Of a stretch of DNA of 64,000 bases, positions 1-64,000 are shown piece by piece. Source of the stretch: Candidatus Eremiobacteraceae bacterium. Its GTDB lineage: Bacteria > Vulcanimicrobiota > Vulcanimicrobiia > Eremiobacterales > Eremiobacteraceae. Position numbers and translations under genes: made by a program. Within the stretch, counting starts at the first letter, position 1; each line of letters starts with the position of its first letter. The stretch spans positions 1-64,000 of the forward strand of contig DATFYX010000044.1 of assembly GCA_035314825.1 (NCBI GenBank), read 5' to 3'. The notes beneath the pieces are model-generated. The model saw only the letters and a list, made by a program, of their open reading frames with translations, made no database searches and was not told where the DNA came from.

Positions 1-1580
<1,580 letters not shown>

Positions 1581-1585
1581 CTATC

Positions 1586-1676
1586 GCTCCCTTCGCCGGA
1601 ATGACCCGGATCAGGTTCCAACGGTCGGCGGTCGTTTCGACCTGCCCTCTCAGTCCGCGCTACGCGGGGACTCCCG
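1586..1676 (-). ncRNA. TPP riboswitch (THI element) upstream of thiC
   Basis: On the minus strand the leader reads a P1/P2 region with the conserved CTGAGA core, then ACCTGATCCGGGTCATTCCG followed by GCGAAGGGA, which are the two sequence signatures of the TPP aptamer. The aptamer ends about 8 nt before the thiC ATG, and its last purines (GAAGGGAG) also look like the ribosome binding site, so control is likely at translation initiation by RBS sequestration. It lies in the thiC-moaA divergent region. Confidence 0.95.
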
Positions 1677-1758
1677 TGTCCGGTCCGGTTTCGGCGTCGC
1701 CGCGCACAAGCCTGGCGGAGCCGCGCGGCGGTGCGCCGAACGTACCCCGGCGCAAATC

Positions 1759-2769
1759 ATGACAGCCACGACCGACACCAGGTCCCGCCCCCTGCGCGAC
1801 CTGCGCATCTCCGTCACAGACCGCTGCAACTTCCGCTGCACCTATTGCATGCCGAAGGAGTTCTTCGGCCGCGATTTCCATTTCTTGCCCGCCGCCCAGC
1901 TGTTGACGTTTGAGGAGATCGCCCGCCTTGCGCGCATCTTTGCGGGCCTGGGCGTCGAGAAGCTGCGCCTCACCGGCGGCGAACCGCTGTTGCGCCGCGA
2001 TCTTCCCACGCTGATCACCATGCTCGCGCCGATACCCGGCATCCGCGACCTGACGCTGACGACCAACGGCGCGCTCCTGGCGAAGTTGGCGCCCGCGCTC
2101 AAGAGCGCGGGACTACAGCGCGTGAGCGTGAGCCTCGATTCGTTGGACGACGCGGTCTTCCGCGCGATGAACGACGTCGACGTGCCGGTGCAGCGCGTGC
2201 TCGACGGCATCGATGCGGCTGCGGCAGCCGGATTGGGGCCGATCAAGATCAACGTCGTGGTCAAGCGCGGCCTCAACGATGGCGGTATCGTGCCGCTGGC
2301 CGCTCATTTCCGCGGCAGCGGGCACATCGCGCGCTTCATCGAGTACATGGATGTGGGCACGACCAACGGCTGGCGGCTGGACGACGTCGTACCTGCCGCC
2401 GAGGTCGTGCGCGCGATCGACGCGGTCTTCCCGCTCGAGCCGCTGGCGCCGAACTATCCCGGCGAGGTGGCCAATCGCTATCGGTATAGGGACGGAGCCG
2501 GCGAGATCGGCGTCATCGCGTCGGTCACGCAGCCGTTCTGCGGCGACTGCTCGCGCGCGCGGCTATCATCTGAAGGGCTGCTGTACACGTGTCTCTTCGC
2601 GGCCGCCGGGCGCGACCTGCGCGGCCTGCTGCGCGGCGGTGCGGGCGATGCCGAGGTCGCGGACTTCATCGGCGGTGTGTGGCGCGCGCGCGACGACCGG
2701 TATTCAGAACTGCGGACGAACGAAACGGCCCAGCTACCGAAGGTCGAGATGTCGCATATCGGCGGCTAG
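1759..2769 (+). CDS. moaA: GTP 3',8-cyclase MoaA
   Basis: Radical-SAM enzyme for the first step of molybdenum cofactor synthesis (GTP to 3',8-cyclo-GTP). The 336-residue protein has the N-terminal cluster motif CNFRCTYC, the GGEPLLR SAM-binding segment, and a C-terminal [4Fe-4S] region starting CGDC and continuing with a cysteine in LLYTCLF. It ends in the Gly-Gly tail that MoaA proteins need. The ATG at 1759 is chosen because it directly precedes the conserved N-terminus; upstream codons run into the riboswitch. It supplies cofactor for molybdenum enzymes such as the hydroxylase at 53.8-62.2 kb. Confidence 0.96.
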
Positions 2770-2791
2770 CCGCCGCCGATACGCTCCGAAG

Positions 2792-4246
2792 CTACTTGTG
2801 CCCCTTGACCTGTGCTTCCGTGACGGGCGAAGCTTTGTTGCCCCACGACGTGCGGATGTAGGTGATCACCGCTGCGATCTGCGCATCGGTCAGCTTGCCG
2901 TGCCACGAGGGCATGGCGCCGTTGAACGTCTGGCCGTTGACCTTGATCTGGCCGTGCAGGCCGTTCGCGACGATGCCGATGACGGCGCCGGCATCACCTG
3001 TCACCGCCGGATTGCCGGCCAGCGCCGGAAACGCGCCGGCAAGGCCTTGGCCGCTCGCGCCGTGACAGCTCGCGCAATTGGTGCCGTAGACGGCAGAGCC
3101 GTCAGGGCCCGCCGCGGCGCTCGCACCGGGCGACGGTGACGGCGTCGCCGGCATCGCACCGAGCCCGGCGACCGGCGTCAAACCAGCTGGACTTGCTTTG
3201 CGCTCCGCATCGATCGCCTTGGCCGAGTACATGCTCAGTCCGACGATCGTGATGATCGTCAACGCGGTGACGCCCATCATGAACGGCCGTTTGGCGATCG
3301 CCCGGCTCGGATTGCGGTCGATCCACGGCAGCAGTAAGAGCACGAGCGAAAACACGCCGGGCAGGACGACCGTCGCGACCAGCGTGAGGACGCCCGCGGG
3401 CGCGAGCCGCAAGATGCCGTAGAGCGAGTAGAAATACCACGCCGGTGCCGGGATGAAGCCGCCAAAGTTCGGATCGGCTTTCGGCAGCAGCGGCGTCGGC
3501 ATGAAGATGGCGAGCCCAACGATGACCAGGAACGCGGTGAACGCGATGATAGAATCCATAAAGATCTGCTCGGGATAGAAATACCCGACAGTCTTCGGCT
3601 TCTCGTCCTGCGCCGGACCTGCCGGACCGTTGTGCCGGAAGATGAACAGGTGAAGACCGACTAGCCCCACGAGCAACGCGGGCGTCATCCAGACGTGGAT
3701 GCCGAAGAAGCGGCCGACGGTCAGCGTGCCGAGCGTCGAACCGTCGTTGAGGAAGCTCGCGATCTGCGGACCGATGACGGGCACGGTGGCGGCGATATTG
3801 ATGCCGACCTGGGTCGCGTAGTACGCATTGAGATCCCAGGGCAGCAGGTATCCGGTGAAGCCGAGGATGAGCGTGAAGAAGAACAGCGTGACGCCGACCA
3901 CCCACTGGATCTCGCGCGGGCGCTTGTAGGCCCCGAACACCAGGACTTGCAGCAAGTGGAGCGTCACCAGGATGATCATCGCCGACGCCCCCCAGTCGTG
4001 CAGGCTGATCATGAACTGGCCGAACGTCACATGCTCGTAGATGAATCTGGTCGATTCCCAAGCGGTGACCGACGACGGCGCATAGTAGAACGTGAGGAAG
4101 ATACCGGTCACGATCTGCATCGTCAGCAAGATGAGCGTCACGCTGCCGAAGACGTACCAGTAGCTGGCACCGCCGGGTATGTCCTCGGTGAGGGCCGCCT
4201 TGAGCGCCGAGACCAGACCGGTGCGTTGTTCGATCCAAGCTAACAT
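2792..4246 (-). CDS. Cytochrome b/b6 with C-terminal cytochrome c domain
   Basis: Quinol-oxidising subunit of a bc-type complex, inner membrane. The 484-residue protein has bis-heme ligands His83/His97 and His184/His199; the 15-residue spacing of the second pair is the b6-like pattern. A subunit-IV-like half follows, then a Pro/Ser/Ala linker (about 362-382) and a class I cytochrome c domain with CASCH at 391-395 and likely axial Met445. The quinol-site PEWY motif reads PAWY (268-271), so the usual catalytic glutamate is alanine. It lies 13 bp downstream of the Rieske gene in the same operon. The fusion removes the need for a separate cytochrome c1. Confidence 0.93.
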   Translation of the reverse strand: MLAWIEQRTGLVSALKAALTEDIPGGASYWYVFGSVTLILLTMQIVTGIFLTFYYAPSSVTAWESTRFIYEHVTFGQFMISLHDWGASAMIILVTLHLLQVLVFGAYKRPREIQWVVGVTLFFFTLILGFTGYLLPWDLNAYYATQVGINIAATVPVIGPQIASFLNDGSTLGTLTVGRFFGIHVWMTPALLVGLVGLHLFIFRHNGPAGPAQDEKPKTVGYFYPEQIFMDSIIAFTAFLVIVGLAIFMPTPLLPKADPNFGGFIPAPAWYFYSLYGILRLAPAGVLTLVATVVLPGVFSLVLLLLPWIDRNPSRAIAKRPFMMGVTALTIITIVGLSMYSAKAIDAERKASPAGLTPVAGLGAMPATPSPSPGASAAAGPDGSAVYGTNCASCHGASGQGLAGAFPALAGNPAVTGDAGAVIGIVANGLHGQIKVNGQTFNGAMPSWHGKLTDAQIAAVITYIRTSWGNKASPVTEAQVKGHK

Positions 4247-4259
4247 GTCCGGCGCTCCC

Positions 4260-4934
4260 TTACGAGTACGAGACGATCATGCGATAAGGCACATTGGCGA
4301 AGTACTTCACCCACTCGACTTCAGCCATTCCGTCCTGCGTGCGGAACGGCACGGGATCGAGTCCGCGCGGCGCCGGACCGATGTACGAGCCGTCTGGCTT
4401 CTTCATGTGCACGCCGAGCTTGCTGAACTGCGAACCGTGGCACGGGCACAGAAAGGCTTTGAGGCCGTCGTCCCAATCGAACTTGCACTGCAGGTGCGGG
4501 CAGACCGAGCTGAACACGACGAAGCCCAGCACGCCGACGTCGAACGACACGTCGCCGCGCGATGCTGGATCGAACAGATCCGGCCGCTGCTCGCGGAACT
4601 GGCGCTCCTCGTCGGCGTTCATGTGGATGCCCCAGACGTAGTAATCGTTATCGCTGACCAGGTATCCGTCGACGACGTTCTTCTTCGTGAAGTGGATCTT
4701 GACGGGCTTATCGATGCTCGCTTTGAGCGCGTTGAACTCGTCAGGGGACAAGGGCGACCAGCCCTTGTTGGCGTTGAGCAGCTCCGGTCTGGGCACAAGC
4801 GCGGTCACGAGCGGAATCGCCAGGCCCAGGCTGACGAAGCCGCCGATGGCGACCGTCGCTTGCGCCATGAATCGGCGGCGGCCCATCTCCTCAGGGTCTT
4901 TTGGTGCTTGCGGAGCGGTGGGATCTTCCGACAC
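4260..4934 (-). CDS. Rieske [2Fe-2S] protein of the bc complex
   Basis: 224-residue Rieske subunit that passes electrons from quinol to the cytochrome c domain of its neighbour. Cluster boxes are CPHLQC and CPCHGSQF (two Cys, two His). The N-terminus carries an RRRFM twin-arginine-like stretch followed by a hydrophobic anchor, typical for Tat-dependent insertion of Rieske proteins. The GTG at 4934 is chosen because a good Shine-Dalgarno (GGAGGT) sits seven bases upstream; longer open frames reach into the divergent methyltransferase. First gene of a two-gene operon with cytochrome b. Confidence 0.94.
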   Translation of the reverse strand: MSEDPTAPQAPKDPEEMGRRRFMAQATVAIGGFVSLGLAIPLVTALVPRPELLNANKGWSPLSPDEFNALKASIDKPVKIHFTKKNVVDGYLVSDNDYYVWGIHMNADEERQFREQRPDLFDPASRGDVSFDVGVLGFVVFSSVCPHLQCKFDWDDGLKAFLCPCHGSQFSKLGVHMKKPDGSYIGPAPRGLDPVPFRTQDGMAEVEWVKYFANVPYRMIVSYS

Positions 4935-5060
4935 GAAAACTACCTCCGAGGTGCGACGTCCGGCGGCGCAGACGGGCGCACGCCGCCTGCAACATGCAAA
5001 GCGTGCCGGGCGCGTAGTTTGGCTCCAGGCCCCGCCCGGCCTTCGTGGGCGCAGTGAAAA

Positions 5061-5078
5061 ACGCGATTTTAGTCGCGT
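5061..5078. promoter_or_regulatory. Palindrome between Rieske and methyltransferase genes
   Basis: ACGCGATTTTAGTCGCGT is a perfect 6-bp inverted repeat around TTTTAG, flanked by GTG and CAC that extend the symmetry. It lies in the divergent region between the Rieske operon (minus) and the methyltransferase (plus), so it may be an operator for either. Its centre (TTTAGTCG) resembles the copy of the dispersed palindrome at 52637, so a diverged repeat is the alternative. Confidence 0.4.
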
Positions 5079-5140
5079 CACGCGGGACCGCGAAGGTGGT
5101 TCCCTGGCGGCGCGGCAAACGAGCATGCGTTTTGGAACCT

Positions 5141-5935
5141 GTGGATAGGCGGGAGATCCAGGCAAAGGCGAGCGCGCAGTTCTCCGCGACCGCGGAGCGC
5201 TACGTCGATAGCGCGCGCCATGCAAACGGCGACGACCTGGCCCGGCTGGTGGAGCTCGCGCAGCCAGGCGGGCGCGAGCGCGTGCTCGACATCGCGACTG
5301 GCGCCGGCCATACCGCGCTCGCCTTCGCGCCGCACGTCGCCGAGGTCGTCGCCAGCGATCTCACGCCGCGCATGCTCGAAGTCGCGCAGGAGCTTGCCGC
5401 GAAACGCGGCGTGGGCAACGTGCGCTTCGTCCAGGCGCAAGCCGAGGCGCTGCCGTTCGACGACGCCAGCTTTGATCTCGTGACCTGCCGCGTGGCGCCG
5501 CATCACTTCGCCGATCCGGTCGCGTTCGTCCACGAAGTCGCGCGCGTGCTGCGTCCGGGCGGCCGCTTCTTGCTCGACGACCAGATGGCGCCTGACGACC
5601 CGCAGCTCGACGAGTTCGTCAACCGGTTCGAGATGTGGCGCGATCAGAGCCACGTGCGCGCCTACACCGCACGGGAATGGCAAGGGTGGATCGAGGCCGC
5701 GGGCATGCGCGTCGAGCTGGTGGAAGAGATCGAGCGCGGATCGTACGATTTCGCGGACTGGACAGCGCGTGCGAGCATGCCGGCAGACCAGCGCGACGCG
5801 CTGGAACGCTGGCTGCTCGCAGCTCCGGAGCGCTGCGCCCAGTTCTTCAGGATCGAATCCGACGGCGACCGCGTCCGCTCGTTGCGCGCCTGTTTCGCCA
5901 TCATCGCCGCGCGCAAACCGGAGGTGCCCGCATGA
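5141..5935 (+). CDS. Class I SAM-dependent methyltransferase (UbiE/Methyltransf_11-like)
   Basis: 264-residue cytoplasmic methyltransferase. The SAM-binding core shows VLDIATGAGHTALAF (motif I), an acidic end of strand 2 (ASDLTPRML), and the EALPFDDASFD and HEVARVLRPGG segments common to UbiE/YcgJ-type enzymes acting on small molecules. The substrate is not evident. The GTG at 5141 is the best start just before the conserved QFSATAERY; in-frame codons continue upstream without a better signal. Its stop overlaps the next gene (ATGA), so the two are translationally coupled. Confidence 0.85.
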   Translation: MDRREIQAKASAQFSATAERYVDSARHANGDDLARLVELAQPGGRERVLDIATGAGHTALAFAPHVAEVVASDLTPRMLEVAQELAAKRGVGNVRFVQAQAEALPFDDASFDLVTCRVAPHHFADPVAFVHEVARVLRPGGRFLLDDQMAPDDPQLDEFVNRFEMWRDQSHVRAYTAREWQGWIEAAGMRVELVEEIERGSYDFADWTARASMPADQRDALERWLLAAPERCAQFFRIESDGDRVRSLRACFAIIAARKPEVPA

Positions 5936-6429
5936 TCCCGATCATTCTCGCCGCCGTGCTCGTGGCCAGCGCGCCGACTGGGGCGCCGCCGAGCGCCGCG
6001 CAAGCTGCAGCGGCGGCACACAAGGCCGCCGCCCAAAAGGCGATCGACGCCGGCAACGCGGCCTATATCTCGACATGGCAGCACGGCGACGCGCACGCCT
6101 TTGCGATGCTCTACACTCCCGATGCAGCATCGATCTCCGACGACGGCACGATCACCCGCGGCCGCGCCGCGATCGAGGCGGCGCAGGCCAAGGCCTTCGC
6201 GACTTCGTCCCTGCTCAAGGGCACGATCACCACGGAGGATCTCGTCGTCGAGGACTCGATCGGCTACGAGATGGGAAGCTATTCGTTCACGCTCAAAGCG
6301 CCCGGCAAACCGGCGGTCGTCCTCACCGGGCGCTATCTGACGATCTGGCAGCAGCAACCCGACGGCACCTGGCTCATCAAGACCGATTCAGGGCTGTCCG
6401 ATCGCACCTGCACGAAGAGACCATCATGA
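5932..6429 (+). CDS. Secreted SnoaL/DUF4440-like protein
   Basis: 165-residue protein with a short N-terminal hydrophobic stretch (MIPIILAAVLVASA) consistent with a signal peptide, then a cone-shaped NTF2/SnoaL-like fold: AYISTWQHGDAHAFAMLY, SDDGTITRGRAAIEA and a C-terminal WLIKTDSG strand. Such proteins bind small ligands or act as isomerases; nothing indicates a substrate here. ATG at 5932 has a GGAGGT site 5 bases upstream and overlaps the methyltransferase stop. It in turn overlaps the next gene by ATGA, so three genes form one unit. Confidence 0.75.
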   Translation: MIPIILAAVLVASAPTGAPPSAAQAAAAAHKAAAQKAIDAGNAAYISTWQHGDAHAFAMLYTPDAASISDDGTITRGRAAIEAAQAKAFATSSLLKGTITTEDLVVEDSIGYEMGSYSFTLKAPGKPAVVLTGRYLTIWQQQPDGTWLIKTDSGLSDRTCTKRPS

Positions 6430-7004
6430 CGACGCCATGCGCCAATTGCGGCACCCCGCTGCCCGAGAACGCCAACTTCTGTCCGAAATGCGGCGCGGCG
6501 ACGGGGCTGCAAAGCGCGCCGGCGCCGTCCAAAGGTATGCCGTCGTGGCTGATCGTCTTGCTGATCGTGGCCGCGGTGTGCTTCTTGGCGTTACCGGTGT
6601 TCGGGCTCGTCGCGGCGATCCTTATCCCCAACTTCATCCACGCGCGCGCCGAGAGCACGCTCGTCGCCGACGAGAACAATCTCAAGACTATCGCCGCCGC
6701 GCTCGAACGATACGCCGTGGACCACAACGGCACGTATCCCGACAACCTGCCGCAATTGGTGCCGACCTATCTGGCGAAGCTGCCCGTCGTGCCGGGCGGC
6801 GACAATACGGGGGCCTACGACTACCATCACCCGGCGACGCTGCAGTCGGGGGGCAGTTACGAAGTGTGGGATGACGGTTCGATGGATTCGACGACGATGG
6901 GCTTGCTGCCGCGCGGGGCCAACGGCCCGCCGTGCGATCAGGGTTGCAAGTACGTCGTATATATCGCCGGCGTCGGTGTCGTAGGCGTCGCCGGCCAGCG
7001 CTAG
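6426..7004 (+). CDS. Zinc-ribbon protein fused to a pseudopilin-like domain
   Basis: 192 residues. An N-terminal zinc ribbon (Cys5, Cys8, Cys19, Cys22) is followed by a Pro/Ser linker, one transmembrane helix (about 40-68) and a segment [15 protein letters not shown] with an alpha-helix and a small C-terminal domain. The post-helix part closely resembles the pseudopilin encoded just downstream on the other strand, but the prepilin-peptidase motif (GFTLIE) is absent and replaced by the zinc ribbon. The orientation is therefore probably cytosolic zinc ribbon, periplasmic pilin-like domain. Function unknown; sensor or assembly factor for a pseudopilus is a guess. Confidence 0.8.
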   Translation: MTTPCANCGTPLPENANFCPKCGAATGLQSAPAPSKGMPSWLIVLLIVAAVCFLALPVFGLVAAILIPNFIHARAESTLVADENNLKTIAAALERYAVDHNGTYPDNLPQLVPTYLAKLPVVPGGDNTGAYDYHHPATLQSGGSYEVWDDGSMDSTTMGLLPRGANGPPCDQGCKYVVYIAGVGVVGVAGQR

Positions 7005-7005
7005 G

Positions 7006-7470
7006 CTACTGTCCGATCAGCGCCGCGTGCAGTCCGGAGCTTTGGCAATAGCGGATGCCGGTGGTCGCACCGTTGTAGTCGGGCAGGTTCGCGAGCGTGT
7101 CGGTCTCATGCATGTCGCCGTCGACGACCTTATAGGCGTCCGAGGCCACGCATACGCCGTTCCCAGGCGTGACGTACCGATATCCGCCGCCGGCGGGATC
7201 GGCGGGCGTGTTGGACATGTACGGGTTGTTGGCGCCGCCGAACAGGTTCGCATCGACCGCGCCGCCGGCCCCGGGATACTGCCCGTTATGGTCCACGGCA
7301 TACTCTTCGAGCGCGGTCGCGATGTGCTTGAGGTTGCCCTCACACGCGACCGTCTGAGACTCGACGCGCGCGTGGATGAAGTTCGGTATGAGGATGGCTG
7401 CGAGGATCGCCAGAATGGCGATCACCACCATCAGTTCGATGAGCGTGAACCCTCGCGATCGCCTACTCAT
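7006..7470 (-). CDS. Type II secretion/type IV pilin-like major pseudopilin
   Basis: 154-residue prepilin. The N-terminus [16 protein letters not shown] has a short basic leader, the Gly7/Phe8 prepilin-peptidase cleavage site and Glu at mature position 5, followed by the hydrophobic helix and a GspG-like globular domain. The ATG at 7470 gives the usual short leader and has AAAGG upstream. It is convergent (one base between stops) with the zinc-ribbon pseudopilin and shares with it the segment [12 protein letters not shown] and an EYAVDHNG-like stretch, so the two are paralogues. No secretion ATPase or prepilin peptidase is in view. Confidence 0.88.
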
Positions 7471-7531
7471 GCTACCTTTAGTTATAGGACACGCCGAGCG
7501 CGCCAGAATGAGCGCCAGATTGGAGAACCTA

Positions 7532-7933
7532 ATGGAAGACATTAAGAAGACCGACGAGGAGTGGCAACGGGAGCTTACGCCCGAGCAGTTCGAGGTGCTG
7601 CGCCGGTCGGGAACCGAGCGGCCGTTCACCGGCGCGCTGCTGCACAACAAGGCCAGCGGCGTGTACGAGTGTGCCGCGTGCGGCAACGAGCTGTTCGCCT
7701 CGGGCACGAAATTCGATTCGGGCAGCGGCTGGCCGAGCTTCACCGAGCCGGCGAACACTGCCAACGTCACGCTGATCGACGATGACAGCCACGGGATGCA
7801 TCGCGTCGAGGTGCGCTGCAAGCGCTGCGGTTCGCATCTGGGCCACGTCTTCGATGACGGCCCTAGGCCGACCGGACAACGTTATTGCATCAACTCGCTT
7901 GCGCTCGCGTTCAAACCCGCCGACAAGACGTGA
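7532..7933 (+). CDS. msrB: Peptide-methionine (R)-S-oxide reductase MsrB
   Basis: 133-residue enzyme that reduces methionine-R-sulfoxide in proteins. Zinc ligands Cys47, Cys50, Cys96 and Cys99, the SGSGWPSF substrate loop, the [12 protein letters not shown] motif and the catalytic Cys119 in RYCINS are all present. ATG at 7532 is preferred over the ATG at 7508 because GGAGA lies six bases before it. Divergent from the pseudopilin gene. Probably cytoplasmic; no signal peptide. Confidence 0.96.
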
Positions 7934-8023
7934 GGTCCGGCCCCGCGTAGGCGAGTCGCAAGCGCGGGCAGAATGCGGGGTGGCGTTCCGTCTTCGGATG
8001 TCCGGCGCTGATGGGTGAGGAGC

Positions 8024-8108
8024 GGAGGGGTGGCAGAGCGGTTGAATGCGGCAGCCTTGAAAGCTGTTAGGCCGAAAGGTCTCGTGGGTTCGAATCCCAC
8101 TCCCTCCT
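8024..8108 (+). tRNA. tRNA-Ser (anticodon TGA)
   Basis: 85-nt class II tRNA. The acceptor stem pairs GGAGGGG (8024-8030) with TCCCTCC (8101-8107, one G-U), the anticodon loop CTTGAAA gives anticodon TGA, a variable arm (TTAGGCCGAAAGGTCTC region) is present, and the T arm is GTGGG-TTCGAAT-CCCAC (8084-8100). No CCA is encoded, and the base at the discriminator position is T where tRNA-Ser normally has G. The acylphosphatase start codon begins two bases later. Confidence 0.95.
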
Positions 8109-8109
8109 G

Positions 8110-8388
8110 ATGCCCCGGGTGCATCTGCGCATCCGCGGGCGGGTGCAAGGCGTCTTCTACCGGGCGAGCGCGGTCGAGCAGGCGCGCGATCTCGGACTGA
8201 CCGGCTGGATCCGCAATCGCCACGACGGCAGCATCGAAGTCATCGCCGAGGGCAGCGCAGATTCGCTTTCGGTGTTCCGCTCGTGGTGCCAGCATGGGCC
8301 GTCCGGCGCCAACGTGCGCGAGGTCGACGAGACCAAAGCGTCGGCTAGCGGCGAGTTCGTCGAGTTCCGCGTCCGTTCAGACGCGTAA
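8110..8388 (+). CDS. acyP: Acylphosphatase
   Basis: 92-residue enzyme hydrolysing acylphosphates such as acetyl phosphate. The signature GRVQGVFYR with its catalytic Arg and the second motif GWIRNRHDGSIEV with catalytic Asn are intact and the length is typical. The ATG overlaps the end of tRNA-Ser almost directly, leaving no room for its own Shine-Dalgarno outside the tRNA (the CCCTCC strand is the wrong polarity), so translation may be leaderless after tRNA processing. Its 3' end overlaps the convergent mocA-like gene by 44 bp. Confidence 0.93.
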   Translation: MPRVHLRIRGRVQGVFYRASAVEQARDLGLTGWIRNRHDGSIEVIAEGSADSLSVFRSWCQHGPSGANVREVDETKASASGEFVEFRVRSDA

Positions 8389-8983
8389 GGTCCTCAGGTG
8401 TGTCCACGTCCTCAAACGCGCGCGCGTCGCGCGCGTCCACGAACGCGAGCCGATCGCGGTGCTGTGCGGCGTGACGCTTGGCGCCGGCGTCGCCCGTCAG
8501 GCGCAAGAGCGCCGCGAAATCGCGGCGCGGGAACAGCACCGGCGCGCCCCAGACGTCGCCGGCGCGCAGCGCGACGATCGGAGCCGCGCCGCGACGGGTC
8601 GAGGCGGTCGAATAAATTCGACCGCTCCATACGGCGATGAGATGATCCAAGTCTGCTGACGTGACCAGGGGCTGATCGCCGAGCATGATGATACACGCGT
8701 CGTCGCCGGCGTGCGCGCGCAGACCGCAGCGGAGCGACGACGCCAACCCGGTCTTCCACTTCGGATTGATGGCCACGCGGCAGCGTCGCGTGTCCACCGC
8801 GGCCAGGACGTGGGCCGCGTCAGCGCCGACGACGAGCGTGCACGCCAATGCGCCCGAGCCGCACGCTGCGTCGATCGCCGCTTGCAGCAGCGGCGTGCCG
8901 TGCAAGCGCGCGCGCAGCTTGCCGCCGCCGAATCGGCGGCCCGCGCCCGCCGCGAGAACGACGCAGCCGATGCGCGGTGTCAG
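8345..8983 (-). CDS. MocA-like molybdenum cofactor nucleotidyltransferase
   Basis: About 212 residues of the MobA/MocA NTP-transferase fold, which attaches CMP or GMP to molybdopterin. The nucleotide loop LAAGAGRRFGGGK, the GDQPLV metal motif and the C-terminal VDTPEDL are present. There is no ATG/GTG/TTG before the essential nucleotide loop: the first ATG (8905) would delete it. A CTG at 8983 overlapping the upstream stop (CTGA) is the best candidate start. The loop after the GDQPLV helix contains an in-frame copy of the dispersed palindrome (8604-8630), encoding SGRIYSTAS. Last gene of the IMPase-YqeC-MocA unit. Confidence 0.82.
   Translation of the reverse strand: MTPRIGCVVLAAGAGRRFGGGKLRARLHGTPLLQAAIDAACGSGALACTLVVGADAAHVLAAVDTRRCRVAINPKWKTGLASSLRCGLRAHAGDDACIIMLGDQPLVTSADLDHLIAVWSGRIYSTASTRRGAAPIVALRAGDVWGAPVLFPRRDFAALLRLTGDAGAKRHAAQHRDRLAFVDARDARAFEDVDTPEDLTRLNGRGTRRTRR
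8604..8630 (-). repeat. Dispersed palindromic repeat, copy 1 (inside mocA-like gene)
   Basis: Core CGGTCGAATAAATTCGACCG (8605-8624), a perfect 9-bp inverted repeat, followed by CTCCAT as in copies 2 and 3. It lies wholly inside the MocA-like coding sequence and is translated in frame. Same family as the copies at 9746, 11949, 11979, 12002 and 52637. Confidence 0.85.
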
Positions 8984-9771
8984 CGCAGCCTCCAGCGCCG
9001 CGTCGTCCCGGCTTGTGACGCGGCCACCAGTGTGCTCAGTTCGACGTCGCGCAGCTGTGCCGCCAGCGCCGCCACCCGGGGATCGTCCGGTCCGCTCTCT
9101 ACCTTATTGATAAGCACTGCGAAGCGGGCGGCCTCGTCGACGTCCTCGCAGCGCGCCTCATATTCGCGCACGACCGCCGCGACGTGCGCCGCTTCGAGCG
9201 CCTGCCCGGCGTTCGCCCCGCTCAGCGCGATGATCCGCTCGGGGCGGTGAAGATGCTCGTCGTCGATCGGCGCGCCGAGCGCGTCGATCCCCACCACCAC
9301 GACCATCAACGTCGTCGTCGACGCCAACACCGGTTCGTGCTCGGCGGGGGCTTTGAACGGTTTCATGCGCGCGCCGTCCGCCTCGTTGACGACGTAGCGC
9401 GCGCCGCAGCGGAAGAACAACTCGTCGGCTATCTCGGGCGTGACCGCGCGCAAGCGCCCGTCGCGCACGCCCGACCCGACCGCGATCAGCGGACCGCGCG
9501 CGAACGCAGCGGCCACGATCTCGTGCAGCGACCGGTCGGGCAGCGCGCGCTCCCAAGCCACCAGCGGCACGTCATCGGGCGGCGCACCGGCTTTGGTCGT
9601 CGTCGTCACGATCGTCGGTCCCAGCGCCCCAAGTTCGTGCCCGAGCGACCACAACGTCGTCGTCTTTCCCCCGCCGCCGACGAGCGCGATGTGTTCTTGC
9701 GGCCCGAGATCGAACGCCTCGCGCCAGGTCGCGCACGCCTGGGGACGGTCGAATGAATTCGACCGCTCCAT
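8980..9771 (-). CDS. YqeC-like Mo-hydroxylase accessory protein (P-loop)
   Basis: 263-residue P-loop protein resembling YqeC, a factor associated with molybdenum hydroxylase maturation. The Walker A motif GGGGKTTTLW lies near residues 33-42, followed by TTTTKAG and an NEADGARMKPFKAP segment typical of the family. The ATG at 9771 overlaps the IMPase stop (TGATG). The first nine codons (MERSNSFDR) are encoded by a copy of the dispersed palindrome, which also provides the start codon. Neighbouring mocA-like gene and the hydroxylase at 53.8-62.2 kb fit a role in molybdopterin enzyme maturation. Confidence 0.83.
   Translation of the reverse strand: MERSNSFDRPQACATWREAFDLGPQEHIALVGGGGKTTTLWSLGHELGALGPTIVTTTTKAGAPPDDVPLVAWERALPDRSLHEIVAAAFARGPLIAVGSGVRDGRLRAVTPEIADELFFRCGARYVVNEADGARMKPFKAPAEHEPVLASTTTLMVVVVGIDALGAPIDDEHLHRPERIIALSGANAGQALEAAHVAAVVREYEARCEDVDEAARFAVLINKVESGPDDPRVAALAAQLRDVELSTLVAASQAGTTRRWRLR
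9746..9771 (-). repeat. Dispersed palindromic repeat, copy 2 (start of YqeC-like gene)
   Basis: CGGTCGAATGAATTCGACCG (9746-9765) plus CTCCAT (9766-9771). The reverse complement of CTCCAT contains the ATG of the YqeC-like gene, so the element forms its 5' end. Confidence 0.87.
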
Positions 9772-10574
9772 CACGCCATGTCCTTGAGCACGGCGATCAT
9801 GTCGTCGTGGATCGCGCCGTTGCTCGCCACGATCGGCCGGCCATCGAGTCTGAACGGCGTACCGCGATAGTCGCTGACGCTGCCGCCCGCTTGCTCCACG
9901 ATCAGCGCACCGGCGGCCACATCCCATGGATGAAGATCAGACTCCCAGAAACCGTCGAACCGGCCGGCCGCGACGTAGCACAGATCGAGCGCCGCCGACC
10001 CGTCGCGGCGCAAGGCTTGCGCGCGCTGCGTGAACTCGCGAAACAACGCGAGGTTGGGCGGCTCTCCGCCCGAGAACGGGGCAAACCCGGTGACCAGCAG
10101 ACCGTCGCGCAGCTCGGCGACTTTCGAGACCGAGATGTCGGCGCCGTTGCAGCGCGCACCCTTGCCGCGCTCGGCGACGAACAGCTCGTCGCGCAGCGGG
10201 TCGTACACGACGCCGACGACGACCACGCCATCCACCTCGAATGCGATCGAGACGGCGAAACACGGATAGCCGTGCGTGAAATTGGTCGTGCCGTCGAGCG
10301 GATCGATGATCCAGCGCTCGCCGCTCGAACCGCTCTGGCCCTCTTCTTCTCCGAGCACCGCGTCGCCCGGAAAACGGCGCGCGATCATCGCGCGGATGAG
10401 CGTCTCCGACTCCGTATCGGCATCGGTCACCAAGTTCGAACGAACGCCCTTCGAGCGTATCTGAAGGTGGCGTCCGAATTTGGTCCGGAGCAATTCGCCG
10501 GCCTCACGCGCGGCGCGCTCGGCAAGCGTAAGCCGTTCGGTCCACGCCATGCGAGCCGCTTCGAGCGCGGACAA
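9771..10574 (-). CDS. Inositol monophosphatase family protein
   Basis: 267-residue Mg-dependent phosphatase of the IMPase/SuhB superfamily. Metal-binding motifs GEEEG, IDPLDGTTNF and the C-terminal WDVAAGALIVEQAGG are intact. Substrate could be myo-inositol-1-phosphate, histidinol phosphate or 3'-phosphoadenosine phosphate; sequence alone does not decide. ATG at 10574 is used, with an ATG at 10550 as alternative. It is the first gene of a tightly overlapping minus-strand unit with the YqeC-like and MocA-like genes, and is divergent from the aminotransferase. Confidence 0.9.
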   Translation of the reverse strand: MSALEAARMAWTERLTLAERAAREAGELLRTKFGRHLQIRSKGVRSNLVTDADTESETLIRAMIARRFPGDAVLGEEEGQSGSSGERWIIDPLDGTTNFTHGYPCFAVSIAFEVDGVVVVGVVYDPLRDELFVAERGKGARCNGADISVSKVAELRDGLLVTGFAPFSGGEPPNLALFREFTQRAQALRRDGSAALDLCYVAAGRFDGFWESDLHPWDVAAGALIVEQAGGSVSDYRGTPFRLDGRPIVASNGAIHDDMIAVLKDMA

Positions 10575-10591
10575 GGTTCATCATTCACCAC

Positions 10592-11941
10592 GTGGAAATA
10601 TGTCGGGTAGTGCTGAAAGAGACCAAGCGCACCATCCCGACCTACGACCTGCCAGGGCCGATCGGCGCGGAAGTCGTCGGTACCGAGCGGCGTCTCGACA
10701 CGACCGGCACTAAGACCGCGCCGATCGTCGTCAAGCACGCCCGTGGCCTGATGGTCGAGGACGTCGACGGCAACGTGTTCCTGGATTTCACCAGCGGCAT
10801 GGTGACCGCGACCGGACATTGCCATCCTTCGATCGTCAAGGCGATCAGCGAGCAAGCGGAATCGTGGCTGTTCATCAACAGCCCGGATTTCTATTCGCCG
10901 CTGCAAGCGCGCGTGGTCGAGCGGCTGGCCGCGCTCGTGCCGGGCATCGGCGCCAAGAAAGTCTTCATGTGCAACAGCGGCACGGAGGCGAATGAAGCCG
11001 CGATCAAGGCGACGCGCTGGAACAACCCGACGCGCAAGCGCCTCATCGGCTTCATCGGCGCGTTCCACGGCCGCACGATGGGCGCGAACTCGCTCACCGC
11101 GAGCAAGCTCGCGCAGCGCGCGCGCTTCACCTCGAACATCCCCGACGTGCATCATCTGCCGTACGCCACGTGCTACCGCTGCCCGTACAAGATGTCGTAT
11201 CCGAACTGCGATATCTGGTGCGCGCGCATCCTCGAGGAGCTGTACTTCAAACAGCTCATCCCGCCGGACGAGGTGTCGGCGATCTTCGTCGAGCCGATCC
11301 AGGGCGAGGGCGGCTACATCGTGCCGCCGCCGGAGTTCATCCAGATCGTCCGCGACATCGCGGCGCGCCACGGCATCCCGTACGTCGACGACGAAGTGCA
11401 GGCCGGCATGGGCAAGACCGGCAAAATGTTCGCGATCGAGCACCACGGAGTGACCGCCAACTGCACGTCGCTCGGCAAAGCGCTCGGCTCCGGCGTGGCG
11501 GTGGCGGCGCAAGTGCTCGACGCCGATCTCGACTTCGGCGTCCAGGGCGCCCATTCGAACACCTTCGGCGGCAACGGCATCGCGCTGGCGGCTGCCGGCG
11601 CGACGCTCGAGGTCTTCGAATCGGAGCACCTGGTCGAGCGCGCCGCGGAGCTGGGCGAATACTTCATCGGACGCCTGCGCGAACTGCAGCTGCAGCACGA
11701 GTCGATCGGCGACGTGCGCGGCAAGGGCCTTATGTTGGCGATCGATTTCGTCACCGATCGCGCGTCGCGCACGCCCGACCCAGATCTCCGCGACCGCGTC
11801 GTCGGCCGTTGTTTCGTGCACGGCCTCATGGTCTTGCCGTGCGGCTTCTCGGCGATCCGCTTCACTCCCGCGCTCGTCGTCGACCGCGAGCAGATCGATC
11901 ACGCCGTCGCCGTGCTCGACCGGTCTATCCGCGAGGCCTAG
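10592..11941 (+). CDS. Class III aminotransferase (4-aminobutyrate/acetylornithine type)
   Basis: 449-residue PLP-dependent fold-I aminotransferase. It has the CNSGTEANEAAIK phosphate-binding segment, GAFHGRT, DDEVQAGMGKTG with the PLP-ring aspartate, and the Schiff-base lysine in TSLGKALGSG. A cysteine-rich insert (CYRCPYKMSYPNC, then a further C) is typical of the archaeal/thermophile-like 4-aminobutyrate aminotransferase branch. Start is GTG 10592; GTG 10610 is an equally reasonable choice, since neither has a strong ribosome site. Followed by glutamine synthetase and a PucR regulator, suggesting amine or polyamine nitrogen use. Confidence 0.88.
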   Translation: MEICRVVLKETKRTIPTYDLPGPIGAEVVGTERRLDTTGTKTAPIVVKHARGLMVEDVDGNVFLDFTSGMVTATGHCHPSIVKAISEQAESWLFINSPDFYSPLQARVVERLAALVPGIGAKKVFMCNSGTEANEAAIKATRWNNPTRKRLIGFIGAFHGRTMGANSLTASKLAQRARFTSNIPDVHHLPYATCYRCPYKMSYPNCDIWCARILEELYFKQLIPPDEVSAIFVEPIQGEGGYIVPPPEFIQIVRDIAARHGIPYVDDEVQAGMGKTGKMFAIEHHGVTANCTSLGKALGSGVAVAAQVLDADLDFGVQGAHSNTFGGNGIALAAAGATLEVFESEHLVERAAELGEYFIGRLRELQLQHESIGDVRGKGLMLAIDFVTDRASRTPDPDLRDRVVGRCFVHGLMVLPCGFSAIRFTPALVVDREQIDHAVAVLDRSIREA

Positions 11942-11948
11942 ACCAGGA

Positions 11949-12021
11949 CGGTCGAATAGACTCGACCGCTCCATATGGCCGGATGAACTCGACCGCTACA
12001 ACGGTCGAATGAATTCGACCG
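11949..12021. repeat. Cluster of three dispersed palindromes (copies 3-5)
   Basis: Three units in 73 bp: CGGTCGAATAGACTCGACCG (11949-11968, followed by CTCCAT), a decayed CCGGATGAACTCGACCG (11979-11995, followed by CTACA) and CGGTCGAATGAATTCGACCG (12002-12021, followed by CTACA). They fill most of the gap between the aminotransferase and the MgtE-N/CBS gene; the remaining bases to 12090 hold only the ribosome site of the next gene. Confidence 0.85.
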
Positions 12022-12090
12022 CTACATAACATCTGAAGGTTGACGCGCGCGCGAGCGTCCCCTTACAATGGCCTGTGGAGGGCGCCTTTC

Positions 12091-13410
12091 TTGGAGCTGC
12101 AGGAAGCTTTTGTCAGCGAGCTTACCGGGCGATCGATCGAGTTGTGGACCGACGGCTCCTCCATGCCCATCGGCAGCGTGCAGGACCTGGTGGTCGACGG
12201 CCGCGAGAGCTTTCCGCCCGTCACCGGCATCTACGTCAAATGCCGCGACGGCATCATCCGCTACGCGCCTTTTAGCGCCGTCCGTACGATGTCGGACAAG
12301 GCGATCATCCTCAATCAGGCGCCGCACGACAAAGCGTACGCACCGTCGGCGGACGATGAGCTGCTGCTCAATCGCGAGCTGCTCGACAAGCAGATACTCG
12401 ACGTCGATGGGCGCAAGGTCGTGCGCGTCAACGACCTCAAGCTGGTGCCGACCGGCGAACACCTGCGGCTCATCGCGGTCGACGTCGGTCTGGCGGGCCT
12501 GCTGCGCCGCCTCGGGCTGCACGCGCTCGGCCGGCGCTGGCTCGAACGAGCCTCGCGTCCGGGCCTGCGCCAAGCGCTGATCTCGTGGGATGCGGTTGCG
12601 CCGCTTTCGAGCGTCGGACCCGGGGACGCGGTGCGCCTGCGGCTCCCGCACGACCGCATCGAACGCATCCATCCTGCCGACCTTGCCGCGATCATCGAGG
12701 ACCTCAACACCAAAGATCAGGCATCGCTGCTCAGCTCTCTGCCCGAGGACACCGCGGCCGAAGCGCTCGAGCAGCTCGACGTCGACACGCAGCTCTCGAT
12801 CCTCGAGGACCTGCAACCAGATCGCGCCGCCGACATCATCGAGAACATGTCGTCGGACGACGCGGCGGATCTGCTGGGCGAAGTCGAGCCCGAAGTGCAG
12901 CAGCAGCTGCTCGGGCTCATGCAGCCGCAAGAGGCGCAGGACGTGCGCGAGCTGCTCGGCCACGACGAGGACACCGCCGGCGGCATCATGACGACCGAGT
13001 ATCTCTCGGTGCCGCTCGGCGTGACGGTCGCGCAGACCTTCGAGCACATCCGCAACGCGGCCGAAGATGCGGAGCTCGTCTACTATATCTACGTGCTCAA
13101 CGAGCACGAGCACATCTTGGGCGTGCTCTCGCTGCGCGACCTGCTCAAGTCGCCGCCCGATGCGCCCATCACCGGAGTGATGAACACCGATGTCGTCACC
13201 GTCGCCGTCGACGCGTCGCGCGAAGAGGTCGCGACCACGATCGCGCGCTACGACTTCGTCGCCGTACCGGTCGTCGACGACGCCGGCATCATGCGCGGCA
13301 TCATCACCGTCGACGACGTGATCGACGTACTGCTGCCGGAACGGCTGCGCAAGATGATCCCGCGTGTCGGCAAGTCGCGCTCCAAACACCACAGCGCGCC
13401 GGGCGGCTGA
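12091..13410 (+). CDS. Soluble PRC-barrel / MgtE N-domain / CBS-pair protein
   Basis: 439 residues without a transmembrane segment. Two PRC-barrel-like stretches (about 5-65 and 85-150) are followed by an MgtE intracellular N domain of repeated short helices (HPADLAAIIEDL, LPEDTAAEALEQL, MSSDDAADLLGEV) and a CBS pair ending in DDVIDVLLPER. It looks like the cytosolic gate of an MgtE magnesium channel without the channel, so a Mg- or nucleotide-sensing regulator is likely. TTG at 12091 is chosen since TGGAGGG lies upstream. Linked to the PucR gene 5 bp downstream. Confidence 0.82.
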   Translation: MELQEAFVSELTGRSIELWTDGSSMPIGSVQDLVVDGRESFPPVTGIYVKCRDGIIRYAPFSAVRTMSDKAIILNQAPHDKAYAPSADDELLLNRELLDKQILDVDGRKVVRVNDLKLVPTGEHLRLIAVDVGLAGLLRRLGLHALGRRWLERASRPGLRQALISWDAVAPLSSVGPGDAVRLRLPHDRIERIHPADLAAIIEDLNTKDQASLLSSLPEDTAAEALEQLDVDTQLSILEDLQPDRAADIIENMSSDDAADLLGEVEPEVQQQLLGLMQPQEAQDVRELLGHDEDTAGGIMTTEYLSVPLGVTVAQTFEHIRNAAEDAELVYYIYVLNEHEHILGVLSLRDLLKSPPDAPITGVMNTDVVTVAVDASREEVATTIARYDFVAVPVVDDAGIMRGIITVDDVIDVLLPERLRKMIPRVGKSRSKHHSAPGG

Positions 13411-13415
13411 CGGAC

Positions 13416-14612
13416 GTGACCGCAGAGGAGCTCGCCGAGCTCGGAGAACGCGCGGCGGGAATCGTCGCCGGCGGCGGAGGGCTCAAGGCGCTCGCGCAGG
13501 CGCTGGCTGACGCCGCGCATGGCGCCGTCCTTATCGAGGACGATCAGTGGCGCAATCTCGCAGTGGCGCAATCTCGCGGCACCGGCACCGTCCCCGCGTC
13601 GTTCGCGCAATGGTACAAGCCTGCGAAAGGCGCGAACGGACGTACTGCCCGCGCTGCGCTCGACCAAGGGCTGCACGCGCTGTGCGCGCCATTGCCGTCC
13701 GCGGGCGGCGACGGCGACGGACCGGCCGGCTATGTGACGCTGTTCTCGCGCACCAAGCCTGCGGCGCTCGCCGCGGCTGGGGTGCGCCTGGTCGCCAGCA
13801 CGGCGGGCATCGAGCTGTCGCGCCGCGGGGCCGGCCGGCCCCAAGCCCGGCGCGCGTTCTGGGAACGCTATCTGGCGGGCGAATGGAGCGATCCGGCCTC
13901 CCTCAAAGAAGATGCAGCCGCTGCCGGACTCGCGTTGCCGGCCGCTTTTCTCGGCGCGGTGTTCGACGTCGAGGGCGCACCCCCGGGCGTCGCGCGCGAC
14001 GCGGTCGCGCAAGCGCTCGCGCCGGCGGACGGCGTATGCCCGCTCGCGCCCACGTCCGGCCAAGTCGTCGCGCTGTTCCCGATGCGCCACGCCTCCGACG
14101 TATCGCGCGCGCGTCAAGCCGCGACCAATGCGGTGCGCGATGTGCCCGCGTTGGCAGCCGCGCGCTCCGTCAGCTGTGGCATCGGCGCGTATCACGCCGA
14201 CATCCTCGAAGGTCCGCAATCGCTCGAAGAGGGCCGGCGCGCGCTGGCGCTCGGTCGGCGCCTATACGGGCGCGGATCAGTCACCCTCTATGCCGATCTC
14301 GGCGTCTACGCGCTGCTGCACGCGGGCGGCGGGCGCGAGGCGTTCTTAGGTTTCGCCGAAGCGCAGCTCGCGCCGCTGACCCAATACGACCGCAAGCACA
14401 AGACCGAACTGCTCAAGACGCTGCGCCTGTACTTCGACATCGGCGAGAACGTCAAAGAGGCCGCCGAACGGCTGTCGGTCCACCGCCACACGATCTTCTA
14501 TCGGCTCAACCAGATCTCGCAGATCCTCAAAGTCGATCTGCACGCGCCGAAAGACCAGCTGTCCTTGCGCGCCGCGCTCGCCATCTGGCTCATGGAGCGC
14601 GAAGAGACGTGA
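13416..14612 (+). CDS. PucR/CdaR-type transcriptional regulator
   Basis: 398 residues. An N-terminal GAF-like sensor region leads to a GGDEF-like middle domain and a C-terminal PucR helix-turn-helix (TLRLYFDIGENVKEAAERL, then SVHRHTIFYRLNQI). Such proteins control purine, amino-acid or polyamine catabolism. GTG at 13416 starts 5 bp after the preceding stop; its stop overlaps the glutamine synthetase start (GTGA), making that gene the obvious regulatory target. A perfect 16-bp tandem duplication lies inside at 13545-13576. Confidence 0.87.
   Translation: MTAEELAELGERAAGIVAGGGGLKALAQALADAAHGAVLIEDDQWRNLAVAQSRGTGTVPASFAQWYKPAKGANGRTARAALDQGLHALCAPLPSAGGDGDGPAGYVTLFSRTKPAALAAAGVRLVASTAGIELSRRGAGRPQARRAFWERYLAGEWSDPASLKEDAAAAGLALPAAFLGAVFDVEGAPPGVARDAVAQALAPADGVCPLAPTSGQVVALFPMRHASDVSRARQAATNAVRDVPALAAARSVSCGIGAYHADILEGPQSLEEGRRALALGRRLYGRGSVTLYADLGVYALLHAGGGREAFLGFAEAQLAPLTQYDRKHKTELLKTLRLYFDIGENVKEAAERLSVHRHTIFYRLNQISQILKVDLHAPKDQLSLRAALAIWLMEREET
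13545..13576 (+). repeat. 16-bp perfect tandem duplication in the PucR gene
   Basis: CAGTGGCGCAATCTCG occurs twice head to tail. Because 16 is not a multiple of three the two copies are read in different frames (QWRNLA then VAQSRG), and gain or loss of one copy would frameshift the regulator. Confidence 0.95.
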
Positions 14613-15925
14613 GCAAGAAGGACGTCGCGCGCCGCGCCAAAGAGCTGGGCATCGCGTTCGTGCGCCTCCAGTTCTCGGATATCCACGGCGTCACCAAGAA
14701 CGTCGCCATCCCGGTGCGCGAGCTTGAGCTCGCGCTCGACGGCAAGGTCGTCTTCGACGGCTCGTGCATCGAGGGATTCGTCCGCCACGAAGAATCCGAT
14801 ATGTGCCTCGCCCCCGACCCGGCCACCTTCGCGGTATTGCCGGGCATGCCCGGCGCGCCGCTGGAGGCGCGTCTCATGTGCGACGTGCGTAATCCTGACG
14901 GCTCGCCGTTCGAGGGCTGCACGCGCAGCGCGCTGCGCCGCGTCGTCGACGAAGCCGCCGAGATGGGATTCGGCGCCCACGCGAGCGCCGAGCTCGAGTT
15001 CTTCCTGTTCGAACCTAACGCCGCCGGCCAGCCGACGACGATCACCAGCGATCGCGGCTCCTACTTCGATCTCGGCCCCATCGACCGAGGCGACATGGCG
15101 CGGCGCGACGTCAGCCTCGTGCTCGAAGAGATGGGCATCCGCGTCGACGCGACCCATCACGAGGTCTCACACGGCCAGCACGAGATCGATCTCGCGTACA
15201 CGGACGCGCTGTCGCTCGCCGACGCCCTGGCCACGGCGCGAGTCGTCGTCAAGACGGTCGCGGCGCGCCACGGCCTGCACGCCACGTTCATGCCTAAACC
15301 GCTGCTCAACCAGGACGGCAGCGGACTGCACATCGCGCAGTACCTGACGCGTGACGGCGCCAATGCGTTCTACGATCCGTCGGATCCGTTGCACTTGAGC
15401 GAGACCGGGCTGGCATGCGTCGGCGGGCTGCTCGCGCACGCCCGCGGCTTCACCGCGATCACCGATCCGACCGTCAACTCGTACAAGCGGCTCGTACCGG
15501 GATACGACGCGCCCTCGTACGTCCAATGGTCGCAGCGCGCCAAGAGCTCTCTCGTGCGCGTGCCCGCCGGTCGCGACGGCGTGCGCATCGAAGTGCGCTC
15601 GCCCGACCCGTCGTGCAATCCGTATCTGGCGCTCGCGTGCATCCTCAAGTCCGGCTTGGACGGCATCCGCCGCAAACTCGTTCCGGGCGATCCGATCGAG
15701 ACGAATCTGGCGCAGCTGAGCGAGGACGAGCGCGCGAGCCTGGGCGTCGAACAACTGCCGGCTTCGCTGCAAGAGGCCATCGCCGCCCTCGATGCCGACG
15801 CGTTGGTCCGCTCGACCTTGGGAGATCATACCTATCACCGATTTCGGGAAGCGAAGCTCGCCGAATGGGAGTCCTACCGCACGCAGGTGCACCCATGGGA
15901 GTTGGACGCATATCTAACGTTGTGA
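14609..15925 (+). CDS. glnA: Type I glutamine synthetase (GlnA, alpha-like)
   Basis: 438-residue ATP-dependent ligase forming glutamine, or a gamma-glutamyl amine in paralogues. Present are the N-terminal FSDIHGVTKN, the SAELEFFLF metal site, NSYKRLVPGYDAP, GSGLHIAQ and the VEVRSPDP-like C-terminal segment. The adenylylation tyrosine motif of beta-type enzymes is absent, so it is alpha-like and would be regulated otherwise. GTG at 14609 overlaps the PucR stop. Its position behind a PucR regulator and an aminotransferase leaves a gamma-glutamylpolyamine synthetase role possible; the second GS at 36603 is the better housekeeping candidate. Confidence 0.9.
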   Translation: MSKKDVARRAKELGIAFVRLQFSDIHGVTKNVAIPVRELELALDGKVVFDGSCIEGFVRHEESDMCLAPDPATFAVLPGMPGAPLEARLMCDVRNPDGSPFEGCTRSALRRVVDEAAEMGFGAHASAELEFFLFEPNAAGQPTTITSDRGSYFDLGPIDRGDMARRDVSLVLEEMGIRVDATHHEVSHGQHEIDLAYTDALSLADALATARVVVKTVAARHGLHATFMPKPLLNQDGSGLHIAQYLTRDGANAFYDPSDPLHLSETGLACVGGLLAHARGFTAITDPTVNSYKRLVPGYDAPSYVQWSQRAKSSLVRVPAGRDGVRIEVRSPDPSCNPYLALACILKSGLDGIRRKLVPGDPIETNLAQLSEDERASLGVEQLPASLQEAIAALDADALVRSTLGDHTYHRFREAKLAEWESYRTQVHPWELDAYLTL

Positions 15926-16635
15926 GTCCGACGACATCCGTGCTCCTGGTGGACGATGAGCCGCAGATCGTGGAGATCCTCGAACGCTATCTCAGCGACG
16001 AGGGCTTTGTGGTGCACAAGGCCTACGACGGCCCGAGCGCCGTGCGCGTCGCCGCCACCGAAAAACCCGACCTCATCCTGCTCGATCTCAAGCTTCCGGG
16101 CATGAGCGGCTACGAGGCGTTCCGCGAGATCCGGGCCACCTCGACGATCCCGATCATCATGCTGACGTCGCGCGGCGAAGAGGTCGACCGCGTCGTCGGC
16201 CTGGAGCTGGGCGCGGACGACTACATCACCAAGCCCTTCAGCCCGCGCGAAGTGGTGGCGCGCATCAAGGCGGTCTTGCGCCGCGTGCACGCGCCGCCGG
16301 CCGAAGGCAAGGCGCAAACGGAGCCGGCCGCCATCGTCCGCAATGGCGATATCGAGATAGATCCCCAGGAGCACGAGGTGCGCGTGCGCGGCGCGTCCGT
16401 CGCGCTCACGCCGACCGAGTTCCGCATCCTCGAGCTGCTCGCCGCCAATCCCGGGCGCACGTTCACGCGCGCGCAGCTGCTCGACAAGATCAAGGGCGAC
16501 GAGCTGGAGATCTACGACCGCACGCTCGACCGGCACGTCGCGAATCTGCGCCACAAGATCGAAGCCGACCCGGCCACGCCGCGCTACGTCGTCACCGTGT
16601 TCGGCGTCGGATACAAGATGGCGAAGCTTTCATGA
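15922..16635 (+). CDS. OmpR/PhoB-family response regulator
   Basis: 237 residues: receiver domain with acidic DDE near residue 11-13, phosphoacceptor Asp55 (LILLDLKLPG), Thr (IIMLTSRG) and Lys (DYITKPFS), then a winged-helix DNA-binding domain ending GVGYKMAKLS. GTG at 15922 overlaps the glutamine synthetase stop; its stop overlaps the kinase start. Being co-transcribed with GS suggests nitrogen or amino-acid related control, which is inference. Confidence 0.94.
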   Translation: MSPTTSVLLVDDEPQIVEILERYLSDEGFVVHKAYDGPSAVRVAATEKPDLILLDLKLPGMSGYEAFREIRATSTIPIIMLTSRGEEVDRVVGLELGADDYITKPFSPREVVARIKAVLRRVHAPPAEGKAQTEPAAIVRNGDIEIDPQEHEVRVRGASVALTPTEFRILELLAANPGRTFTRAQLLDKIKGDELEIYDRTLDRHVANLRHKIEADPATPRYVVTVFGVGYKMAKLS

Positions 16636-17345
16636 TCGACCGCGACGACCAGCGCCTCTCCGAGCTGATCCACGAGATGCGCAACCAGCTCTCGGTCGCC
16701 AAGGCCAACCTCGAGGCGTTCATCGACGGCAAGCTGCCGCCGACCGCACAGCGGCTCGAAAGCGTGGTGCAGACGCTGCACCACCTCGAAGAGCTGATCA
16801 AGGATCTGCGCGTGCTGCACCCGGCGTTGAGCGAAAAACGCGCCGAGCACGCGCTCACGCTGTCGGAGATCAACGTGTGCGATCTGCTGCAGCGCGAATT
16901 CGCGTCGATAGAAGCGGTCGCGCTCGAGAAGCAGGTGTCGCTGTCGGTCTTCCGCTGCCCCCATCCAGCCGCGGCGTGCCAACGCTTCTTGGGCGATCCG
17001 ACGCGCATCGGCCAGATCGTCAAGAACGTGCTGATCAACGCGGTGCGCTTCACGCCGCAGGGCGGCAGCGTCTCCGTCGACTGCCGCCGCCGCGCCGACG
17101 AGCTTCAGGTCACGATCTCCGATACCGGCCCTGGCGTGCCGGAGACGGAGGCGCAACGCGTCTTCGAGCTCGGATTCCGCGGTGCCGCTGCCCGCGCACA
17201 TGCCGGTTCGGGGCTTGGACTTTCCGTCGTCAAACAACTCGTCGAAGCCCAAGGCGGCTCGATCAGCCTCGATGAGACCGCACCCAGCGGCGCCCGCTTC
17301 GTCGTGCGGCTGCCCGGCGAGTTGCCCTACCCAAGCTCTCCCTAG
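16632..17345 (+). CDS. Soluble sensor histidine kinase
   Basis: 237 residues, only a dimerisation/phosphoacceptor helix pair with His14 (LIHEMRNQLS) and an HATPase_c domain (N box VLINAVRFTPQGG, G1 DTGPGVP, G2 GSGLGLSVV). No transmembrane segment and no sensor domain, so it must read a cytosolic signal or work with another protein. It overlaps the response regulator gene by ATGA and is its partner. Confidence 0.92.
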   Translation: MIDRDDQRLSELIHEMRNQLSVAKANLEAFIDGKLPPTAQRLESVVQTLHHLEELIKDLRVLHPALSEKRAEHALTLSEINVCDLLQREFASIEAVALEKQVSLSVFRCPHPAAACQRFLGDPTRIGQIVKNVLINAVRFTPQGGSVSVDCRRRADELQVTISDTGPGVPETEAQRVFELGFRGAAARAHAGSGLGLSVVKQLVEAQGGSISLDETAPSGARFVVRLPGELPYPSSP

Positions 17346-17361
17346 CCGTCCCGGACCACGA

Positions 17362-17397
17362 CCCCCCGATGTGAAGGGGGGCTTCACACCCCTTTCG
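17362..17397 (+). promoter_or_regulatory. Mutually exclusive hairpins before the phosphoketolase gene
   Basis: CCCCCC (17362-17367) can pair with GGGGGG (17376-17381); alternatively GTGAAG (17371-17376) pairs with CTTCAC (17382-17387), and GAAGGGG can pair with CCCCTTTC downstream. These structures compete. The position between the kinase stop and the phosphoketolase start suits a terminator for the upstream operon or an attenuator. There is no clear T-run. Confidence 0.45.
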
Positions 17398-17434
17398 CCG
17401 CGTTGACAGACGCCTGCGCTAGGATTGTGTCGTC

Positions 17435-19816
17435 ATGATGCCGCTTCTCGAACGGGCAAGCGCGTCGCGGTTGGAGCAGCTCGCCCGATATTGGCGGGCG
17501 GCGAACTATCTCGGCGCGATTCAGCTCTATCTCAAAGACAACGTCTTGCTGCGCGAGCCGCTGCTGCGCGAGCATATCAAGGAGCGGCTGCTGGGCCATT
17601 GGGGCACGCAGCCCGGGCTCAATCTCGTCTATGCCCACCTCAACCGGCTGATCCAAGACACCGGAGCGCGCATCGTTCTGGTCGTCGGGCCTGGTCACGG
17701 CGCGCCGGCGATCTACGCCAATCTATTCCTCGAGGGGAGTCTCGCGCGCGTCTACCCGGAGTTCGAGCGCACGTACGACGGCGTGTGCCGGCTCAGCCGC
17801 GCTTTCTCATGGCCCGGCGGACTGCCAAGCCACGTCAGTGCGATGACGCCTGGCGCCCTGCACGAAGGCGGCGAGCTCGGCTACAGCCTCAGCCATGCCT
17901 TTGGCGTCGCCTTCGACAACCCGGATCTCATCGTCGCCTGCGTCGTCGGCGATGGCGAGGCCGAGACCGGCCCGCTCGCAGCGTCGTGGCAATCCAACAA
18001 GTTCCTCGATCCAGCGGACTCCGGCGCGGTGCTGCCGATCCTGCACCTCAACGGCTACAAACTGTCGGGGCCATCGATCTTCGCGCGCATGACCGGCCTC
18101 GAGCTGCATCAGTATTTCGTCGGGTGCGGCTACGACGTGCGCCATGTGACGGCGAGCGATCCTGACGACGCGCACCGGCAGCTGTGGGCGGCGATGAACT
18201 GGGCGTACGAGCGCATCCGTTCGCTGCAGACCGACGCGAGAGAGATGCGGGCGACTTCGCCGCCGGCCTGGCCGCTCATCGTGCTGCGTACGCCCAAGGG
18301 GTGGACCGGTCCGCACGAGCTCGACGGCCATCTGATCGAGGGCACGTTCCACGCCCACCAGCTGCCGATCCCGGATCCGCGCGAAAAACCGGCGCACCTG
18401 CGCGCGCTTGAGGCGTGGCTGCGCAGCTACCGGCCGCAGGAGCTGTTCGACGAGCGCGGCGCGCCGGACAGCGATCTGCAGACCGCGGTCCCATCGGCCA
18501 ACCTGTGCATGGGCGCGAACGAGTTCGCGAACGGCGGCCCTGCTGACGCGCCGGCCTTGCGGCTGCCCAATCCGGACGCACACGCCGTCGACGTGAACGC
18601 GCGCGGCGCGCCGCAGGCGTCGGCCACGCAAATGCTGGGATCCTACCTGCGCGAGACCTTCCGGCTCAATCACGAGGCGCGCAATTTCCGCTTGACGTGC
18701 CCGGATGAGACGATGTCCAACAAGCTGCAGGCGGTCTTCGAAGCCACCGACCGCGCCTTCATGTGGCCGCTGGTCGAGTCTGACGAGCTCCTCTCGCGCG
18801 ATGGGCGCGTGCTGGAGATCTTGAGCGAGACCACATGCGAGGGTTGGCTGGAAGGCTACACGCTGTCCGGGCGCCATGGGATGTTCGCGTGCTACGAGGC
18901 CTTCGCGACCATCTGCGATTCGATGGTCGCGCAACACGCCAAGTGGCTTAAGACCGCAGGTGAGATCGCCTGGCGCCGCCCCGTGCCATCGCTCAACATC
19001 TTGCTGACCTCGCATGCGTGGCGCCAAGACCACAACGGGTATTCGCATCAAGGGCCCGGCTTCATCGACAATCTCGTCAGCAAGAAGGCCGCTGTCGTGC
19101 GCGCCTACCTGCCGCCGGACGCCAACTGCCTCGTGGTGGCCGCGGATCGTTGCCTGCGCAGCCGCAACTTCATCAACCTCATCATCGCGTCGAAGAACGA
19201 TGCGCCGGTGTGGCTGTCGATGGATGAGGCCAAGGAGCACCTCGCGCGCGGCGCGTCGGTCTGGGAATGGGCGAGCGACCACAGCGGCGATCCGCAGGTG
19301 GTCCTGGCCGCGGCGGGCGACGTGCCCACGCTCGAGACGATGGCGGCTGTATGGCTGCTGCGCCGTCATGTGCCCGAGCTGCGCGCGCGCGTCGTCAACA
19401 TCATCGATTTGTTCTCATTGGAGACGCGCGCGGAACATCCGCATGGCATGGACGATGCCGCGTTCGAGCGCGCGTATGGACCGGCGCTCCCGATCGTGTT
19501 CGCCTTCCACGGATACCCGCGCGTCGTCCACGAGCTCCTCCATCGGCGGCCAGACCCCGCGCGTTTCCACGTACGCGGCTACATAGAAGAGGGCTCGACC
19601 ACCACGCCGTTCGACATGGTCGTTCGCAACCGGATGAGCCGCTATCACTTGGCGCTCGACGCGATCGCCTGCGCTCAGCTGTCCAGTCCCGCAGCCGCGC
19701 GCGCCGCCGACTTCTTCAACGACCGCCTCGCCGCGCACAAGGAATATGTCGTCGAGCACGGCGTCGATATGCCCGAGATCGCCGATTGGCGCTGGACCGA
19801 TGCCGCGCCGGCATGA
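17435..19816 (+). CDS. xfp: Xylulose-5-phosphate/fructose-6-phosphate phosphoketolase
   Basis: 793-residue TPP enzyme, family length, splitting xylulose-5-P or fructose-6-P with phosphate to acetyl phosphate. GLPSHVSAMTPGALHEGGEL, the TPP/Mg site GDGEAETGP and SHQGPGF are conserved. ATG at 17435 follows AGGA by ten bases. The acetate kinase gene overlaps its 3' end by 17 bp, so acetyl phosphate made here is directly converted to acetate and ATP (or used for protein acetylation). Start of the Xfp-AckA-Usp-ATPase cluster. Confidence 0.97.
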   Translation: MMPLLERASASRLEQLARYWRAANYLGAIQLYLKDNVLLREPLLREHIKERLLGHWGTQPGLNLVYAHLNRLIQDTGARIVLVVGPGHGAPAIYANLFLEGSLARVYPEFERTYDGVCRLSRAFSWPGGLPSHVSAMTPGALHEGGELGYSLSHAFGVAFDNPDLIVACVVGDGEAETGPLAASWQSNKFLDPADSGAVLPILHLNGYKLSGPSIFARMTGLELHQYFVGCGYDVRHVTASDPDDAHRQLWAAMNWAYERIRSLQTDAREMRATSPPAWPLIVLRTPKGWTGPHELDGHLIEGTFHAHQLPIPDPREKPAHLRALEAWLRSYRPQELFDERGAPDSDLQTAVPSANLCMGANEFANGGPADAPALRLPNPDAHAVDVNARGAPQASATQMLGSYLRETFRLNHEARNFRLTCPDETMSNKLQAVFEATDRAFMWPLVESDELLSRDGRVLEILSETTCEGWLEGYTLSGRHGMFACYEAFATICDSMVAQHAKWLKTAGEIAWRRPVPSLNILLTSHAWRQDHNGYSHQGPGFIDNLVSKKAAVVRAYLPPDANCLVVAADRCLRSRNFINLIIASKNDAPVWLSMDEAKEHLARGASVWEWASDHSGDPQVVLAAAGDVPTLETMAAVWLLRRHVPELRARVVNIIDLFSLETRAEHPHGMDDAAFERAYGPALPIVFAFHGYPRVVHELLHRRPDPARFHVRGYIEEGSTTTPFDMVVRNRMSRYHLALDAIACAQLSSPAAARAADFFNDRLAAHKEYVVEHGVDMPEIADWRWTDAAPA

Positions 19817-21062
19817 CGCCGTCGGGCTGACGGCGGCGGCGGCATATCTGGCGTGCGACGCGGGATCGAGCAGCTTCAAGGCGGCGCTGTTCGAGTTCGG
19901 CGCTGCGGTGCCGCGCGACCCGCAGCCGGCGCGCTGGGAGGGCGCGATTTCATGGCGCAGGCTGCCCGGCAGCGCCGGCATCAGCTCGCGCTGGAACGAC
20001 GCGCGCAGCGCCGAGAGCCAGGCCTCGTTGCACAATGCGCTCGAGGCTCCGGCGCGACTTCTGCGCGCGATGCAGGCGAGCGCGCCGCCCGAACCACCCG
20101 CGGTGCAACACGTCGTTCATCGCATCGTGCACACCGGCCAGTTCGAGCGCTCGCCCGCGCGCGTGTCGAGCGCGGTGCGCCGTGCGATCGCGTCGGCGCT
20201 GCCTCTCGCACCCGAGCACAACGCCATCGCGTTGGCCGGCATCGAAGCGGTCGACGAAGCATTCCCCGGCGTCGAGCAATTCATCATCAGCGACTCGGCA
20301 TATCACGCGGACATGCCGCTTGCCGCTTCGACCTATGGCGTGCCCGCGTCGTGGTATAAGGTGTGGGGCATCCGCCGGCTAGGCTTCCACGGCGTCAGCC
20401 ATGGCTATGCGGCACAGCGCGCGGCCCAACTCGCCGATGTGCCGCTGCGCGCGCTCAAGGTCGTCACCTGCCATCTCGGCAACGGATGTTCGCTTGCTGC
20501 GACGTCCGCGGGCACCAGCGTCGACACGACGATGGGCTGGACCCCGATGGAGGGGCTCGTCATGGGCCAGCGCTCGGGCAGCCTCGACCCGGGCGTGATG
20601 CTGTACCTGATGGAACGCGGGCGCTACACCGCGCGGGAGCTCGCGCGCGTGCTCAACGAAGAGTCGGGCTTGAAGGGCATTTCAGGTCTTTCCGGCGATA
20701 TGCGCGAGCTGCTCGAAGCCGTCGCGGCCGGCCATCCGCACGCGAGCCTCGCGTTCGACGTCTTCGTCCATCGCGTGCGCGCCGGGATCGGCGCGATGGC
20801 GGCGAGCCTGGGCGGGCTCGATGCGATCGTCTTCACCGGCGGCATCGGCGAGCACGCGCACGAGGTGCGGCGCGCCGTCTGCACGGGGCTCGAATTCCTG
20901 GGCATCGACCTTGATGAGGAGAAAGACGCCGCGGCGCGACCCGACTGCGATGTCGCACGCGCATCGTCGCGGGTCCGCATCTTCGTCGTGCGCGCGCGCG
21001 AGACGTGGGCCATGGCCCGCGATTGCGCGCTCGCCGTGGCGCAAGCCGCACCGCAAGTGTAG
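19800..21062 (+). CDS. ackA: Acetate kinase
   Basis: 420 residues of the ASKHA fold; forms acetate and ATP from acetyl phosphate. The family segments GFHGVSH, CHLGNGCS, DTTMGWTPMEGL and FTGGIGEH are present. The first signature normally reads N-x-G-S-S-S-x-K, but here Asp20 (CDAGSSSFK) takes the place of the metal-site asparagine, an unusual substitution. ATG at 19800 lies inside the end of xfp. Coupled to phosphoketolase as in the bifid-type shunt. Confidence 0.95.
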   Translation: MPRRHDAVGLTAAAAYLACDAGSSSFKAALFEFGAAVPRDPQPARWEGAISWRRLPGSAGISSRWNDARSAESQASLHNALEAPARLLRAMQASAPPEPPAVQHVVHRIVHTGQFERSPARVSSAVRRAIASALPLAPEHNAIALAGIEAVDEAFPGVEQFIISDSAYHADMPLAASTYGVPASWYKVWGIRRLGFHGVSHGYAAQRAAQLADVPLRALKVVTCHLGNGCSLAATSAGTSVDTTMGWTPMEGLVMGQRSGSLDPGVMLYLMERGRYTARELARVLNEESGLKGISGLSGDMRELLEAVAAGHPHASLAFDVFVHRVRAGIGAMAASLGGLDAIVFTGGIGEHAHEVRRAVCTGLEFLGIDLDEEKDAAARPDCDVARASSRVRIFVVRARETWAMARDCALAVAQAAPQV

Positions 21063-21103
21063 AGAGAGCGCGCCACGGACGCGCGCGAGAGGAGATCGAG
21101 ATC

Positions 21104-21559
21104 ATGTCAGTCTTCACCTCATTGCTCGTCCCCATCGACGGGTCTGAGCCGTCGGACGCGGCGTGCGCGCTGGCGATCGCGCTTGCGACCGACCAAAAGG
21201 CCTCGGTGATGTTCGTCAACGTCGTCGAGACCGACAAGATCCTCGCCTCGGTGATGCCGGGGCAGGGCTACTCGGATCCGGCGCCCGCCATCGACGCGAT
21301 GCGCGCCGCCGGCAAGGACATGCTCAAGAGCGCGGAGGGCAAAGCGCAGGGAGCAGGCGTCAAAGCGAGGTCGCAACTCATCGAAGGCGACTGCGTGCCG
21401 TGCATCGTCAACGCGGTTGTCGGCGCCGGAATCGACCTGATCGTTATCGGCAGTCACGGACGCGGGGGCCTCACGCGTCTGGTGCTCGGCAGCGTCGCGG
21501 AAGGCGTGCTGCGCCACTGCACGGTGCCCGTGCTCGTGACCAAAGCGCCCAAAGCGTGA
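21104..21559 (+). CDS. Universal stress protein (UspA family)
   Basis: 151 residues with the VPIDGSE N-terminal strand and the ATP-binding G-2x-G-9x-G-S pattern ([19 protein letters not shown]). Probably ATP-binding and dimeric. AGAGGAGA gives a strong ribosome site. Usp genes are often next to phosphoketolase and acetate kinase in energy-limitation regulons; here it sits 41 bp behind ackA. Confidence 0.93.
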
Positions 21560-21572
21560 TCCGAACGCACGC

Positions 21573-23441
21573 ATGAACGGGCCCGCCAACGCGCAGGCCA
21601 GCGTCCGCACGCCGATCGAGATCTACATCGCGGCGTTCGCGACGGCGGGCATCGCAGCCAGCCTGGTCATGCAGTACGGCCTCTCCCTGCCTCGGTCTGT
21701 CTCCGTTCTCCCCTTGTATGCGGTGTTGGTGCTCGGCGGTGTGCCGCTGCTCTACACGCTCATCCGCAAACTCATCGCGCTCGACTTCGGATCCGATCTC
21801 TTGGCCGGCATCTCGATCGCGACGTCAGTGCTGCTGGGCGAGTATATCGTCGGCTGCATCGTCGTGCTCATGCTCTCGGGCGGCGAAGCGCTGGAGCAGT
21901 TCGCCGCGCGGCGCGCGTCGTCGATCCTCGCAGCGCTTTCGCGCCGCATGCCGAACGTCGCGCATCGCGCAACGGCGGCCGGCATCGTCGACGTCGCGCT
22001 CGACGACATCGTGGTCGGTGATGCGCTCACCGTCCTGCCGCACGAGCTGTGTCCGGTGGACGGCGCGGTGACGCTCGGCCACGGATGGATGGACGAATCG
22101 TACTTGACCGGCGAACCGTATCGCACGTCCAAGGCGCCGGGTTCCCAAGTGCTCTCGGGCGCGATCAACGGCGATGCCGCGATGACGATCCAGGCCGCAC
22201 GCCTACCCGTGGATTCGCGCTACGCGCGCATCATGCGCGTGATGCGCGAGGCGGAGGAGAAGCGCCCGCGGTTGCGCCGGCTCGCGGACCGGTTGGGCGC
22301 TTGGTATACGCCGATCGCGCTTGCCATCGCCGCAACGGGCTGGCTCGTGACGGGCAGCGCGCAGCGTTTCTTGGCGGTCGTGGTGATCGCCACGCCCTGT
22401 CCGCTGCTGCTGGCCATCCCGGTCGCGATCATCGGCGCGATCTCGCTGGCCGCGCGCCACGCGATCATCGTCAAGGATCCGGCGATGCTCGAGCGCATCG
22501 ACTCGTGCCGCGCGATGGTCTTCGACAAGACCGGCACGCTCACATACGGACAGCCGGCGTTGACCGACGTCGAGTGCTTGTCCGGGTTCACGCGCGACCA
22601 GGTGCTCGCGCTGAGCGCCAGCCTCGAGCGCTACTCCAAGCACCCGCTCGCCGGCGCGGTGGTGCGCGCGAGCGAGGCGGCGGGGGTGCCGCTCGACCAG
22701 GTCGCGCAGATCAGCGAAGAACCTGGGGCCGGGCTGCGCGGCCTGGTCGACGGGCGGACGGTCGAAATCCTCGGCCGCCAGAGCGCCTCGCGGGATGGGC
22801 GTCGGTCCGAAGCGCTGCCTGCGCGAGCCGGCGGTCTTGAGTCGCTGGTCTTCGTCGATGGCGCGCTCGCCGCCGCGCTGCGCTTCCGCGACGAGCCGCG
22901 CGTCGAAGGCGGTCCCTTCATCCGCCACCTCATCCCGCGCCACCACATCGATCGCGTGATGATCCTTTCCGGCGATCGCGAATCAGAGGTTCGCTACCTG
23001 GCGGAGCGCGTCGGGATCGCGGAACTGCATTACAGCAAGACGCCTGAGGAGAAGGTCGCGATCGTGGCGGCTCTCACGCGCGAGGAGCCGACGCTGTTCA
23101 TCGGCGACGGCATCAACGACGCGCCGGCGATGCAAGCGGCGACGGTCGGGCTGGCGTTCGGACAGAACAGCGACATCACCGCTGAAGCAGCGGACGCGGT
23201 GATCATGGAGCCGTCGCTGGGCAAGATCGACGAGATCATCCACATCGGGCGGCGGATGCGAGCGATCGCGCTGCAAAGCGCGATCGGCGGCATGGCGCTC
23301 AGCTGCATCGGCATGGGTCTGGCCGTCGCGGGTTATCTTCCGCCGATCGCCGGGGCGGTGACGCAAGAAGTGATCGACGTCGCCGCCGTGCTCAACGCGC
23401 TGCGCGTCGGTTTTCCGATCGGCCGGCTGACGGACTTCTAA
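21573..23441 (+). CDS. P1B-like heavy-metal P-type ATPase without metal-binding domain
   Basis: 622-residue ion pump. Transmembrane helices at about 15-90, an actuator loop with TGEP, the ion-site helix with TPCPLLLA, the phosphorylation motif DKTGTLT, an SKHPLA-like HP motif typical of P1B pumps, and [10 protein letters not shown]. It lacks an N-terminal HMA or His-rich domain, and the membrane motif is TPC rather than CPC or SPC, so its ion is not predictable from sequence. Only 13 bp behind the universal stress protein gene. Confidence 0.9.
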
Positions 23442-23451
23442 CGGACTTCTA
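23430..23451. repeat. 11-bp tandem duplication across convergent stops
   Basis: ACGGACTTCTA occurs twice head to tail. The first copy encodes the end of the P-type ATPase (TDF-stop), the second contains the stop of the convergent Acd/GNAT gene. Confidence 0.85.
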
Positions 23452-26181
23452 AAGGTCGATGTACGCGTCCAGCATCGACGCGTCGGCTTCGAACGCGGTC
23501 GTGAATCCCAGCTCTTTGCACACGTGCAGCATCGCGCTGTTGTCGGCCAGGATATGGCCGACGATGCGCCCGACGCCCTCGGCGCGCCCGACGTCGATGA
23601 GACGGCGCAAGAGCTCGCGGCCTAGGCCGTGCCGCTGTACTTCGTCGGTCACGACAAGCGCGAACTCGGCTTCGTCGCCTTCGTGCGACTTGATCAGCCT
23701 GCCGACGGCGACGATCGCCGGACCGCCGGCTTCCGGCAGCGCGACTAGCGCCATCTCGCGGTCGTAGTCGATGAAGCACGAGCGGATGAGATGGCTATGC
23801 GAGACGCGCTGGTCGAGCCGCACGACGTGCGCGTAGCGGCGGTAGACGCTGCTCTCCGACAGCGTCTCGTGGAAGCGTTGCAGCAGCGTCTCGTCATCGG
23901 GGCGGATCGGGCGGATGGTGAACCCGGTGCCGTCGGCGGCGCTCCAGCGCCCTTCGTATTGGCGCGGATAGGGGCGGATGGCGGCCTTCGGCAGTGCGCT
24001 GTCCGGCACGCTCGCGTCGTGCAGCACCACGCGCGCATCGAGCGCGACGAGTCCGGACGGCGATGCGAGCAACGGGTTGATATCGAGCTCCTTGACGCGG
24101 CGCTGTTCTCCGACGAGCCTGCTGACGTTCACCAGCACGCGTTCCAACGCGGCGATGTCGACCGGCGCGCGGCCGCGCAGGCCTTCGAGCGCGCGGAAGA
24201 TCTTGGTGCGCTCCATCAATTGGCGCGCAAGCGTGGACGTGAGCGGCGGCAGACCCAACGCGCTGTCTTGGAAGACCTCGACGAGCGTTCCGCCGAGGCC
24301 GAACAGCAGCACCGGACCGAACTGAGCGTCCACGCTGCTCCCGACGATCAGCTCGTAGCCTTCGCGCGTGATCATCGGCTGCACCGTCACGCCCTCGAAG
24401 GCGGCGGCGCCGCCCGCTTTTCGTGCGGCCTGCTCGATCCGCGTGAAGGCGGCGACGACATCGGCGTCGTGCGCCACGTCGAGGACCACGCCGCCGACGT
24501 CGCTCTTGTGCGTGAGCACGTGCGAATGCAGTTTGACGGCCACCGGAAACCCGAGCGAACGGGCAGCGCGAACGGCGTCTTGTGCCGACGCCGCGAGCAG
24601 CGTCGGCACGGTGGGGATGCCGTATGCGGCGAACAGCGACTTGGCCTCGATCTCGGCCAGCAGCGTGCGGCCCGCGCCGGTCGCGGACGCGATGATCTCT
24701 TTCGCCCGCGCGCGATCGATACCGGCCTCTTCTTGCTCCACCGGCGTCTCGTACAGGCTGCGCAGCGCGTCGTCGTAGCGCCACATGTAGTTGAACATGC
24801 GGCTGGCGGCATCGGGATAGGGCACGGTCGGTATGCCCTCTTTGCGCAAGCGCTGATCGCCGGCCGACGAACCCGCGCCACCCAGCCAGCTCGCGAGCAC
24901 GGGCTTGTTCGGCACGCGGGCGAAGGGCGCGAGCCGCGCCGCGATGTCGTCCGAATCCGAGATCCCTTGCGGCGCGAAGATGACGAGCACGCCGTCGCTG
25001 GCGTCGTCCGCGCTGACCGCCGCCATCGCCGACGCGTAGCGCTCGCCGTCGGCGTCGCCGAGGATGTCGACCGGATCGCCGTGGCTCCATGCCGGCGGGA
25101 GGAACGAGGACAGCCGCGCCATGGTGGCGGCCCCGAGAACGGCCATCTCGCCGCCGCCTTGGACGAGCGCATCGGCCGCGAGCACTGCAGGCCCGCCGGC
25201 GTTGGTCAAGATCGCGAGCCGTTTGCCGCGCGGACGCGGTTGGCGCGCGAGCACTTCTGACATCAAGAACACGTCCTCGATCGTGTCGACGCGCAGCACG
25301 CCGCAGCGGGCGAAGGCCGCGTCGAGCACCGCGTCGCTGCCGGTCAGCGCGCCGGTGTGCGAGGCCGCCGCTTTCGCACCCGCGTCGCTGCGGCCGGCCT
25401 TGATGACGATGATCGGCTTGACCAACGCGACCTCGCGCGCCGCCGACATGAACGAACGCGCATCGCCGACCGATTCCATGTAGGCGATGATGCTCTTGGT
25501 CTGCGGATCGTCGCCCAGATAGTACAGGATGTCGGCCCAGCCGACGTCGAGCAACGAGCCGACCGAGACGAAGCGGCTGAACCCGAAATCTTGGTCGAGG
25601 CTCCAGTCCAGGATAGCGCTGCCCAGCGCGCCGCTCTGGCTGGCGAACCCCAGCGTGCCGGGGCGCGCGGGCGCGCGCGCGAAGGTCGCGTTGAAGCCGA
25701 TGCCCGGCGACATCACGCCGAAACAGTTCGGGCCGACCACGCGCATGCCGCTCGCGCGGACCGTCGCCAGGATCTGCTGTTCGAGCTGCGCGCCGGCCGC
25801 GCCGACCTCGCGGAATCCGGCCGAGATGATGATCGCGCCGCGCACGCCCGCGCCGACGCACTCTTCGACGACCGCAGGAACGCCCGCCGCGGGGGTCACG
25901 ATGATCGCGACGTCGATCCGCGCGGGGACGGCGCCGACGCTCGGATACGCCGTCTTGCCGAAAATGGCCGCGTGCGCCGGATTGACCGGGAAGACCTCGC
26001 CGGCGAACGTCCCCGTCACGAGATTCTCGAACACGCGCCGTCCGACGCTGGCATCGCGTTCGGTCGCGCCGATCACGGCGACGGTCTTGGGCTCGAAGAT
26101 GGCTGCAAGCGGCTGCGCGCGCACGCGCGTGACGTCATGGACCGGCTCGGCGATCTGCGAGCCCGTCGCGTCAGGCTGCAT
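23449..26181 (-). CDS. ADP-forming acyl-CoA synthetase fused to GNAT acetyltransferase
   Basis: 910 residues. CoA-binding/CoA-ligase alpha-like part (about 25-490), ATP-grasp beta-like part (about 505-730) and a C-terminal GNAT domain (about 745-910, motif [12 protein letters not shown]). This is the architecture of Pat/PatZ protein lysine acetyltransferases, in which the synthetase part is usually inactive. Here the phosphohistidine candidate His275 ([10 protein letters not shown]) is retained, so it may still make acetyl-CoA from acetate, or acetate and ATP from acetyl-CoA. It faces the phosphoketolase/acetate kinase cluster convergently, fitting acetyl-CoA/acetyl-phosphate balance. Confidence 0.92.
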
Positions 26182-26489
26182 GCGCCGCTCTCCGGTGCCG
26201 CAGCAAATGACGCGACGGCCGGTCCGCTCGCCGAACGCGATCGAGTTGCGCGACGACCGCGGCGGGCTGCATCGTCGCCGCCTGCGCTAGGGTGAGACCC
26301 TGCCACGGCGCGCTGTCCGCAATGCGCTTCACAGGACCGCCAGCTTGAACGGTTGGCTTGCGAGCACCTCGGCCGCTCCCGATAAAAGGAAAGCTCCCGG
26401 TCGCCGGATATTCGTTCGCGATCCGCCGGGCCGGGAGCTGCGCGCCGCACCGCCGTCGTGCGGCGAGGTCGCGGGACTAAGGGGGTCTG
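26182..26489. other. Intergenic region holding hairpins, no gene
   Basis: I see no credible coding sequence. It contains the terminator of the respiratory operon (26384-26439), a second hairpin GCCGCAC/GTGCGGC (26444-26450 with 26458-26464), and the upstream region of the Acd/GNAT gene. No canonical -35/-10 pair stands out. Confidence 0.6.
26384..26439 (-). terminator. Rho-independent terminator of the respiratory operon
   Basis: On the minus strand AGCTCCCGG (26439-26431) pairs with CCGGGAGCT (26400-26392) around an inner stem GGCGGAT/ATCCGGC-like, followed directly by TTCCTTTTAT. It lies about 50 bp behind the stop of the Cyc2-like gene. Confidence 0.8.
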
Positions 26490-27677
26490 TTATCTAGACA
26501 GGCCCCTCATGTTGCCCAGCGTCGTATTCCACGTCAGCGACGCCTGCCAGCCGGGCGCGGTCGTTCCGCTCGCCATGCTGACCTCGCCGTTGAGCATCAG
26601 CGCATTGGCGTTCGCCGACGACACGCGCCGCGCGAGCATCACGCCGAGATTGACGTAGCCATAGTGGGTGACGGTGCCGAGCCCGTCGTTGGTCATCTCG
26701 TACCGCCCGCCCAACATCACCTTGCTGTCGAGGAACGGCTCGAAGACGTCGATGGTGTATCCGCTGCTGTTGGCAGGCCCGAATCCGGGCCCGGCATTCG
26801 AGTCGTGATTGCTTGCGTACATCGCGAACAGTCCCGGCACGTTGTGCTGTGAATCGATCTCGACGTATGGTGTGATCGACGTGTACTCATCGTAGGTGCC
26901 GTCGGACAGCGGCCACGAGCCGGCAGCGCCGTAGACGCCCGCCTCGACCGGCTTGTCGGGCCGGGCATATGCCACGCGATACTGAAACGTCTTGTCGGTC
27001 GGCGTCGTGAAGTCGAACGCGGTATTGAGATCTCCGCCGGGTCCGGTATACGCGCCCTCGATGAGATAGCCGGGACGCACGTAGCCGAACTTGTAGCCCC
27101 AACGGTTCGCATCGAGCTCATACACATGTTCTCCCACCGTCATTTCCGGCGGGGCGAACGGCGCGATCTCGAACCACTGGCTGAAGGGCGAGGGCGCGGG
27201 GACTTCCAGTTTGCCCACCGTGAAGTGGCCGTCCCGGTGCAGCAGATTGTTGTAAGTGAGCCATAGCGTATCCGTGCCGCCGGGCTCGTTGCCCTGCACG
27301 ATCCATTGCTGGGCGTGCACGGTGACGTCGCTGCCGATATACCCAGCGGCTTGGATGTTCAGATTTCCGAACAGGACCTTACCGGGGAACGTGGGGTCCT
27401 GCGTGTCGACGGCGGCTGCTGCTTGGACCCACAGCGGGTTGACGCCGTGTATGACGCTCGGATCCAGCGATGCATAGCCCGTGCGCTGTACGTACCGCCC
27501 GTAGTCGTTCAGCGCCGGGACGTTGGAATGGCATACCTCGCAGTTGATGCCGTACGCCTGTGCGAAGGGCGGCATGGCTTGGGTCGGCCGCACGCTCTCG
27601 ATCACGAAAGCGACCGCGAGCGCCGCGCCGACGATGAGAACCGTCGCCTTGACGGTCCCCCGGATATGCGCCTTCAC
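26490..27677 (-). CDS. Cyc2-like fused monoheme cytochrome / outer-membrane barrel protein
   Basis: 395 residues. A signal peptide (about 1-34) leads to a single heme motif Cys46-x-x-Cys49-His50 inside PPFAQAYGINCEVCH, followed by NVPALNDYGRYVQRTGY and then about 320 residues of alternating, aromatic-rich strands typical of a porin barrel. This order and the residues around the heme (FA-x3-G-x2-CxxCH-x3-P-x-L-x2-[FY]G) resemble Cyc2, the fused porin-cytochrome of iron oxidisers. No C-terminal aromatic residue is present. It overlaps the CuA gene (ATGA) and ends the ba3 oxidase operon. Donor unknown; iron oxidation is a hypothesis. Confidence 0.78.
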   Translation of the reverse strand: MKAHIRGTVKATVLIVGAALAVAFVIESVRPTQAMPPFAQAYGINCEVCHSNVPALNDYGRYVQRTGYASLDPSVIHGVNPLWVQAAAAVDTQDPTFPGKVLFGNLNIQAAGYIGSDVTVHAQQWIVQGNEPGGTDTLWLTYNNLLHRDGHFTVGKLEVPAPSPFSQWFEIAPFAPPEMTVGEHVYELDANRWGYKFGYVRPGYLIEGAYTGPGGDLNTAFDFTTPTDKTFQYRVAYARPDKPVEAGVYGAAGSWPLSDGTYDEYTSITPYVEIDSQHNVPGLFAMYASNHDSNAGPGFGPANSSGYTIDVFEPFLDSKVMLGGRYEMTNDGLGTVTHYGYVNLGVMLARRVSSANANALMLNGEVSMASGTTAPGWQASLTWNTTLGNMRGLSR

Positions 27678-28030
27678 GGCTTGACCACGATGGTCAGCAC
27701 CATATCGCCGTGACCGCTACCGCACGGAATCGTGCAGTGGATCACGTAGGTGCCCGCCTTCTTCGGCGTGACGCTGACGTCGACGAACTCGCCCGGTTTG
27801 ATGACGGTCTGCGGAATGCCGAGATCGTCGGACTGGATGCCGTGGACGCCGCCGCTCGAGGTCATGTGCATAACGGTCGTCTCACCGACATGCATCTCGA
27901 CCGTCGCCGGCGTGAACTTCCAGTTCGCCGCGACGACGTCGACCGTGGGATGCGCGAAAGCCGGCGCGGCGATCATGAGAACGGCAAAGCCGGCTAATGC
28001 CGCGAGGTGCCGTGAAATCGAAAAAGCCAT
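27674..28030 (-). CDS. Secreted single-domain CuA cupredoxin
   Basis: 118 residues: signal peptide ending in APAFA, then one cupredoxin domain with the full CuA ligand set His63, Cys99, Cys103, His107, Met110 (C-x3-C-x3-H-x2-M). It has no membrane anchor, unlike oxidase subunit II. A strong AGGAGGT site precedes the ATG at 28030. It lies between coxA and the Cyc2-like gene and overlaps the latter, so it is a good candidate for a periplasmic electron shuttle between the two. A copper chaperone or nitrosocyanin-like role is the alternative. Confidence 0.86.
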   Translation of the reverse strand: MAFSISRHLAALAGFAVLMIAAPAFAHPTVDVVAANWKFTPATVEMHVGETTVMHMTSSGGVHGIQSDDLGIPQTVIKPGEFVDVSVTPKKAGTYVIHCTIPCGSGHGDMVLTIVVKP

Positions 28031-28055
28031 GACAGGTACCTCCTAGAGCGTATTC

Positions 28056-28114
28056 TCACAGACCGGGGTGGCGGGCCGATGAGCGGGGCGTGAAGTGGGT
28101 GGGAAGGTCTGTGA
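28056..28114 (-). promoter_or_regulatory. Long-range inverted repeat between coxA and the CuA gene
   Basis: TCACAGACC (28056-28064) and GGTCTGTGA (28106-28114) are perfect 9-bp arms around 41 bp, filling most of the 130-bp gap. It could be an RNA processing stem that separates coxA from the CuA/Cyc2-like message or a protein binding site. No T-run follows on the minus strand. Confidence 0.5.
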
Positions 28115-28160
28115 AGGCTGCGACAAACGACATATTACGGGACAGCGTACGAGCAGGCGC

Positions 28161-29789
28161 TCACCAGGTCCGCAGGCCGGGCGCTCCATATGGGTGCGCC
28201 GCGATGAGTTCGTGGATCGGCCCGATATAGGCCAGCACCGCGAGGACGACCGCGGCGGCCGCCCACGCGCCGATGTTGTCCAAGTACGCCGGCGTCGGCA
28301 TCGCCTCGGGCTCGGCCTGCGCGAACTCCACCGCGGTGTCGCCCGGCTCGTTGCTTAGCCGCGTGCCGATCGCGACGGTCGCGAACATCAGGATGCTGAT
28401 GAAGAGAATGACCCCGCCGACGGCGGCTGCGATCATCTCCGGCTGCCACGAGTGCGCGGCCGCCACGCCGAAATACGAGACGTTGTCGGTGCGGCGCGGC
28501 GAGCCCAAGATGCCCGCCCAGTGCATGCCGGTCGACATGATCGCCATGCCGATGAACCATGCCCAGACCTGCGCGAGCGCCAGTTTTGGCGCCCACAGCT
28601 TGCGGCCGGTCAGCGCGGGCACGAGCCAGTAAGCGATGCCGACGAACGAGAGGGCTACCGGACCGCCGACCGTCACGTGGAAGTGGCCGACGATCCACAT
28701 CGTGTTGTGCACCAGCGTGTCCAGGCTATACGACGCGTTGACGATGCCGCCGGCGCCGCCGAAGATGAACAGCACCATCGCCAGCGCCGGACCGGCGAAC
28801 GCCGGATTGCCCCACGGCAGCGAGCGGATGACGCCCAAGAACCCGGATTGGCCTTTGCGGCGCGCGGCCATCTCGAATGAGGCGAAGATCGCGAACGCCG
28901 TCATGATCGACGGGATGACGACGCCATAGGTCGTCATCGTATGGACCCACTTCCAGCCCGCCGAGATGCCGGGCTCCATGAACTCGTGATGGATGCCGAC
29001 CGGCGTGGACAGGATGAGGAGCAACAGGAACGCGAGCCGCGTCAGCGAGTCGCTGAACACCTTGCCGCCATAGAACACGGGCACGACGTTGTACCAGATC
29101 AGATACGCGCCCATGATCCAGAAATACACCAGCGGGTGGCCGAAGTACCAGAACAGCATGCGCGTCATCATCACGTCGACCGTGGGCACCCAGCCAAGCG
29201 ACCACGGGATGAGATAGAACAGCATTTCGGTCGCGACGCCGATGGTGGCGATGAACCACATGGCAAAGGTGCATGCGACGCCGTGCACGACCAGCGGCAG
29301 CCGTTCGCCTGGATGCGTGCGCCGGAAATAGATGATGTTCTCGAAGATCTCGGCCAGCACGAACCACGTCGCGATAACCAGCAGCGTGGCGCCGATATAG
29401 AAGGCCGGATGCGCCTTGAGGGGCGCATAGAACGTGTAGAGCACGGACGCGTTGCCGGACAAGATCGCCCAGGTCGCCATCAGCGTGCCGAACAGCATCA
29501 GCGCGAAGCCGGACCAGCCCAGCGTCAGCGAACGGTCGCGCGGCACCGCGCGGTAGACCATGAACAGCGACAGCCCGCAGATGAAGAACGTCGTGAACAC
29601 GATGGCCATGAGCACGCCGTGCGCCGTGAGCATGCGATAGTAATCGAACCAGGCCGGCGCGACGAAGGCCTGCGCGCGCGAAAGCGCCTGGAGCACGCCG
29701 AAGATCGCGCCGACCACAATCGCGCCGGTCGCGGTGTAGACATAGGCGAGGGAGAGGCCGTTCTCGCGCGCCACCTGCGTCACCGCCAT
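28161..29789 (-). CDS. Cytochrome c oxidase subunit I, ba3 (B) type
   Basis: 542 residues, about 13 transmembrane helices. Low-spin heme His in MLTAHGVLMA, CuB/Tyr segment FGHPLVYFW, the HH pair in VGIHHEFMEPG and the GHFHVTVGG heme ligands are all present. The overall form is that of B-family (ba3) oxidases, which have one main proton channel and high oxygen affinity. Only 1 bp from coxB; last of the classic oxidase genes before the CuA gene. Confidence 0.95.
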   Translation of the reverse strand: MAVTQVARENGLSLAYVYTATGAIVVGAIFGVLQALSRAQAFVAPAWFDYYRMLTAHGVLMAIVFTTFFICGLSLFMVYRAVPRDRSLTLGWSGFALMLFGTLMATWAILSGNASVLYTFYAPLKAHPAFYIGATLLVIATWFVLAEIFENIIYFRRTHPGERLPLVVHGVACTFAMWFIATIGVATEMLFYLIPWSLGWVPTVDVMMTRMLFWYFGHPLVYFWIMGAYLIWYNVVPVFYGGKVFSDSLTRLAFLLLLILSTPVGIHHEFMEPGISAGWKWVHTMTTYGVVIPSIMTAFAIFASFEMAARRKGQSGFLGVIRSLPWGNPAFAGPALAMVLFIFGGAGGIVNASYSLDTLVHNTMWIVGHFHVTVGGPVALSFVGIAYWLVPALTGRKLWAPKLALAQVWAWFIGMAIMSTGMHWAGILGSPRRTDNVSYFGVAAAHSWQPEMIAAAVGGVILFISILMFATVAIGTRLSNEPGDTAVEFAQAEPEAMPTPAYLDNIGAWAAAAVVLAVLAYIGPIHELIAAHPYGAPGLRTW

Positions 29790-29790
29790 G

Positions 29791-30258
29791 TCATTGGACC
29801 TCGATCGTGCCGTACATGAAATGATGGTCCAAACCGCAGTACTCGTTGCACAGCAGCAGATACTGGCCGGGTGTGCGGAACACGTGGGTCGACGTGCTCA
29901 CCCAACCGGGCACGACCAGCATGTTGACGTCGGTGTTGGTGATGAAGAAACCGTGGACCACGTCTGGACTGGTGGCGAAAAAGGTGACCTTGGCGCCCGC
30001 CGGCACGGTTATCTGGTGCGGCGTGAACGCCGGATAGCGCGCGATGACGTAGGCCTCATACTCGTTGGGGCCGATCTTGCGCAGGCCGGGATTGTCGAAC
30101 GGCGGCGTCTGCGCCACCTTGGTCGGATCGATGGTCTGGACATGGCTGGGCGGCAGGATGCCTTCGCTGATCGCCGCGGTGCCGATGATGCCCAGGAACA
30201 CGATAAGCGCGGTGATCCCGAAGATCAGCCAGATGCGCTCGAGGCGGTCGATGTGCAC
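29791..30258 (-). CDS. Cytochrome c oxidase subunit II, ba3 type
   Basis: 155 residues: one N-terminal transmembrane helix (about 8-32) and a cupredoxin domain with CuA ligands His102, Cys137, Cys141, His145, Met148. The short single-anchor form matches ba3-type subunit II. GTG at 30258 starts directly behind the small upstream gene. It takes electrons from a soluble donor, possibly the free CuA protein of the same operon. Confidence 0.95.
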   Translation of the reverse strand: MHIDRLERIWLIFGITALIVFLGIIGTAAISEGILPPSHVQTIDPTKVAQTPPFDNPGLRKIGPNEYEAYVIARYPAFTPHQITVPAGAKVTFFATSPDVVHGFFITNTDVNMLVVPGWVSTSTHVFRTPGQYLLLCNEYCGLDHHFMYGTIEVQ

Positions 30259-30259
30259 G

Positions 30260-30379
30260 TCACCACCGGCTCGTCATCAAGGCCCACATCAGCGCCCAGA
30301 CGACGACCAAGAAAATACCAAGACCGGTCAGGAATAGAGCGGTTGCCGGGAGCGGCTCATCCTCGTGTTTGTCGCTCAT
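30260..30379 (-). CDS. Small single-helix peptide, oxidase subunit IIa-like
   Basis: 39 residues: acidic N-terminus (MSDKHEDE) followed by one transmembrane helix (about 13-36). Size, position immediately before subunit II (1 bp apart) and single helix match the subunit IIa/CbaD peptides of ba3 oxidases, which complete the missing helix of subunit II. First gene of the operon. Confidence 0.8.
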   Translation of the reverse strand: MSDKHEDEPLPATALFLTGLGIFLVVVWALMWALMTSRW

Positions 30380-30432
30380 GCGCCCACCATGATACCAGCG
30401 GCGCCATCGCGCGGTGTGAAGATTCTTGGAAG

Positions 30433-32268
30433 TTAGCTTCGGAGCGCGGCCCCGCCTGCGGCCTCGCGCAGGCGTGCACCCTCGACGGCGACGCTGGCGA
30501 GCTGGGCGAAGACCTCGATGGTACGGATGGTCGCTTCGTCCGGAACCTTGTGATCGCGCGGCTCGTCCGGCGACAAGACGCCGATGAGCGTCCCGTCGGA
30601 GTCGAAGAACGGGAAGATGAGCAGGTCGTCCTCGTGCCACTCGCCCGGCGCGCTGCGCGGCAGCTGCGAAAGCTGCGGATTGCGTACTACGCCGCCCCCG
30701 ACGTGCAATTCCATCGGCGTGTAGTAGTACGTGTCGCGGATGCGCGCGCGTGGGGACATGGACGCGTGCAGCTCCGCCTCCGAGATCTCTTTTCCGACCA
30801 CGCTGTCCGGATAGCCTAGCGCTGCCCGGCGCACGAAGACGTTGCGCGTCGGGTCGCGCAGCACGATGGTACCGGCGGTGAAGTTGAATTGGCCCACGGC
30901 GACTTCGAGGATGCGCCGCAGCATGCGATCCAGGTCGCGCTCTTTGAAGATCGCGGCGGTGAGGTCCAAGATGCTGCCCAAGCGCGCGGCTTGTTTGCGT
31001 CGCCCTTCGGCGGCCAGCTCTGCCTCGCGGTAGAGGCGCTGGATCTCGCGATTGGTCTCGGTCAGCTCTTCGGCGCGCCGCTGCTCGGTCGTGAAGAGGT
31101 GGACGTTCTCGATGGCGGCCGCGGCCAGATGCGCGAAGAGCGCCACGTTGTCGATGGTCGTCTTCGAGGGCACGCGGTTGTCGGCCGGCGCATCCGGCAC
31201 GAGCAGGCCGATCACATCGCCCGACGAGGAATGGAGCTGGAAGATGAGCGTGTCGGATTCGTTCCATTCGTCCTGGCGACTGCGCGGCTCGCCCAGGCGC
31301 TCGTGATCGTAGACCAGCGCGGGATCGGTGTACCAGGTCTGCTCTTCGACCGGCGCATAGAACACCCAGTGGCGCACGGCAAAGCGCTTGTCCATCTTCA
31401 ACTGCGCCTGTGCGAACGCGACTTCGCGATGGCGCAGCGTCAGCTCGATGTTAGGCGCGTAGCCGCGCACCGCGCTGTACCGATACGTCTCGCGGTCGCG
31501 GTCGGCGACGAGAATGGAGCCGGCACGGAAACCGAACGCCTTGATCGCCGCTTCAAGAATGCGGTCGAGCAGCATCGAGAGCTCGCGTTCGCGCATCAGC
31601 GTGACGCTCAGCTCGACGACTTTGCGCAGGGTGCTGGCCTGCGCCCGGGTCTCCGCGAGCATCGCCTCTTCTACTTGCGCGGCGCGCGACAGCTCTTCGC
31701 TGCGCTTGGCGAGCGCTTGATTGCGCTCGTCGATCTCGCGCACGAGCAGGCCCACGTTGAGGACATTGAGCCATAGCACGGCGATCTGGAAGAAGAGATT
31801 GCCGACGCCCGTGACGTCGGATGCCGGCACGATGTGCGCGGCGTGGCCGATGATGATGACCAGCGTTCCGCCGGCACCCGAGATGAGTGCGCCGGTGTAG
31901 CGTTCCCGGGCCGCGGCGATCGCGGTGAAGATGACCAAGCCGACCCAAGTTGCCGGGAAGATGGACTCGTAGGCGAGGACCACAGCCGACAGCGCGATGA
32001 AGTCGATGATCAGCAGCGACCGCGCTGTCCAGCGGATGACGGTCACGCTGCGCGCGCGCGCGTTGATGTAATAGGCGATCAGACTGGCGAGCAGCCATAC
32101 GACGATCGCCGTCGGGCGCACCCACGACGGATGGGACTCAGGCAGCGACGCGCCCACCGCCGCGGCGATGAACACCGTGATGAGGCGAACGCGCAGAAGG
32201 CTGGTCTCAGCCGCGCGTTCCTGTTCCAAAGACGGTCGAGCCGGTGTGTATTCCATCGTTGCGAACAC
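30433..32268 (-). CDS. Membrane protein with two GAF domains and no output domain
   Basis: 611 residues: about five transmembrane helices (35-195), a coiled-coil linker, a GAF domain (about 220-385), a second coiled coil and a second GAF domain (about 425-600). No kinase, cyclase or DNA-binding domain follows, so it must act on a partner or be a truncated sensor. It lies 53 bp upstream of the ba3 oxidase operon on the same strand and could sense redox state, oxygen or light for it. ATG 32268 is used; ATG 32256 is possible. Confidence 0.8.
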   Translation of the reverse strand: MFATMEYTPARPSLEQERAAETSLLRVRLITVFIAAAVGASLPESHPSWVRPTAIVVWLLASLIAYYINARARSVTVIRWTARSLLIIDFIALSAVVLAYESIFPATWVGLVIFTAIAAARERYTGALISGAGGTLVIIIGHAAHIVPASDVTGVGNLFFQIAVLWLNVLNVGLLVREIDERNQALAKRSEELSRAAQVEEAMLAETRAQASTLRKVVELSVTLMRERELSMLLDRILEAAIKAFGFRAGSILVADRDRETYRYSAVRGYAPNIELTLRHREVAFAQAQLKMDKRFAVRHWVFYAPVEEQTWYTDPALVYDHERLGEPRSRQDEWNESDTLIFQLHSSSGDVIGLLVPDAPADNRVPSKTTIDNVALFAHLAAAAIENVHLFTTEQRRAEELTETNREIQRLYREAELAAEGRRKQAARLGSILDLTAAIFKERDLDRMLRRILEVAVGQFNFTAGTIVLRDPTRNVFVRRAALGYPDSVVGKEISEAELHASMSPRARIRDTYYYTPMELHVGGGVVRNPQLSQLPRSAPGEWHEDDLLIFPFFDSDGTLIGVLSPDEPRDHKVPDEATIRTIEVFAQLASVAVEGARLREAAGGAALRS

Positions 32269-32342
32269 GGCCGCATACGCTAGCCGCTATCTTCTTATTC
32301 TATCGGCAGGTCCGGCCCGGGGAGCGCGCGTAGCGACGGCCC

Positions 32343-32717
32343 ATGAAGCTCATCGCCACCCCCTCCGCCCCCGTCCCCGTGGCCGCCTATTCGCAGGCGA
32401 CGCAGGCCCGCGGCCTTGTGTTCACAGCCGGCCAGATCGGCATCGATCCGGCATCGGGTGCCCTCGTGGAGGGCCTGGACGCACAGACCGCCCAGGCGTT
32501 TTCGAACGTCGGCGCAGTGCTGCAGGCCGCCGGCCTCGGGCCTGCCGATGTCGCCAAAGTGACCATCTTCATGACCGACCTGACGCAGTTCGGCAAGGTC
32601 AACGCGATCTACGAAAGCTTTGTCGGGGGGCATCGTCCCGCGCGCTCAACCGTCGGCGTCGCCGCGCTCCCGTTGGGCGCGCTCGTCGAGATCGAGGCGA
32701 TCGCCGTCCAGCCTTAG
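32343..32717 (+). CDS. ridA: RidA family reactive enamine/imine deaminase
   Basis: 124 residues, family length. Conserved AYSQA, FTAGQIGIDP, and the active-site arginine in RPARSTVGVAALP, with a C-terminal VEIEAIA. Removes 2-aminoacrylate and related intermediates produced by PLP enzymes. Its stop overlaps the convergent TPR gene. Confidence 0.95.
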   Translation: MKLIATPSAPVPVAAYSQATQARGLVFTAGQIGIDPASGALVEGLDAQTAQAFSNVGAVLQAAGLGPADVAKVTIFMTDLTQFGKVNAIYESFVGGHRPARSTVGVAALPLGALVEIEAIAVQP

Positions 32718-33922
32718 TGTTTTTGCGCGGACTCGAGCGACGCCAGCTCCGATGCCGCATCGGAGTCCTTGGGATCTTCTGAGAGCGTGATCTTGAACTG
32801 ATCCTCGGCGAGCGCATACTTCTTTTGCGCTTCGTAGGTCAGCCCGAGCCCATAGTGCAGCTTCGTGCTGTTGGGCTGCATGGACAATCCCTTGATGAGC
32901 GCTGCCTCGGCCAAGTTGTATTGGCCGTGCCTGTAATAGAGCGCGCCGAGATTCATGAACACGTTTCGATCGTGCGGATCGAGGCTGACCGCGCGTTGGA
33001 AATCTTCCACCGCTTGGGTGAAGTCGTCCAGGTTGTCGTACGCGACGCCCAAGTTCTCGTAGGCGAGCGCGAGCTGCGGATCCAGCGCGATCGAACGTTC
33101 GACCTTCTCGATGCCCTGGCGATACTCACCCTCGTTTATCAGCTCGACGCCCCAGTTGTTCCAGGCGAACGCGTAGTGGGGATCGATGGCGATCGCCTTG
33201 TGATACTGCGCGATCGCGTCGTCATAACGCTCCAGCTCGCCGTAGACGTTGCCGAGCAGGTTGTATGCGTCCACGTAGCGCGCATCGCGGTCAAGCGCGT
33301 ACTGCAGCTGCGCGATCGCCGCATCGTAGTGCTTCTCGGCCTTGTAGATCGAGGCGAGGTTATAATGATTGGATGGTTCGTACGGGTTGCGCGTCTCCTC
33401 GAGCTTGTACTCGGACTCAAGTTCGCCAAGTCTGCCCTCGTCCTGATACGCGAGGATGAGGTTCGCAAACCCCTCCTTCGACGGCAGGCTCTTGCGAAAC
33501 GCGGCGATCGCGTCGTCGTAGCGGTCTTCCGCGGAGTAGACGCCGCCGAGGCGGTTCTCGACGTCGCGGTTGCCCGGATCGACGGCGAGCACCGCTTGAT
33601 AGGCGGCCTCTGCAGCTTGATACTGCTGCAGGCGGTATTCCACGTCGCCGAGCAAGCGTTGGATCTCGATGTTGCGCGGCTCCAGCGCCGCGGCGCGATG
33701 CAGCTTCTCGGCGGCGGCTTCGTTGTCGCCCCGATCCGCGTCGACCTGGGCGGCGGTGAGCAGCGCCGAAGCCGACGCCGAATGGGCGCCGGCGGGCACG
33801 GCCATGGACGGATAGCTCGGACCAGGCGTTGCGCTGTCGGCACGAGCCAGCGCGGGCGCCGTCAGAATGCCTGCGGCCCCCACTGCAGCTAAGAAGAATG
33901 GCACATGAAATCGGGTGGACAT
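32714..33922 (-). CDS. Secreted TPR-repeat protein
   Basis: 402 residues. Signal peptide MSTRFHVPFFLAAVG through ALARA, then about nine to ten TPR repeats (for example GDVEYRLQQYQAAEAAYQAVL, NVYGELERYDDAIAQYHKAI, GALYYRHGQYNLAEAALIKG). Probably a periplasmic scaffold for protein-protein interactions. The ATG at 33922 is chosen because it directly precedes the signal peptide; in-frame codons upstream are not signal-like. No clear partner nearby. Confidence 0.85.
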   Translation of the reverse strand: MSTRFHVPFFLAAVGAAGILTAPALARADSATPGPSYPSMAVPAGAHSASASALLTAAQVDADRGDNEAAAEKLHRAAALEPRNIEIQRLLGDVEYRLQQYQAAEAAYQAVLAVDPGNRDVENRLGGVYSAEDRYDDAIAAFRKSLPSKEGFANLILAYQDEGRLGELESEYKLEETRNPYEPSNHYNLASIYKAEKHYDAAIAQLQYALDRDARYVDAYNLLGNVYGELERYDDAIAQYHKAIAIDPHYAFAWNNWGVELINEGEYRQGIEKVERSIALDPQLALAYENLGVAYDNLDDFTQAVEDFQRAVSLDPHDRNVFMNLGALYYRHGQYNLAEAALIKGLSMQPNSTKLHYGLGLTYEAQKKYALAEDQFKITLSEDPKDSDAASELASLESAQKH

Positions 33923-34050
33923 GGCGTCAATACTCGCTTCGGCTGGTGAGTGCGCCCGTGTACCTTGAAGTATACCCCGGCGGGGCCGCCGGTGCAACGC
34001 ACAACCGCCCCGCCAGGGCTCCCCATGGCCCGCGCCAAACCGACCAACCC

Positions 34051-34395
34051 ATGCGTCACGCGTTGCTCGCGGCCGTCTGTCTGGCCGCGCTCGGGCTCAC
34101 GGGCTGCCCCAATCCCAATGCCATCGGTGTGCAGAAATTCGGCACCGTCACGGCGACCGTCGTGCTGGCCAGCAACAACCAGCCGGTGGTCGGCGCGCTC
34201 GTCATCCTGAATACCGGGCCGAGCGGGAACTGCACCACAGCTGCCGGCGGAACGTGCACGATCGTCCAAGTGCCGGTCGGCCCGCAGTCCGTGTATGCGT
34301 CGGCACCCGGCTTGAACGGTCCGGCGGTGCCGGTCAACGTCACGACGGAGAACCAGAACTACCCCGTCACCATCTTGATGTACCCGTCGAGCTGA
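34051..34395 (+). CDS. Small lipoprotein with carboxypeptidase-regulatory-like fold
   Basis: 114 residues: signal peptide with lipobox LTGC, then a compact Ig/transthyretin-like domain (GTVTATVVLASNNQPVVGAL, VPVGPQSVYASAPGL). Such domains occur in surface or periplasmic binding proteins. ATG 34051 gives a standard lipoprotein signal; ATG 34025 would add nine residues. Function unknown. Confidence 0.75.
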   Translation: MRHALLAAVCLAALGLTGCPNPNAIGVQKFGTVTATVVLASNNQPVVGALVILNTGPSGNCTTAAGGTCTIVQVPVGPQSVYASAPGLNGPAVPVNVTTENQNYPVTILMYPSS

Positions 34396-34413
34396 TCGCG
34401 GCGGCGCGCCGGC

Positions 34414-35235
34414 ATGCCTGAGCTGCCAGAACTCGAGCTGCTGCGCGCCACGCTGGACAAGCACGGCGCGGGCGCCACGATCCTCAGCGTCGTCCTCGAT
34501 CCGAAACGCGCGTTCATCATCCGGTATCCGCCGCTCGAGTTCGCCCGCGAGCTGCGCGGCAAGACGATCGCCGGCGTGCAGCGGCGCGGGAAATTCCTCA
34601 TCTTCTCCTTTGCCGGCTTCGACAAGCAGCTCATCGTCAACCCGATGCTCGGCGGCCGGTTCGCGGTGTGCAGTCGAGCGGCCCCGTCGCTGCCATCCAC
34701 GTGCTTCACCATGCAATTGGGCAAAGCCATGGACATCCGCTTTTTGGATTCGACGCTGATGGCGCGCATCTACCTGACCGCCGATCCTGACAACGACGTG
34801 CCGTCGTTCGCGCAGCTGGGTCCTGACGCGCTCGATCCGGATCTGACGTATGACGCGTTCGCCGCCCGGCTGCGCAAACACCGCGGAGAGCTAAAGAACG
34901 CGCTGCGCAATCAAGTGTTCGTCTCAGGGATCGGCAACGCGTACGCGGATGAGATCCTCTTCGCGGCGCGGCTACGGCCGCTGCGCCGCGCAGGCACGCT
35001 CGACGACGCACAGCGCCGCGCGCTCTACGACGCGATGCGCACGACGCTGCGCGACGCGACGGAGATCACCGCGCAGCAATACGCGGATCGCAAGCATCCG
35101 CTGCACAAACAGGACCGCGGCTTCATGAAAATACACGGGCGCAAGAAGACCGAGTGTCCGCGCTGCGGGCACCGCGTCTCGGTGGTGCATCCGGGCGGCG
35201 AAGCGACCTACTATTGCCGCGCGTGCCAGGTTTAG
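34414..35235 (+). CDS. mutM: Formamidopyrimidine-DNA glycosylase (Fpg/Nei)
   Basis: 273 residues of a DNA repair glycosylase/AP lyase. N-terminal PELPELE with catalytic Pro2 and Glu3, GNAYADEILF in the helix-two-turn-helix, and a C-terminal zinc finger CPRCGH...CRAC. Sequence fits Fpg/Nei; which damaged base it prefers is not certain. 18 bp behind the lipoprotein gene. Confidence 0.92.
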   Translation: MPELPELELLRATLDKHGAGATILSVVLDPKRAFIIRYPPLEFARELRGKTIAGVQRRGKFLIFSFAGFDKQLIVNPMLGGRFAVCSRAAPSLPSTCFTMQLGKAMDIRFLDSTLMARIYLTADPDNDVPSFAQLGPDALDPDLTYDAFAARLRKHRGELKNALRNQVFVSGIGNAYADEILFAARLRPLRRAGTLDDAQRRALYDAMRTTLRDATEITAQQYADRKHPLHKQDRGFMKIHGRKKTECPRCGHRVSVVHPGGEATYYCRACQV

Positions 35236-35260
35236 GTTAGGCGACGCAGAACCGCAACGC

Positions 35261-36421
35261 ATGACACGAGAGCATCTGATCCAGTTTTGCGTGGCGGTCG
35301 GATTGGCCGGCGCCATCGCTGCCGGGGCCGGCTGTACCAATTCGAGCACAGGGCCCGGAGGCGGCGGCAACCCGACGCCGACCCCGCCGATCCCGGCCGG
35401 GATCTACTACGTCAACGCCGGCACCAACCCGAACAGGGTCGCGGCATTCAATTCGGCTCCGATAGCGTCCGGCGGCGTGCCATCGCCTCTTCCAAACTCA
35501 CCGTATCTGGGGTCTGCCAGCAGCATGTCCGGCGCACCGTTCGGCATGGCCCTCGCGAAAGGTGGCACGGTTCTCTACGAGGTCAACTATGACAGCAGCA
35601 GCGTTGACGCATTTACCGTCAACCCTGACGGCACGCTCGTCACGCCGCCATTGGGCACGGTGACGACGGCGGGTACTTTGCCGCAAGGCATTTGCATCAA
35701 CCCGACGAGCACATTCGCAGCCGTCGTCGACAGCAGCAGCAACCAGGTAGAGACCTATTCCATCGGAGGCACCGGCGCGCTCACATTCGCGAGCATGACT
35801 ACCTCCGGACAGAATATGCTCAATGCCCCGGCGGATTGCGCCTTCTCTCCCGACGGCATGCATCTGTACGTCACCAACACATCATTGAACGCCGGGATCT
35901 CCGAGTTCAACGTCAGCCCCACCGGCGCGCTGACCACGCTGGCGCAGACGACGAACGGAGTGGCTACAACCTTCCAAGGCATCGTGGTTTCTTCTGCAGG
36001 AATCGCCTTCGCAGCGAGCCAGGCGCAAAACGGCGTCGGCGTCTTCGCGATCGCCCCCGGGGGTCAACTCGTCGTCTCATTCTTCACCAACACGGCAACC
36101 GCTCCGATCGGCGTCGCACTGCGCCCTAACGGTCAGACGTTATATCTCGCGTGCGCCGGCTCGCAAGCGGTCGACGCGTACGCCGTCGGCGTCGGTGGCG
36201 CGCTGATGCGCGTCAACGGAGCGCCCTTCCAGACCCAGGCCGTGCAAAGCGCATATCTGTCCGTCAGCTCCGCCGGCAACCTGCTCGTCGTGGTGGACGT
36301 GTTGAATAGCGGCGTGACGCTGTTCGCCATCCAGAGCGACGGCAGTTTGGGATACGCCCCGGCAAACGTGTATGGGATCAACGTGGCTTCGTCCAAGCCC
36401 GAGGCGGTCGTCGCGCGTTAG
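35261..36421 (+). CDS. Lactonase-family beta-propeller lipoprotein
   Basis: 386 residues. Signal peptide with a lipobox-like AGAGC, a Gly/Pro/Thr linker, then a seven-bladed propeller of the lactonase/YncE-like type (SGAPFGMALAKGGTVLYEV, CAFSPDGMHLYVTN, PIGVALRPNGQTLYLA). Anchored outside the cytoplasmic membrane. Lactonase activity is not proven by sequence, since many members only bind or scaffold. Confidence 0.78.
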   Translation: MTREHLIQFCVAVGLAGAIAAGAGCTNSSTGPGGGGNPTPTPPIPAGIYYVNAGTNPNRVAAFNSAPIASGGVPSPLPNSPYLGSASSMSGAPFGMALAKGGTVLYEVNYDSSSVDAFTVNPDGTLVTPPLGTVTTAGTLPQGICINPTSTFAAVVDSSSNQVETYSIGGTGALTFASMTTSGQNMLNAPADCAFSPDGMHLYVTNTSLNAGISEFNVSPTGALTTLAQTTNGVATTFQGIVVSSAGIAFAASQAQNGVGVFAIAPGGQLVVSFFTNTATAPIGVALRPNGQTLYLACAGSQAVDAYAVGVGGALMRVNGAPFQTQAVQSAYLSVSSAGNLLVVVDVLNSGVTLFAIQSDGSLGYAPANVYGINVASSKPEAVVAR

Positions 36422-36423
36422 AG

Positions 36424-36451
36424 TTATCCACAACGCACGCAGTTATGCACA
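36424..36451 (+). promoter_or_regulatory. Two DnaA boxes upstream of glnA
   Basis: TTATCCACA (36424-36432) and TTATGCACA (36443-36451) both match the TTATNCACA DnaA-box consensus exactly, same strand, 19 bp start to start (nearly two helical turns). They lie about 150 bp upstream of the glutamine synthetase gene. Confidence 0.6.
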
Positions 36452-36534
36452 TCCCAACGCTGGGCCAACCGACCTGACGCGCGCTTACACCAAAGGATAA
36501 ATGCCCTGCGGCGCGCGGCGTCGCATGCTTCTTC

Positions 36535-36568
36535 CCGGGATCGCCTGATCCCGGATTTTCTTTTTTTT
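36535..36568 (+). terminator. Strong hairpin plus T-tract in the glnA leader
   Basis: CCGGGATC, loop GCCT, GATCCCGG (36535-36554) followed by ATTTTCTTTTTTTT. It is a textbook intrinsic terminator. It ends about 35 bp before the glnA start, so it either stops readthrough from the propeller gene 115 bp upstream or acts as a glnA leader attenuator. Confidence 0.85.
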
Positions 36569-36602
36569 GTGAGCGGCCGGATGCATGCGGCCGAGAGGGA
36601 GG

Positions 36603-38057
36603 ATGCCAGTGCCGCCTCGCAACTCGAGCAAGAGCGCGCTCGATTTCATCAAGAAGCACAACGCGAAGATCGTCGACTTCAAGTTCATCGACATCCCGGG
36701 CATGTGGCAGCACACGTCGATTCCGGCCGATGTCGTCGATGAAGCGACGTTTGAACACGGCATCGGGTTCGACGGATCGAGCATCCGCGGCTTCCAAGAG
36801 ATCCAAGAGAGCGATATGGTGCTGCTCCCCGACCCGGAGAGCGCCCGCCTCGACGGTTTTTGCTCCATCCCGACCGCGTCGTTCATCTGCGACGTGTTCG
36901 ACCCGCGCACCCAAACGCTCTACGACCGCGACCCGCGCAACGTGGCCAAGCGCGCGCAGGCGTACTTGAGGAAGACGGGCATCGGCGACACCGCATACTT
37001 CGGCCCCGAGCTCGAGTTCTACATCTTCGATCACGTCAGCTACGACAACTTGCCGTACATGAGCGGCTACGCGCTCGACTCGGAAGAGGCGCACTGGAAC
37101 TCGGGCAACGACGATCAGCCCAACCTCGGCTACACGCTGCGTCCCAAAGAAGGCTACTTCCCCGTGCAGCCGTCGGACAAGCACATGGACATCCGCTCGG
37201 AGATGGTGCTCAGCCTCAAAGAGTGGGGCGTGCCGGTGGAGATGCACCACCACGAGGTCGCGACCGGCGGGCAGACCGAGATCGACATCCGCTACAACAC
37301 CTTGCTGCAGCAATCCGACAACGTGATGGTCTACAAGTACGTCACGCGCAACGTCGCGCGCCGGCACGGCAAGACCGTGACGTTCATGCCCAAGCCGCTG
37401 TTCGGCGATAACGGATCGGGCATGCACGTCCACCAGAGCATCTGGAAAGCCGGCACCAATCTGTTCTACGATCCGAAGGGCTATGCCGAGCTGTCGAAGC
37501 TCGGGCTGTACTACATCGGCGGGCTGCTCACGCACATCGACGCGCTGCTCGCGCTGTGCGCGCCGACCACCAACTCGTACAAGCGACTGGTGCCGCACTA
37601 CGAGGCGCCCGTGAACGTCGCGTTCTCGATGGGCAACCGCTCGGCGGCGGTGCGCATCCCGATCTTCTTCAAAGGCCCACGCTTCTCGAAATCCAAGCGC
37701 ATCGAGTTCCGCCCGCCTGATCCGGCTGCGAATCCATACCTCGCCTTCTCGGCGATGCTGATGGCCGGTTTGGACGGCATCAAACGCAAGATCGACCCGA
37801 CCAAGGCCGGCTTCGGTCCGCTCGATAAGAACATCTACGAACTTCCCAAGGCCGAGGCGCGGCGCATCAAGTCGGTGCCCGGCAGCCTCGATGAGACCCT
37901 GGCGGCGCTCGAACGCGATCACGATTTCATGCTCGCGGGCGGCGTCTTCTCAGAGGACCTGATCCGCACGTGGATCGACTACAAGCGGACCAAGGAGCTC
38001 CAGGAAGTGCGCATCCGGCCGACGCCATACGAGTTCTACCTCTATTACGACCTGTGA
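36603..38057 (+). CDS. glnA: Type I glutamine synthetase (GlnA, beta-like)
   Basis: 484 residues, length of dodecameric GSI. Contains FDGSSIRGF, GPELEFYIF, HHHEVATGGQ, NSYKRLVPHYEAP, NRSAAVRIP and FRPPDPAANPYLA. The adenylylation loop tyrosine is present in KNIYELP, so control by GlnE is plausible. ATG at 36603 follows GAGAGGGAGG; the ATG at 36585 lacks such a site. This is the likely housekeeping ammonia-assimilating enzyme, with the paralogue at 14609 as second copy. Confidence 0.96.
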   Translation: MPVPPRNSSKSALDFIKKHNAKIVDFKFIDIPGMWQHTSIPADVVDEATFEHGIGFDGSSIRGFQEIQESDMVLLPDPESARLDGFCSIPTASFICDVFDPRTQTLYDRDPRNVAKRAQAYLRKTGIGDTAYFGPELEFYIFDHVSYDNLPYMSGYALDSEEAHWNSGNDDQPNLGYTLRPKEGYFPVQPSDKHMDIRSEMVLSLKEWGVPVEMHHHEVATGGQTEIDIRYNTLLQQSDNVMVYKYVTRNVARRHGKTVTFMPKPLFGDNGSGMHVHQSIWKAGTNLFYDPKGYAELSKLGLYYIGGLLTHIDALLALCAPTTNSYKRLVPHYEAPVNVAFSMGNRSAAVRIPIFFKGPRFSKSKRIEFRPPDPAANPYLAFSAMLMAGLDGIKRKIDPTKAGFGPLDKNIYELPKAEARRIKSVPGSLDETLAALERDHDFMLAGGVFSEDLIRTWIDYKRTKELQEVRIRPTPYEFYLYYDL

Positions 38058-38505
38058 GACGGCCTTCCGGCGGGCGCGGCCCGATGATCGCGACGCCGTC
38101 GTCGCGCTGATCTTCGACACGCTGCGCTCGTTCGGCATCGAACCCGAACCGATGGGTCTCGATGCCGACGCGATGGAGTTCGGCCGCGTGGAGGATCCGG
38201 CGGTCGTGGAATACGTCGCCGAGACGGGCGGCTGCGTGGTCGGCTCGATCGCGCTGCGCGACCGGGGCGATGGCAGCGGACGGATCTCCAAACTGTTCGT
38301 CGAGCAAGCGGCGCGAGGCCGCGGCATCGGCAAAACGCTGCTGCGGCTCGCGGTGGATGAAGCCGGAAGGCGACGTTTGCGCACCCTCGACCTCGAGACG
38401 CGTGCTCAATTCGAGGCAGCCGTTCATCTCTACGAATCCACCGGTTGGAAACGCGGTCCTGAGCCGGGTGGCTCGTGCGACCGGACCTACCGGCTCGACC
38501 TCTAA
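38044..38505 (+). CDS. GNAT N-acetyltransferase lacking a canonical start
   Basis: About 153 residues. GNAT core: N-terminal strand FRRARPDDRDAVVALI, ISKLFVEQAARGRGIGKTLL (acetyl-CoA loop) and HLYESTGWKR. The conserved N-terminus begins near 38059, upstream of the first in-frame ATG at 38152, which would cut off strand 1 and helix 1. No ATG, GTG or TTG exists in frame before it; ATT at 38044 (inside the glnA end) gives the expected length. A rare start codon, a sequencing frameshift, or a decaying gene are all possible. Confidence 0.7.
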   Translation: MTTCETAFRRARPDDRDAVVALIFDTLRSFGIEPEPMGLDADAMEFGRVEDPAVVEYVAETGGCVVGSIALRDRGDGSGRISKLFVEQAARGRGIGKTLLRLAVDEAGRRRLRTLDLETRAQFEAAVHLYESTGWKRGPEPGGSCDRTYRLDL

Positions 38506-38570
38506 GGTAGGCGGCTCCAAAAGGGCGCCCCGGGGGCGACGCGAAGCCACCGCCGCAGAGGTCACGCAGC

Positions 38571-40259
38571 ATGAAGGGATACTTCGCTCCGCTGTTTGCG
38601 GCGTTTCTTATGACGGCGCCCGCCTTAGCTTTGGCCGACCTCGACCGGCGGCTCGGCCCGCCCGATGGGATCACGCCGACGACCGCCACACTCGCCGACG
38701 TCATGGCGCTCAACGCGAAGGGCGAGGGCAAGCAGTTGGATTCGTTCGCGACACGCATCGAAGAATGGTCGACGCGCTCCGGCGGCTCCGACGAGATCAC
38801 GACGACGGTCTGGTCAGGCAAGGATTTCGAAACGACGGACGCCTGGGGTCCAATCGTCAGCCGCGAAGGCCGCATCGGCGGTGTCCGCTGGCGCCAGAAC
38901 GTCAACGGAATGCTCGTGATACAGGGCGGCATCCACCAGGAGGACGAGCGCTTTGACGACACGATGGCCGCTGCGCGCGCCGGCACCGCCGGCGATGCTG
39001 TCACGTTGCTCGGCGAAGTGACGTCACCGGTTGCCGCGTACATCGTGCAAGTGCAGCCGCCCAGCGACCCGCCAACCTGGCTGTTCATCGACAAATCAAC
39101 GGGACTGATCGCACGTGAGGAAGGGATCTCCAACGACATCCGCTTCACTCGGACGTTCAAAGATTTTCGGACGACCGATGGCGCGACCGTGGCGAGGGTG
39201 GTCGAGACGACCGACGGAGAGTTCGCCGGCGATCGGACGGAGACGCTCGTATCGTTGCGCCTGAACGTTCCCGTGCAACCCTCACAGATCAATCTGCCGC
39301 AGAGCACGCGCCGGCTCGTCGACTTTCCGGCCGGCGTGACGAGCGTGCAGCTGCCCGTTTCTATGCCGGATCCGGCCCACAACAAAGTCGTTCTCCTGGA
39401 TAACGACTTCACCACCGCAGGTAGCGCGTTCAAGCGGCACATCGTCGTGCGCGTGATGATCAACGGACGCGGACTGGACTTCTTGCTCGATTCGGGCGCC
39501 AGCAACATTTTGATCGATAAGGATGTCGTCGACGAGCTCAACCTGACTCAGTATCCGCTGGGCAGCCAGATCTTCGGAGGCCCGACCGGAGCTTCGCTGG
39601 TCACGTTGCCCGAATTACGGGTCGGCGATCTGACCATGAAAAACATCGTCGTGTATTCCCAACCGTTCGGCATGCGCATGGCCGACACCGAGAAAGTAGT
39701 CGGGATACTCGGCTACGACTTCATCTCAAACGTGGGCCTCAAGGTCGACTGGGACAACCGCCAAGTCACTGCGTTCGCGCCCGGCACAATGCCGATGCCG
39801 CAGACGGCGGTCACCCTGCCGGTGCTGCTTGACGACCTCGTCCCGTACGTCAGCGCGTCGATCGGCAACGCAGCAAGCGATCACTTCCTGATCGACACCG
39901 GCGCTGACGACGTGTACATCTTCCCTGCGTTCGCGCGCCAACACAAAGACGTGCTCTCGGACGAGGGCCTTGGGCGCAAGCGCCAGATCGATTTCGGGGA
40001 TAACTACGCCATCGGCGTCAGCGGGGTCCAAGAGGTCGTCCCCACCCAGCTGAAGGTCTTCAATTTCGGCGTGCCGTTCAGCAACTTCATCGTGCAAGTG
40101 TTCCAATCGGATGCGAAGTACCCGGATCACGACCTCGACGGGCTCATCGGCTATCAGTTCCTGCACTACTTCAATCTCTACTTCGACTACCCGAACTCAC
40201 GCATCGTCCTGGAGCCCAACGCCCAGTACCGAAGTGCGGCGCACGTCCCGGCGAAATAG
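38571..40259 (+). CDS. Secreted protein with two retropepsin-like aspartyl protease domains
   Basis: 562 residues. Signal peptide (1-22), a beta-rich N-terminal part to about 260, then two retropepsin-type lobes with catalytic Asp307 (LLDSGASN) and Asp442 (LIDTGADD), each followed by a later GILGYDF / GLIGYQF flap-end motif. Two lobes in one chain could form a pepsin-like pseudo-dimer. Periplasmic or surface peptidase is inferred. Independent gene, 65 bp after the GNAT gene. Confidence 0.84.
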   Translation: MKGYFAPLFAAFLMTAPALALADLDRRLGPPDGITPTTATLADVMALNAKGEGKQLDSFATRIEEWSTRSGGSDEITTTVWSGKDFETTDAWGPIVSREGRIGGVRWRQNVNGMLVIQGGIHQEDERFDDTMAAARAGTAGDAVTLLGEVTSPVAAYIVQVQPPSDPPTWLFIDKSTGLIAREEGISNDIRFTRTFKDFRTTDGATVARVVETTDGEFAGDRTETLVSLRLNVPVQPSQINLPQSTRRLVDFPAGVTSVQLPVSMPDPAHNKVVLLDNDFTTAGSAFKRHIVVRVMINGRGLDFLLDSGASNILIDKDVVDELNLTQYPLGSQIFGGPTGASLVTLPELRVGDLTMKNIVVYSQPFGMRMADTEKVVGILGYDFISNVGLKVDWDNRQVTAFAPGTMPMPQTAVTLPVLLDDLVPYVSASIGNAASDHFLIDTGADDVYIFPAFARQHKDVLSDEGLGRKRQIDFGDNYAIGVSGVQEVVPTQLKVFNFGVPFSNFIVQVFQSDAKYPDHDLDGLIGYQFLHYFNLYFDYPNSRIVLEPNAQYRSAAHVPAK

Positions 40260-40297
40260 ACAGGGCACACGTCAAGCCTCGTTCAAGCTGAAGCGCC

Positions 40298-40402
40298 ATG
40301 GATAAGCCGCCGAAATTGTGGCGTTTGCTGCTGTTGCTCGCGCTCGCCATCTTCGCCATCTGGTGGCTGCACCGCTATGCCGTCCTCAACGGTGCGCATT
40401 GA
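40298..40402 (+). CDS. 34-residue single-pass membrane peptide
   Basis: Basic N-terminus (MDKPPKLWR) then one hydrophobic helix LLLLLALAIFAIWWL and a short tail. Its stop overlaps the TTG start of the phosphomannomutase gene (TTGA), the coupling pattern used elsewhere in this window. No recognisable family. Could be a membrane anchor, a leader peptide for the mutase gene, or chance. Confidence 0.5.
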   Translation: MDKPPKLWRLLLLLALAIFAIWWLHRYAVLNGAH

Positions 40403-41733
40403 ATCCTGATATCTTCAAGAGCTACGACATCCGCGGTATCTATCCGGCAGAGCTCAACGAGGACGTCGCGTTCCGTGTAGGGCGGGCATTCGTCGAGTAC
40501 CTGCACGCGCCGACGGTCGCGATCGGGCGCGACATGCGCCCGTCGTCGGAGCCGCTGTTCAAAGCCTTCGCCAAGGGCGCGACCATGCAAGGCGCCGACG
40601 TCGTCGATCTGGGGCTGACCTCCACCGATGAGCTCTATTTCGCGATCGGGCATTTCGGCTATCCGGCCGGCGTGATGATCACCGCATCGCACAACCCGAG
40701 CGATTATAACGGCTTTAAACTGACCCGCGAGAACGCGATCGCGTTGTCGGGCGAGACCGGCGTGTTCGCGATCCGCGACCTGGCGATGGCCGATAACTTC
40801 GTGCCGGCTGCCAAGCCCGGCACCATCAGTGCGCGCGACCCGCTGCCCGCGTTCGTCCAGCACTGCCTGTCCTTCATCGACGTGAAAGAGATCAAACCGC
40901 TGAAGGTAGCGGTGGATGCCGGCAACGGCATGGCGGGTCTCATCGTGCCGGCGGTCTTCAAACATCTGCCCGTTCAGCTCATACCGCTGTTCTTCGAGCT
41001 CGACGGCACGTTCCCGAACCACCCTGCGAGCCCGATAGAACCCGCGAACATGACGGCGCTGCAAGCCGCGGTCGTCAAGAACGGAGCGGATCTCGGCGCC
41101 GCCTTTGACGGCGATGCCGACCGCGTGTTCATCACCGACGAACACGGCAAACTCGTGGGCGGCGACATGGTCACGGCGCTGGTCGCCAAGAACCTGCTGC
41201 GCACCCATCCGCACGCCACGATCCTCTACAACCTGATCTGCTCGCGCTCGGTGCCCGAGGTCATCGCGGCAAATGGCGGTGTGCCCGTCCGCACGCGCGT
41301 CGGGCATTCGCACATCAAGGCGATCATGCGCGAACAGAACGCGATCTTCGGCGGCGAGCATTCCGGGCATTTCTACTTCCGCGACAACTTCTTCGCGGAC
41401 TCCGGCATGATCGCGCTGCTGTTCGTGCTCGAACTGCTCTCGCTCGAGGACAAACCGGTGAGCGAGCTGCTGCGCCCGATCGACACGCGCGTGCGCAGCG
41501 GTGAGATCAACAGCAAGGTGGCCGATGCGCCGGCCAAACTCGTCGAGCTGGAACGCCGCTTCCCCGACGCGCAGATCGACCATCTCGACGGGCTGACCAT
41601 CCAATATCCGACGTGGTGGGCCAACATCAGGCCCTCGAACACCGAGCCGCTGCTCCGGCTCAACGTCGAAGCCGATGATGCCGCGACGCTGGCGGCCAAA
41701 CGCGATGCGCTCCTGTCGATCATACGCGAGTAG
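40399..41733 (+). CDS. Phosphomannomutase/phosphoglucomutase
   Basis: 444 residues of the alpha-D-phosphohexomutase family. Phosphoserine loop TASHNPSDYNGFK, metal loop FDGDADRVF, sugar-binding GGEHSGH and phosphate-binding RPSNTEP are complete. Interconverts hexose-6-P and hexose-1-P for polysaccharide or glycoconjugate precursors. TTG at 40399 begins LNPDIFKSYDIRG, the usual family N-terminus. Near NagA, it suggests a small amino-sugar/sugar phosphate group. Confidence 0.95.
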   Translation: MNPDIFKSYDIRGIYPAELNEDVAFRVGRAFVEYLHAPTVAIGRDMRPSSEPLFKAFAKGATMQGADVVDLGLTSTDELYFAIGHFGYPAGVMITASHNPSDYNGFKLTRENAIALSGETGVFAIRDLAMADNFVPAAKPGTISARDPLPAFVQHCLSFIDVKEIKPLKVAVDAGNGMAGLIVPAVFKHLPVQLIPLFFELDGTFPNHPASPIEPANMTALQAAVVKNGADLGAAFDGDADRVFITDEHGKLVGGDMVTALVAKNLLRTHPHATILYNLICSRSVPEVIAANGGVPVRTRVGHSHIKAIMREQNAIFGGEHSGHFYFRDNFFADSGMIALLFVLELLSLEDKPVSELLRPIDTRVRSGEINSKVADAPAKLVELERRFPDAQIDHLDGLTIQYPTWWANIRPSNTEPLLRLNVEADDAATLAAKRDALLSIIRE

Positions 41734-41742
41734 CGCCGGCGC

Positions 41743-42963
41743 TTGAGTCTCGACCGCTACGGCGCGCTGTTCGCCAATCGCGCCGTCGCGCTGCTCGTGA
41801 CGGCGCAGACGTTCGCGCGCACGGGCGATCAGTTCGTCGCGATCGGTCTGCTCTGGGCCGCGCTCGAGCTGACGCACAGCGCCACCGCCACCGGCCTCGT
41901 CCTCATGGCGTACACCGGCGGCGTCATCGCGGCCGGCTTCTTCGCCGCGTCGCTGCTGGACCGCTACCCGCGCAAGCCGCTCATGCTCGCAGACAACCTC
42001 GTGCGCGCATTGTGCGTCGGCGGAATCGCGCTCGCCGGATTCGGCCACGTGCTCAATATCTGGCTGCTCGCCGGGCTCGCATGCCTGGCCGCCATCTCGA
42101 GCACGATCACGATCGTCGGGATGCGCGTCTATCTGCCGACGATGGTGCCCGAGGAGCTGATCGTGACCGCGTTTGCGGTCGACTCGTCGCTGTATCAGCT
42201 CGCCGGAATCGCGGGGCCTGCGCTCGCCGGCGTCGTCACCGCAAGCCTGGGAACCAATTGGACGATGGCGATCGGCGCGCTGTGCTTCATGCTGTTCGTG
42301 GCGATCGCGTCATTCATCCCGGCAGGCGCGATCGACGCCGGCATCCCGCCCGCGGCGAGAGAGCTCTCGCTCGGCGAAGAGCTCGCCGGCGCGCGCTACA
42401 TCTTCGAGCAGCCGCTGCTGCGCGGATTGACGCTCTTAGTCACCTTTAGCAACTTCCTCTTCGGGGCTTGCGTCGTCGGTCTGGCGTTCCTGAGCAAAGA
42501 CGCATTCGGCACCGGTGCGGCCGGCCAGGGCTTCATGCTGGCAGCGGTGTCGGTCGGATCGCTGCTGGCCAGCATCGCGCTCGGCACCGGCCGCTGGCCA
42601 TACCCGCGCGGCATCTCGCTGATCGTCTCGTCGGCGCTGGTCGGGTTGCTGCTCCTCCTGCTCGGGTTCACACCGACCCTGGCGCTCGCGTGCGTGGTGC
42701 TGTTCGTGATCGGCGTGATCGACGCAGGCTTTTTCATCTGGATGTCCGAGCTGCGCCAGCGCACGCCGCCCCCCGAGCTGCTCGCCCGCACCATCAGTGC
42801 CTCGATGATCCTCAACACCGCCGCCCTGCCGTTCTCGAGCGCGGTGGCGGGCTTCGCGGTGGGCGCGCTCACCGTCAGACCCCTGTTCATCCTGGCGGGA
42901 GCGCTCTTGGCGCTCTACTCAGCGCTCTTCGTCGGCAACCAGCCTTTGCGCCGGGCCGCCTGA
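41743..42963 (+). CDS. Major facilitator superfamily transporter
   Basis: 406 residues, about 11-12 transmembrane helices, with the DHA1-like loop 2-3 motif (LLDRYPRKPLML) characteristic of EntS/enterobactin-exporter-like MFS proteins. Start is TTG at 41743, 9 bp behind the mutase. Likely exporter; substrate unknown. Confidence 0.86.
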   Translation: MSLDRYGALFANRAVALLVTAQTFARTGDQFVAIGLLWAALELTHSATATGLVLMAYTGGVIAAGFFAASLLDRYPRKPLMLADNLVRALCVGGIALAGFGHVLNIWLLAGLACLAAISSTITIVGMRVYLPTMVPEELIVTAFAVDSSLYQLAGIAGPALAGVVTASLGTNWTMAIGALCFMLFVAIASFIPAGAIDAGIPPAARELSLGEELAGARYIFEQPLLRGLTLLVTFSNFLFGACVVGLAFLSKDAFGTGAAGQGFMLAAVSVGSLLASIALGTGRWPYPRGISLIVSSALVGLLLLLLGFTPTLALACVVLFVIGVIDAGFFIWMSELRQRTPPPELLARTISASMILNTAALPFSSAVAGFAVGALTVRPLFILAGALLALYSALFVGNQPLRRAA

Positions 42964-42980
42964 GCGCGGAATTCTGAGGC

Positions 42981-44117
42981 TTGTCCGCTAAACCGTCGGG
43001 CATGGGCGGACGGACGATCGGTCACGCGCTTCTGGCGATCGGCGACGGCACCTCGCATCAAGGCAGCATCCGCATCGAGAACGGGCTCATCGCTCGTCTC
43101 GATGATGGACCGCATCATCTCGACTACGAGCTGCCGGTCGGGAGCACGATCACGCCGGGACTGATCGACCTGCACGTCAATGGGGCGGCCGGGCACTGGT
43201 TCAACCGCGAGCCGCTCGACGCCATGCGCGCGCTTTCGACCAACGGCCTGCGCTCCGGGCTCACCGCCTATCTGCCGACGATCATCACCGGACCGTGGGA
43301 TCGGATGCTGCACTGCGCGCGAGAGATCTATCGCCGGATCGAACTGCCGTCCGACGGCGCGCGCGCGCTCGGCGTGCACTTCGAAGGGCCGTTTCTCAGT
43401 GCCGAGTATCGCCGCTTCCATCCCGCCGAGTATCTGCTCACGCCGACACCGGGGCGGATCGAGGCGCTGCTCGAGACGTGGACGAGCGGGCGATGCCGCG
43501 TGACGATGGCGCCTGAGGTGGACGACGCACCGCGCGCGGCTGCCGAACTGCGGCGGCGCGGCGTCGTGCTGTCGGCCGGCCACACGGCGGCGACCTTCGC
43601 CGTCGGCCTCGACGCGATCGAGGACGGCTATCGCATCCTCACCCATTCATTCAACGCGATGCCGGGATTGCACCATCGCGCTTCTTCTATATTAGTGGCC
43701 TACATGCTCGACCCGGCGGTCTTCTGCGAGGCGATCGCCGACGGTGCGCACGTCTCGCCCGAGCACATCGCGCTGCTCTATCGTTTGAAGGGCGTCAATC
43801 TCGTGCTGGCGACCGACGCGATGCCGGTGACCGAGGGCTTGGTCGAGGACGGCGGTGTGGTGCGCGACATGGACGGCGTGATCGCCGGCAGCCGTCTGCA
43901 GCCCGATGAGGCGGTGCGCAATCTCGTCAACGCGACCGGCGTCTCGCTTGCGCAGGCGATCGCCTGCGCGACGTGGGCGCCGGCCAGGGCCATCGGTTTG
44001 GATGCCGAGATGGGAATGCTGCGCGAAGGTCTGCGCGCCGATCTGGCGGTGTGGGACCGCCGCAACCGCATCTCGCACGTATTCGTCGGCGGCGAGCTCG
44101 TCTACACGAACGACTAG
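42981..44117 (+). CDS. nagA: N-acetylglucosamine-6-phosphate deacetylase
   Basis: 378 residues of the amidohydrolase superfamily. Motifs: GLIDLHVNGAAG (the usual HGHG-like site reads HVNG), HFEGPFLS with metal Glu, SAGHTAAT, LTHSFNAMPGLHHR and the catalytic Asp in ATDAMP. Forms glucosamine-6-P and acetate, feeding cell-wall recycling. TTG at 42981; 17 bp behind the MFS gene. Its 3' end overlaps the convergent asparaginase gene by 4 bp. Confidence 0.9.
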   Translation: MSAKPSGMGGRTIGHALLAIGDGTSHQGSIRIENGLIARLDDGPHHLDYELPVGSTITPGLIDLHVNGAAGHWFNREPLDAMRALSTNGLRSGLTAYLPTIITGPWDRMLHCAREIYRRIELPSDGARALGVHFEGPFLSAEYRRFHPAEYLLTPTPGRIEALLETWTSGRCRVTMAPEVDDAPRAAAELRRRGVVLSAGHTAATFAVGLDAIEDGYRILTHSFNAMPGLHHRASSILVAYMLDPAVFCEAIADGAHVSPEHIALLYRLKGVNLVLATDAMPVTEGLVEDGGVVRDMDGVIAGSRLQPDEAVRNLVNATGVSLAQAIACATWAPARAIGLDAEMGMLREGLRADLAVWDRRNRISHVFVGGELVYTND

Positions 44118-45160
44118 AGGGCCAGGATCTCCCCGACTTCCGCGCCGGCATAGTTCTTGATGATCGGCCGCGCGTGGCGCGCCAGCGATTCCGTTTGCGC
44201 GGCGTCGAGCGCTCCGTGTCGCGCGAGCATCGCGGTGACGAACGGCGGTATCGCGCGGTAGTTGCCGTCCGCGACCTTTGCGCTCAACCCGAGCCGCGCG
44301 TGCAGCGCCCCGGTCGCGTGATAGCCTTCGGCGCCGCCTTTGCACACGATTCCGCCCGCGCCGGCCTCCATGAGATCCGTATCGTACCGTCCGGTGCCTG
44401 CCACGTAACGCGGATACGCCGTCATCGCGCCGACGACGCGGCGGATCGGCGCGCGTAACGCCGCGGGGAACGACTCCGGCTCCGCGAAGCGCGCAAAACA
44501 GGTCGCGGCGGCGCGCATCGGCACGCCGATCACCGGAATACCGCAGCCGTCGACGCCGATCGCCATCGACGCGGCGGGAATGCCGAGCAGCGCCGCGCAG
44601 CCATCGATGATCTCGACTTGCGCCGGATGGTCCGCCGCCAGATACCCGCCGGGCGACGCGCCGCGAAGCACCGCGAGGGCGAGGATCGAGGCGTGCTTTC
44701 CGGAGCAATTGTTGTGGATGCGGCCCGGCTGCACGCCCGACGCCCCGAGCGCGCGCGCCGAACCCTCATGCAGCGGCGGATGCGGTCCGCAGGCCAGCGC
44801 GTCCTCGGTAAGCCCGATCTTCGCGAGCATGCTGCGCACCGCGGCGACGTGATAGGGTTCGCCGCTATGCGAGCCCGCGGCGACCGCGAGCTCCCGATCG
44901 GTGAAACCGAAACGATCCGCGGCGCCGGACGCGACGACCACCGCGCAGATGAGCGGTTTGGCCGACGAGCGCATGAACGTCGGCCCGTCGATGTCGCCGG
45001 TCGATGAGAGGATCGTGCCGTCGGGCCGCGCGAGCGCGTGACGGACGAAATGCTCGCTTTCGACGATGCCGCCGCGGGTGACGAGCACGGCCGGCCGGCT
45101 TCCTGTGTCGAACGGCGCAGGGACGTGATGCGTGTCGCTCAAGGCCACCGTCGTTCGCAT
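44114..45160 (-). CDS. Type II-like L-asparaginase (PF06089 family)
   Basis: 348 residues. Conserved SSAKPLICA, AAGSHSGEPYH, NNCSGKHAS and GVDGCGIPV segments match the small bacterial asparaginase family unrelated to AnsA/AnsB. ATG at 45160 gives the usual length. It releases ammonia from asparagine, adding to the nitrogen genes around (two glutamine synthetases). Convergent with nagA. Confidence 0.9.
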   Translation of the reverse strand: MRTTVALSDTHHVPAPFDTGSRPAVLVTRGGIVESEHFVRHALARPDGTILSSTGDIDGPTFMRSSAKPLICAVVVASGAADRFGFTDRELAVAAGSHSGEPYHVAAVRSMLAKIGLTEDALACGPHPPLHEGSARALGASGVQPGRIHNNCSGKHASILALAVLRGASPGGYLAADHPAQVEIIDGCAALLGIPAASMAIGVDGCGIPVIGVPMRAAATCFARFAEPESFPAALRAPIRRVVGAMTAYPRYVAGTGRYDTDLMEAGAGGIVCKGGAEGYHATGALHARLGLSAKVADGNYRAIPPFVTAMLARHGALDAAQTESLARHARPIIKNYAGAEVGEILAL

Positions 45161-45223
45161 CCCCGACGTGCAAAGCCTCGATGCAGAGGTCGGCCTTGTA
45201 AGACCCAAGAAGCCACGGGCGCC

Positions 45224-46267
45224 ATGTCGTGGGATGCGCCTCAAACGCCTGCGTCCATGCTCGCGCCGTCCGGGCCTCCCGTCCTGCGCCCGTTGAGCAT
45301 CGGCGAGCTCTTCGATCGCGGCTTCACGCTGTATTTCCGGCACATCTTGACGTTCGCGGCCGTGCTGTTCGTCGCCACCGTGCCGCTGGTGATCATCGCA
45401 TACTTCCAGCTGCTGCTGCAGCGCGACGTGCTCGACGCGTATGCCGGGCTGCTCGATTCGGCCATCAGACACCCGGGCACGCCGCCGGACCTCACCAAAG
45501 TGCAAGCGGCGGTCGCCGGCTTCAATCCGGCCAGTATGCTGGCGGTCTACGCGCTGTCGGGACTCAACTATCTTGTCGCGTTGATCGTTCTGCCGCTCGC
45601 CAACGCGGCGGTGGTCTCGGGCGTATCGCGCGCGTACCTCGGGCTGCCCGTCCGCTTCAAGCTGTGCTACGCCGACGCGATCAAGCGTTGGGGCTACGTG
45701 ATGCTGCTCTCGCTGCTGTGGGTCTTCGTCCTGATCGGCCTTGGGATGGCGTTCTTCGTCGTCTTCTTGCTGCTGACGTTCATCATCGTGGCTCTCGCAG
45801 CCGGACTGCACGTGGTCGGCGCGATCATCGGCGCCCTCATCGGCATCGCCTTCGTGATCGCGTCAGTCGGGCTGGCGGTCATGGGCTACATGGCGTTCGC
45901 TTCGTCATTCATCGCCTGCGTGCTCGAGAAGGTCGACCCGGTCCGTGCGTTCACCGTCGGCGTCACGCGCATCTTCGGGCGCGAGCTTTTCTGGCGCTCG
46001 ATGGCGGTCGCTCTCTTCATCGCGCTGGTCTTCGTCGGCTTCTCGCTGGTGGCATCGTTCCTGGCGCTGCTCGCGCTGTATCTCACCAAATCCTGGTTCT
46101 TGTACCTCGCCATCGCGCAGATCATCAACGTGTTCTACGTCGGGTTCGCCTTCGTGCTCGTGTCGCTGTACTATTACGATATCCGCATCCGGCGCGAAGG
46201 CTTCGATATCCAACTGCTCGCCGAGCAGCTCTCAGCGACCGCACCGCCGACGCCGCCGGCTCCGTGA
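45224..46267 (+). CDS. Multi-pass membrane protein (glycerophosphodiester phosphodiesterase membrane-domain-like)
   Basis: 347 residues with six or so long hydrophobic helices. The N-terminus PLSIGELFDRGFTLYFRH is typical of membrane proteins that precede DUF4129 genes in envelope clusters. No catalytic motif. TGATG overlap with the DUF4129 gene makes it the first gene of the cluster. Role unknown, probably structural in the membrane. Confidence 0.8.
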   Translation: MSWDAPQTPASMLAPSGPPVLRPLSIGELFDRGFTLYFRHILTFAAVLFVATVPLVIIAYFQLLLQRDVLDAYAGLLDSAIRHPGTPPDLTKVQAAVAGFNPASMLAVYALSGLNYLVALIVLPLANAAVVSGVSRAYLGLPVRFKLCYADAIKRWGYVMLLSLLWVFVLIGLGMAFFVVFLLLTFIIVALAAGLHVVGAIIGALIGIAFVIASVGLAVMGYMAFASSFIACVLEKVDPVRAFTVGVTRIFGRELFWRSMAVALFIALVFVGFSLVASFLALLALYLTKSWFLYLAIAQIINVFYVGFAFVLVSLYYYDIRIRREGFDIQLLAEQLSATAPPTPPAP

Positions 46268-47280
46268 TGCGCGCCCTCGTCTACGCGGTCGGGCTCGCGC
46301 TTGCGATGACGACCGCGGCCTTCGCGGACGATCGGGACGTCGCCACCTCGTACGTCAGCGCCCTGCGGTCAGCCGCGAATGCGCTCGATGTCGCGGCAGC
46401 GCACCAGCGTGCCGGTGCCAGCGTGCCCGAGATCAGCGTGCCGCCGGCGCCGCTGCCCGGTCCGCCGCGCTTCTCTCCGTCGCTCGGCGGGTGGCTGCAC
46501 GATCTGCTCACCACGGTGCGCCAAGAGAAAAATGCGAAGCGGCGCGCGCAGATGCTGCGCGATGCCGCGGCCTCGCTGCGCGAAGCGGCTCGAGTCGCAG
46601 GCTCCACCGGGTCACAGGGTCCCGCGCGCGATCTCGCGCCCACCTTGGCGGCGATCCTCGCGCAGCCCGCATATCATGAGACCGAATCCGCGGTTGAGGC
46701 GCAAGTGCACGAGACGTGGTGGCAGCGCTTCCTCGACTGGCTCGCGGGACTATTCCAGCGGCTCTTCGGCGGGCTGTTCACGGCGGCGGCGGAAATCCCA
46801 TGGATCGGCAAGCTCGTCGTGTACGTGACGCTGGCCGCGCTCGCCGCGTTGATCGTGTATGTCGCCACGCGGCTCGCGCGCTACCTCTTGCGCACGCGCC
46901 GCGTCGCCTCGGATGAGGACGAGGGCGAACTGCTCGTTCATCGCGCCAGCCCGTCCGAGCTGCTGGACATGGCGCGCGCGGCGGCGAGGGCCGGCGACTA
47001 TGCGCGCGCGATCTCCATGCTGTTCCGTGCCGCGTTGCGCCGGCTGGATGCCAGCGGCGTCATAGCGTACGACGCCGCGCGCACCGCGGGCGAATATCGA
47101 CGTGCGGTGCGCAGGGATTGCGCCGTCGCCGCGAAGCCCTTTGATGCGCTGGCGCACACGTTCACGCTGGCGACCTACGCGCAGGCACCGGTCGCCGAAA
47201 GCGATTGGTACGCCGCCGATATCGCGTACCAAGATTTCGAGCCTGCCGTGATCGAGCGCGGCGCAAGGCCGGCTGCATGA
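46267..47280 (+). CDS. DUF4129 membrane protein
   Basis: 337 residues: signal peptide (1-20), a helical extracytoplasmic region, one transmembrane helix (about 178-200) and a C-terminal DUF4129 domain (LLDMARAAARAGDYARAISMLF, LRRLDASGVI, AGEYRRAV). DUF4129 proteins sit beside MoxR/DUF58 genes and are thought to act in envelope or metal-ATPase assembly. Overlaps both neighbours by a few bases. Confidence 0.85.
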   Translation: MRALVYAVGLALAMTTAAFADDRDVATSYVSALRSAANALDVAAAHQRAGASVPEISVPPAPLPGPPRFSPSLGGWLHDLLTTVRQEKNAKRRAQMLRDAAASLREAARVAGSTGSQGPARDLAPTLAAILAQPAYHETESAVEAQVHETWWQRFLDWLAGLFQRLFGGLFTAAAEIPWIGKLVVYVTLAALAALIVYVATRLARYLLRTRRVASDEDEGELLVHRASPSELLDMARAAARAGDYARAISMLFRAALRRLDASGVIAYDAARTAGEYRRAVRRDCAVAAKPFDALAHTFTLATYAQAPVAESDWYAADIAYQDFEPAVIERGARPAA

Positions 47281-48453
47281 GAGCGCGCGACTTCCCTTGG
47301 ACCGAAATCGTCGTGCTCGCGATCGCCGGCGCGATCATGCTGGGCACGATCTACGCCGGATACCGGCACCAGCAGGCCATCGCGCCGCGCTTCGACACGT
47401 TCTCCTCATTCGACGCGCATTCGGGCGGCTATCGGGCGTGGTACGAGCTGTTGGGCCGCGAGGGGATGCGCGTCGAGCGCTTCGAGCAGCGCCCGGCCTT
47501 CCTGGACGACTCCATCGGCACGCTGATCGTCGCGCCGAATCTGCGCGAGTCGGTCCTGCGTACGGAGCAGACCCATCAGCAGATCGGACAGCCGCAGGCC
47601 ATCGACTTCGACAATCTGCGCGCCTGGGTCAAAAACGGCGGGCGCCTTATCTGGATCACAGACGGTACATGGGACGACTGGCTGGACCTGGACACCGATA
47701 GTGAAGCGGGGCCGGAGCACGACGCAGCGGTCACGGTCGCGCTCGCGCCGCTGACCGACGGGGTCAACGCGGTCTCGGGCACGAGCCGGCGGCGCGTGAG
47801 CGGATCTCCCGCGTACGTGCCGCTCATCGCTGACTCCGGGGGCGCGGTCGTCGCGCTGCGCCGCCTCGGCAAAGGCAGCATCGTCGTCGTCACGGACCAA
47901 AGCCTGTTCGACAACAAACGGCTGTCGGATGGCGACAATGCGCGCCTCGCCTACGATCTGGCCGCCGGTAGCGCCGGCGCGGTGGCGTTCGACGAATATG
48001 TCCACGGATACGTGTCCGGTTCGTCGTGGTGGACGATTTTGCCGGTTCCGGTGCGGGCCGGTTTGATCGTCATCGGCGCCGGCTTGCTGCTCTTGCTGTT
48101 CGGCGCGGCGTTGCGGTTCGGCCCGACGGCGCGCCTGCCCGAGACGACGGAACGGACGTCGGCGGAATATCTCTCGTCGATGGCGCAGTTGCTGGCGCGC
48201 GGTCACGCCGCAAGAAAAGCCTTGCGCGACCTGGCGACGGTCACGCTCAACGACGTGGCGACTGGGCTGGGGCTTTCAGACCGGGCTTCGATTCGCGATA
48301 TCGTCGCGCGCGTCCAGGTCGCACAAGACGGCGACGCCCGCGCCTCGCAGCTCGAGGAGTTGGACAGGCTGCGGACGCTGTCGGGCCCGAACGACAAAGA
48401 TCTCCTGCGCGCAGCCCAGCTGTGCGCAGCACTACGAAAGGAATACGCGCCCT

Positions 48454-49440
<987 letters not shown>

Positions 49441-49441
49441 C

Positions 49442-50809
49442 GTGGCCAAGTCCAGCGCGCCCACGAAACCGCGCCGCTACGGTCTCGATGCGGCGTTCCC
49501 GTGGGTCACACCGCGCTTCGTCGCCTGGCTCGTGGCGATCGCGTTCGTCATCGGGTTCGGCGCTCTATGGACACCGCTCGTCTATCTCGGATCGTTCGGC
49601 CTGCTCGTGCTGCTCGGCTTCCTGTCCGTCGATCTCGCGTCCGGCCCGCGCCGCGGTGACATCACGGTCACACGCGAGCCGATCGAACACCTCGCGCTGC
49701 GCTCGACCGGTGCGCTGCGCTACGCGATCGTCAATCGCGCCCGCATGCCGGTGCGTTACTCGCTCGTCGATACGCCGGTTGACATCCTTGACATGCCTGA
49801 AGACGCAGTCCAGGGCAGCGTCGGACCGGATCGGCGCAAGGTCGTCGAGCTTGCGGTGACGCCGCTCGAGCGCGGCGATACGACGCTGGGCGATCTTTAC
49901 CTGAGCGCCGACAATCCGCTCGGCCTGGTGCGCCGGCGCTGGCGCATCCCGGCGGACACCCCCGCGCATATCTATCCGGATCTGTCCGCGGTCGAGCGCT
50001 ACGGAATGCTGGCGCGGCGCGGGCGGCTCGTGGAGGCGGGCTTCCGCAAACTGCGCCTGCGCGGGGGCGGCGGCGAGTTCGACAGCCTGCGCGAGTGGCA
50101 GCCGGACGACGAGTTCCGCTCGATCGATTGGAAAGCGACGGCGCGGCGCAACAAGCTCATGGTCGCGCAATACGACGTCGAGCGCAGCCAGACGGTCATG
50201 CTCGTGCTCGACGCCGGACGCTTGATGACGCCGCGCATCGGGGGGCAGCGCAAGTTCGACTACGCGGTGACCGCGGCGCTGTCGGTGGCCTCGATCGCGT
50301 CGCTCGTGGACGACAAGGTCGGCGTGCTCGCCTTTGCCGGCGATATCCGCGAGCACATCGCGCCGCGCGCGGGCAGCCGCCACGTCGCAGGCCTCGTGCA
50401 GCGCCTGTACGACCTGCAGCCGCGCTTTGAGGAATCCGATTATGCGGGCGCGTTCGCCTATTTGCGGCGGCGCCAGCCCAAACGCAGCTTGGTCGTGTTC
50501 TTCACCGACATGTTCGATCCGGTCGCGTCGGCCAGCGTGCTGGCCAATGTCGCGGTGCTCTCGCCCCGCCACTTGGTCGTCTGCGTGCTGATGAATGATG
50601 AAGCGGTCTCGAGGGCGCTGCAGGCCGTTCCGGAGACGGCGGCCGATGCCTACCGGGCCAGCGTCGCCGCCACGCTCGCGGCCGAACGGCGCAAGGCAGC
50701 CGCATTGCTGCAGCAGCGGGGCATCGCGGTGATCGACGTGCCTGCCGCGCAGCTCACCGTGTCGCTGATCAACGCGTATATCGACGTGAAGGCGCGCGAC
50801 CTGTTATAA
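49442..50809 (+). CDS. DUF58 protein, vWA-like
   Basis: 455 residues: two N-terminal transmembrane helices (about 24-66), a beta-rich region and a DUF58 domain (EFDSLREWQPDDEFRSIDWKATAR) with a vWA-like C-terminal part (VMLVLDAGRLM, VVFFTDMFDP). Works with MoxR. GTG at 49442 directly follows the moxR stop. Its end overlaps the convergent SpoIIM-like gene by 6 bp. Confidence 0.93.
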   Translation: MAKSSAPTKPRRYGLDAAFPWVTPRFVAWLVAIAFVIGFGALWTPLVYLGSFGLLVLLGFLSVDLASGPRRGDITVTREPIEHLALRSTGALRYAIVNRARMPVRYSLVDTPVDILDMPEDAVQGSVGPDRRKVVELAVTPLERGDTTLGDLYLSADNPLGLVRRRWRIPADTPAHIYPDLSAVERYGMLARRGRLVEAGFRKLRLRGGGGEFDSLREWQPDDEFRSIDWKATARRNKLMVAQYDVERSQTVMLVLDAGRLMTPRIGGQRKFDYAVTAALSVASIASLVDDKVGVLAFAGDIREHIAPRAGSRHVAGLVQRLYDLQPRFEESDYAGAFAYLRRRQPKRSLVVFFTDMFDPVASASVLANVAVLSPRHLVVCVLMNDEAVSRALQAVPETAADAYRASVAATLAAERRKAAALLQQRGIAVIDVPAAQLTVSLINAYIDVKARDLL

Positions 50810-51799
50810 CGCCGCGTGCGAGTCCACCGGCTGCCCGTCGGGAGCACGCCCGACGAACACGAAGTAGAAGAGCAGCACCAGCCCGGTCAACCCGCCGACG
50901 GCGAGCCGCAGCTCGGGCGACACCCGTTGCGGCGAGACGAATCCCTCGATGAGCGCGGCGCATCCGAGCATGAGCATGACGCCGACGATGAGCGTGAGCG
51001 AGCGCCGCGCGTTGCGCTTGAGCGCGTCGAGTCGCCGCAAGCGGCCCGGGTTGAGGATCGCGGCGGCAAGCAGCAGTCCTGCGGCGGCAGCGATCTGGAT
51101 CGCCGTCAGCTCGATGACGCCGTGCGGCGCGACGGTCGCCCAAAAATCGTAGCCGAATCCGCTGGCTGTGTACATCGCACCCATCGCGCCCAGCATCACG
51201 CCGTTGAAGAACACGAGATACAGCGTGATGACGCCCAGCGTCACGAGGCCGGCGCCGAAGGCGGTGATCGCGACCTTGATGTTGTTGGTCATGATGAGGG
51301 CCGACATCGTCGACGCATAATCTCGGTCAAAGCCGAAGTTCGTGTCATGGATCTTTTCGTGGATCGGGCGGATCAACTGATCGGGCAAGATGACGTACGC
51401 GTCGGTAGGCACCGCGGTGACAAGCGCGTACGAAGCGAACGCGGCGACGACGAACACGCCGGCGCACGCGAGGATGTACCAGCGCGACCTGCGCACCTCC
51501 GAGGGGAAATCGTGGACGACGAAGCGCACGATGCGGCTCCAGCCACCCTCGATGTTGCCCGCGTACACCTGCGCGTGCGAGCGCGCGGTCAGGCGGTGCA
51601 GGTAGGCCTGTAGGTTCGAATCGTACTTGCGTCCGCCGGCGAACGCGAGGTCCGACGTGACCCAGCGGTACAGCCGGCCGAGCTCTTCGATCTCCTCGGG
51701 CGGCAACGCGCGCAAACCGCGCCGCTCGACCGCGGCGAGCAGTACCTCCAGGCGCTGCCAGCCGGGCCGCCGGCGCTCGACGAAAACCGATTGCCGCAT
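50804..51799 (-). CDS. SpoIIM/DUF95-like integral membrane protein
   Basis: 331 residues with about six transmembrane helices and the stage II sporulation M (DUF95) pattern NIKVAITAFGAGL and PHGVIELTAI. No spore genes are near, so it is the general, non-sporulation form that regularly accompanies DUF58 and RDD genes. Divergent from the RDD gene, convergent with DUF58. Confidence 0.9.
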   Translation of the reverse strand: MRQSVFVERRRPGWQRLEVLLAAVERRGLRALPPEEIEELGRLYRWVTSDLAFAGGRKYDSNLQAYLHRLTARSHAQVYAGNIEGGWSRIVRFVVHDFPSEVRRSRWYILACAGVFVVAAFASYALVTAVPTDAYVILPDQLIRPIHEKIHDTNFGFDRDYASTMSALIMTNNIKVAITAFGAGLVTLGVITLYLVFFNGVMLGAMGAMYTASGFGYDFWATVAPHGVIELTAIQIAAAAGLLLAAAILNPGRLRRLDALKRNARRSLTLIVGVMLMLGCAALIEGFVSPQRVSPELRLAVGGLTGLVLLFYFVFVGRAPDGQPVDSHAAL

Positions 51800-51861
51800 G
51801 CGGGCGATTTCTCGCGCCTGCGCGAATGCGCCTCTGGCCCAGCGCGGCGACGGAGCGCACA

Positions 51862-52626
51862 GTGGAACGAACGGTCACCGTACGGACGCCCGAGAGTATC
51901 GCCTTCCATTACGAGCTGGCTGGGCTTGGCAGCCGCTTTTTGGCCGTCGCGATCGATTTCATCATCCAAGTGCTTCTCGGGATCGTGGTCATCTTGCTCA
52001 TCTCGCTCGCGGGGTTGCGTGGCGCCCAGATCGGCGCAGCACTGCATTTAAACGGGGCACAGATCGCCTCGGCGTTTGCCGCGCTTGGCGTCATCCTCTT
52101 GTTCATCATCTTCTTCGCCTATTTCGTGGTCTTCGAAATGCTTTGGAACGGCCAGACACCGGGCAAGCGGCTGTTCGGCATCCGCGTGGTGCGCGACGGC
52201 GGCTATCCGATCGATCTGGGCAGCTCGGTGCTGCGCAACCTCATCCGCATCGCCGAGTTGGCGTTCTTCTACGTGCCGTCGGCCGTCTGCGCGATTCTGT
52301 CGCCGCAGAACAAGCGCATCGGCGACTATGCAGCGGGCACGATCGTGGTGCGCGATCAGGCGTTTGAAGTCACCGCGCCGCAGACGTGGTTGCATGGCGA
52401 CAACGCCCCCGACGTGCCGCCGCTCGCCGGCAGCCAAGCGCTGAGCCCGGACGAGTGGGCGTTGATCGTGCGTTACGTCGAACGGCGCGCGACCTTACCG
52501 CCGCCGGTCGCGGCCGCGACAGCGGCGCGCGTGGCCGCCGTGGTGCGGCCCAAACTCGATCCGCAAGCGGCCGACCTTCCGGACGACATGCTCTTGCTGC
52601 GCCTGTACGCGACGCGCAGTCGCTGA
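51862..52626 (+). CDS. RDD-family membrane protein
   Basis: 254 residues. The RDD domain shows GSRFLAVAIDFIIQ, NGQTPGKRLFGIRVV and NKRIGDYAAGTIVV, with about four transmembrane helices and a C-terminal soluble tail. GTG at 51862 follows a CGGAG site; ATG 51826 is in frame upstream but lacks one. Frequently linked to SpoIIM and MoxR/DUF58 genes, as here. Role unknown, possibly transport. Confidence 0.87.
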   Translation: MERTVTVRTPESIAFHYELAGLGSRFLAVAIDFIIQVLLGIVVILLISLAGLRGAQIGAALHLNGAQIASAFAALGVILLFIIFFAYFVVFEMLWNGQTPGKRLFGIRVVRDGGYPIDLGSSVLRNLIRIAELAFFYVPSAVCAILSPQNKRIGDYAAGTIVVRDQAFEVTAPQTWLHGDNAPDVPPLAGSQALSPDEWALIVRYVERRATLPPPVAAATAARVAAVVRPKLDPQAADLPDDMLLLRLYATRSR

Positions 52627-52630
52627 TCCA

Positions 52631-52656
52631 ATGGAGCGGTCGACTTTAGTCGACCG
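52631..52656 (+). repeat. Dispersed palindromic repeat, copy 6
   Basis: ATGGAG followed by CGGTCGACTTTAGTCGACCG (52637-52656). Both the leading ATGGAG and the arms match the reverse complement of copies 1-3. It lies just behind the RDD gene in the gap before the next gene. Confidence 0.8.
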
Positions 52657-52704
52657 AGGACCGCGAGGCAAGGTCGCGACGGCCTGCTCGCCTAAGCGCA
52701 CATC

Positions 52705-53811
52705 ATGATCCAGCTCGTGCTTTTCATTGCGCTGGCCGGCCTATTGCCGCGCCCCGATGTCGTCGCCGACCTCTCACCCTCGCCCGCGGCATCGGCCGCA
52801 CCCGCGGCGATGGCTCCGGCCCCGGCCCCTACGATCAAGCCGCTGCAATGGCAAGGCGTCACCTTGGGCGAGAGCATCGAGGCAGTGCGCGCGCGGCTGG
52901 GCGCCCCTGATTTCAATCGCAAAGTCATCCAGGGATCGATGCTGGTCGAGTATCCGATCCACGGCGGCGAAGGTTCCCTCGTCCTCGAGACGACGGACAA
53001 GCAGGTGACGTCGATCCGCGTCGAAGCCGCCGCGCCCAGACAGCTGAGCCTGCCGATCGGAGATCCGTTCGGCGTCAATCTAGGCGACAGCGTCACGCGC
53101 CTGCTCGCCATCCGCGGCGAGCCGAACCGCATGTACGACGATGGTCCCGACGATTCGTCGACGATCTTCGGCGGCCCAGACGACGATCGCTGGATCTATT
53201 CGGTGCACAGCTCCGTGATCGTGGCGATCACGCTCGTCGCGCCCAAACCGTCGCAGCCGGCCGGACCGCCGGGCCGGCCCGGTCTTGTGTTGCGCGGCAC
53301 GCCGCCGCCGACGCATCACGTCGCCGTGATACACGGCACGCCGGCGCCGACCACGCACACGCCGGCGCCAAATGCCGGCGCCACACCTGAAGCGACCAGT
53401 TCGCCGACGCCGGTGCCGGGCATCGCCATCGCCACGCCCAATCCCAGTCCAGGTCCGCCGCGCCCGACGCCCAAGCCGAGTGCAACGCCGGTCGCCGCCG
53501 CGACGACGGCACCTGCCGCGCCAGGCGCAGCAGGCACGCCGACGCCGCAACCTGCCGACGGCAGCTCGATCGAGACCGCGATCGTCGTGCGCGCGCCCGA
53601 CATGGCGACCGGCTTCGACTACATGTACAAGTTCGTCGAAAACGTTTCGTGCGCCGGCGGCGCCTCGCAGTATCGGGTCACCGGACAAGACATCACGTCC
53701 GAGCACCGGCACAACTACGCGAAGGTCACCGCCGAATGCCCAGTGGGGCACGACCGGCGCGCCTTCTACTTCGACGTGACCTACATCTTCACCAAGAGCC
53801 CCGAGCGCTAG
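52705..53811 (+). CDS. Secreted proline/alanine/threonine-rich protein
   Basis: 368 residues: signal peptide, a structured N-terminal part (about 45-175, WQGVTLGESIEAVRARLGAP, an anti-sigma/BamE-like short repeat that occurs twice), a long PTA-rich low-complexity linker (about 178-290) and a small C-terminal domain with two cysteines. No recognisable family. The Pro/Thr repeats suggest a cell-wall or surface spacer. Its end overlaps the convergent FAD subunit gene by 4 bp. Confidence 0.75.
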   Translation: MIQLVLFIALAGLLPRPDVVADLSPSPAASAAPAAMAPAPAPTIKPLQWQGVTLGESIEAVRARLGAPDFNRKVIQGSMLVEYPIHGGEGSLVLETTDKQVTSIRVEAAAPRQLSLPIGDPFGVNLGDSVTRLLAIRGEPNRMYDDGPDDSSTIFGGPDDDRWIYSVHSSVIVAITLVAPKPSQPAGPPGRPGLVLRGTPPPTHHVAVIHGTPAPTTHTPAPNAGATPEATSSPTPVPGIAIATPNPSPGPPRPTPKPSATPVAAATTAPAAPGAAGTPTPQPADGSSIETAIVVRAPDMATGFDYMYKFVENVSCAGGASQYRVTGQDITSEHRHNYAKVTAECPVGHDRRAFYFDVTYIFTKSPER

Positions 53812-54797
53812 ACCGCCGCCACGTCGTCTAAGGCGCGGCGCGCGAAGACGCGCACCATCCGCTTGCGATAGGGGATGGTGGCGCTCGTGTTGTCGAGCGG
53901 CTTGCCGGCGGCGAATGCGGCGTCGGCCGCAGCCTCGAGCGCTTCGCTCTCCAGGCGCGTGCCGATCAGGCAGCGGGCCGCGGCGGGGACGTCGACGGGT
54001 TTGGAAGCGACCGCGTTGAGGACGAGTCGCGCGTCGACGCACACGCCTGCGTCGTCGAGCTCCACGACCGCAGCGACGCCGAGGATCGGGAAATCGAAGG
54101 AGTTGCGCAGGCGCAGCTTGCGATACGAGCCGCGCGTGCGCGCGCCATGCGGCGGCACGGAGATGCGCGTCACGATGTCGCCGGGACCCTTGGCCCACGC
54201 GTTGATGCCGTCATTGACGTAGAAGTCCTCGATCGACAGCTCGCGCTCGCCGCCGGGACCGGCGAGATGGACGCGCGCGCCGTACGCCTGCAGCACCGGC
54301 GCCGTGTCGGAGGAATTGACCGCAAGGCATTTCGGGCTGCTGGTGGCGACGCGGCAGATGTCGCCATCCTTTTTCATGCAGTAGCCCAACGCTTTGCGCC
54401 AATCGAGGTTCTGATTGTAATAGTTGCAGCGCGTGTCCACGCAGATGTTGCCGCCGATGGTGCCCATGTTGCGCAGCTGCGGCGTGGAGATCGATGCTGC
54501 GGCCATCGCCAGCGCGGGATAGCGGCTGCGCACGACGTCGCTGTCCGCGATCGAGCTGAGCGATGCGAGCGCGCCGAGCGTCAGGCCGCTGACGTCGTTG
54601 TAGCGGATGAAGCCTAAGTTGGTGATAGGCCGCAGCCCGACCAGTACCTTGGGCGTGAACAGGCGCTGCTTCATGTTGGCGTACAGGTCGGTGCCGCCGG
54701 AGACCGGCAGCGCGTCCGCGCCGTGCTGGGCCAGCAGCGCGACGGCCTCGTCGGCGGTGTGCGCCGGGATATAGGTGAATGGCGGCAAGCGCAGCAT
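53808..54797 (-). CDS. hcrB: Mo-hydroxylase FAD subunit, 4-hydroxybenzoyl-CoA reductase beta type
   Basis: 329 residues. FAD-binding PVSGGTDLYANMK and NMGTIGGNIC segments of CoxM/XdhB proteins. After the second there is an insert with Cys124, Cys140, Cys148 and Cys157; the spacing 16, 8, 9 equals the [4Fe-4S] ligands of the Thauera HcrB subunit as I remember them. This separates it from xanthine or CO dehydrogenases. The other two subunits lie at 59305-62246 on the same strand. Gene symbol reflects subunit type; the substrate is not established. Confidence 0.86.
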   Translation of the reverse strand: MLRLPPFTYIPAHTADEAVALLAQHGADALPVSGGTDLYANMKQRLFTPKVLVGLRPITNLGFIRYNDVSGLTLGALASLSSIADSDVVRSRYPALAMAAASISTPQLRNMGTIGGNICVDTRCNYYNQNLDWRKALGYCMKKDGDICRVATSSPKCLAVNSSDTAPVLQAYGARVHLAGPGGERELSIEDFYVNDGINAWAKGPGDIVTRISVPPHGARTRGSYRKLRLRNSFDFPILGVAAVVELDDAGVCVDARLVLNAVASKPVDVPAAARCLIGTRLESEALEAAADAAFAAGKPLDNTSATIPYRKRMVRVFARRALDDVAAV

Positions 54798-54829
54798 GAC
54801 GGACTCTTATCGGACGGGCGGCGGGCGCC

Positions 54830-56431
54830 CTACCGCCCGGCGAACGAGAGGTCTTGGAACGAGACCATGCTGTCGGGCGACGGCACGTAGCCGCGGACGT
54901 CCGCGCGGAAGATGATCGGCGCACTCGTGTGAGCGATCGTGACGACCGGGCTCTGATCGCGCACGATCGCCAGCGCCTGCAGATACAGCCGGCTTCGCTG
55001 CGCAAGGCCCGAGACGCGCTGCGCGGCGATGACGTCCGCGTGGAAGGCGCTGTTGCGCCAAAAGGCCAGGTTGTAGGCGCCCGGTGGATGTGCGTTGTCC
55101 TCGTCCAGGGGGACGTAGAGGAAATTATCGGGGTCGCCGTTGTCGCCGGTCCACCCGGACAGGCAGATATCGTGTTCGGCGTTCTCGACCTTTTGCAGGT
55201 AGACGCCCCACTCGAAACCTTGCAGGCGCGCGTCGATGCCCACGTCGCGCAGGTCCGCTTGGATCGCCTCCGCGACGCGCTCAGGTTCCGGCAGATACGG
55301 CCGCGGCGTGGTCGCGTACCAAAGCGTCGTGGTGAAGCCGTGCGGATAGCCGGCTCGCGCGAGCAGGCGGCGCGCGGCGGCCGGATCGTATGCATGCGCG
55401 ACCTCGCCGCCGCTCGGCCAGACCGCAGCGGGCAAGAAGTCGCGCGCGACCGACGCCGTCGGGTCGTAGAAATGCGCGACGATCGAAGCGCGATCGATCG
55501 CCTGGTTGATGGCGAGGCGCACGCGCGCATCGTCGAAAGGGTGTTTGAGATTGTTGAGCGCGACGAAGCTCACGGCGTTGGGCGGCTGGTGAAAGATGCG
55601 CAGGTGCGGATCGGCTGCGACCTGCTCGAGCGAATCAGGCGTCGGATACTCCCACCCGTCGAGATCGCCGCGGCGCAGCAGCAGCATCGTCGTCGCTGCA
55701 TCGGGGATGTCGCGCAACACGACGGTGCGGATCCGCGCCTTGCGTCCCCAGTATCCGTCGAAGCGCGCCAGCGTGATGTGGTCGTCCTTCACCCACTCGG
55801 CCAACTCGTACGGCCCAGTGCCCACGGGCGCTTGCGCGAAATGCTCGCGTTCCTTCGCCAATGCCGTCGGGGATGCGATGCCGAACGCGGGCATCGCGAG
55901 GTCGGCGAGCAGCGGCGCGACCGGCTCGCTCAAGACGATCTCCACCGTCTGCGCGTCGCGCGCGACGACCGCTTTGATGCGCCCGGGGAACCCGCCGAAC
56001 TGGCTGCCGTAGTAGGTGAAAAATCCCCAGGCATGATAGGGATTGCGCGGGTCGCGCCAGCGCTCGAAATTGAACTTGACCGCCGCGGCGTCGAATGGCG
56101 TGCCGTCGTGGAACCGGACGTTCCGGCGCAGATGAAACGTCCACGTGCGGCCGTCGGCGCTTGACGACCACGAGGTGGCAAGCGAAGGCTCGATATCGAA
56201 GCTCCCGGGTCTGTAGCGGGTGAGGCCCTCGTAGATGACGTGCGTGACGGTCAGCGACATGCCGTCGGATGAGACGGCCGGATCGAGCGTGAGCGCATCC
56301 TTGTTGCGTCCGAAGACGAGGGTGTCGGACTCGCCCTTGGTCGCCTGCGGCCCGCAGCCGTAGGCCGACACGATCGCCAGCAGCACGAGGCACGCGACGC
56401 TTCGAAAGCGTACAGGGCGGGCAGAGGGCAT
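54830..56431 (-). CDS. ABC peptide/nickel-type substrate-binding lipoprotein (SBP_bac_5)
   Basis: 533 residues. Lipobox-like signal (SAYGC), then the SBP_bac_5 fold: LTRYRPGSFDIEPSLATSW, WTFHLRRNVRFHDGTPF, GTGPYELAEW and AINQAIDR. Binds oligopeptides or related ligands for an ABC transporter whose permease and ATPase genes are not in view. ATG 56431 is only 3 bp from the divergent amidohydrolase start, so transport and hydrolysis are probably co-regulated. Confidence 0.92.
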   Translation of the reverse strand: MPSARPVRFRSVACLVLLAIVSAYGCGPQATKGESDTLVFGRNKDALTLDPAVSSDGMSLTVTHVIYEGLTRYRPGSFDIEPSLATSWSSSADGRTWTFHLRRNVRFHDGTPFDAAAVKFNFERWRDPRNPYHAWGFFTYYGSQFGGFPGRIKAVVARDAQTVEIVLSEPVAPLLADLAMPAFGIASPTALAKEREHFAQAPVGTGPYELAEWVKDDHITLARFDGYWGRKARIRTVVLRDIPDAATTMLLLRRGDLDGWEYPTPDSLEQVAADPHLRIFHQPPNAVSFVALNNLKHPFDDARVRLAINQAIDRASIVAHFYDPTASVARDFLPAAVWPSGGEVAHAYDPAAARRLLARAGYPHGFTTTLWYATTPRPYLPEPERVAEAIQADLRDVGIDARLQGFEWGVYLQKVENAEHDICLSGWTGDNGDPDNFLYVPLDEDNAHPPGAYNLAFWRNSAFHADVIAAQRVSGLAQRSRLYLQALAIVRDQSPVVTIAHTSAPIIFRADVRGYVPSPDSMVSFQDLSFAGR

Positions 56432-56434
56432 GAC

Positions 56435-57664
56435 ATGGCACTTACACTCGAAGGCGCGACACTCATTGACGGCACCGGCGCCGACCCGCTCGCTCACGCG
56501 AGCGTCGCGATCGACGGCGATACCATCGCGTCGGTCGGCAAGGGCGGCACGCGGCGAGCGGGCGGCCAAACCATCGACCTCGCGGGGCTCACGCTGCTGC
56601 CGGGTCTCATCGACGCGCACGCGCATCTCGGCTTGGTCACCGACTTCACGGCGGATCCCGGCGCGATGTCGTCGGCTGAGATCGCTGCGCGCACGTTCCG
56701 CAATTGCGAGCTGTGCATCGACGCGGGCTTCACGACCGTGCGCGATATGTGCGGCGTCGACGGCGGCCTGGCGCACACCGTGGCGAGCGGCCTGGTGCGC
56801 GGTCCACGCGTGTTCCCGTCCGGCGCGGCCATCGTGCAGACCGGCGGGCACGGCCACATCAGCGGACCGTATTGCCAGGTCGACCAGTTGTTGGAGTTTC
56901 CGGGCCTCGTGCAGATGATCGCGCTGTGCGACGGCGCCGACGCAGTGCGCCACCAGGCGCGCCTCAACTTCCGGCGCGGCGCCACGCAGCTAAAGGCGTT
57001 CATCAGCGGCGGCGTCGTGTCCACCACCGACCGGCTCGAAGACACGCAGCTCACGGTCGAAGAGCTGCGCGCGGCGGTGCTCGAAGCGCGCGCGCGGGAT
57101 ACGTACGTCTCCGGCCACGCGCACAATTGCCAAGCCATCATGAACGGCCTGGAGGCTGGGCTGGAATGCTTCGAGCACGGCACGATGCTCGACGAGAAGA
57201 CCGCAGCCGCGATGAAGCGCGCGGGTGCTGCGCTCGATCCGACCTTCGCCGTGTGCCGCCTCATGGCCGATTCCTGGCGCGAATGGAAACTGCCGGAATC
57301 GGTCGTGCCGCGCATCGAGCGCTGCGAGCAGATGATGTCCGACGCTGTCCGGATCGCGCGCGCTGCGGGCGTCCTCACCGGGTCGGGATCCGATCTGCTC
57401 GGTTCGGAGCAGAACCGCCGCGGACTCGAACTGGTCATCAAGGCCAAGATCCTGAGTCCGATGGAAGCGATCGTCTGCGCCACCCTGTCCAATGCGAAGA
57501 TCATGCGCCAAGACGCGCGCCTCGGTTCGGTCGAGAAAGGCAAACTCGCCGACGTCATCGCGGTCCGCGGCGATCCACTGGCGGAGCCGGCGCTCTTCGA
57601 CGACCCCACGCGAGTGGTGCTGGTCATCCAGGGCGGCAAGGTCCTCAAGAACTTGGTAGCATAG
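56435..57664 (+). CDS. Amidohydrolase, prolidase-like
   Basis: 409 residues of the metal-dependent amidohydrolase superfamily. Metal ligands: HAH in LIDAHAHLG, the bridging Lys in LKAFISGG, His in VSGHAHN, His in CFEHGT and Asp in GSGSD. Close in pattern to the Xaa-Pro/Xaa-Arg dipeptidase-type enzymes, which suits the divergent peptide-binding protein. ATG 56435 has GAGGG six bases upstream. Exact substrate unknown. Confidence 0.88.
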   Translation: MALTLEGATLIDGTGADPLAHASVAIDGDTIASVGKGGTRRAGGQTIDLAGLTLLPGLIDAHAHLGLVTDFTADPGAMSSAEIAARTFRNCELCIDAGFTTVRDMCGVDGGLAHTVASGLVRGPRVFPSGAAIVQTGGHGHISGPYCQVDQLLEFPGLVQMIALCDGADAVRHQARLNFRRGATQLKAFISGGVVSTTDRLEDTQLTVEELRAAVLEARARDTYVSGHAHNCQAIMNGLEAGLECFEHGTMLDEKTAAAMKRAGAALDPTFAVCRLMADSWREWKLPESVVPRIERCEQMMSDAVRIARAAGVLTGSGSDLLGSEQNRRGLELVIKAKILSPMEAIVCATLSNAKIMRQDARLGSVEKGKLADVIAVRGDPLAEPALFDDPTRVVLVIQGGKVLKNLVA

Positions 57665-57858
57665 AGCGCGGCCGGCCCGTCCCGCATATTCGAGGCCGCA
57701 TTTTCGGTACCGACGGCCGCGCATCGTCCGTACTGCCTCGGAAGCCCTGCCAATGGCCGTTCGGCTACTCTTGAGCCAGAGGTTGAGCGCGCAGCACGCG
57801 CGCCGCCTCCCGGTCGAGCCCAGCTCGCGCCGGCACTTGGTTCAAGGAGGTTCTCGCC

Positions 57859-58305
57859 ATGTCCAACAGCTCGATTCGTGTCTCTGCCGTCGTGGGTGCT
57901 GTCGTCTTGGCAGCGGCTATCGGCGCAGCGGCGATCCCGGCCAGCGCGGCCGGCACCATCACGCTCAGCGAGCTCGTCCCCGCAGCGCCGGCCTACGCGT
58001 TCGAGCCGGTCATCACGTCCGGCAAATGCGACATCGCCGACCAGCCCGCCCGCATCACCCGCTCCTATCCGGTCGAGTGGCCCGAAGTCGCGCAAGCTCA
58101 GGGCGTTCCTGACGCGAGCACGACCGTGCTGATCGATCTCGATTCTCGCGGCACGCTCATGAAGGCGGCGGTCGCCGATTCATCGGGCAACGGTCTCCTC
58201 GACGACGAAGCGCTGCTCGTGGTCCGCAGATCGGTCTACCAACCGGAGATCGAACACTGCAACCGCTTCGCGCGGGCCTACTTCATCAACGTGATGTTCG
58301 ACTGA
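57859..58305 (+). CDS. Secreted TonB C-terminal-like domain protein
   Basis: 148 residues: signal peptide to about 30, then a TonB C-terminal-like fold (TSGKCDIADQPARITRS, VLIDLDSRGTLMKAAVADSSGN, DDEALLVVRRSVYQPEI, two cysteines). Strong AAGGAGG site before the ATG. Such free domains occur in periplasm; role unknown. The 195 bp before it holds no gene. Confidence 0.78.
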   Translation: MSNSSIRVSAVVGAVVLAAAIGAAAIPASAAGTITLSELVPAAPAYAFEPVITSGKCDIADQPARITRSYPVEWPEVAQAQGVPDASTTVLIDLDSRGTLMKAAVADSSGNGLLDDEALLVVRRSVYQPEIEHCNRFARAYFINVMFD

Positions 58306-58337
58306 CCTGATACGTCGACGAACATCATGCACGACCA

Positions 58338-58369
58338 ACATCGCCGTCGGTAGCCACCGGCGGCGATGT
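58338..58369. terminator. Bidirectional hairpin between convergent genes
   Basis: ACATCGCCG (58338-58346) and CGGCGATGT (58361-58369) form a perfect 9-bp stem, extended by CGG/CCG inside. It ends one base before the stop of the DUF3052 gene. It has no T-run on either strand, so termination would be weak or Rho-dependent. Confidence 0.6.
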
Positions 58370-58804
58370 CTACGATCGTCCGCGATCGGCCAGCCGGTAG
58401 ACGAACTTGAGCCCGGACCAGGTCGCGTCCACCGCGCACACCTTGACGTCGACTAGGCCACCGTCGAGGCCGCAGTCGCGCACTTTGTTCTCATCGAGAT
58501 CGGTCGGCGCACCCGACGATCGCTTGGGCCAGCATATCCACAACGACCCGTCGCGCGCGAGCGCGCGTTTCCACCTCCCGAAGCTGCGCAGCAGGCGCGC
58601 GTGTTTGGTGGCGAAGGCGATGATCATGGGTGCGCCGCCGGCCAGGCGGCCGGCAAGACGGACGCCCGGCGGAAGCGTGCCCAGCGTGCGCTTGAAACCG
58701 GCCGGAGCGTTCACGATCGCGACGCGCTGGCCGGCCTTGATCCCGAGTTTCGCGGCGAGCGGCGTGCCGGAATAACCTGCGGCATCGCGCGCCTGTCGCG
58801 GCAC
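58370..58804 (-). CDS. DUF3052-like small protein
   Basis: About 144 residues. The segment SGTPLAAKLGIKAGQRVAIVNAP, followed by ADGSLWICWPK-like DGSLWICWPKRSSG and a C-terminal WSGLKFVYR, matches the DUF3052 family, function unknown. GTG at 58804 directly precedes the conserved start; longer reading runs through the VOC gene out of frame. Last gene of the hydroxylase operon. Confidence 0.8.
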   Translation of the reverse strand: MPRQARDAAGYSGTPLAAKLGIKAGQRVAIVNAPAGFKRTLGTLPPGVRLAGRLAGGAPMIIAFATKHARLLRSFGRWKRALARDGSLWICWPKRSSGAPTDLDENKVRDCGLDGGLVDVKVCAVDATWSGLKFVYRLADRGRS

Positions 58805-58814
58805 GTGTCCGGCG

Positions 58815-59294
58815 CTAGGTCTTGCTTGCCGCGCCGAAACGGCGAAGCTCCGCGTCGAGATCGAGCCGGCGCGTGGGCGCCTGCTTCTCGTACTCGCCCC
58901 ACTGCTCGCGCGGCACCATCCACATGACCTCGAACTCGTGGCCGTCGGGATCGACGCCGTACACCGATTTGGTCGCACCGTGATCGCTTTCGCCCGACAA
59001 CGCGCCGGCTTTGGCAAGCGCCTCGCGGGCCGCCGCGAGATCCTCGATCGCCGGCACTTCCCACGCCAGATGGAACAGGCCGACCGCGTTCCGCGCCGGC
59101 CGCACCGCTTGCGGGCCGAGCGCGAGAAAACCGAGATCGTGATGGTTGCGCGAGCCGGCCGCGCGCATGAACGCCATCTGGCGACCGGCGCGCCCGATCT
59201 CCTCGAATCCGAAGACGTCCTTGTAAAAGCCGACGGATCGATCGAGATCGGCCACGATCAGCACTGCGTGGTTAAGCCCCTTGATCGGTATCAT
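58815..59294 (-). CDS. VOC (glyoxalase/extradiol dioxygenase-like) protein
   Basis: 159 residues with two beta-alpha-beta-beta-beta modules: LNHAVLIVADLDRSVGFYKDVFGF and a second half with LFHLAWEV and DPDGHEFEVMW. Metal ligands His8 and Glu-type positions resemble catechol 2,3-dioxygenases and glyoxalases. Located 10 bp after the large hydroxylase subunit gene, so it may act on the same aromatic pathway. Confidence 0.86.
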   Translation of the reverse strand: MIPIKGLNHAVLIVADLDRSVGFYKDVFGFEEIGRAGRQMAFMRAAGSRNHHDLGFLALGPQAVRPARNAVGLFHLAWEVPAIEDLAAAREALAKAGALSGESDHGATKSVYGVDPDGHEFEVMWMVPREQWGEYEKQAPTRRLDLDAELRRFGAASKT

Positions 59295-59304
59295 CGATGA
59301 CGCC

Positions 59305-61770
59305 TCATACGGGCACGGGTGTCTTGGGCGGGACGGACGGGGCTTTCTTCAAGCGCAGCGTCGCGCCGCTTGACGCGTCGAGCGCTCGAAGCACTTTTTC
59401 GGCCGTGATCGGCGTCGAGTGCACGCGCGCCTTGATCGCGTCGGCCACCGCGTTCGCGATCGCCGGGATGACCGGATTGAGCGGCCCTTGGCCGGCTTCC
59501 TTGGCGCCGAACGGACCCTCGCGGTCGTCGGTCTCGATGATGATCGACTCGATCGGCGGCGTGTCGAGGCTGGTCAGTGTCTTGTAGTCGAGCAGATTCG
59601 GTATCTTGTGCTCGCCCGCCCGGAAGGGCCATTCTTCCATGAGCGCCTCGCCTAGGCCCATATACACGCCGCCCTCGATCTGCCCTTCGACCGAATCCGC
59701 GTTGATGCAGCGGCCGACGTCGTGCGCGAGCGTGATCTTCTCCACCCTGATCTCGCCGGTCTCAAGATCGACGTCGATCTCGGCGACGGCGACGCTGTAC
59801 GAATACGCAGGTGATGGGCCTACGCCCGAGCCTTTGTAACCGGCGGCAAGTTTGGGCGCCCAATACGACCCGACTGTCGCGATCGTGCCGTGCTCGGCCT
59901 CGGCCAGCTGCGCCGCTTCGATGAACGTCAGCGAACGCGACGTGTCGTCCAGATCGTACACGCGCCGCTGCGCCATGCCGATCTGCTCCGGCGCGATGCC
60001 CAGCTTCGCTGCGGCGGCGCCGGCGATGAGCGCGCGCGCTTTGCCGGCGGCCTCCCGCGCCGCGTTACCGGCCATGAACGTGACGCGGCTGGAGTACGAG
60101 CCTAAGTCCACGGGCGTGAGATCGGTGTCGCCGAAGCAGACGTGCACGTCCATGACGTCGATGCCCAACGTCTCCGCGGTGATCGCCGCGAGCATGTGCG
60201 TCGAACCTTGGCCGCAGTCGCTCGTGCCCGCGAAGATGGTGACGCCGCCGCCGCGGTCGACCTTGACGATCGCGCCTGACTGCGGCATGTCGTTCCAATA
60301 GATCGGCAAGCCGGCACCGCACAGATATGCGCTCGCCGCGATGCCGATGCCCTTGCCGCGCGCCATCGCGCCGCGCTTGCGCTTGTAGCCCGTCCGCTCG
60401 CTCGCCGCGTCGATGCATTCGCGCAAGCCGCACGAGGTGACGCGCAAGCCGTTGACGGTGTTGGTGTACGGATCCACCGCGATGCGCTTGCGGTACTCAG
60501 CCGCGTCGATCCCGAGCGCGTCGGCGATCTTATCGAGCTGATTCTCGAGCGCGAAGCGGGGTTGCGTCGTGCCGTGGCCGCGTTTGGGACCGCACGGCGG
60601 TTTGTTGGTGAACACGCGGCAGCCGTCGAACTTGTAAGCAGGCACTTTGTAGGTGACGCAGGTGAGCGCGCCGGTGTAGTAGGTTGTCGCCACGCCGTAG
60701 GACCCGTACGCGCCGCCATCGAGCCATGACTGCAGATGGATCGCGGTGATCGTGCCGTCGTTCTTGACGCCGGTCTTGAGCTTGAACTTGACCGGATGGC
60801 GGCCGCGGTGCGCGTAGAACACCTCTTGGCGCGTCAGCGCGATCTTCACCGGCCGGCCCGTGCGCCGCGCCAGAAACGCCGCCGCGAGCTCGTGCGCGAA
60901 CGGTTCCGTCTTGCCGCCGAAGCCGCCGCCGACCGGAGGCGCGATGATGCGCACCTGGCTGCCTGGCATGCCCAGCACCGCACACGCGATGCGGTGCAGA
61001 TAGTGCGGAGTCTGCGTGCCGCACCACAGCGTGAGTTTGCCGTCGCCGCCGTAGTGCGCGACGACCGCATGCTGCTCGATCGGCGCATGGGTGTTGCCTT
61101 CGAAGAAATACTCGTCTTCGAAGATGCGATCGGCGTGGGCGAAACCGGCCTCGACGTCGCCGAACTCAAGGTGTGCTTCCTTATGGACGTTGTTGGTGCG
61201 CCGCGGGTTCTCATGGATCTGCGGCAAGTCGTCGCGCAGCCCTTGCTCGATCGAGCCGATGGTCGGCAGCGGTTCGTACTCGACCTCGATCAGCTCGAGC
61301 GCCTCCTCGGCTGTCAGCTCGTCGTCGGCGACGATGCAGGCGATCGGGTCGCCGACGTAGCGCACTTTGTCGAGCGCCATGACCATCTCGTCGGGGCTTG
61401 ACGGCAGGATGCCGTAGCGCACCATGATATCCTGGCCGGTGGCGACGGCGACCACGCCTGGCAACTGCATGGCGCGCGTGGCGTCGATCTTCACGAGGCG
61501 CGCATGCGGCACCGTGCTGCGCAGCATCTTGCCATACAGCATGTTCGGCAAGAAGATGTCGTCGGCGAACTTGTCCTCGCCGGTGACGCGCGTGAAGCTG
61601 TCGCTCTTCGGCATCGCCTTGCCGACGACGTGGAAACCTTCGGGTTTGTCGGCCGGCGTCTGCGGCGCGCGCCGCGCGATCGACGTCGTCTCGCTCGAGC
61701 CGGTGAGCGGGCGCGCATCGCCGTCGGGATTGGTGGCGGTCGAGACCTGCGGGAGCTCTTCTTCTTTCAT
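59305..61770 (-). CDS. hcrA: Molybdopterin-binding large subunit of a Mo hydroxylase (HcrA-like)
   Basis: 821 residues of the xanthine oxidase family. N-terminal RVTGEDKFADDI, the molybdopterin segment PPVGGGFGGK, PKRGHGTTQPRFALEN, and the catalytic Glu in GAKEAGQGPLNP. It starts with a 55-residue flexible leader. ATG 61770 overlaps the small-subunit stop (ATGA). Together with the HcrB-type FAD subunit it suggests a 4-hydroxybenzoyl-CoA reductase-like enzyme or a relative. Maturation genes (YqeC-like, MocA-like, moaA) are elsewhere in this window. Confidence 0.9.
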   Translation of the reverse strand: MKEEELPQVSTATNPDGDARPLTGSSETTSIARRAPQTPADKPEGFHVVGKAMPKSDSFTRVTGEDKFADDIFLPNMLYGKMLRSTVPHARLVKIDATRAMQLPGVVAVATGQDIMVRYGILPSSPDEMVMALDKVRYVGDPIACIVADDELTAEEALELIEVEYEPLPTIGSIEQGLRDDLPQIHENPRRTNNVHKEAHLEFGDVEAGFAHADRIFEDEYFFEGNTHAPIEQHAVVAHYGGDGKLTLWCGTQTPHYLHRIACAVLGMPGSQVRIIAPPVGGGFGGKTEPFAHELAAAFLARRTGRPVKIALTRQEVFYAHRGRHPVKFKLKTGVKNDGTITAIHLQSWLDGGAYGSYGVATTYYTGALTCVTYKVPAYKFDGCRVFTNKPPCGPKRGHGTTQPRFALENQLDKIADALGIDAAEYRKRIAVDPYTNTVNGLRVTSCGLRECIDAASERTGYKRKRGAMARGKGIGIAASAYLCGAGLPIYWNDMPQSGAIVKVDRGGGVTIFAGTSDCGQGSTHMLAAITAETLGIDVMDVHVCFGDTDLTPVDLGSYSSRVTFMAGNAAREAAGKARALIAGAAAAKLGIAPEQIGMAQRRVYDLDDTSRSLTFIEAAQLAEAEHGTIATVGSYWAPKLAAGYKGSGVGPSPAYSYSVAVAEIDVDLETGEIRVEKITLAHDVGRCINADSVEGQIEGGVYMGLGEALMEEWPFRAGEHKIPNLLDYKTLTSLDTPPIESIIIETDDREGPFGAKEAGQGPLNPVIPAIANAVADAIKARVHSTPITAEKVLRALDASSGATLRLKKAPSVPPKTPVPV

Positions 61771-62246
61771 ATTCGTGTAGATGCGAGCTGGATCGCTTCG
61801 ATGATCTTGCTGTAGCCGGTGCAGCGGCACAGATTGCCGGCGATGGCCTCGCGAATCTCTTGCTCGGAAAGGTCGTGGCGTTGTTCCACCAACGCCGCGG
61901 CGGTCATCAGAAAACCCGGCGTGCAGTAGCCGCACTGCGCGGCGCCGCACTCCGCGAAGGCTTGCTGGATCGGGTGCAAGCGGCCGTCGTGCGCTAATCC
62001 CTCGACCGTGCGGATCGGATGGCCCTCCATCTCCACCGCCAACGCGAGGCACGACAGCACCGGCTGTTCGTCCACCAAGACGCAACACGCGCCGCAGTGG
62101 CCCATTTCGCAACCATGTTTTGTACCGGTGAGCCCGAGATCTTCGCGCAGCACTTCGAGCAGCGTCTTATTAGGATGAAACGCGACTTCGATCACCCGGC
62201 CGTTGATGGTGAGTTTGGCGAGTACTTTGGGAGGCGCTACCGTCAT
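61767..62246 (-). CDS. hcrC: Double [2Fe-2S] small subunit of the Mo hydroxylase (HcrC-like)
   Basis: 159 residues. Plant-type cluster Cys46, Cys51, Cys54, Cys66 and alpha-helical cluster Cys105, Cys108, Cys140, Cys142 (CGYCTPG and CRCTGY). Passes electrons between the molybdenum site and FAD. First gene of the minus-strand unit small-large-VOC-DUF3052; the FAD subunit is 5 kb downstream at 53808. Confidence 0.95.
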   Translation of the reverse strand: MTVAPPKVLAKLTINGRVIEVAFHPNKTLLEVLREDLGLTGTKHGCEMGHCGACCVLVDEQPVLSCLALAVEMEGHPIRTVEGLAHDGRLHPIQQAFAECGAAQCGYCTPGFLMTAAALVEQRHDLSEQEIREAIAGNLCRCTGYSKIIEAIQLASTRI

Positions 62247-62356
62247 CGAAAGCGTGCTGCTCCGTTCCGTGGGCCGAACGACCGTTCAGCCTGTACGCTC
62301 TACGTTACCTCAAAATTGATGACGGAGTCAACGCGGCCGCCCTCAAGGAAGCCCAG

Positions 62357-62400
62357 TCTAATATTTATAATTAGGCTACCCTAATCGCTTGTCTTAGGGT
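62357..62400 (+). promoter_or_regulatory. AT-rich promoter with overlapping TTAGG palindromes
   Basis: A perfect -10 hexamer TATAAT (62366-62371) lies inside CTAAT-7-ATTAG (62358-62374), followed by TTAGG-4-CCTAA (62371-62384) and ACCCTAA-9-TTAGGGT (62378-62384, 62394-62400). The last arm overlaps the AGGG ribosome site. The TTAGG/CCTAA arms resemble DtxR/IdeR-type iron boxes. No clear -35. This 45-bp stretch is much poorer in GC than the rest. Confidence 0.6.
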
Positions 62401-62407
62401 ATGCTGA

Positions 62408-63505
62408 ATGAAGGCGTTCCACCTGGCGCTGCTGATATGCGGCGCCGCAATGATGTTTCCGTCTCAATCGTCCGCGCTGCCGGTGTTCGCGCACCGCTAT
62501 GGTCTGACGTGCGAGGCATGCCATACGACCGTGCCTCACCTCAACGCCTTTGGCGCCGCGTTCTTGCGCGACGGCTTCCGGCCGCCGCCGGGCCTCCCGC
62601 TTGCGCCCGACGTCTTCCCGATCGCGCTCAAGGTCAATCTGCAGTACTCGAGCGAGCCGGACCCCAACGGCTTGCCTAAGGCGATCGTCGACGAGGTCGA
62701 GCTGCTAGCATCGGGCCCGGTCACGCCGCATGTCTCATATCGGCTCGAGCAATACATGGTCGATGGCGGCGAGCCCGGCCTCACCCGCGACGCGTGGCTG
62801 GAGTTCCTGAGCCGCCCGGCGTTCGGCGACACCGGATCGGCGTTGCGCGTCACCGCCGGCCAATTCACACTGCCGCTACCCGTCGATCCCGAGACGCAGC
62901 GCGAGACGATCAACCATTATCAGATCTTCGATCAGAAGGTCGGCGACGATCCCTTCGATTTCTTCAACGACGGGATGGGGATCGACATCGCCTACGGGCG
63001 CGAGACGGATGGCACGGTGGTCCATCTGATGGCGCTCAAGGGGCACGACCCGCAGTCGGGATTGCCGACGTCGGGCGTCGACTCAGACGCGTACGCGCAG
63101 ACGGGCGGCAAGACCGCCGTGTTCTCAGCGTATTACCACAGCGGCACGAGGCGCTTCGGCTCGGTCCTCGACCTCTTCAATAGACAAGGGCTGGGCGCCG
63201 ATCTCTTCATCGGCAAGGCGGAGGCCGATATCGTGGTGCAACAAGGCTTCGATAGCGCGGCGAATGCTGCGGGCGCTGCGGCGCGCAGTTCGGGCGGATT
63301 CGCACAAGTGCGCTGGGCCTTTTCGCCCGCCCTGACCGCGCTGTCGCGCTACGACAGCACCTACGATCCGTTCGCAGGCCTACAGCAATCGCTGACGACG
63401 ACACTGGTCATGAGGGTGCGGCGCAACGCCAAGGTCACTGTCGAAGACGTGTCAGCCGGCCATGGACATCAGACCTTCAACGCGGCGTTCCTGTTCGCGT
63501 ACTGA
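62408..63505 (+). CDS. Second Cyc2-like fused monoheme cytochrome / outer-membrane barrel protein
   Basis: 365 residues. Signal peptide (1-23), heme motif Cys35-x-x-Cys38-His39 in PVFAHRYGLTCEACH, then TVPHLNAFGAAFLRDGF and a barrel-like remainder ending in FNAAFLFAY, the aromatic C-terminus expected of outer-membrane barrels. It shares the N-terminal pattern with the protein at 26490-27677 although the barrels differ, so these are paralogues or swapped barrels. Start ATG 62408 follows AGGG. Candidate extracellular electron donor port, regulated by the TTAGG island upstream. Confidence 0.78.
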   Translation: MKAFHLALLICGAAMMFPSQSSALPVFAHRYGLTCEACHTTVPHLNAFGAAFLRDGFRPPPGLPLAPDVFPIALKVNLQYSSEPDPNGLPKAIVDEVELLASGPVTPHVSYRLEQYMVDGGEPGLTRDAWLEFLSRPAFGDTGSALRVTAGQFTLPLPVDPETQRETINHYQIFDQKVGDDPFDFFNDGMGIDIAYGRETDGTVVHLMALKGHDPQSGLPTSGVDSDAYAQTGGKTAVFSAYYHSGTRRFGSVLDLFNRQGLGADLFIGKAEADIVVQQGFDSAANAAGAAARSSGGFAQVRWAFSPALTALSRYDSTYDPFAGLQQSLTTTLVMRVRRNAKVTVEDVSAGHGHQTFNAAFLFAY

Positions 63506-63902
63506 CGACCTCGATCGGCGAGTCGTTCCGCGCGACACGCAGGCCGACCCACGTGACCGCGGCTCCGAACAGGATGACGAGCGCTTCAAGTACTTTCGAG
63601 ACGTGACCGTGCCGGTACTCGGGTCCGGCGAACAGCAGATCGTGGCCATGGATCACGATGGCGCCGACGCTCCATATCGCTCCCATGAGGGCCAGCAGCC
63701 ACGTGCCGGCGCGTCGTCCGTTTGCGGTCAGCGTGATGCCGGTGGTCTGCAGCGCGTACGCCAGCAGGAGCGCCAGAACGCTGGCCGGCAGCGGAATGCC
63801 GATGCGCTGGAGATCGCCATAGTGAAAATCCTCCAGCGCGTGCGGTAAGCTGACGATCATCAGCGCCACGGTGAGCGCGATCAGCCAAGCGCGGCTGATC
63901 AC
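63477..63902 (-). CDS. Four-helix membrane protein, unknown
   Basis: 141 residues with about four transmembrane helices (5-22, 38-56, 68-88, 100-122) and a basic C-terminus. No family recognised. Its 3' end overlaps the convergent Cyc2-like gene by 29 bp. Confidence 0.7.
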   Translation of the reverse strand: MISRAWLIALTVALMIVSLPHALEDFHYGDLQRIGIPLPASVLALLLAYALQTTGITLTANGRRAGTWLLALMGAIWSVGAIVIHGHDLLFAGPEYRHGHVSKVLEALVILFGAAVTWVGLRVARNDSPIEVVSTRTGTPR

Positions 63903-63918
63903 CGCGTGAGCCGTAGCC

Positions 63919-64000
63919 TCAGTCGGCGTAGCGGTCGATGAAGAAGGCGGCGTAGTAGGCTTCCCAGTGAGCGCCGGGCGCGTAGCTCTGCAGCTCCTTG
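63919..64000 (-). CDS. C-terminal end of an unidentified gene (cut by window)
   Basis: The minus strand is open from the window end to a TGA at 63921-63919 and codes for about 26 residues (ending HWEAYYAAFFIDRYAD). Too short to identify. Confidence 0.5.
   Translation of the reverse strand, partial: KELQSYAPGAHWEAYYAAFFIDRYAD

Follow-up and report, generated by a model that had tools for sequence, protein, structure and literature searches.

A Secreted CuA Protein Paired with a Cyc2-like Heme Barrel near a ba3-Type Oxidase in Candidatus Eremiobacterota Suggests a Copper-Based Electron Carrier

Gene Organization of the Operon

The DNA analyzed here, referred to as the window, is a 64,000-nucleotide stretch from a Candidatus Eremiobacterota (Vulcanimicrobiota) genome of 2.55 Mb that is 97% complete. 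ORF calls and the sequence place an operon of five minus-strand genes at positions 26490-30379. Its features, in gene order, are the following:

30260-30379, minus strand: subunit IIa-like peptide, 39 aa, single helix (sequence MSDKHEDEPLPATALFLTGLGIFLVVVWALMWALMTSRW); homologues lie immediately ahead of CoxB in relatives
29791-30258, minus strand: CoxB, ba3-type subunit II with a CuA domain, 155 aa (PF00116, 2.5e-9; Thermus thermophilus ba3 subunit II, 5e-39)
28161-29789, minus strand: CoxA, ba3-type subunit I, 542 aa (PF00115, 1.6e-88; 1ehk_A, 2e-122)
28031-28160, minus strand: 130-bp gap between the CoxA and CuA genes, with AGGAGGT before the CuA start (sequence)
27674-28030, minus strand: free CuA protein, 118 aa, signal peptide and one CuA-type cupredoxin domain (Cupredoxin_1, 5.1e-11)
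26490-27677, minus strand: Cyc2-like fused cytochrome-porin, 395 aa, GTG start (AlphaFold, Foldseek, HHalign)
26381-26439, minus strand: possible intrinsic terminator, 9-bp inverted repeat AGCTCCCGG/CCGGGAGCT with a T-rich tail (fold z -1.36 versus shuffles)

The IIa/CoxB and CoxB/CoxA junctions are each 1 bp, and the GTG start of the barrel gene overlaps the stop codon region of the CuA gene by 4 bp. An earlier note on this DNA had described five minus-strand genes with junctions of 1-4 bp and one 130-bp gap, and all of them lie where it had placed them. The gap carries a perfect AGGAGGT ahead of the CuA gene and shows no notable fold (z +0.98). The note had also closed the operon with a strong terminator, which was not upheld: the repeat and the T-rich tail are present, but the fold z-score is not exceptional, and a consensus scan of the region gives just a weak 5-bp stem. 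A terminator at this site is possible and plausible, if statistically unremarkable. Directly upstream of the operon is a gene for a GAF-domain protein (30433-32268, minus strand), a position that is kept in two genomes of the same genus.

The identities proposed for CoxB and CoxA were borne out by Pfam and by matches to the T. thermophilus ba3 oxidase, and that of the IIa-like peptide by its sequence and by the place of its homologues in relatives. The best PDB match of CoxA, 1ehk_A from that enzyme, is followed by 7deg, and A-type oxidases match far more weakly. In CoxB, the CuA ligands are found in the loop CNEYCGLDHHFM and in the histidine of VVHGF. With both large subunits nearest to those of Thermus and a short IIa subunit beside them, the oxidase is of the ba3 type (B family). 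The Thermus ba3 oxidase receives its electrons from cytochrome c552. The host genome encodes a second oxidase, of the caa3 type, whose CoxB carries a fused cytochrome c. Elsewhere in the window, a cytochrome b with a fused C-terminal cytochrome c domain is encoded at 2792-4246 on the minus strand.

The Free CuA Protein

CuA centers have been described mainly as integral parts of oxidases and N2O reductase, where they admit electrons to the enzyme. The protein encoded after CoxA is a single secreted domain. In the PDB, it is matched best by the CuA domain of T. thermophilus ba3 or variants of that domain (2e-10), and its signal peptide, read by inspection, ends at AFA, ahead of HP. The ligand pattern of a CuA domain (H, C-x3-C, H, M) is complete, as the earlier note had claimed, and the five residues concerned (H63, C99, C103, H107, and M110) are invariant in an alignment of 40/40 homologues. 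Between the two cysteines, a hydrophobic residue stands where CoxB has a glutamate; this CuA-loop glutamate ligates via its backbone.

A profile scan of named genomes with the CuA alignment led to metagenome-assembled genomes (MAGs) of Candidatus Eremiobacterota / WPS-2 / Vulcanimicrobiota, several of them named for palsa and fen sites. Relatives outside Eremiobacterota (Alicyclobacillus, L118, and others) are weak, and no barrel adjoins them in the loci examined. Many free CuA paralogues stand as single genes. In one single-contig genome (G014), a free CuA gene lies 10 bp upstream of a gene for a sulfite-oxidase-family molybdoenzyme, which is followed by a COX1-family gene (L144:5416-7045). 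The genome that carries the operon also encodes a second CuA protein, fused to a copper amine oxidase N-terminal-like domain (L142:368-1117 on G000:C35; PF07833, 1e-34), and a similar architecture was judged from sequence at L162.

The Barrel Protein and Its Relation to Cyc2

Searches of Pfam, NCBIfam, and PDB with the barrel sequence gave nothing useful, one set of matches being viral capsid noise. An AlphaFold model built with 42 homologues opens with a short helical CxxCH domain and continues into a barrel of exactly 16 strands (pLDDT 83.7, pTM 0.81), the strand number that the earlier note had asked to see predicted. Foldseek with this model returned 16-strand porins, including OprO (4rjw) and OprP (2o4v), which are the templates reported for Cyc2 (PMC8406198). 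The N-terminus is hydrophobic by inspection, consistent with an export signal, and is followed by the single CxxCH that the note had seen, which is invariant in 42/42 homologues. The barrel and the membrane signal are thus both predicted, and homologues acting in another process, the remaining outcome set beforehand as counting against the proposal, were not encountered.

The published Cyc2 motif consists of AXPXFAR[Q/K][T/Y] before CXXCH and PXL after it (PMC8406198). The corresponding region of the barrel protein, AMPPFAQAYGINCEVCHSNVPAL, differs in the first part. It reads AMPPFAQAY, in which A, P, F, A, and Y agree, R is replaced by Q, and Q/K is replaced by A; an Acidithiobacillus plasmid Cyc2-like protein likewise lacks the arginine (AIPAFAAQT). 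The second part is present as CHSNVPAL, with P54 and L56 invariant. At 395 aa, the protein exceeds the Cyc2 minimum of 365 residues, and the model has the 16-strand porin fused to a heme domain that characterizes Cyc2. HHalign of the barrel family against a profile of six Cyc2-like proteobacterial plasmid proteins, rather than characterized Cyc2, gave 97.2% probability (E 4.2e-11, 255 columns). The six proteins come from Methylocystis, Caballeronia, Paraburkholderia, Ideonella, Acidithiobacillus, and Polymorphobacter. Because the exact published motif is absent, we did not assign the protein to Cyc2 in the strict sense and name it Cyc2-like. The Cyc2-like barrel of the earlier note thus stands as to its heme-porin plan and profile relation, but not as to the exact motif.

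A second Cyc2-like CxxCH barrel of 365 aa lies in the window at 62408-63505 on the plus strand (ALPVFAHRYG..CEACH..PHL), with no CuA gene among its neighbors in the stretch examined. For two other Cyc2-like genes (L073 and L166; WP_206366205.1 and WP_236721144.1), the public annotations begin past CxxCH, so the heme motif is absent from the annotated proteins.

Pairing of CuA with the Barrel across Genomes

The earlier note had called for a synteny search, and the pairing was recovered from both sides. CuA adjoins the barrel in 29/29 best loci and, in a wider set that overlaps the first in genomes, stands beside 38 of the 41 barrel genes (exceptions L064, L066, and L068). An independent search anchored on CuA found a barrel encoded either in the CuA ORF itself or no more than 1.2 kb away in 37/39 loci at an identity of at least 54%, a count that takes in one barrel 1.1 kb away (L085) and one on the opposite strand (L103); a barrel accompanied CuA in 0/4 more distant loci. 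Among genomes at least 90% complete, CuA occurs in 42/47 with the barrel versus 3/27 without it (Fisher p 1.5e-11, phylogeny ignored). To judge from these loci, the CuA and barrel genes form a conserved, class-wide unit within Eremiobacterota.

The association with the oxidase is weaker. In the same genome set, ba3 is present in 35/47 genomes with the barrel versus 12/27 without it (p 0.01, again ignoring phylogeny). On contigs that carry both ba3 and barrel, the two lie at most 6.4 kb apart in 23/27 genomes, in several orientations. No ba3 match (E 1e-60) was found in 12 of the 47 near-complete barrel-bearing genomes, indicating that the terminal oxidase of the chain can differ. Several loci that lack ba3 have the pair flanked by housekeeping genes, for example homologues of mutS and mutL, as identified by eye from sequence. 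The core unit is the CuA-barrel pair, with the ba3 oxidase often near and not obligatory.

Barrel and CuA also occur joined in one protein. In one clade (L099, L101, L056, and L057), the CuA domain is fused to the C-terminal side of the barrel; in a sister protein (L050), a cytochrome c domain occupies that same position (PF13442, 8.9e-14; clade support 100/100). An AlphaFold model of a natural fusion shows the barrel, a flexible linker (384-414), and the cupredoxin (419-507), with a pTM of 0.60 and the docking not fixed. A 654-aa paralogue in the operon's own genome (L072:13178-15142 on G000:C50) has two cytochrome c domains at this place, fused to a heme barrel, with Met-rich linkers. Among proteobacterial Cyc2-like relatives, a c-type cytochrome gene lies downstream in most and just upstream in Paraburkholderia, and HiPIP is sometimes also found beside these genes. 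That either CuA or cytochrome c occupies the same position or neighborhood of the barrel suggests that CuA fills the slot otherwise held by the periplasmic electron partner of such a barrel. This shared slot is the strongest argument for a CuA-barrel partnership, which is well supported because the pairs are class-wide and sometimes fused and because the barrel is profile-related to Cyc2-like proteins.

Proposed Electron Chain and Alternatives

We propose a mechanism on the basis of what was computed: the order of the genes, the identities of their domains, the conserved ligands, the fold of the barrel, the class-wide pairing, the fusions, and the cytochrome c/CuA exchange. Electrons from an extracellular donor, for which Fe(II) or some other reduced metal or mineral is the most plausible candidate, would enter at the outer-membrane barrel and reach the one c-type heme at its N-terminus, on its periplasmic face. 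From this heme, the secreted CuA protein would collect them, cross the periplasm, and hand them to the CuA center of CoxB, and the ba3 oxidase would reduce O2. The free CuA protein would thereby do the job of the c-type cytochromes, HiPIP, or rusticyanin of other Cyc2-type pathways. We infer the direction of flow, the identity of the donor, the CuA-to-CuA transfer, and the copper and heme occupancy. As a reading of this operon, a short electron-uptake chain of this kind is probable. Of the chain in the earlier note, from an external donor through free CuA to O2, the CuA-barrel partnership is supported by conserved pairs and fusions; its ba3 end can differ, to judge from the barrel genomes that lack a match.

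The cell context includes Omp85 and a c-type cytochrome assembly protein, both encoded by the host genome, and Vulcanimicrobium, the isolate of the phylum, grows at pH 4.5-8 and is enclosed by an outer membrane covered with LPS (PMC9758169). No RuBisCO match was found in the host genome, making iron-based autotrophy via the Calvin cycle unlikely. An ordinary CuA center has a potential of about +0.25 V. Such a value would suit near-neutral iron (about 0 mV) and not Fe(II) at pH 2 (770 mV) (PMC8406198). Cyc2-like Fe(II) oxidation has been proposed for one Eremiobacterota MAG, in passages that do not mention this operon (PMC8357290).

The absence of the exact Cyc2 motif leaves Fe(II) uncertain as the donor. 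That the same module draws on Mn(II), a mineral, humic substances, or another cell is quite possible, if short of an even chance; the motif, the missing RuBisCO match, the origin of the homologues in MAGs, several named for palsa or fen sites, and the lack of functional tests for many Cyc2 homologues (PMC8406198) all lean this way. The profile relation to Cyc2-like proteins of proteobacterial plasmids, including that of Acidithiobacillus, the 16-strand heme-porin plan shared with Cyc2, and the Fe(II) oxidation proposed for one Eremiobacterota MAG (PMC8357290) point back to iron. Direction is not readable from sequence alone, and single-heme porins could in principle run either way, so the module might instead export electrons to an external acceptor. 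We consider this very improbable, as Cyc2 runs in the uptake direction and the frequent linkage to an O2-reducing oxidase is sensible for uptake.

The resemblance of free CuA to the CoxB CuA domain, and its place next to cox genes in its own family, would also fit an assembly or copper-delivery factor for the oxidase CuA site, with the barrel a separate porin or copper-related protein. Such a role is improbable: the pair persists without a ba3 match, beside unrelated housekeeping genes, and fusions put the CuA domain on the barrel at the place where a sister protein has cytochrome c, an interchange not expected of a chaperone. A broader possibility extends the uptake chain without contradicting it, namely that CuA is a general periplasmic carrier of the phylum and the barrel one of several pairings. 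Many single-gene paralogues and the CuA gene ahead of the molybdoenzyme in G014 are consistent with this idea, but the barrel-linked CuA type is specifically tied, and sometimes fused, to the barrel, and we regard the broader role as somewhat unlikely. The chances seem about even that, throughout one Vulcanimicrobiota class, free CuA is the mobile carrier from cytochrome-porin to terminal oxidases, replacing cytochrome c and handing electrons on from CuA to CuA, and that further enzymes of the periplasm, a sulfite-oxidase-like molybdoenzyme for example, may be served by the same CuA family.

A heme-bearing outer-membrane pore paired or fused with a CuA protein suggests a copper protein carrying electrons inward toward oxygen, where other bacteria use cytochromes. 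If this is true, the secreted CuA shuttle would represent a respiratory carrier of a new class, the Cyc2-type uptake plan would tolerate carrier exchange, and a testable electron-uptake pathway would be at hand for a phylum that has been recovered from mine sites, peat, and soil and of which there are very few cultures. The CuA-barrel pair or fusion could serve as a marker for finding such a pathway.

Comparison with Known Systems

Uptake of the Cyc2 type is already known, as are the single-domain cupredoxins AcoP and rusticyanin near oxidases. The parts of the literature searched contain no description of Cyc2 paired with CuA, of a canonical-ligand CuA protein in a carrier role, or of a CuA-porin fusion; the earlier note's view that a CuA shuttle in place of cytochrome c or rusticyanin would be new thus met no precedent there.

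PmoD also has a CuA site outside oxidases and N2O reductase; however, that site arises in a homodimer from non-canonical ligands, and PmoD has a transmembrane helix (PMC6189053), features that set it apart from free CuA. AcoP/Cup, the green cupredoxin of Acidithiobacillus ferrooxidans, is likewise a single-domain cupredoxin encoded together with cyc2 and oxidase genes. It has 183 residues, one Cys ligand (H85, C159, H166, M171), and a transmembrane helix (PMC4059628), whereas free CuA has both CuA-loop cysteines invariant and, by inspection, a signal peptide rather than an anchor. An AcoP-type assignment, with a single-Cys mononuclear site and a transmembrane anchor, was therefore rejected.

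The T. thermophilus ba3 oxidase shares CoxA, CoxB, and the IIa-like subunit with this operon, and its CuA domain and variants are the best solved relatives of free CuA; the operon adds an extra free, secreted CuA copy. The Cyc2 proteins of Mariprofundus PV-1 and A. ferrooxidans share with the barrel a signal peptide, one CxxCH followed by PXL, a 16-strand porin, a length of at least 365 aa, and the OprO/OprP Foldseek matches, and differ from it in the AMPPFAQAY segment and in having a c-type cytochrome rather than CuA as the partner gene. For Cyc2 of Mariprofundus PV-1, Fe(II) oxidation accompanied by heme reduction has been shown. The rus operon of Acidithiobacillus, cyc2-cyc1-cup-coxBACD-rus (PMC10654088), similarly clusters the genes for an outer-membrane cytochrome-porin, a copper protein, and an oxidase. 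In contrast, cyc1, coxC, coxD, and rus are absent from the five genes described here, the oxidase is of the ba3 rather than the aa3 type, and the putative carrier is of the CuA type rather than a mononuclear copper protein.
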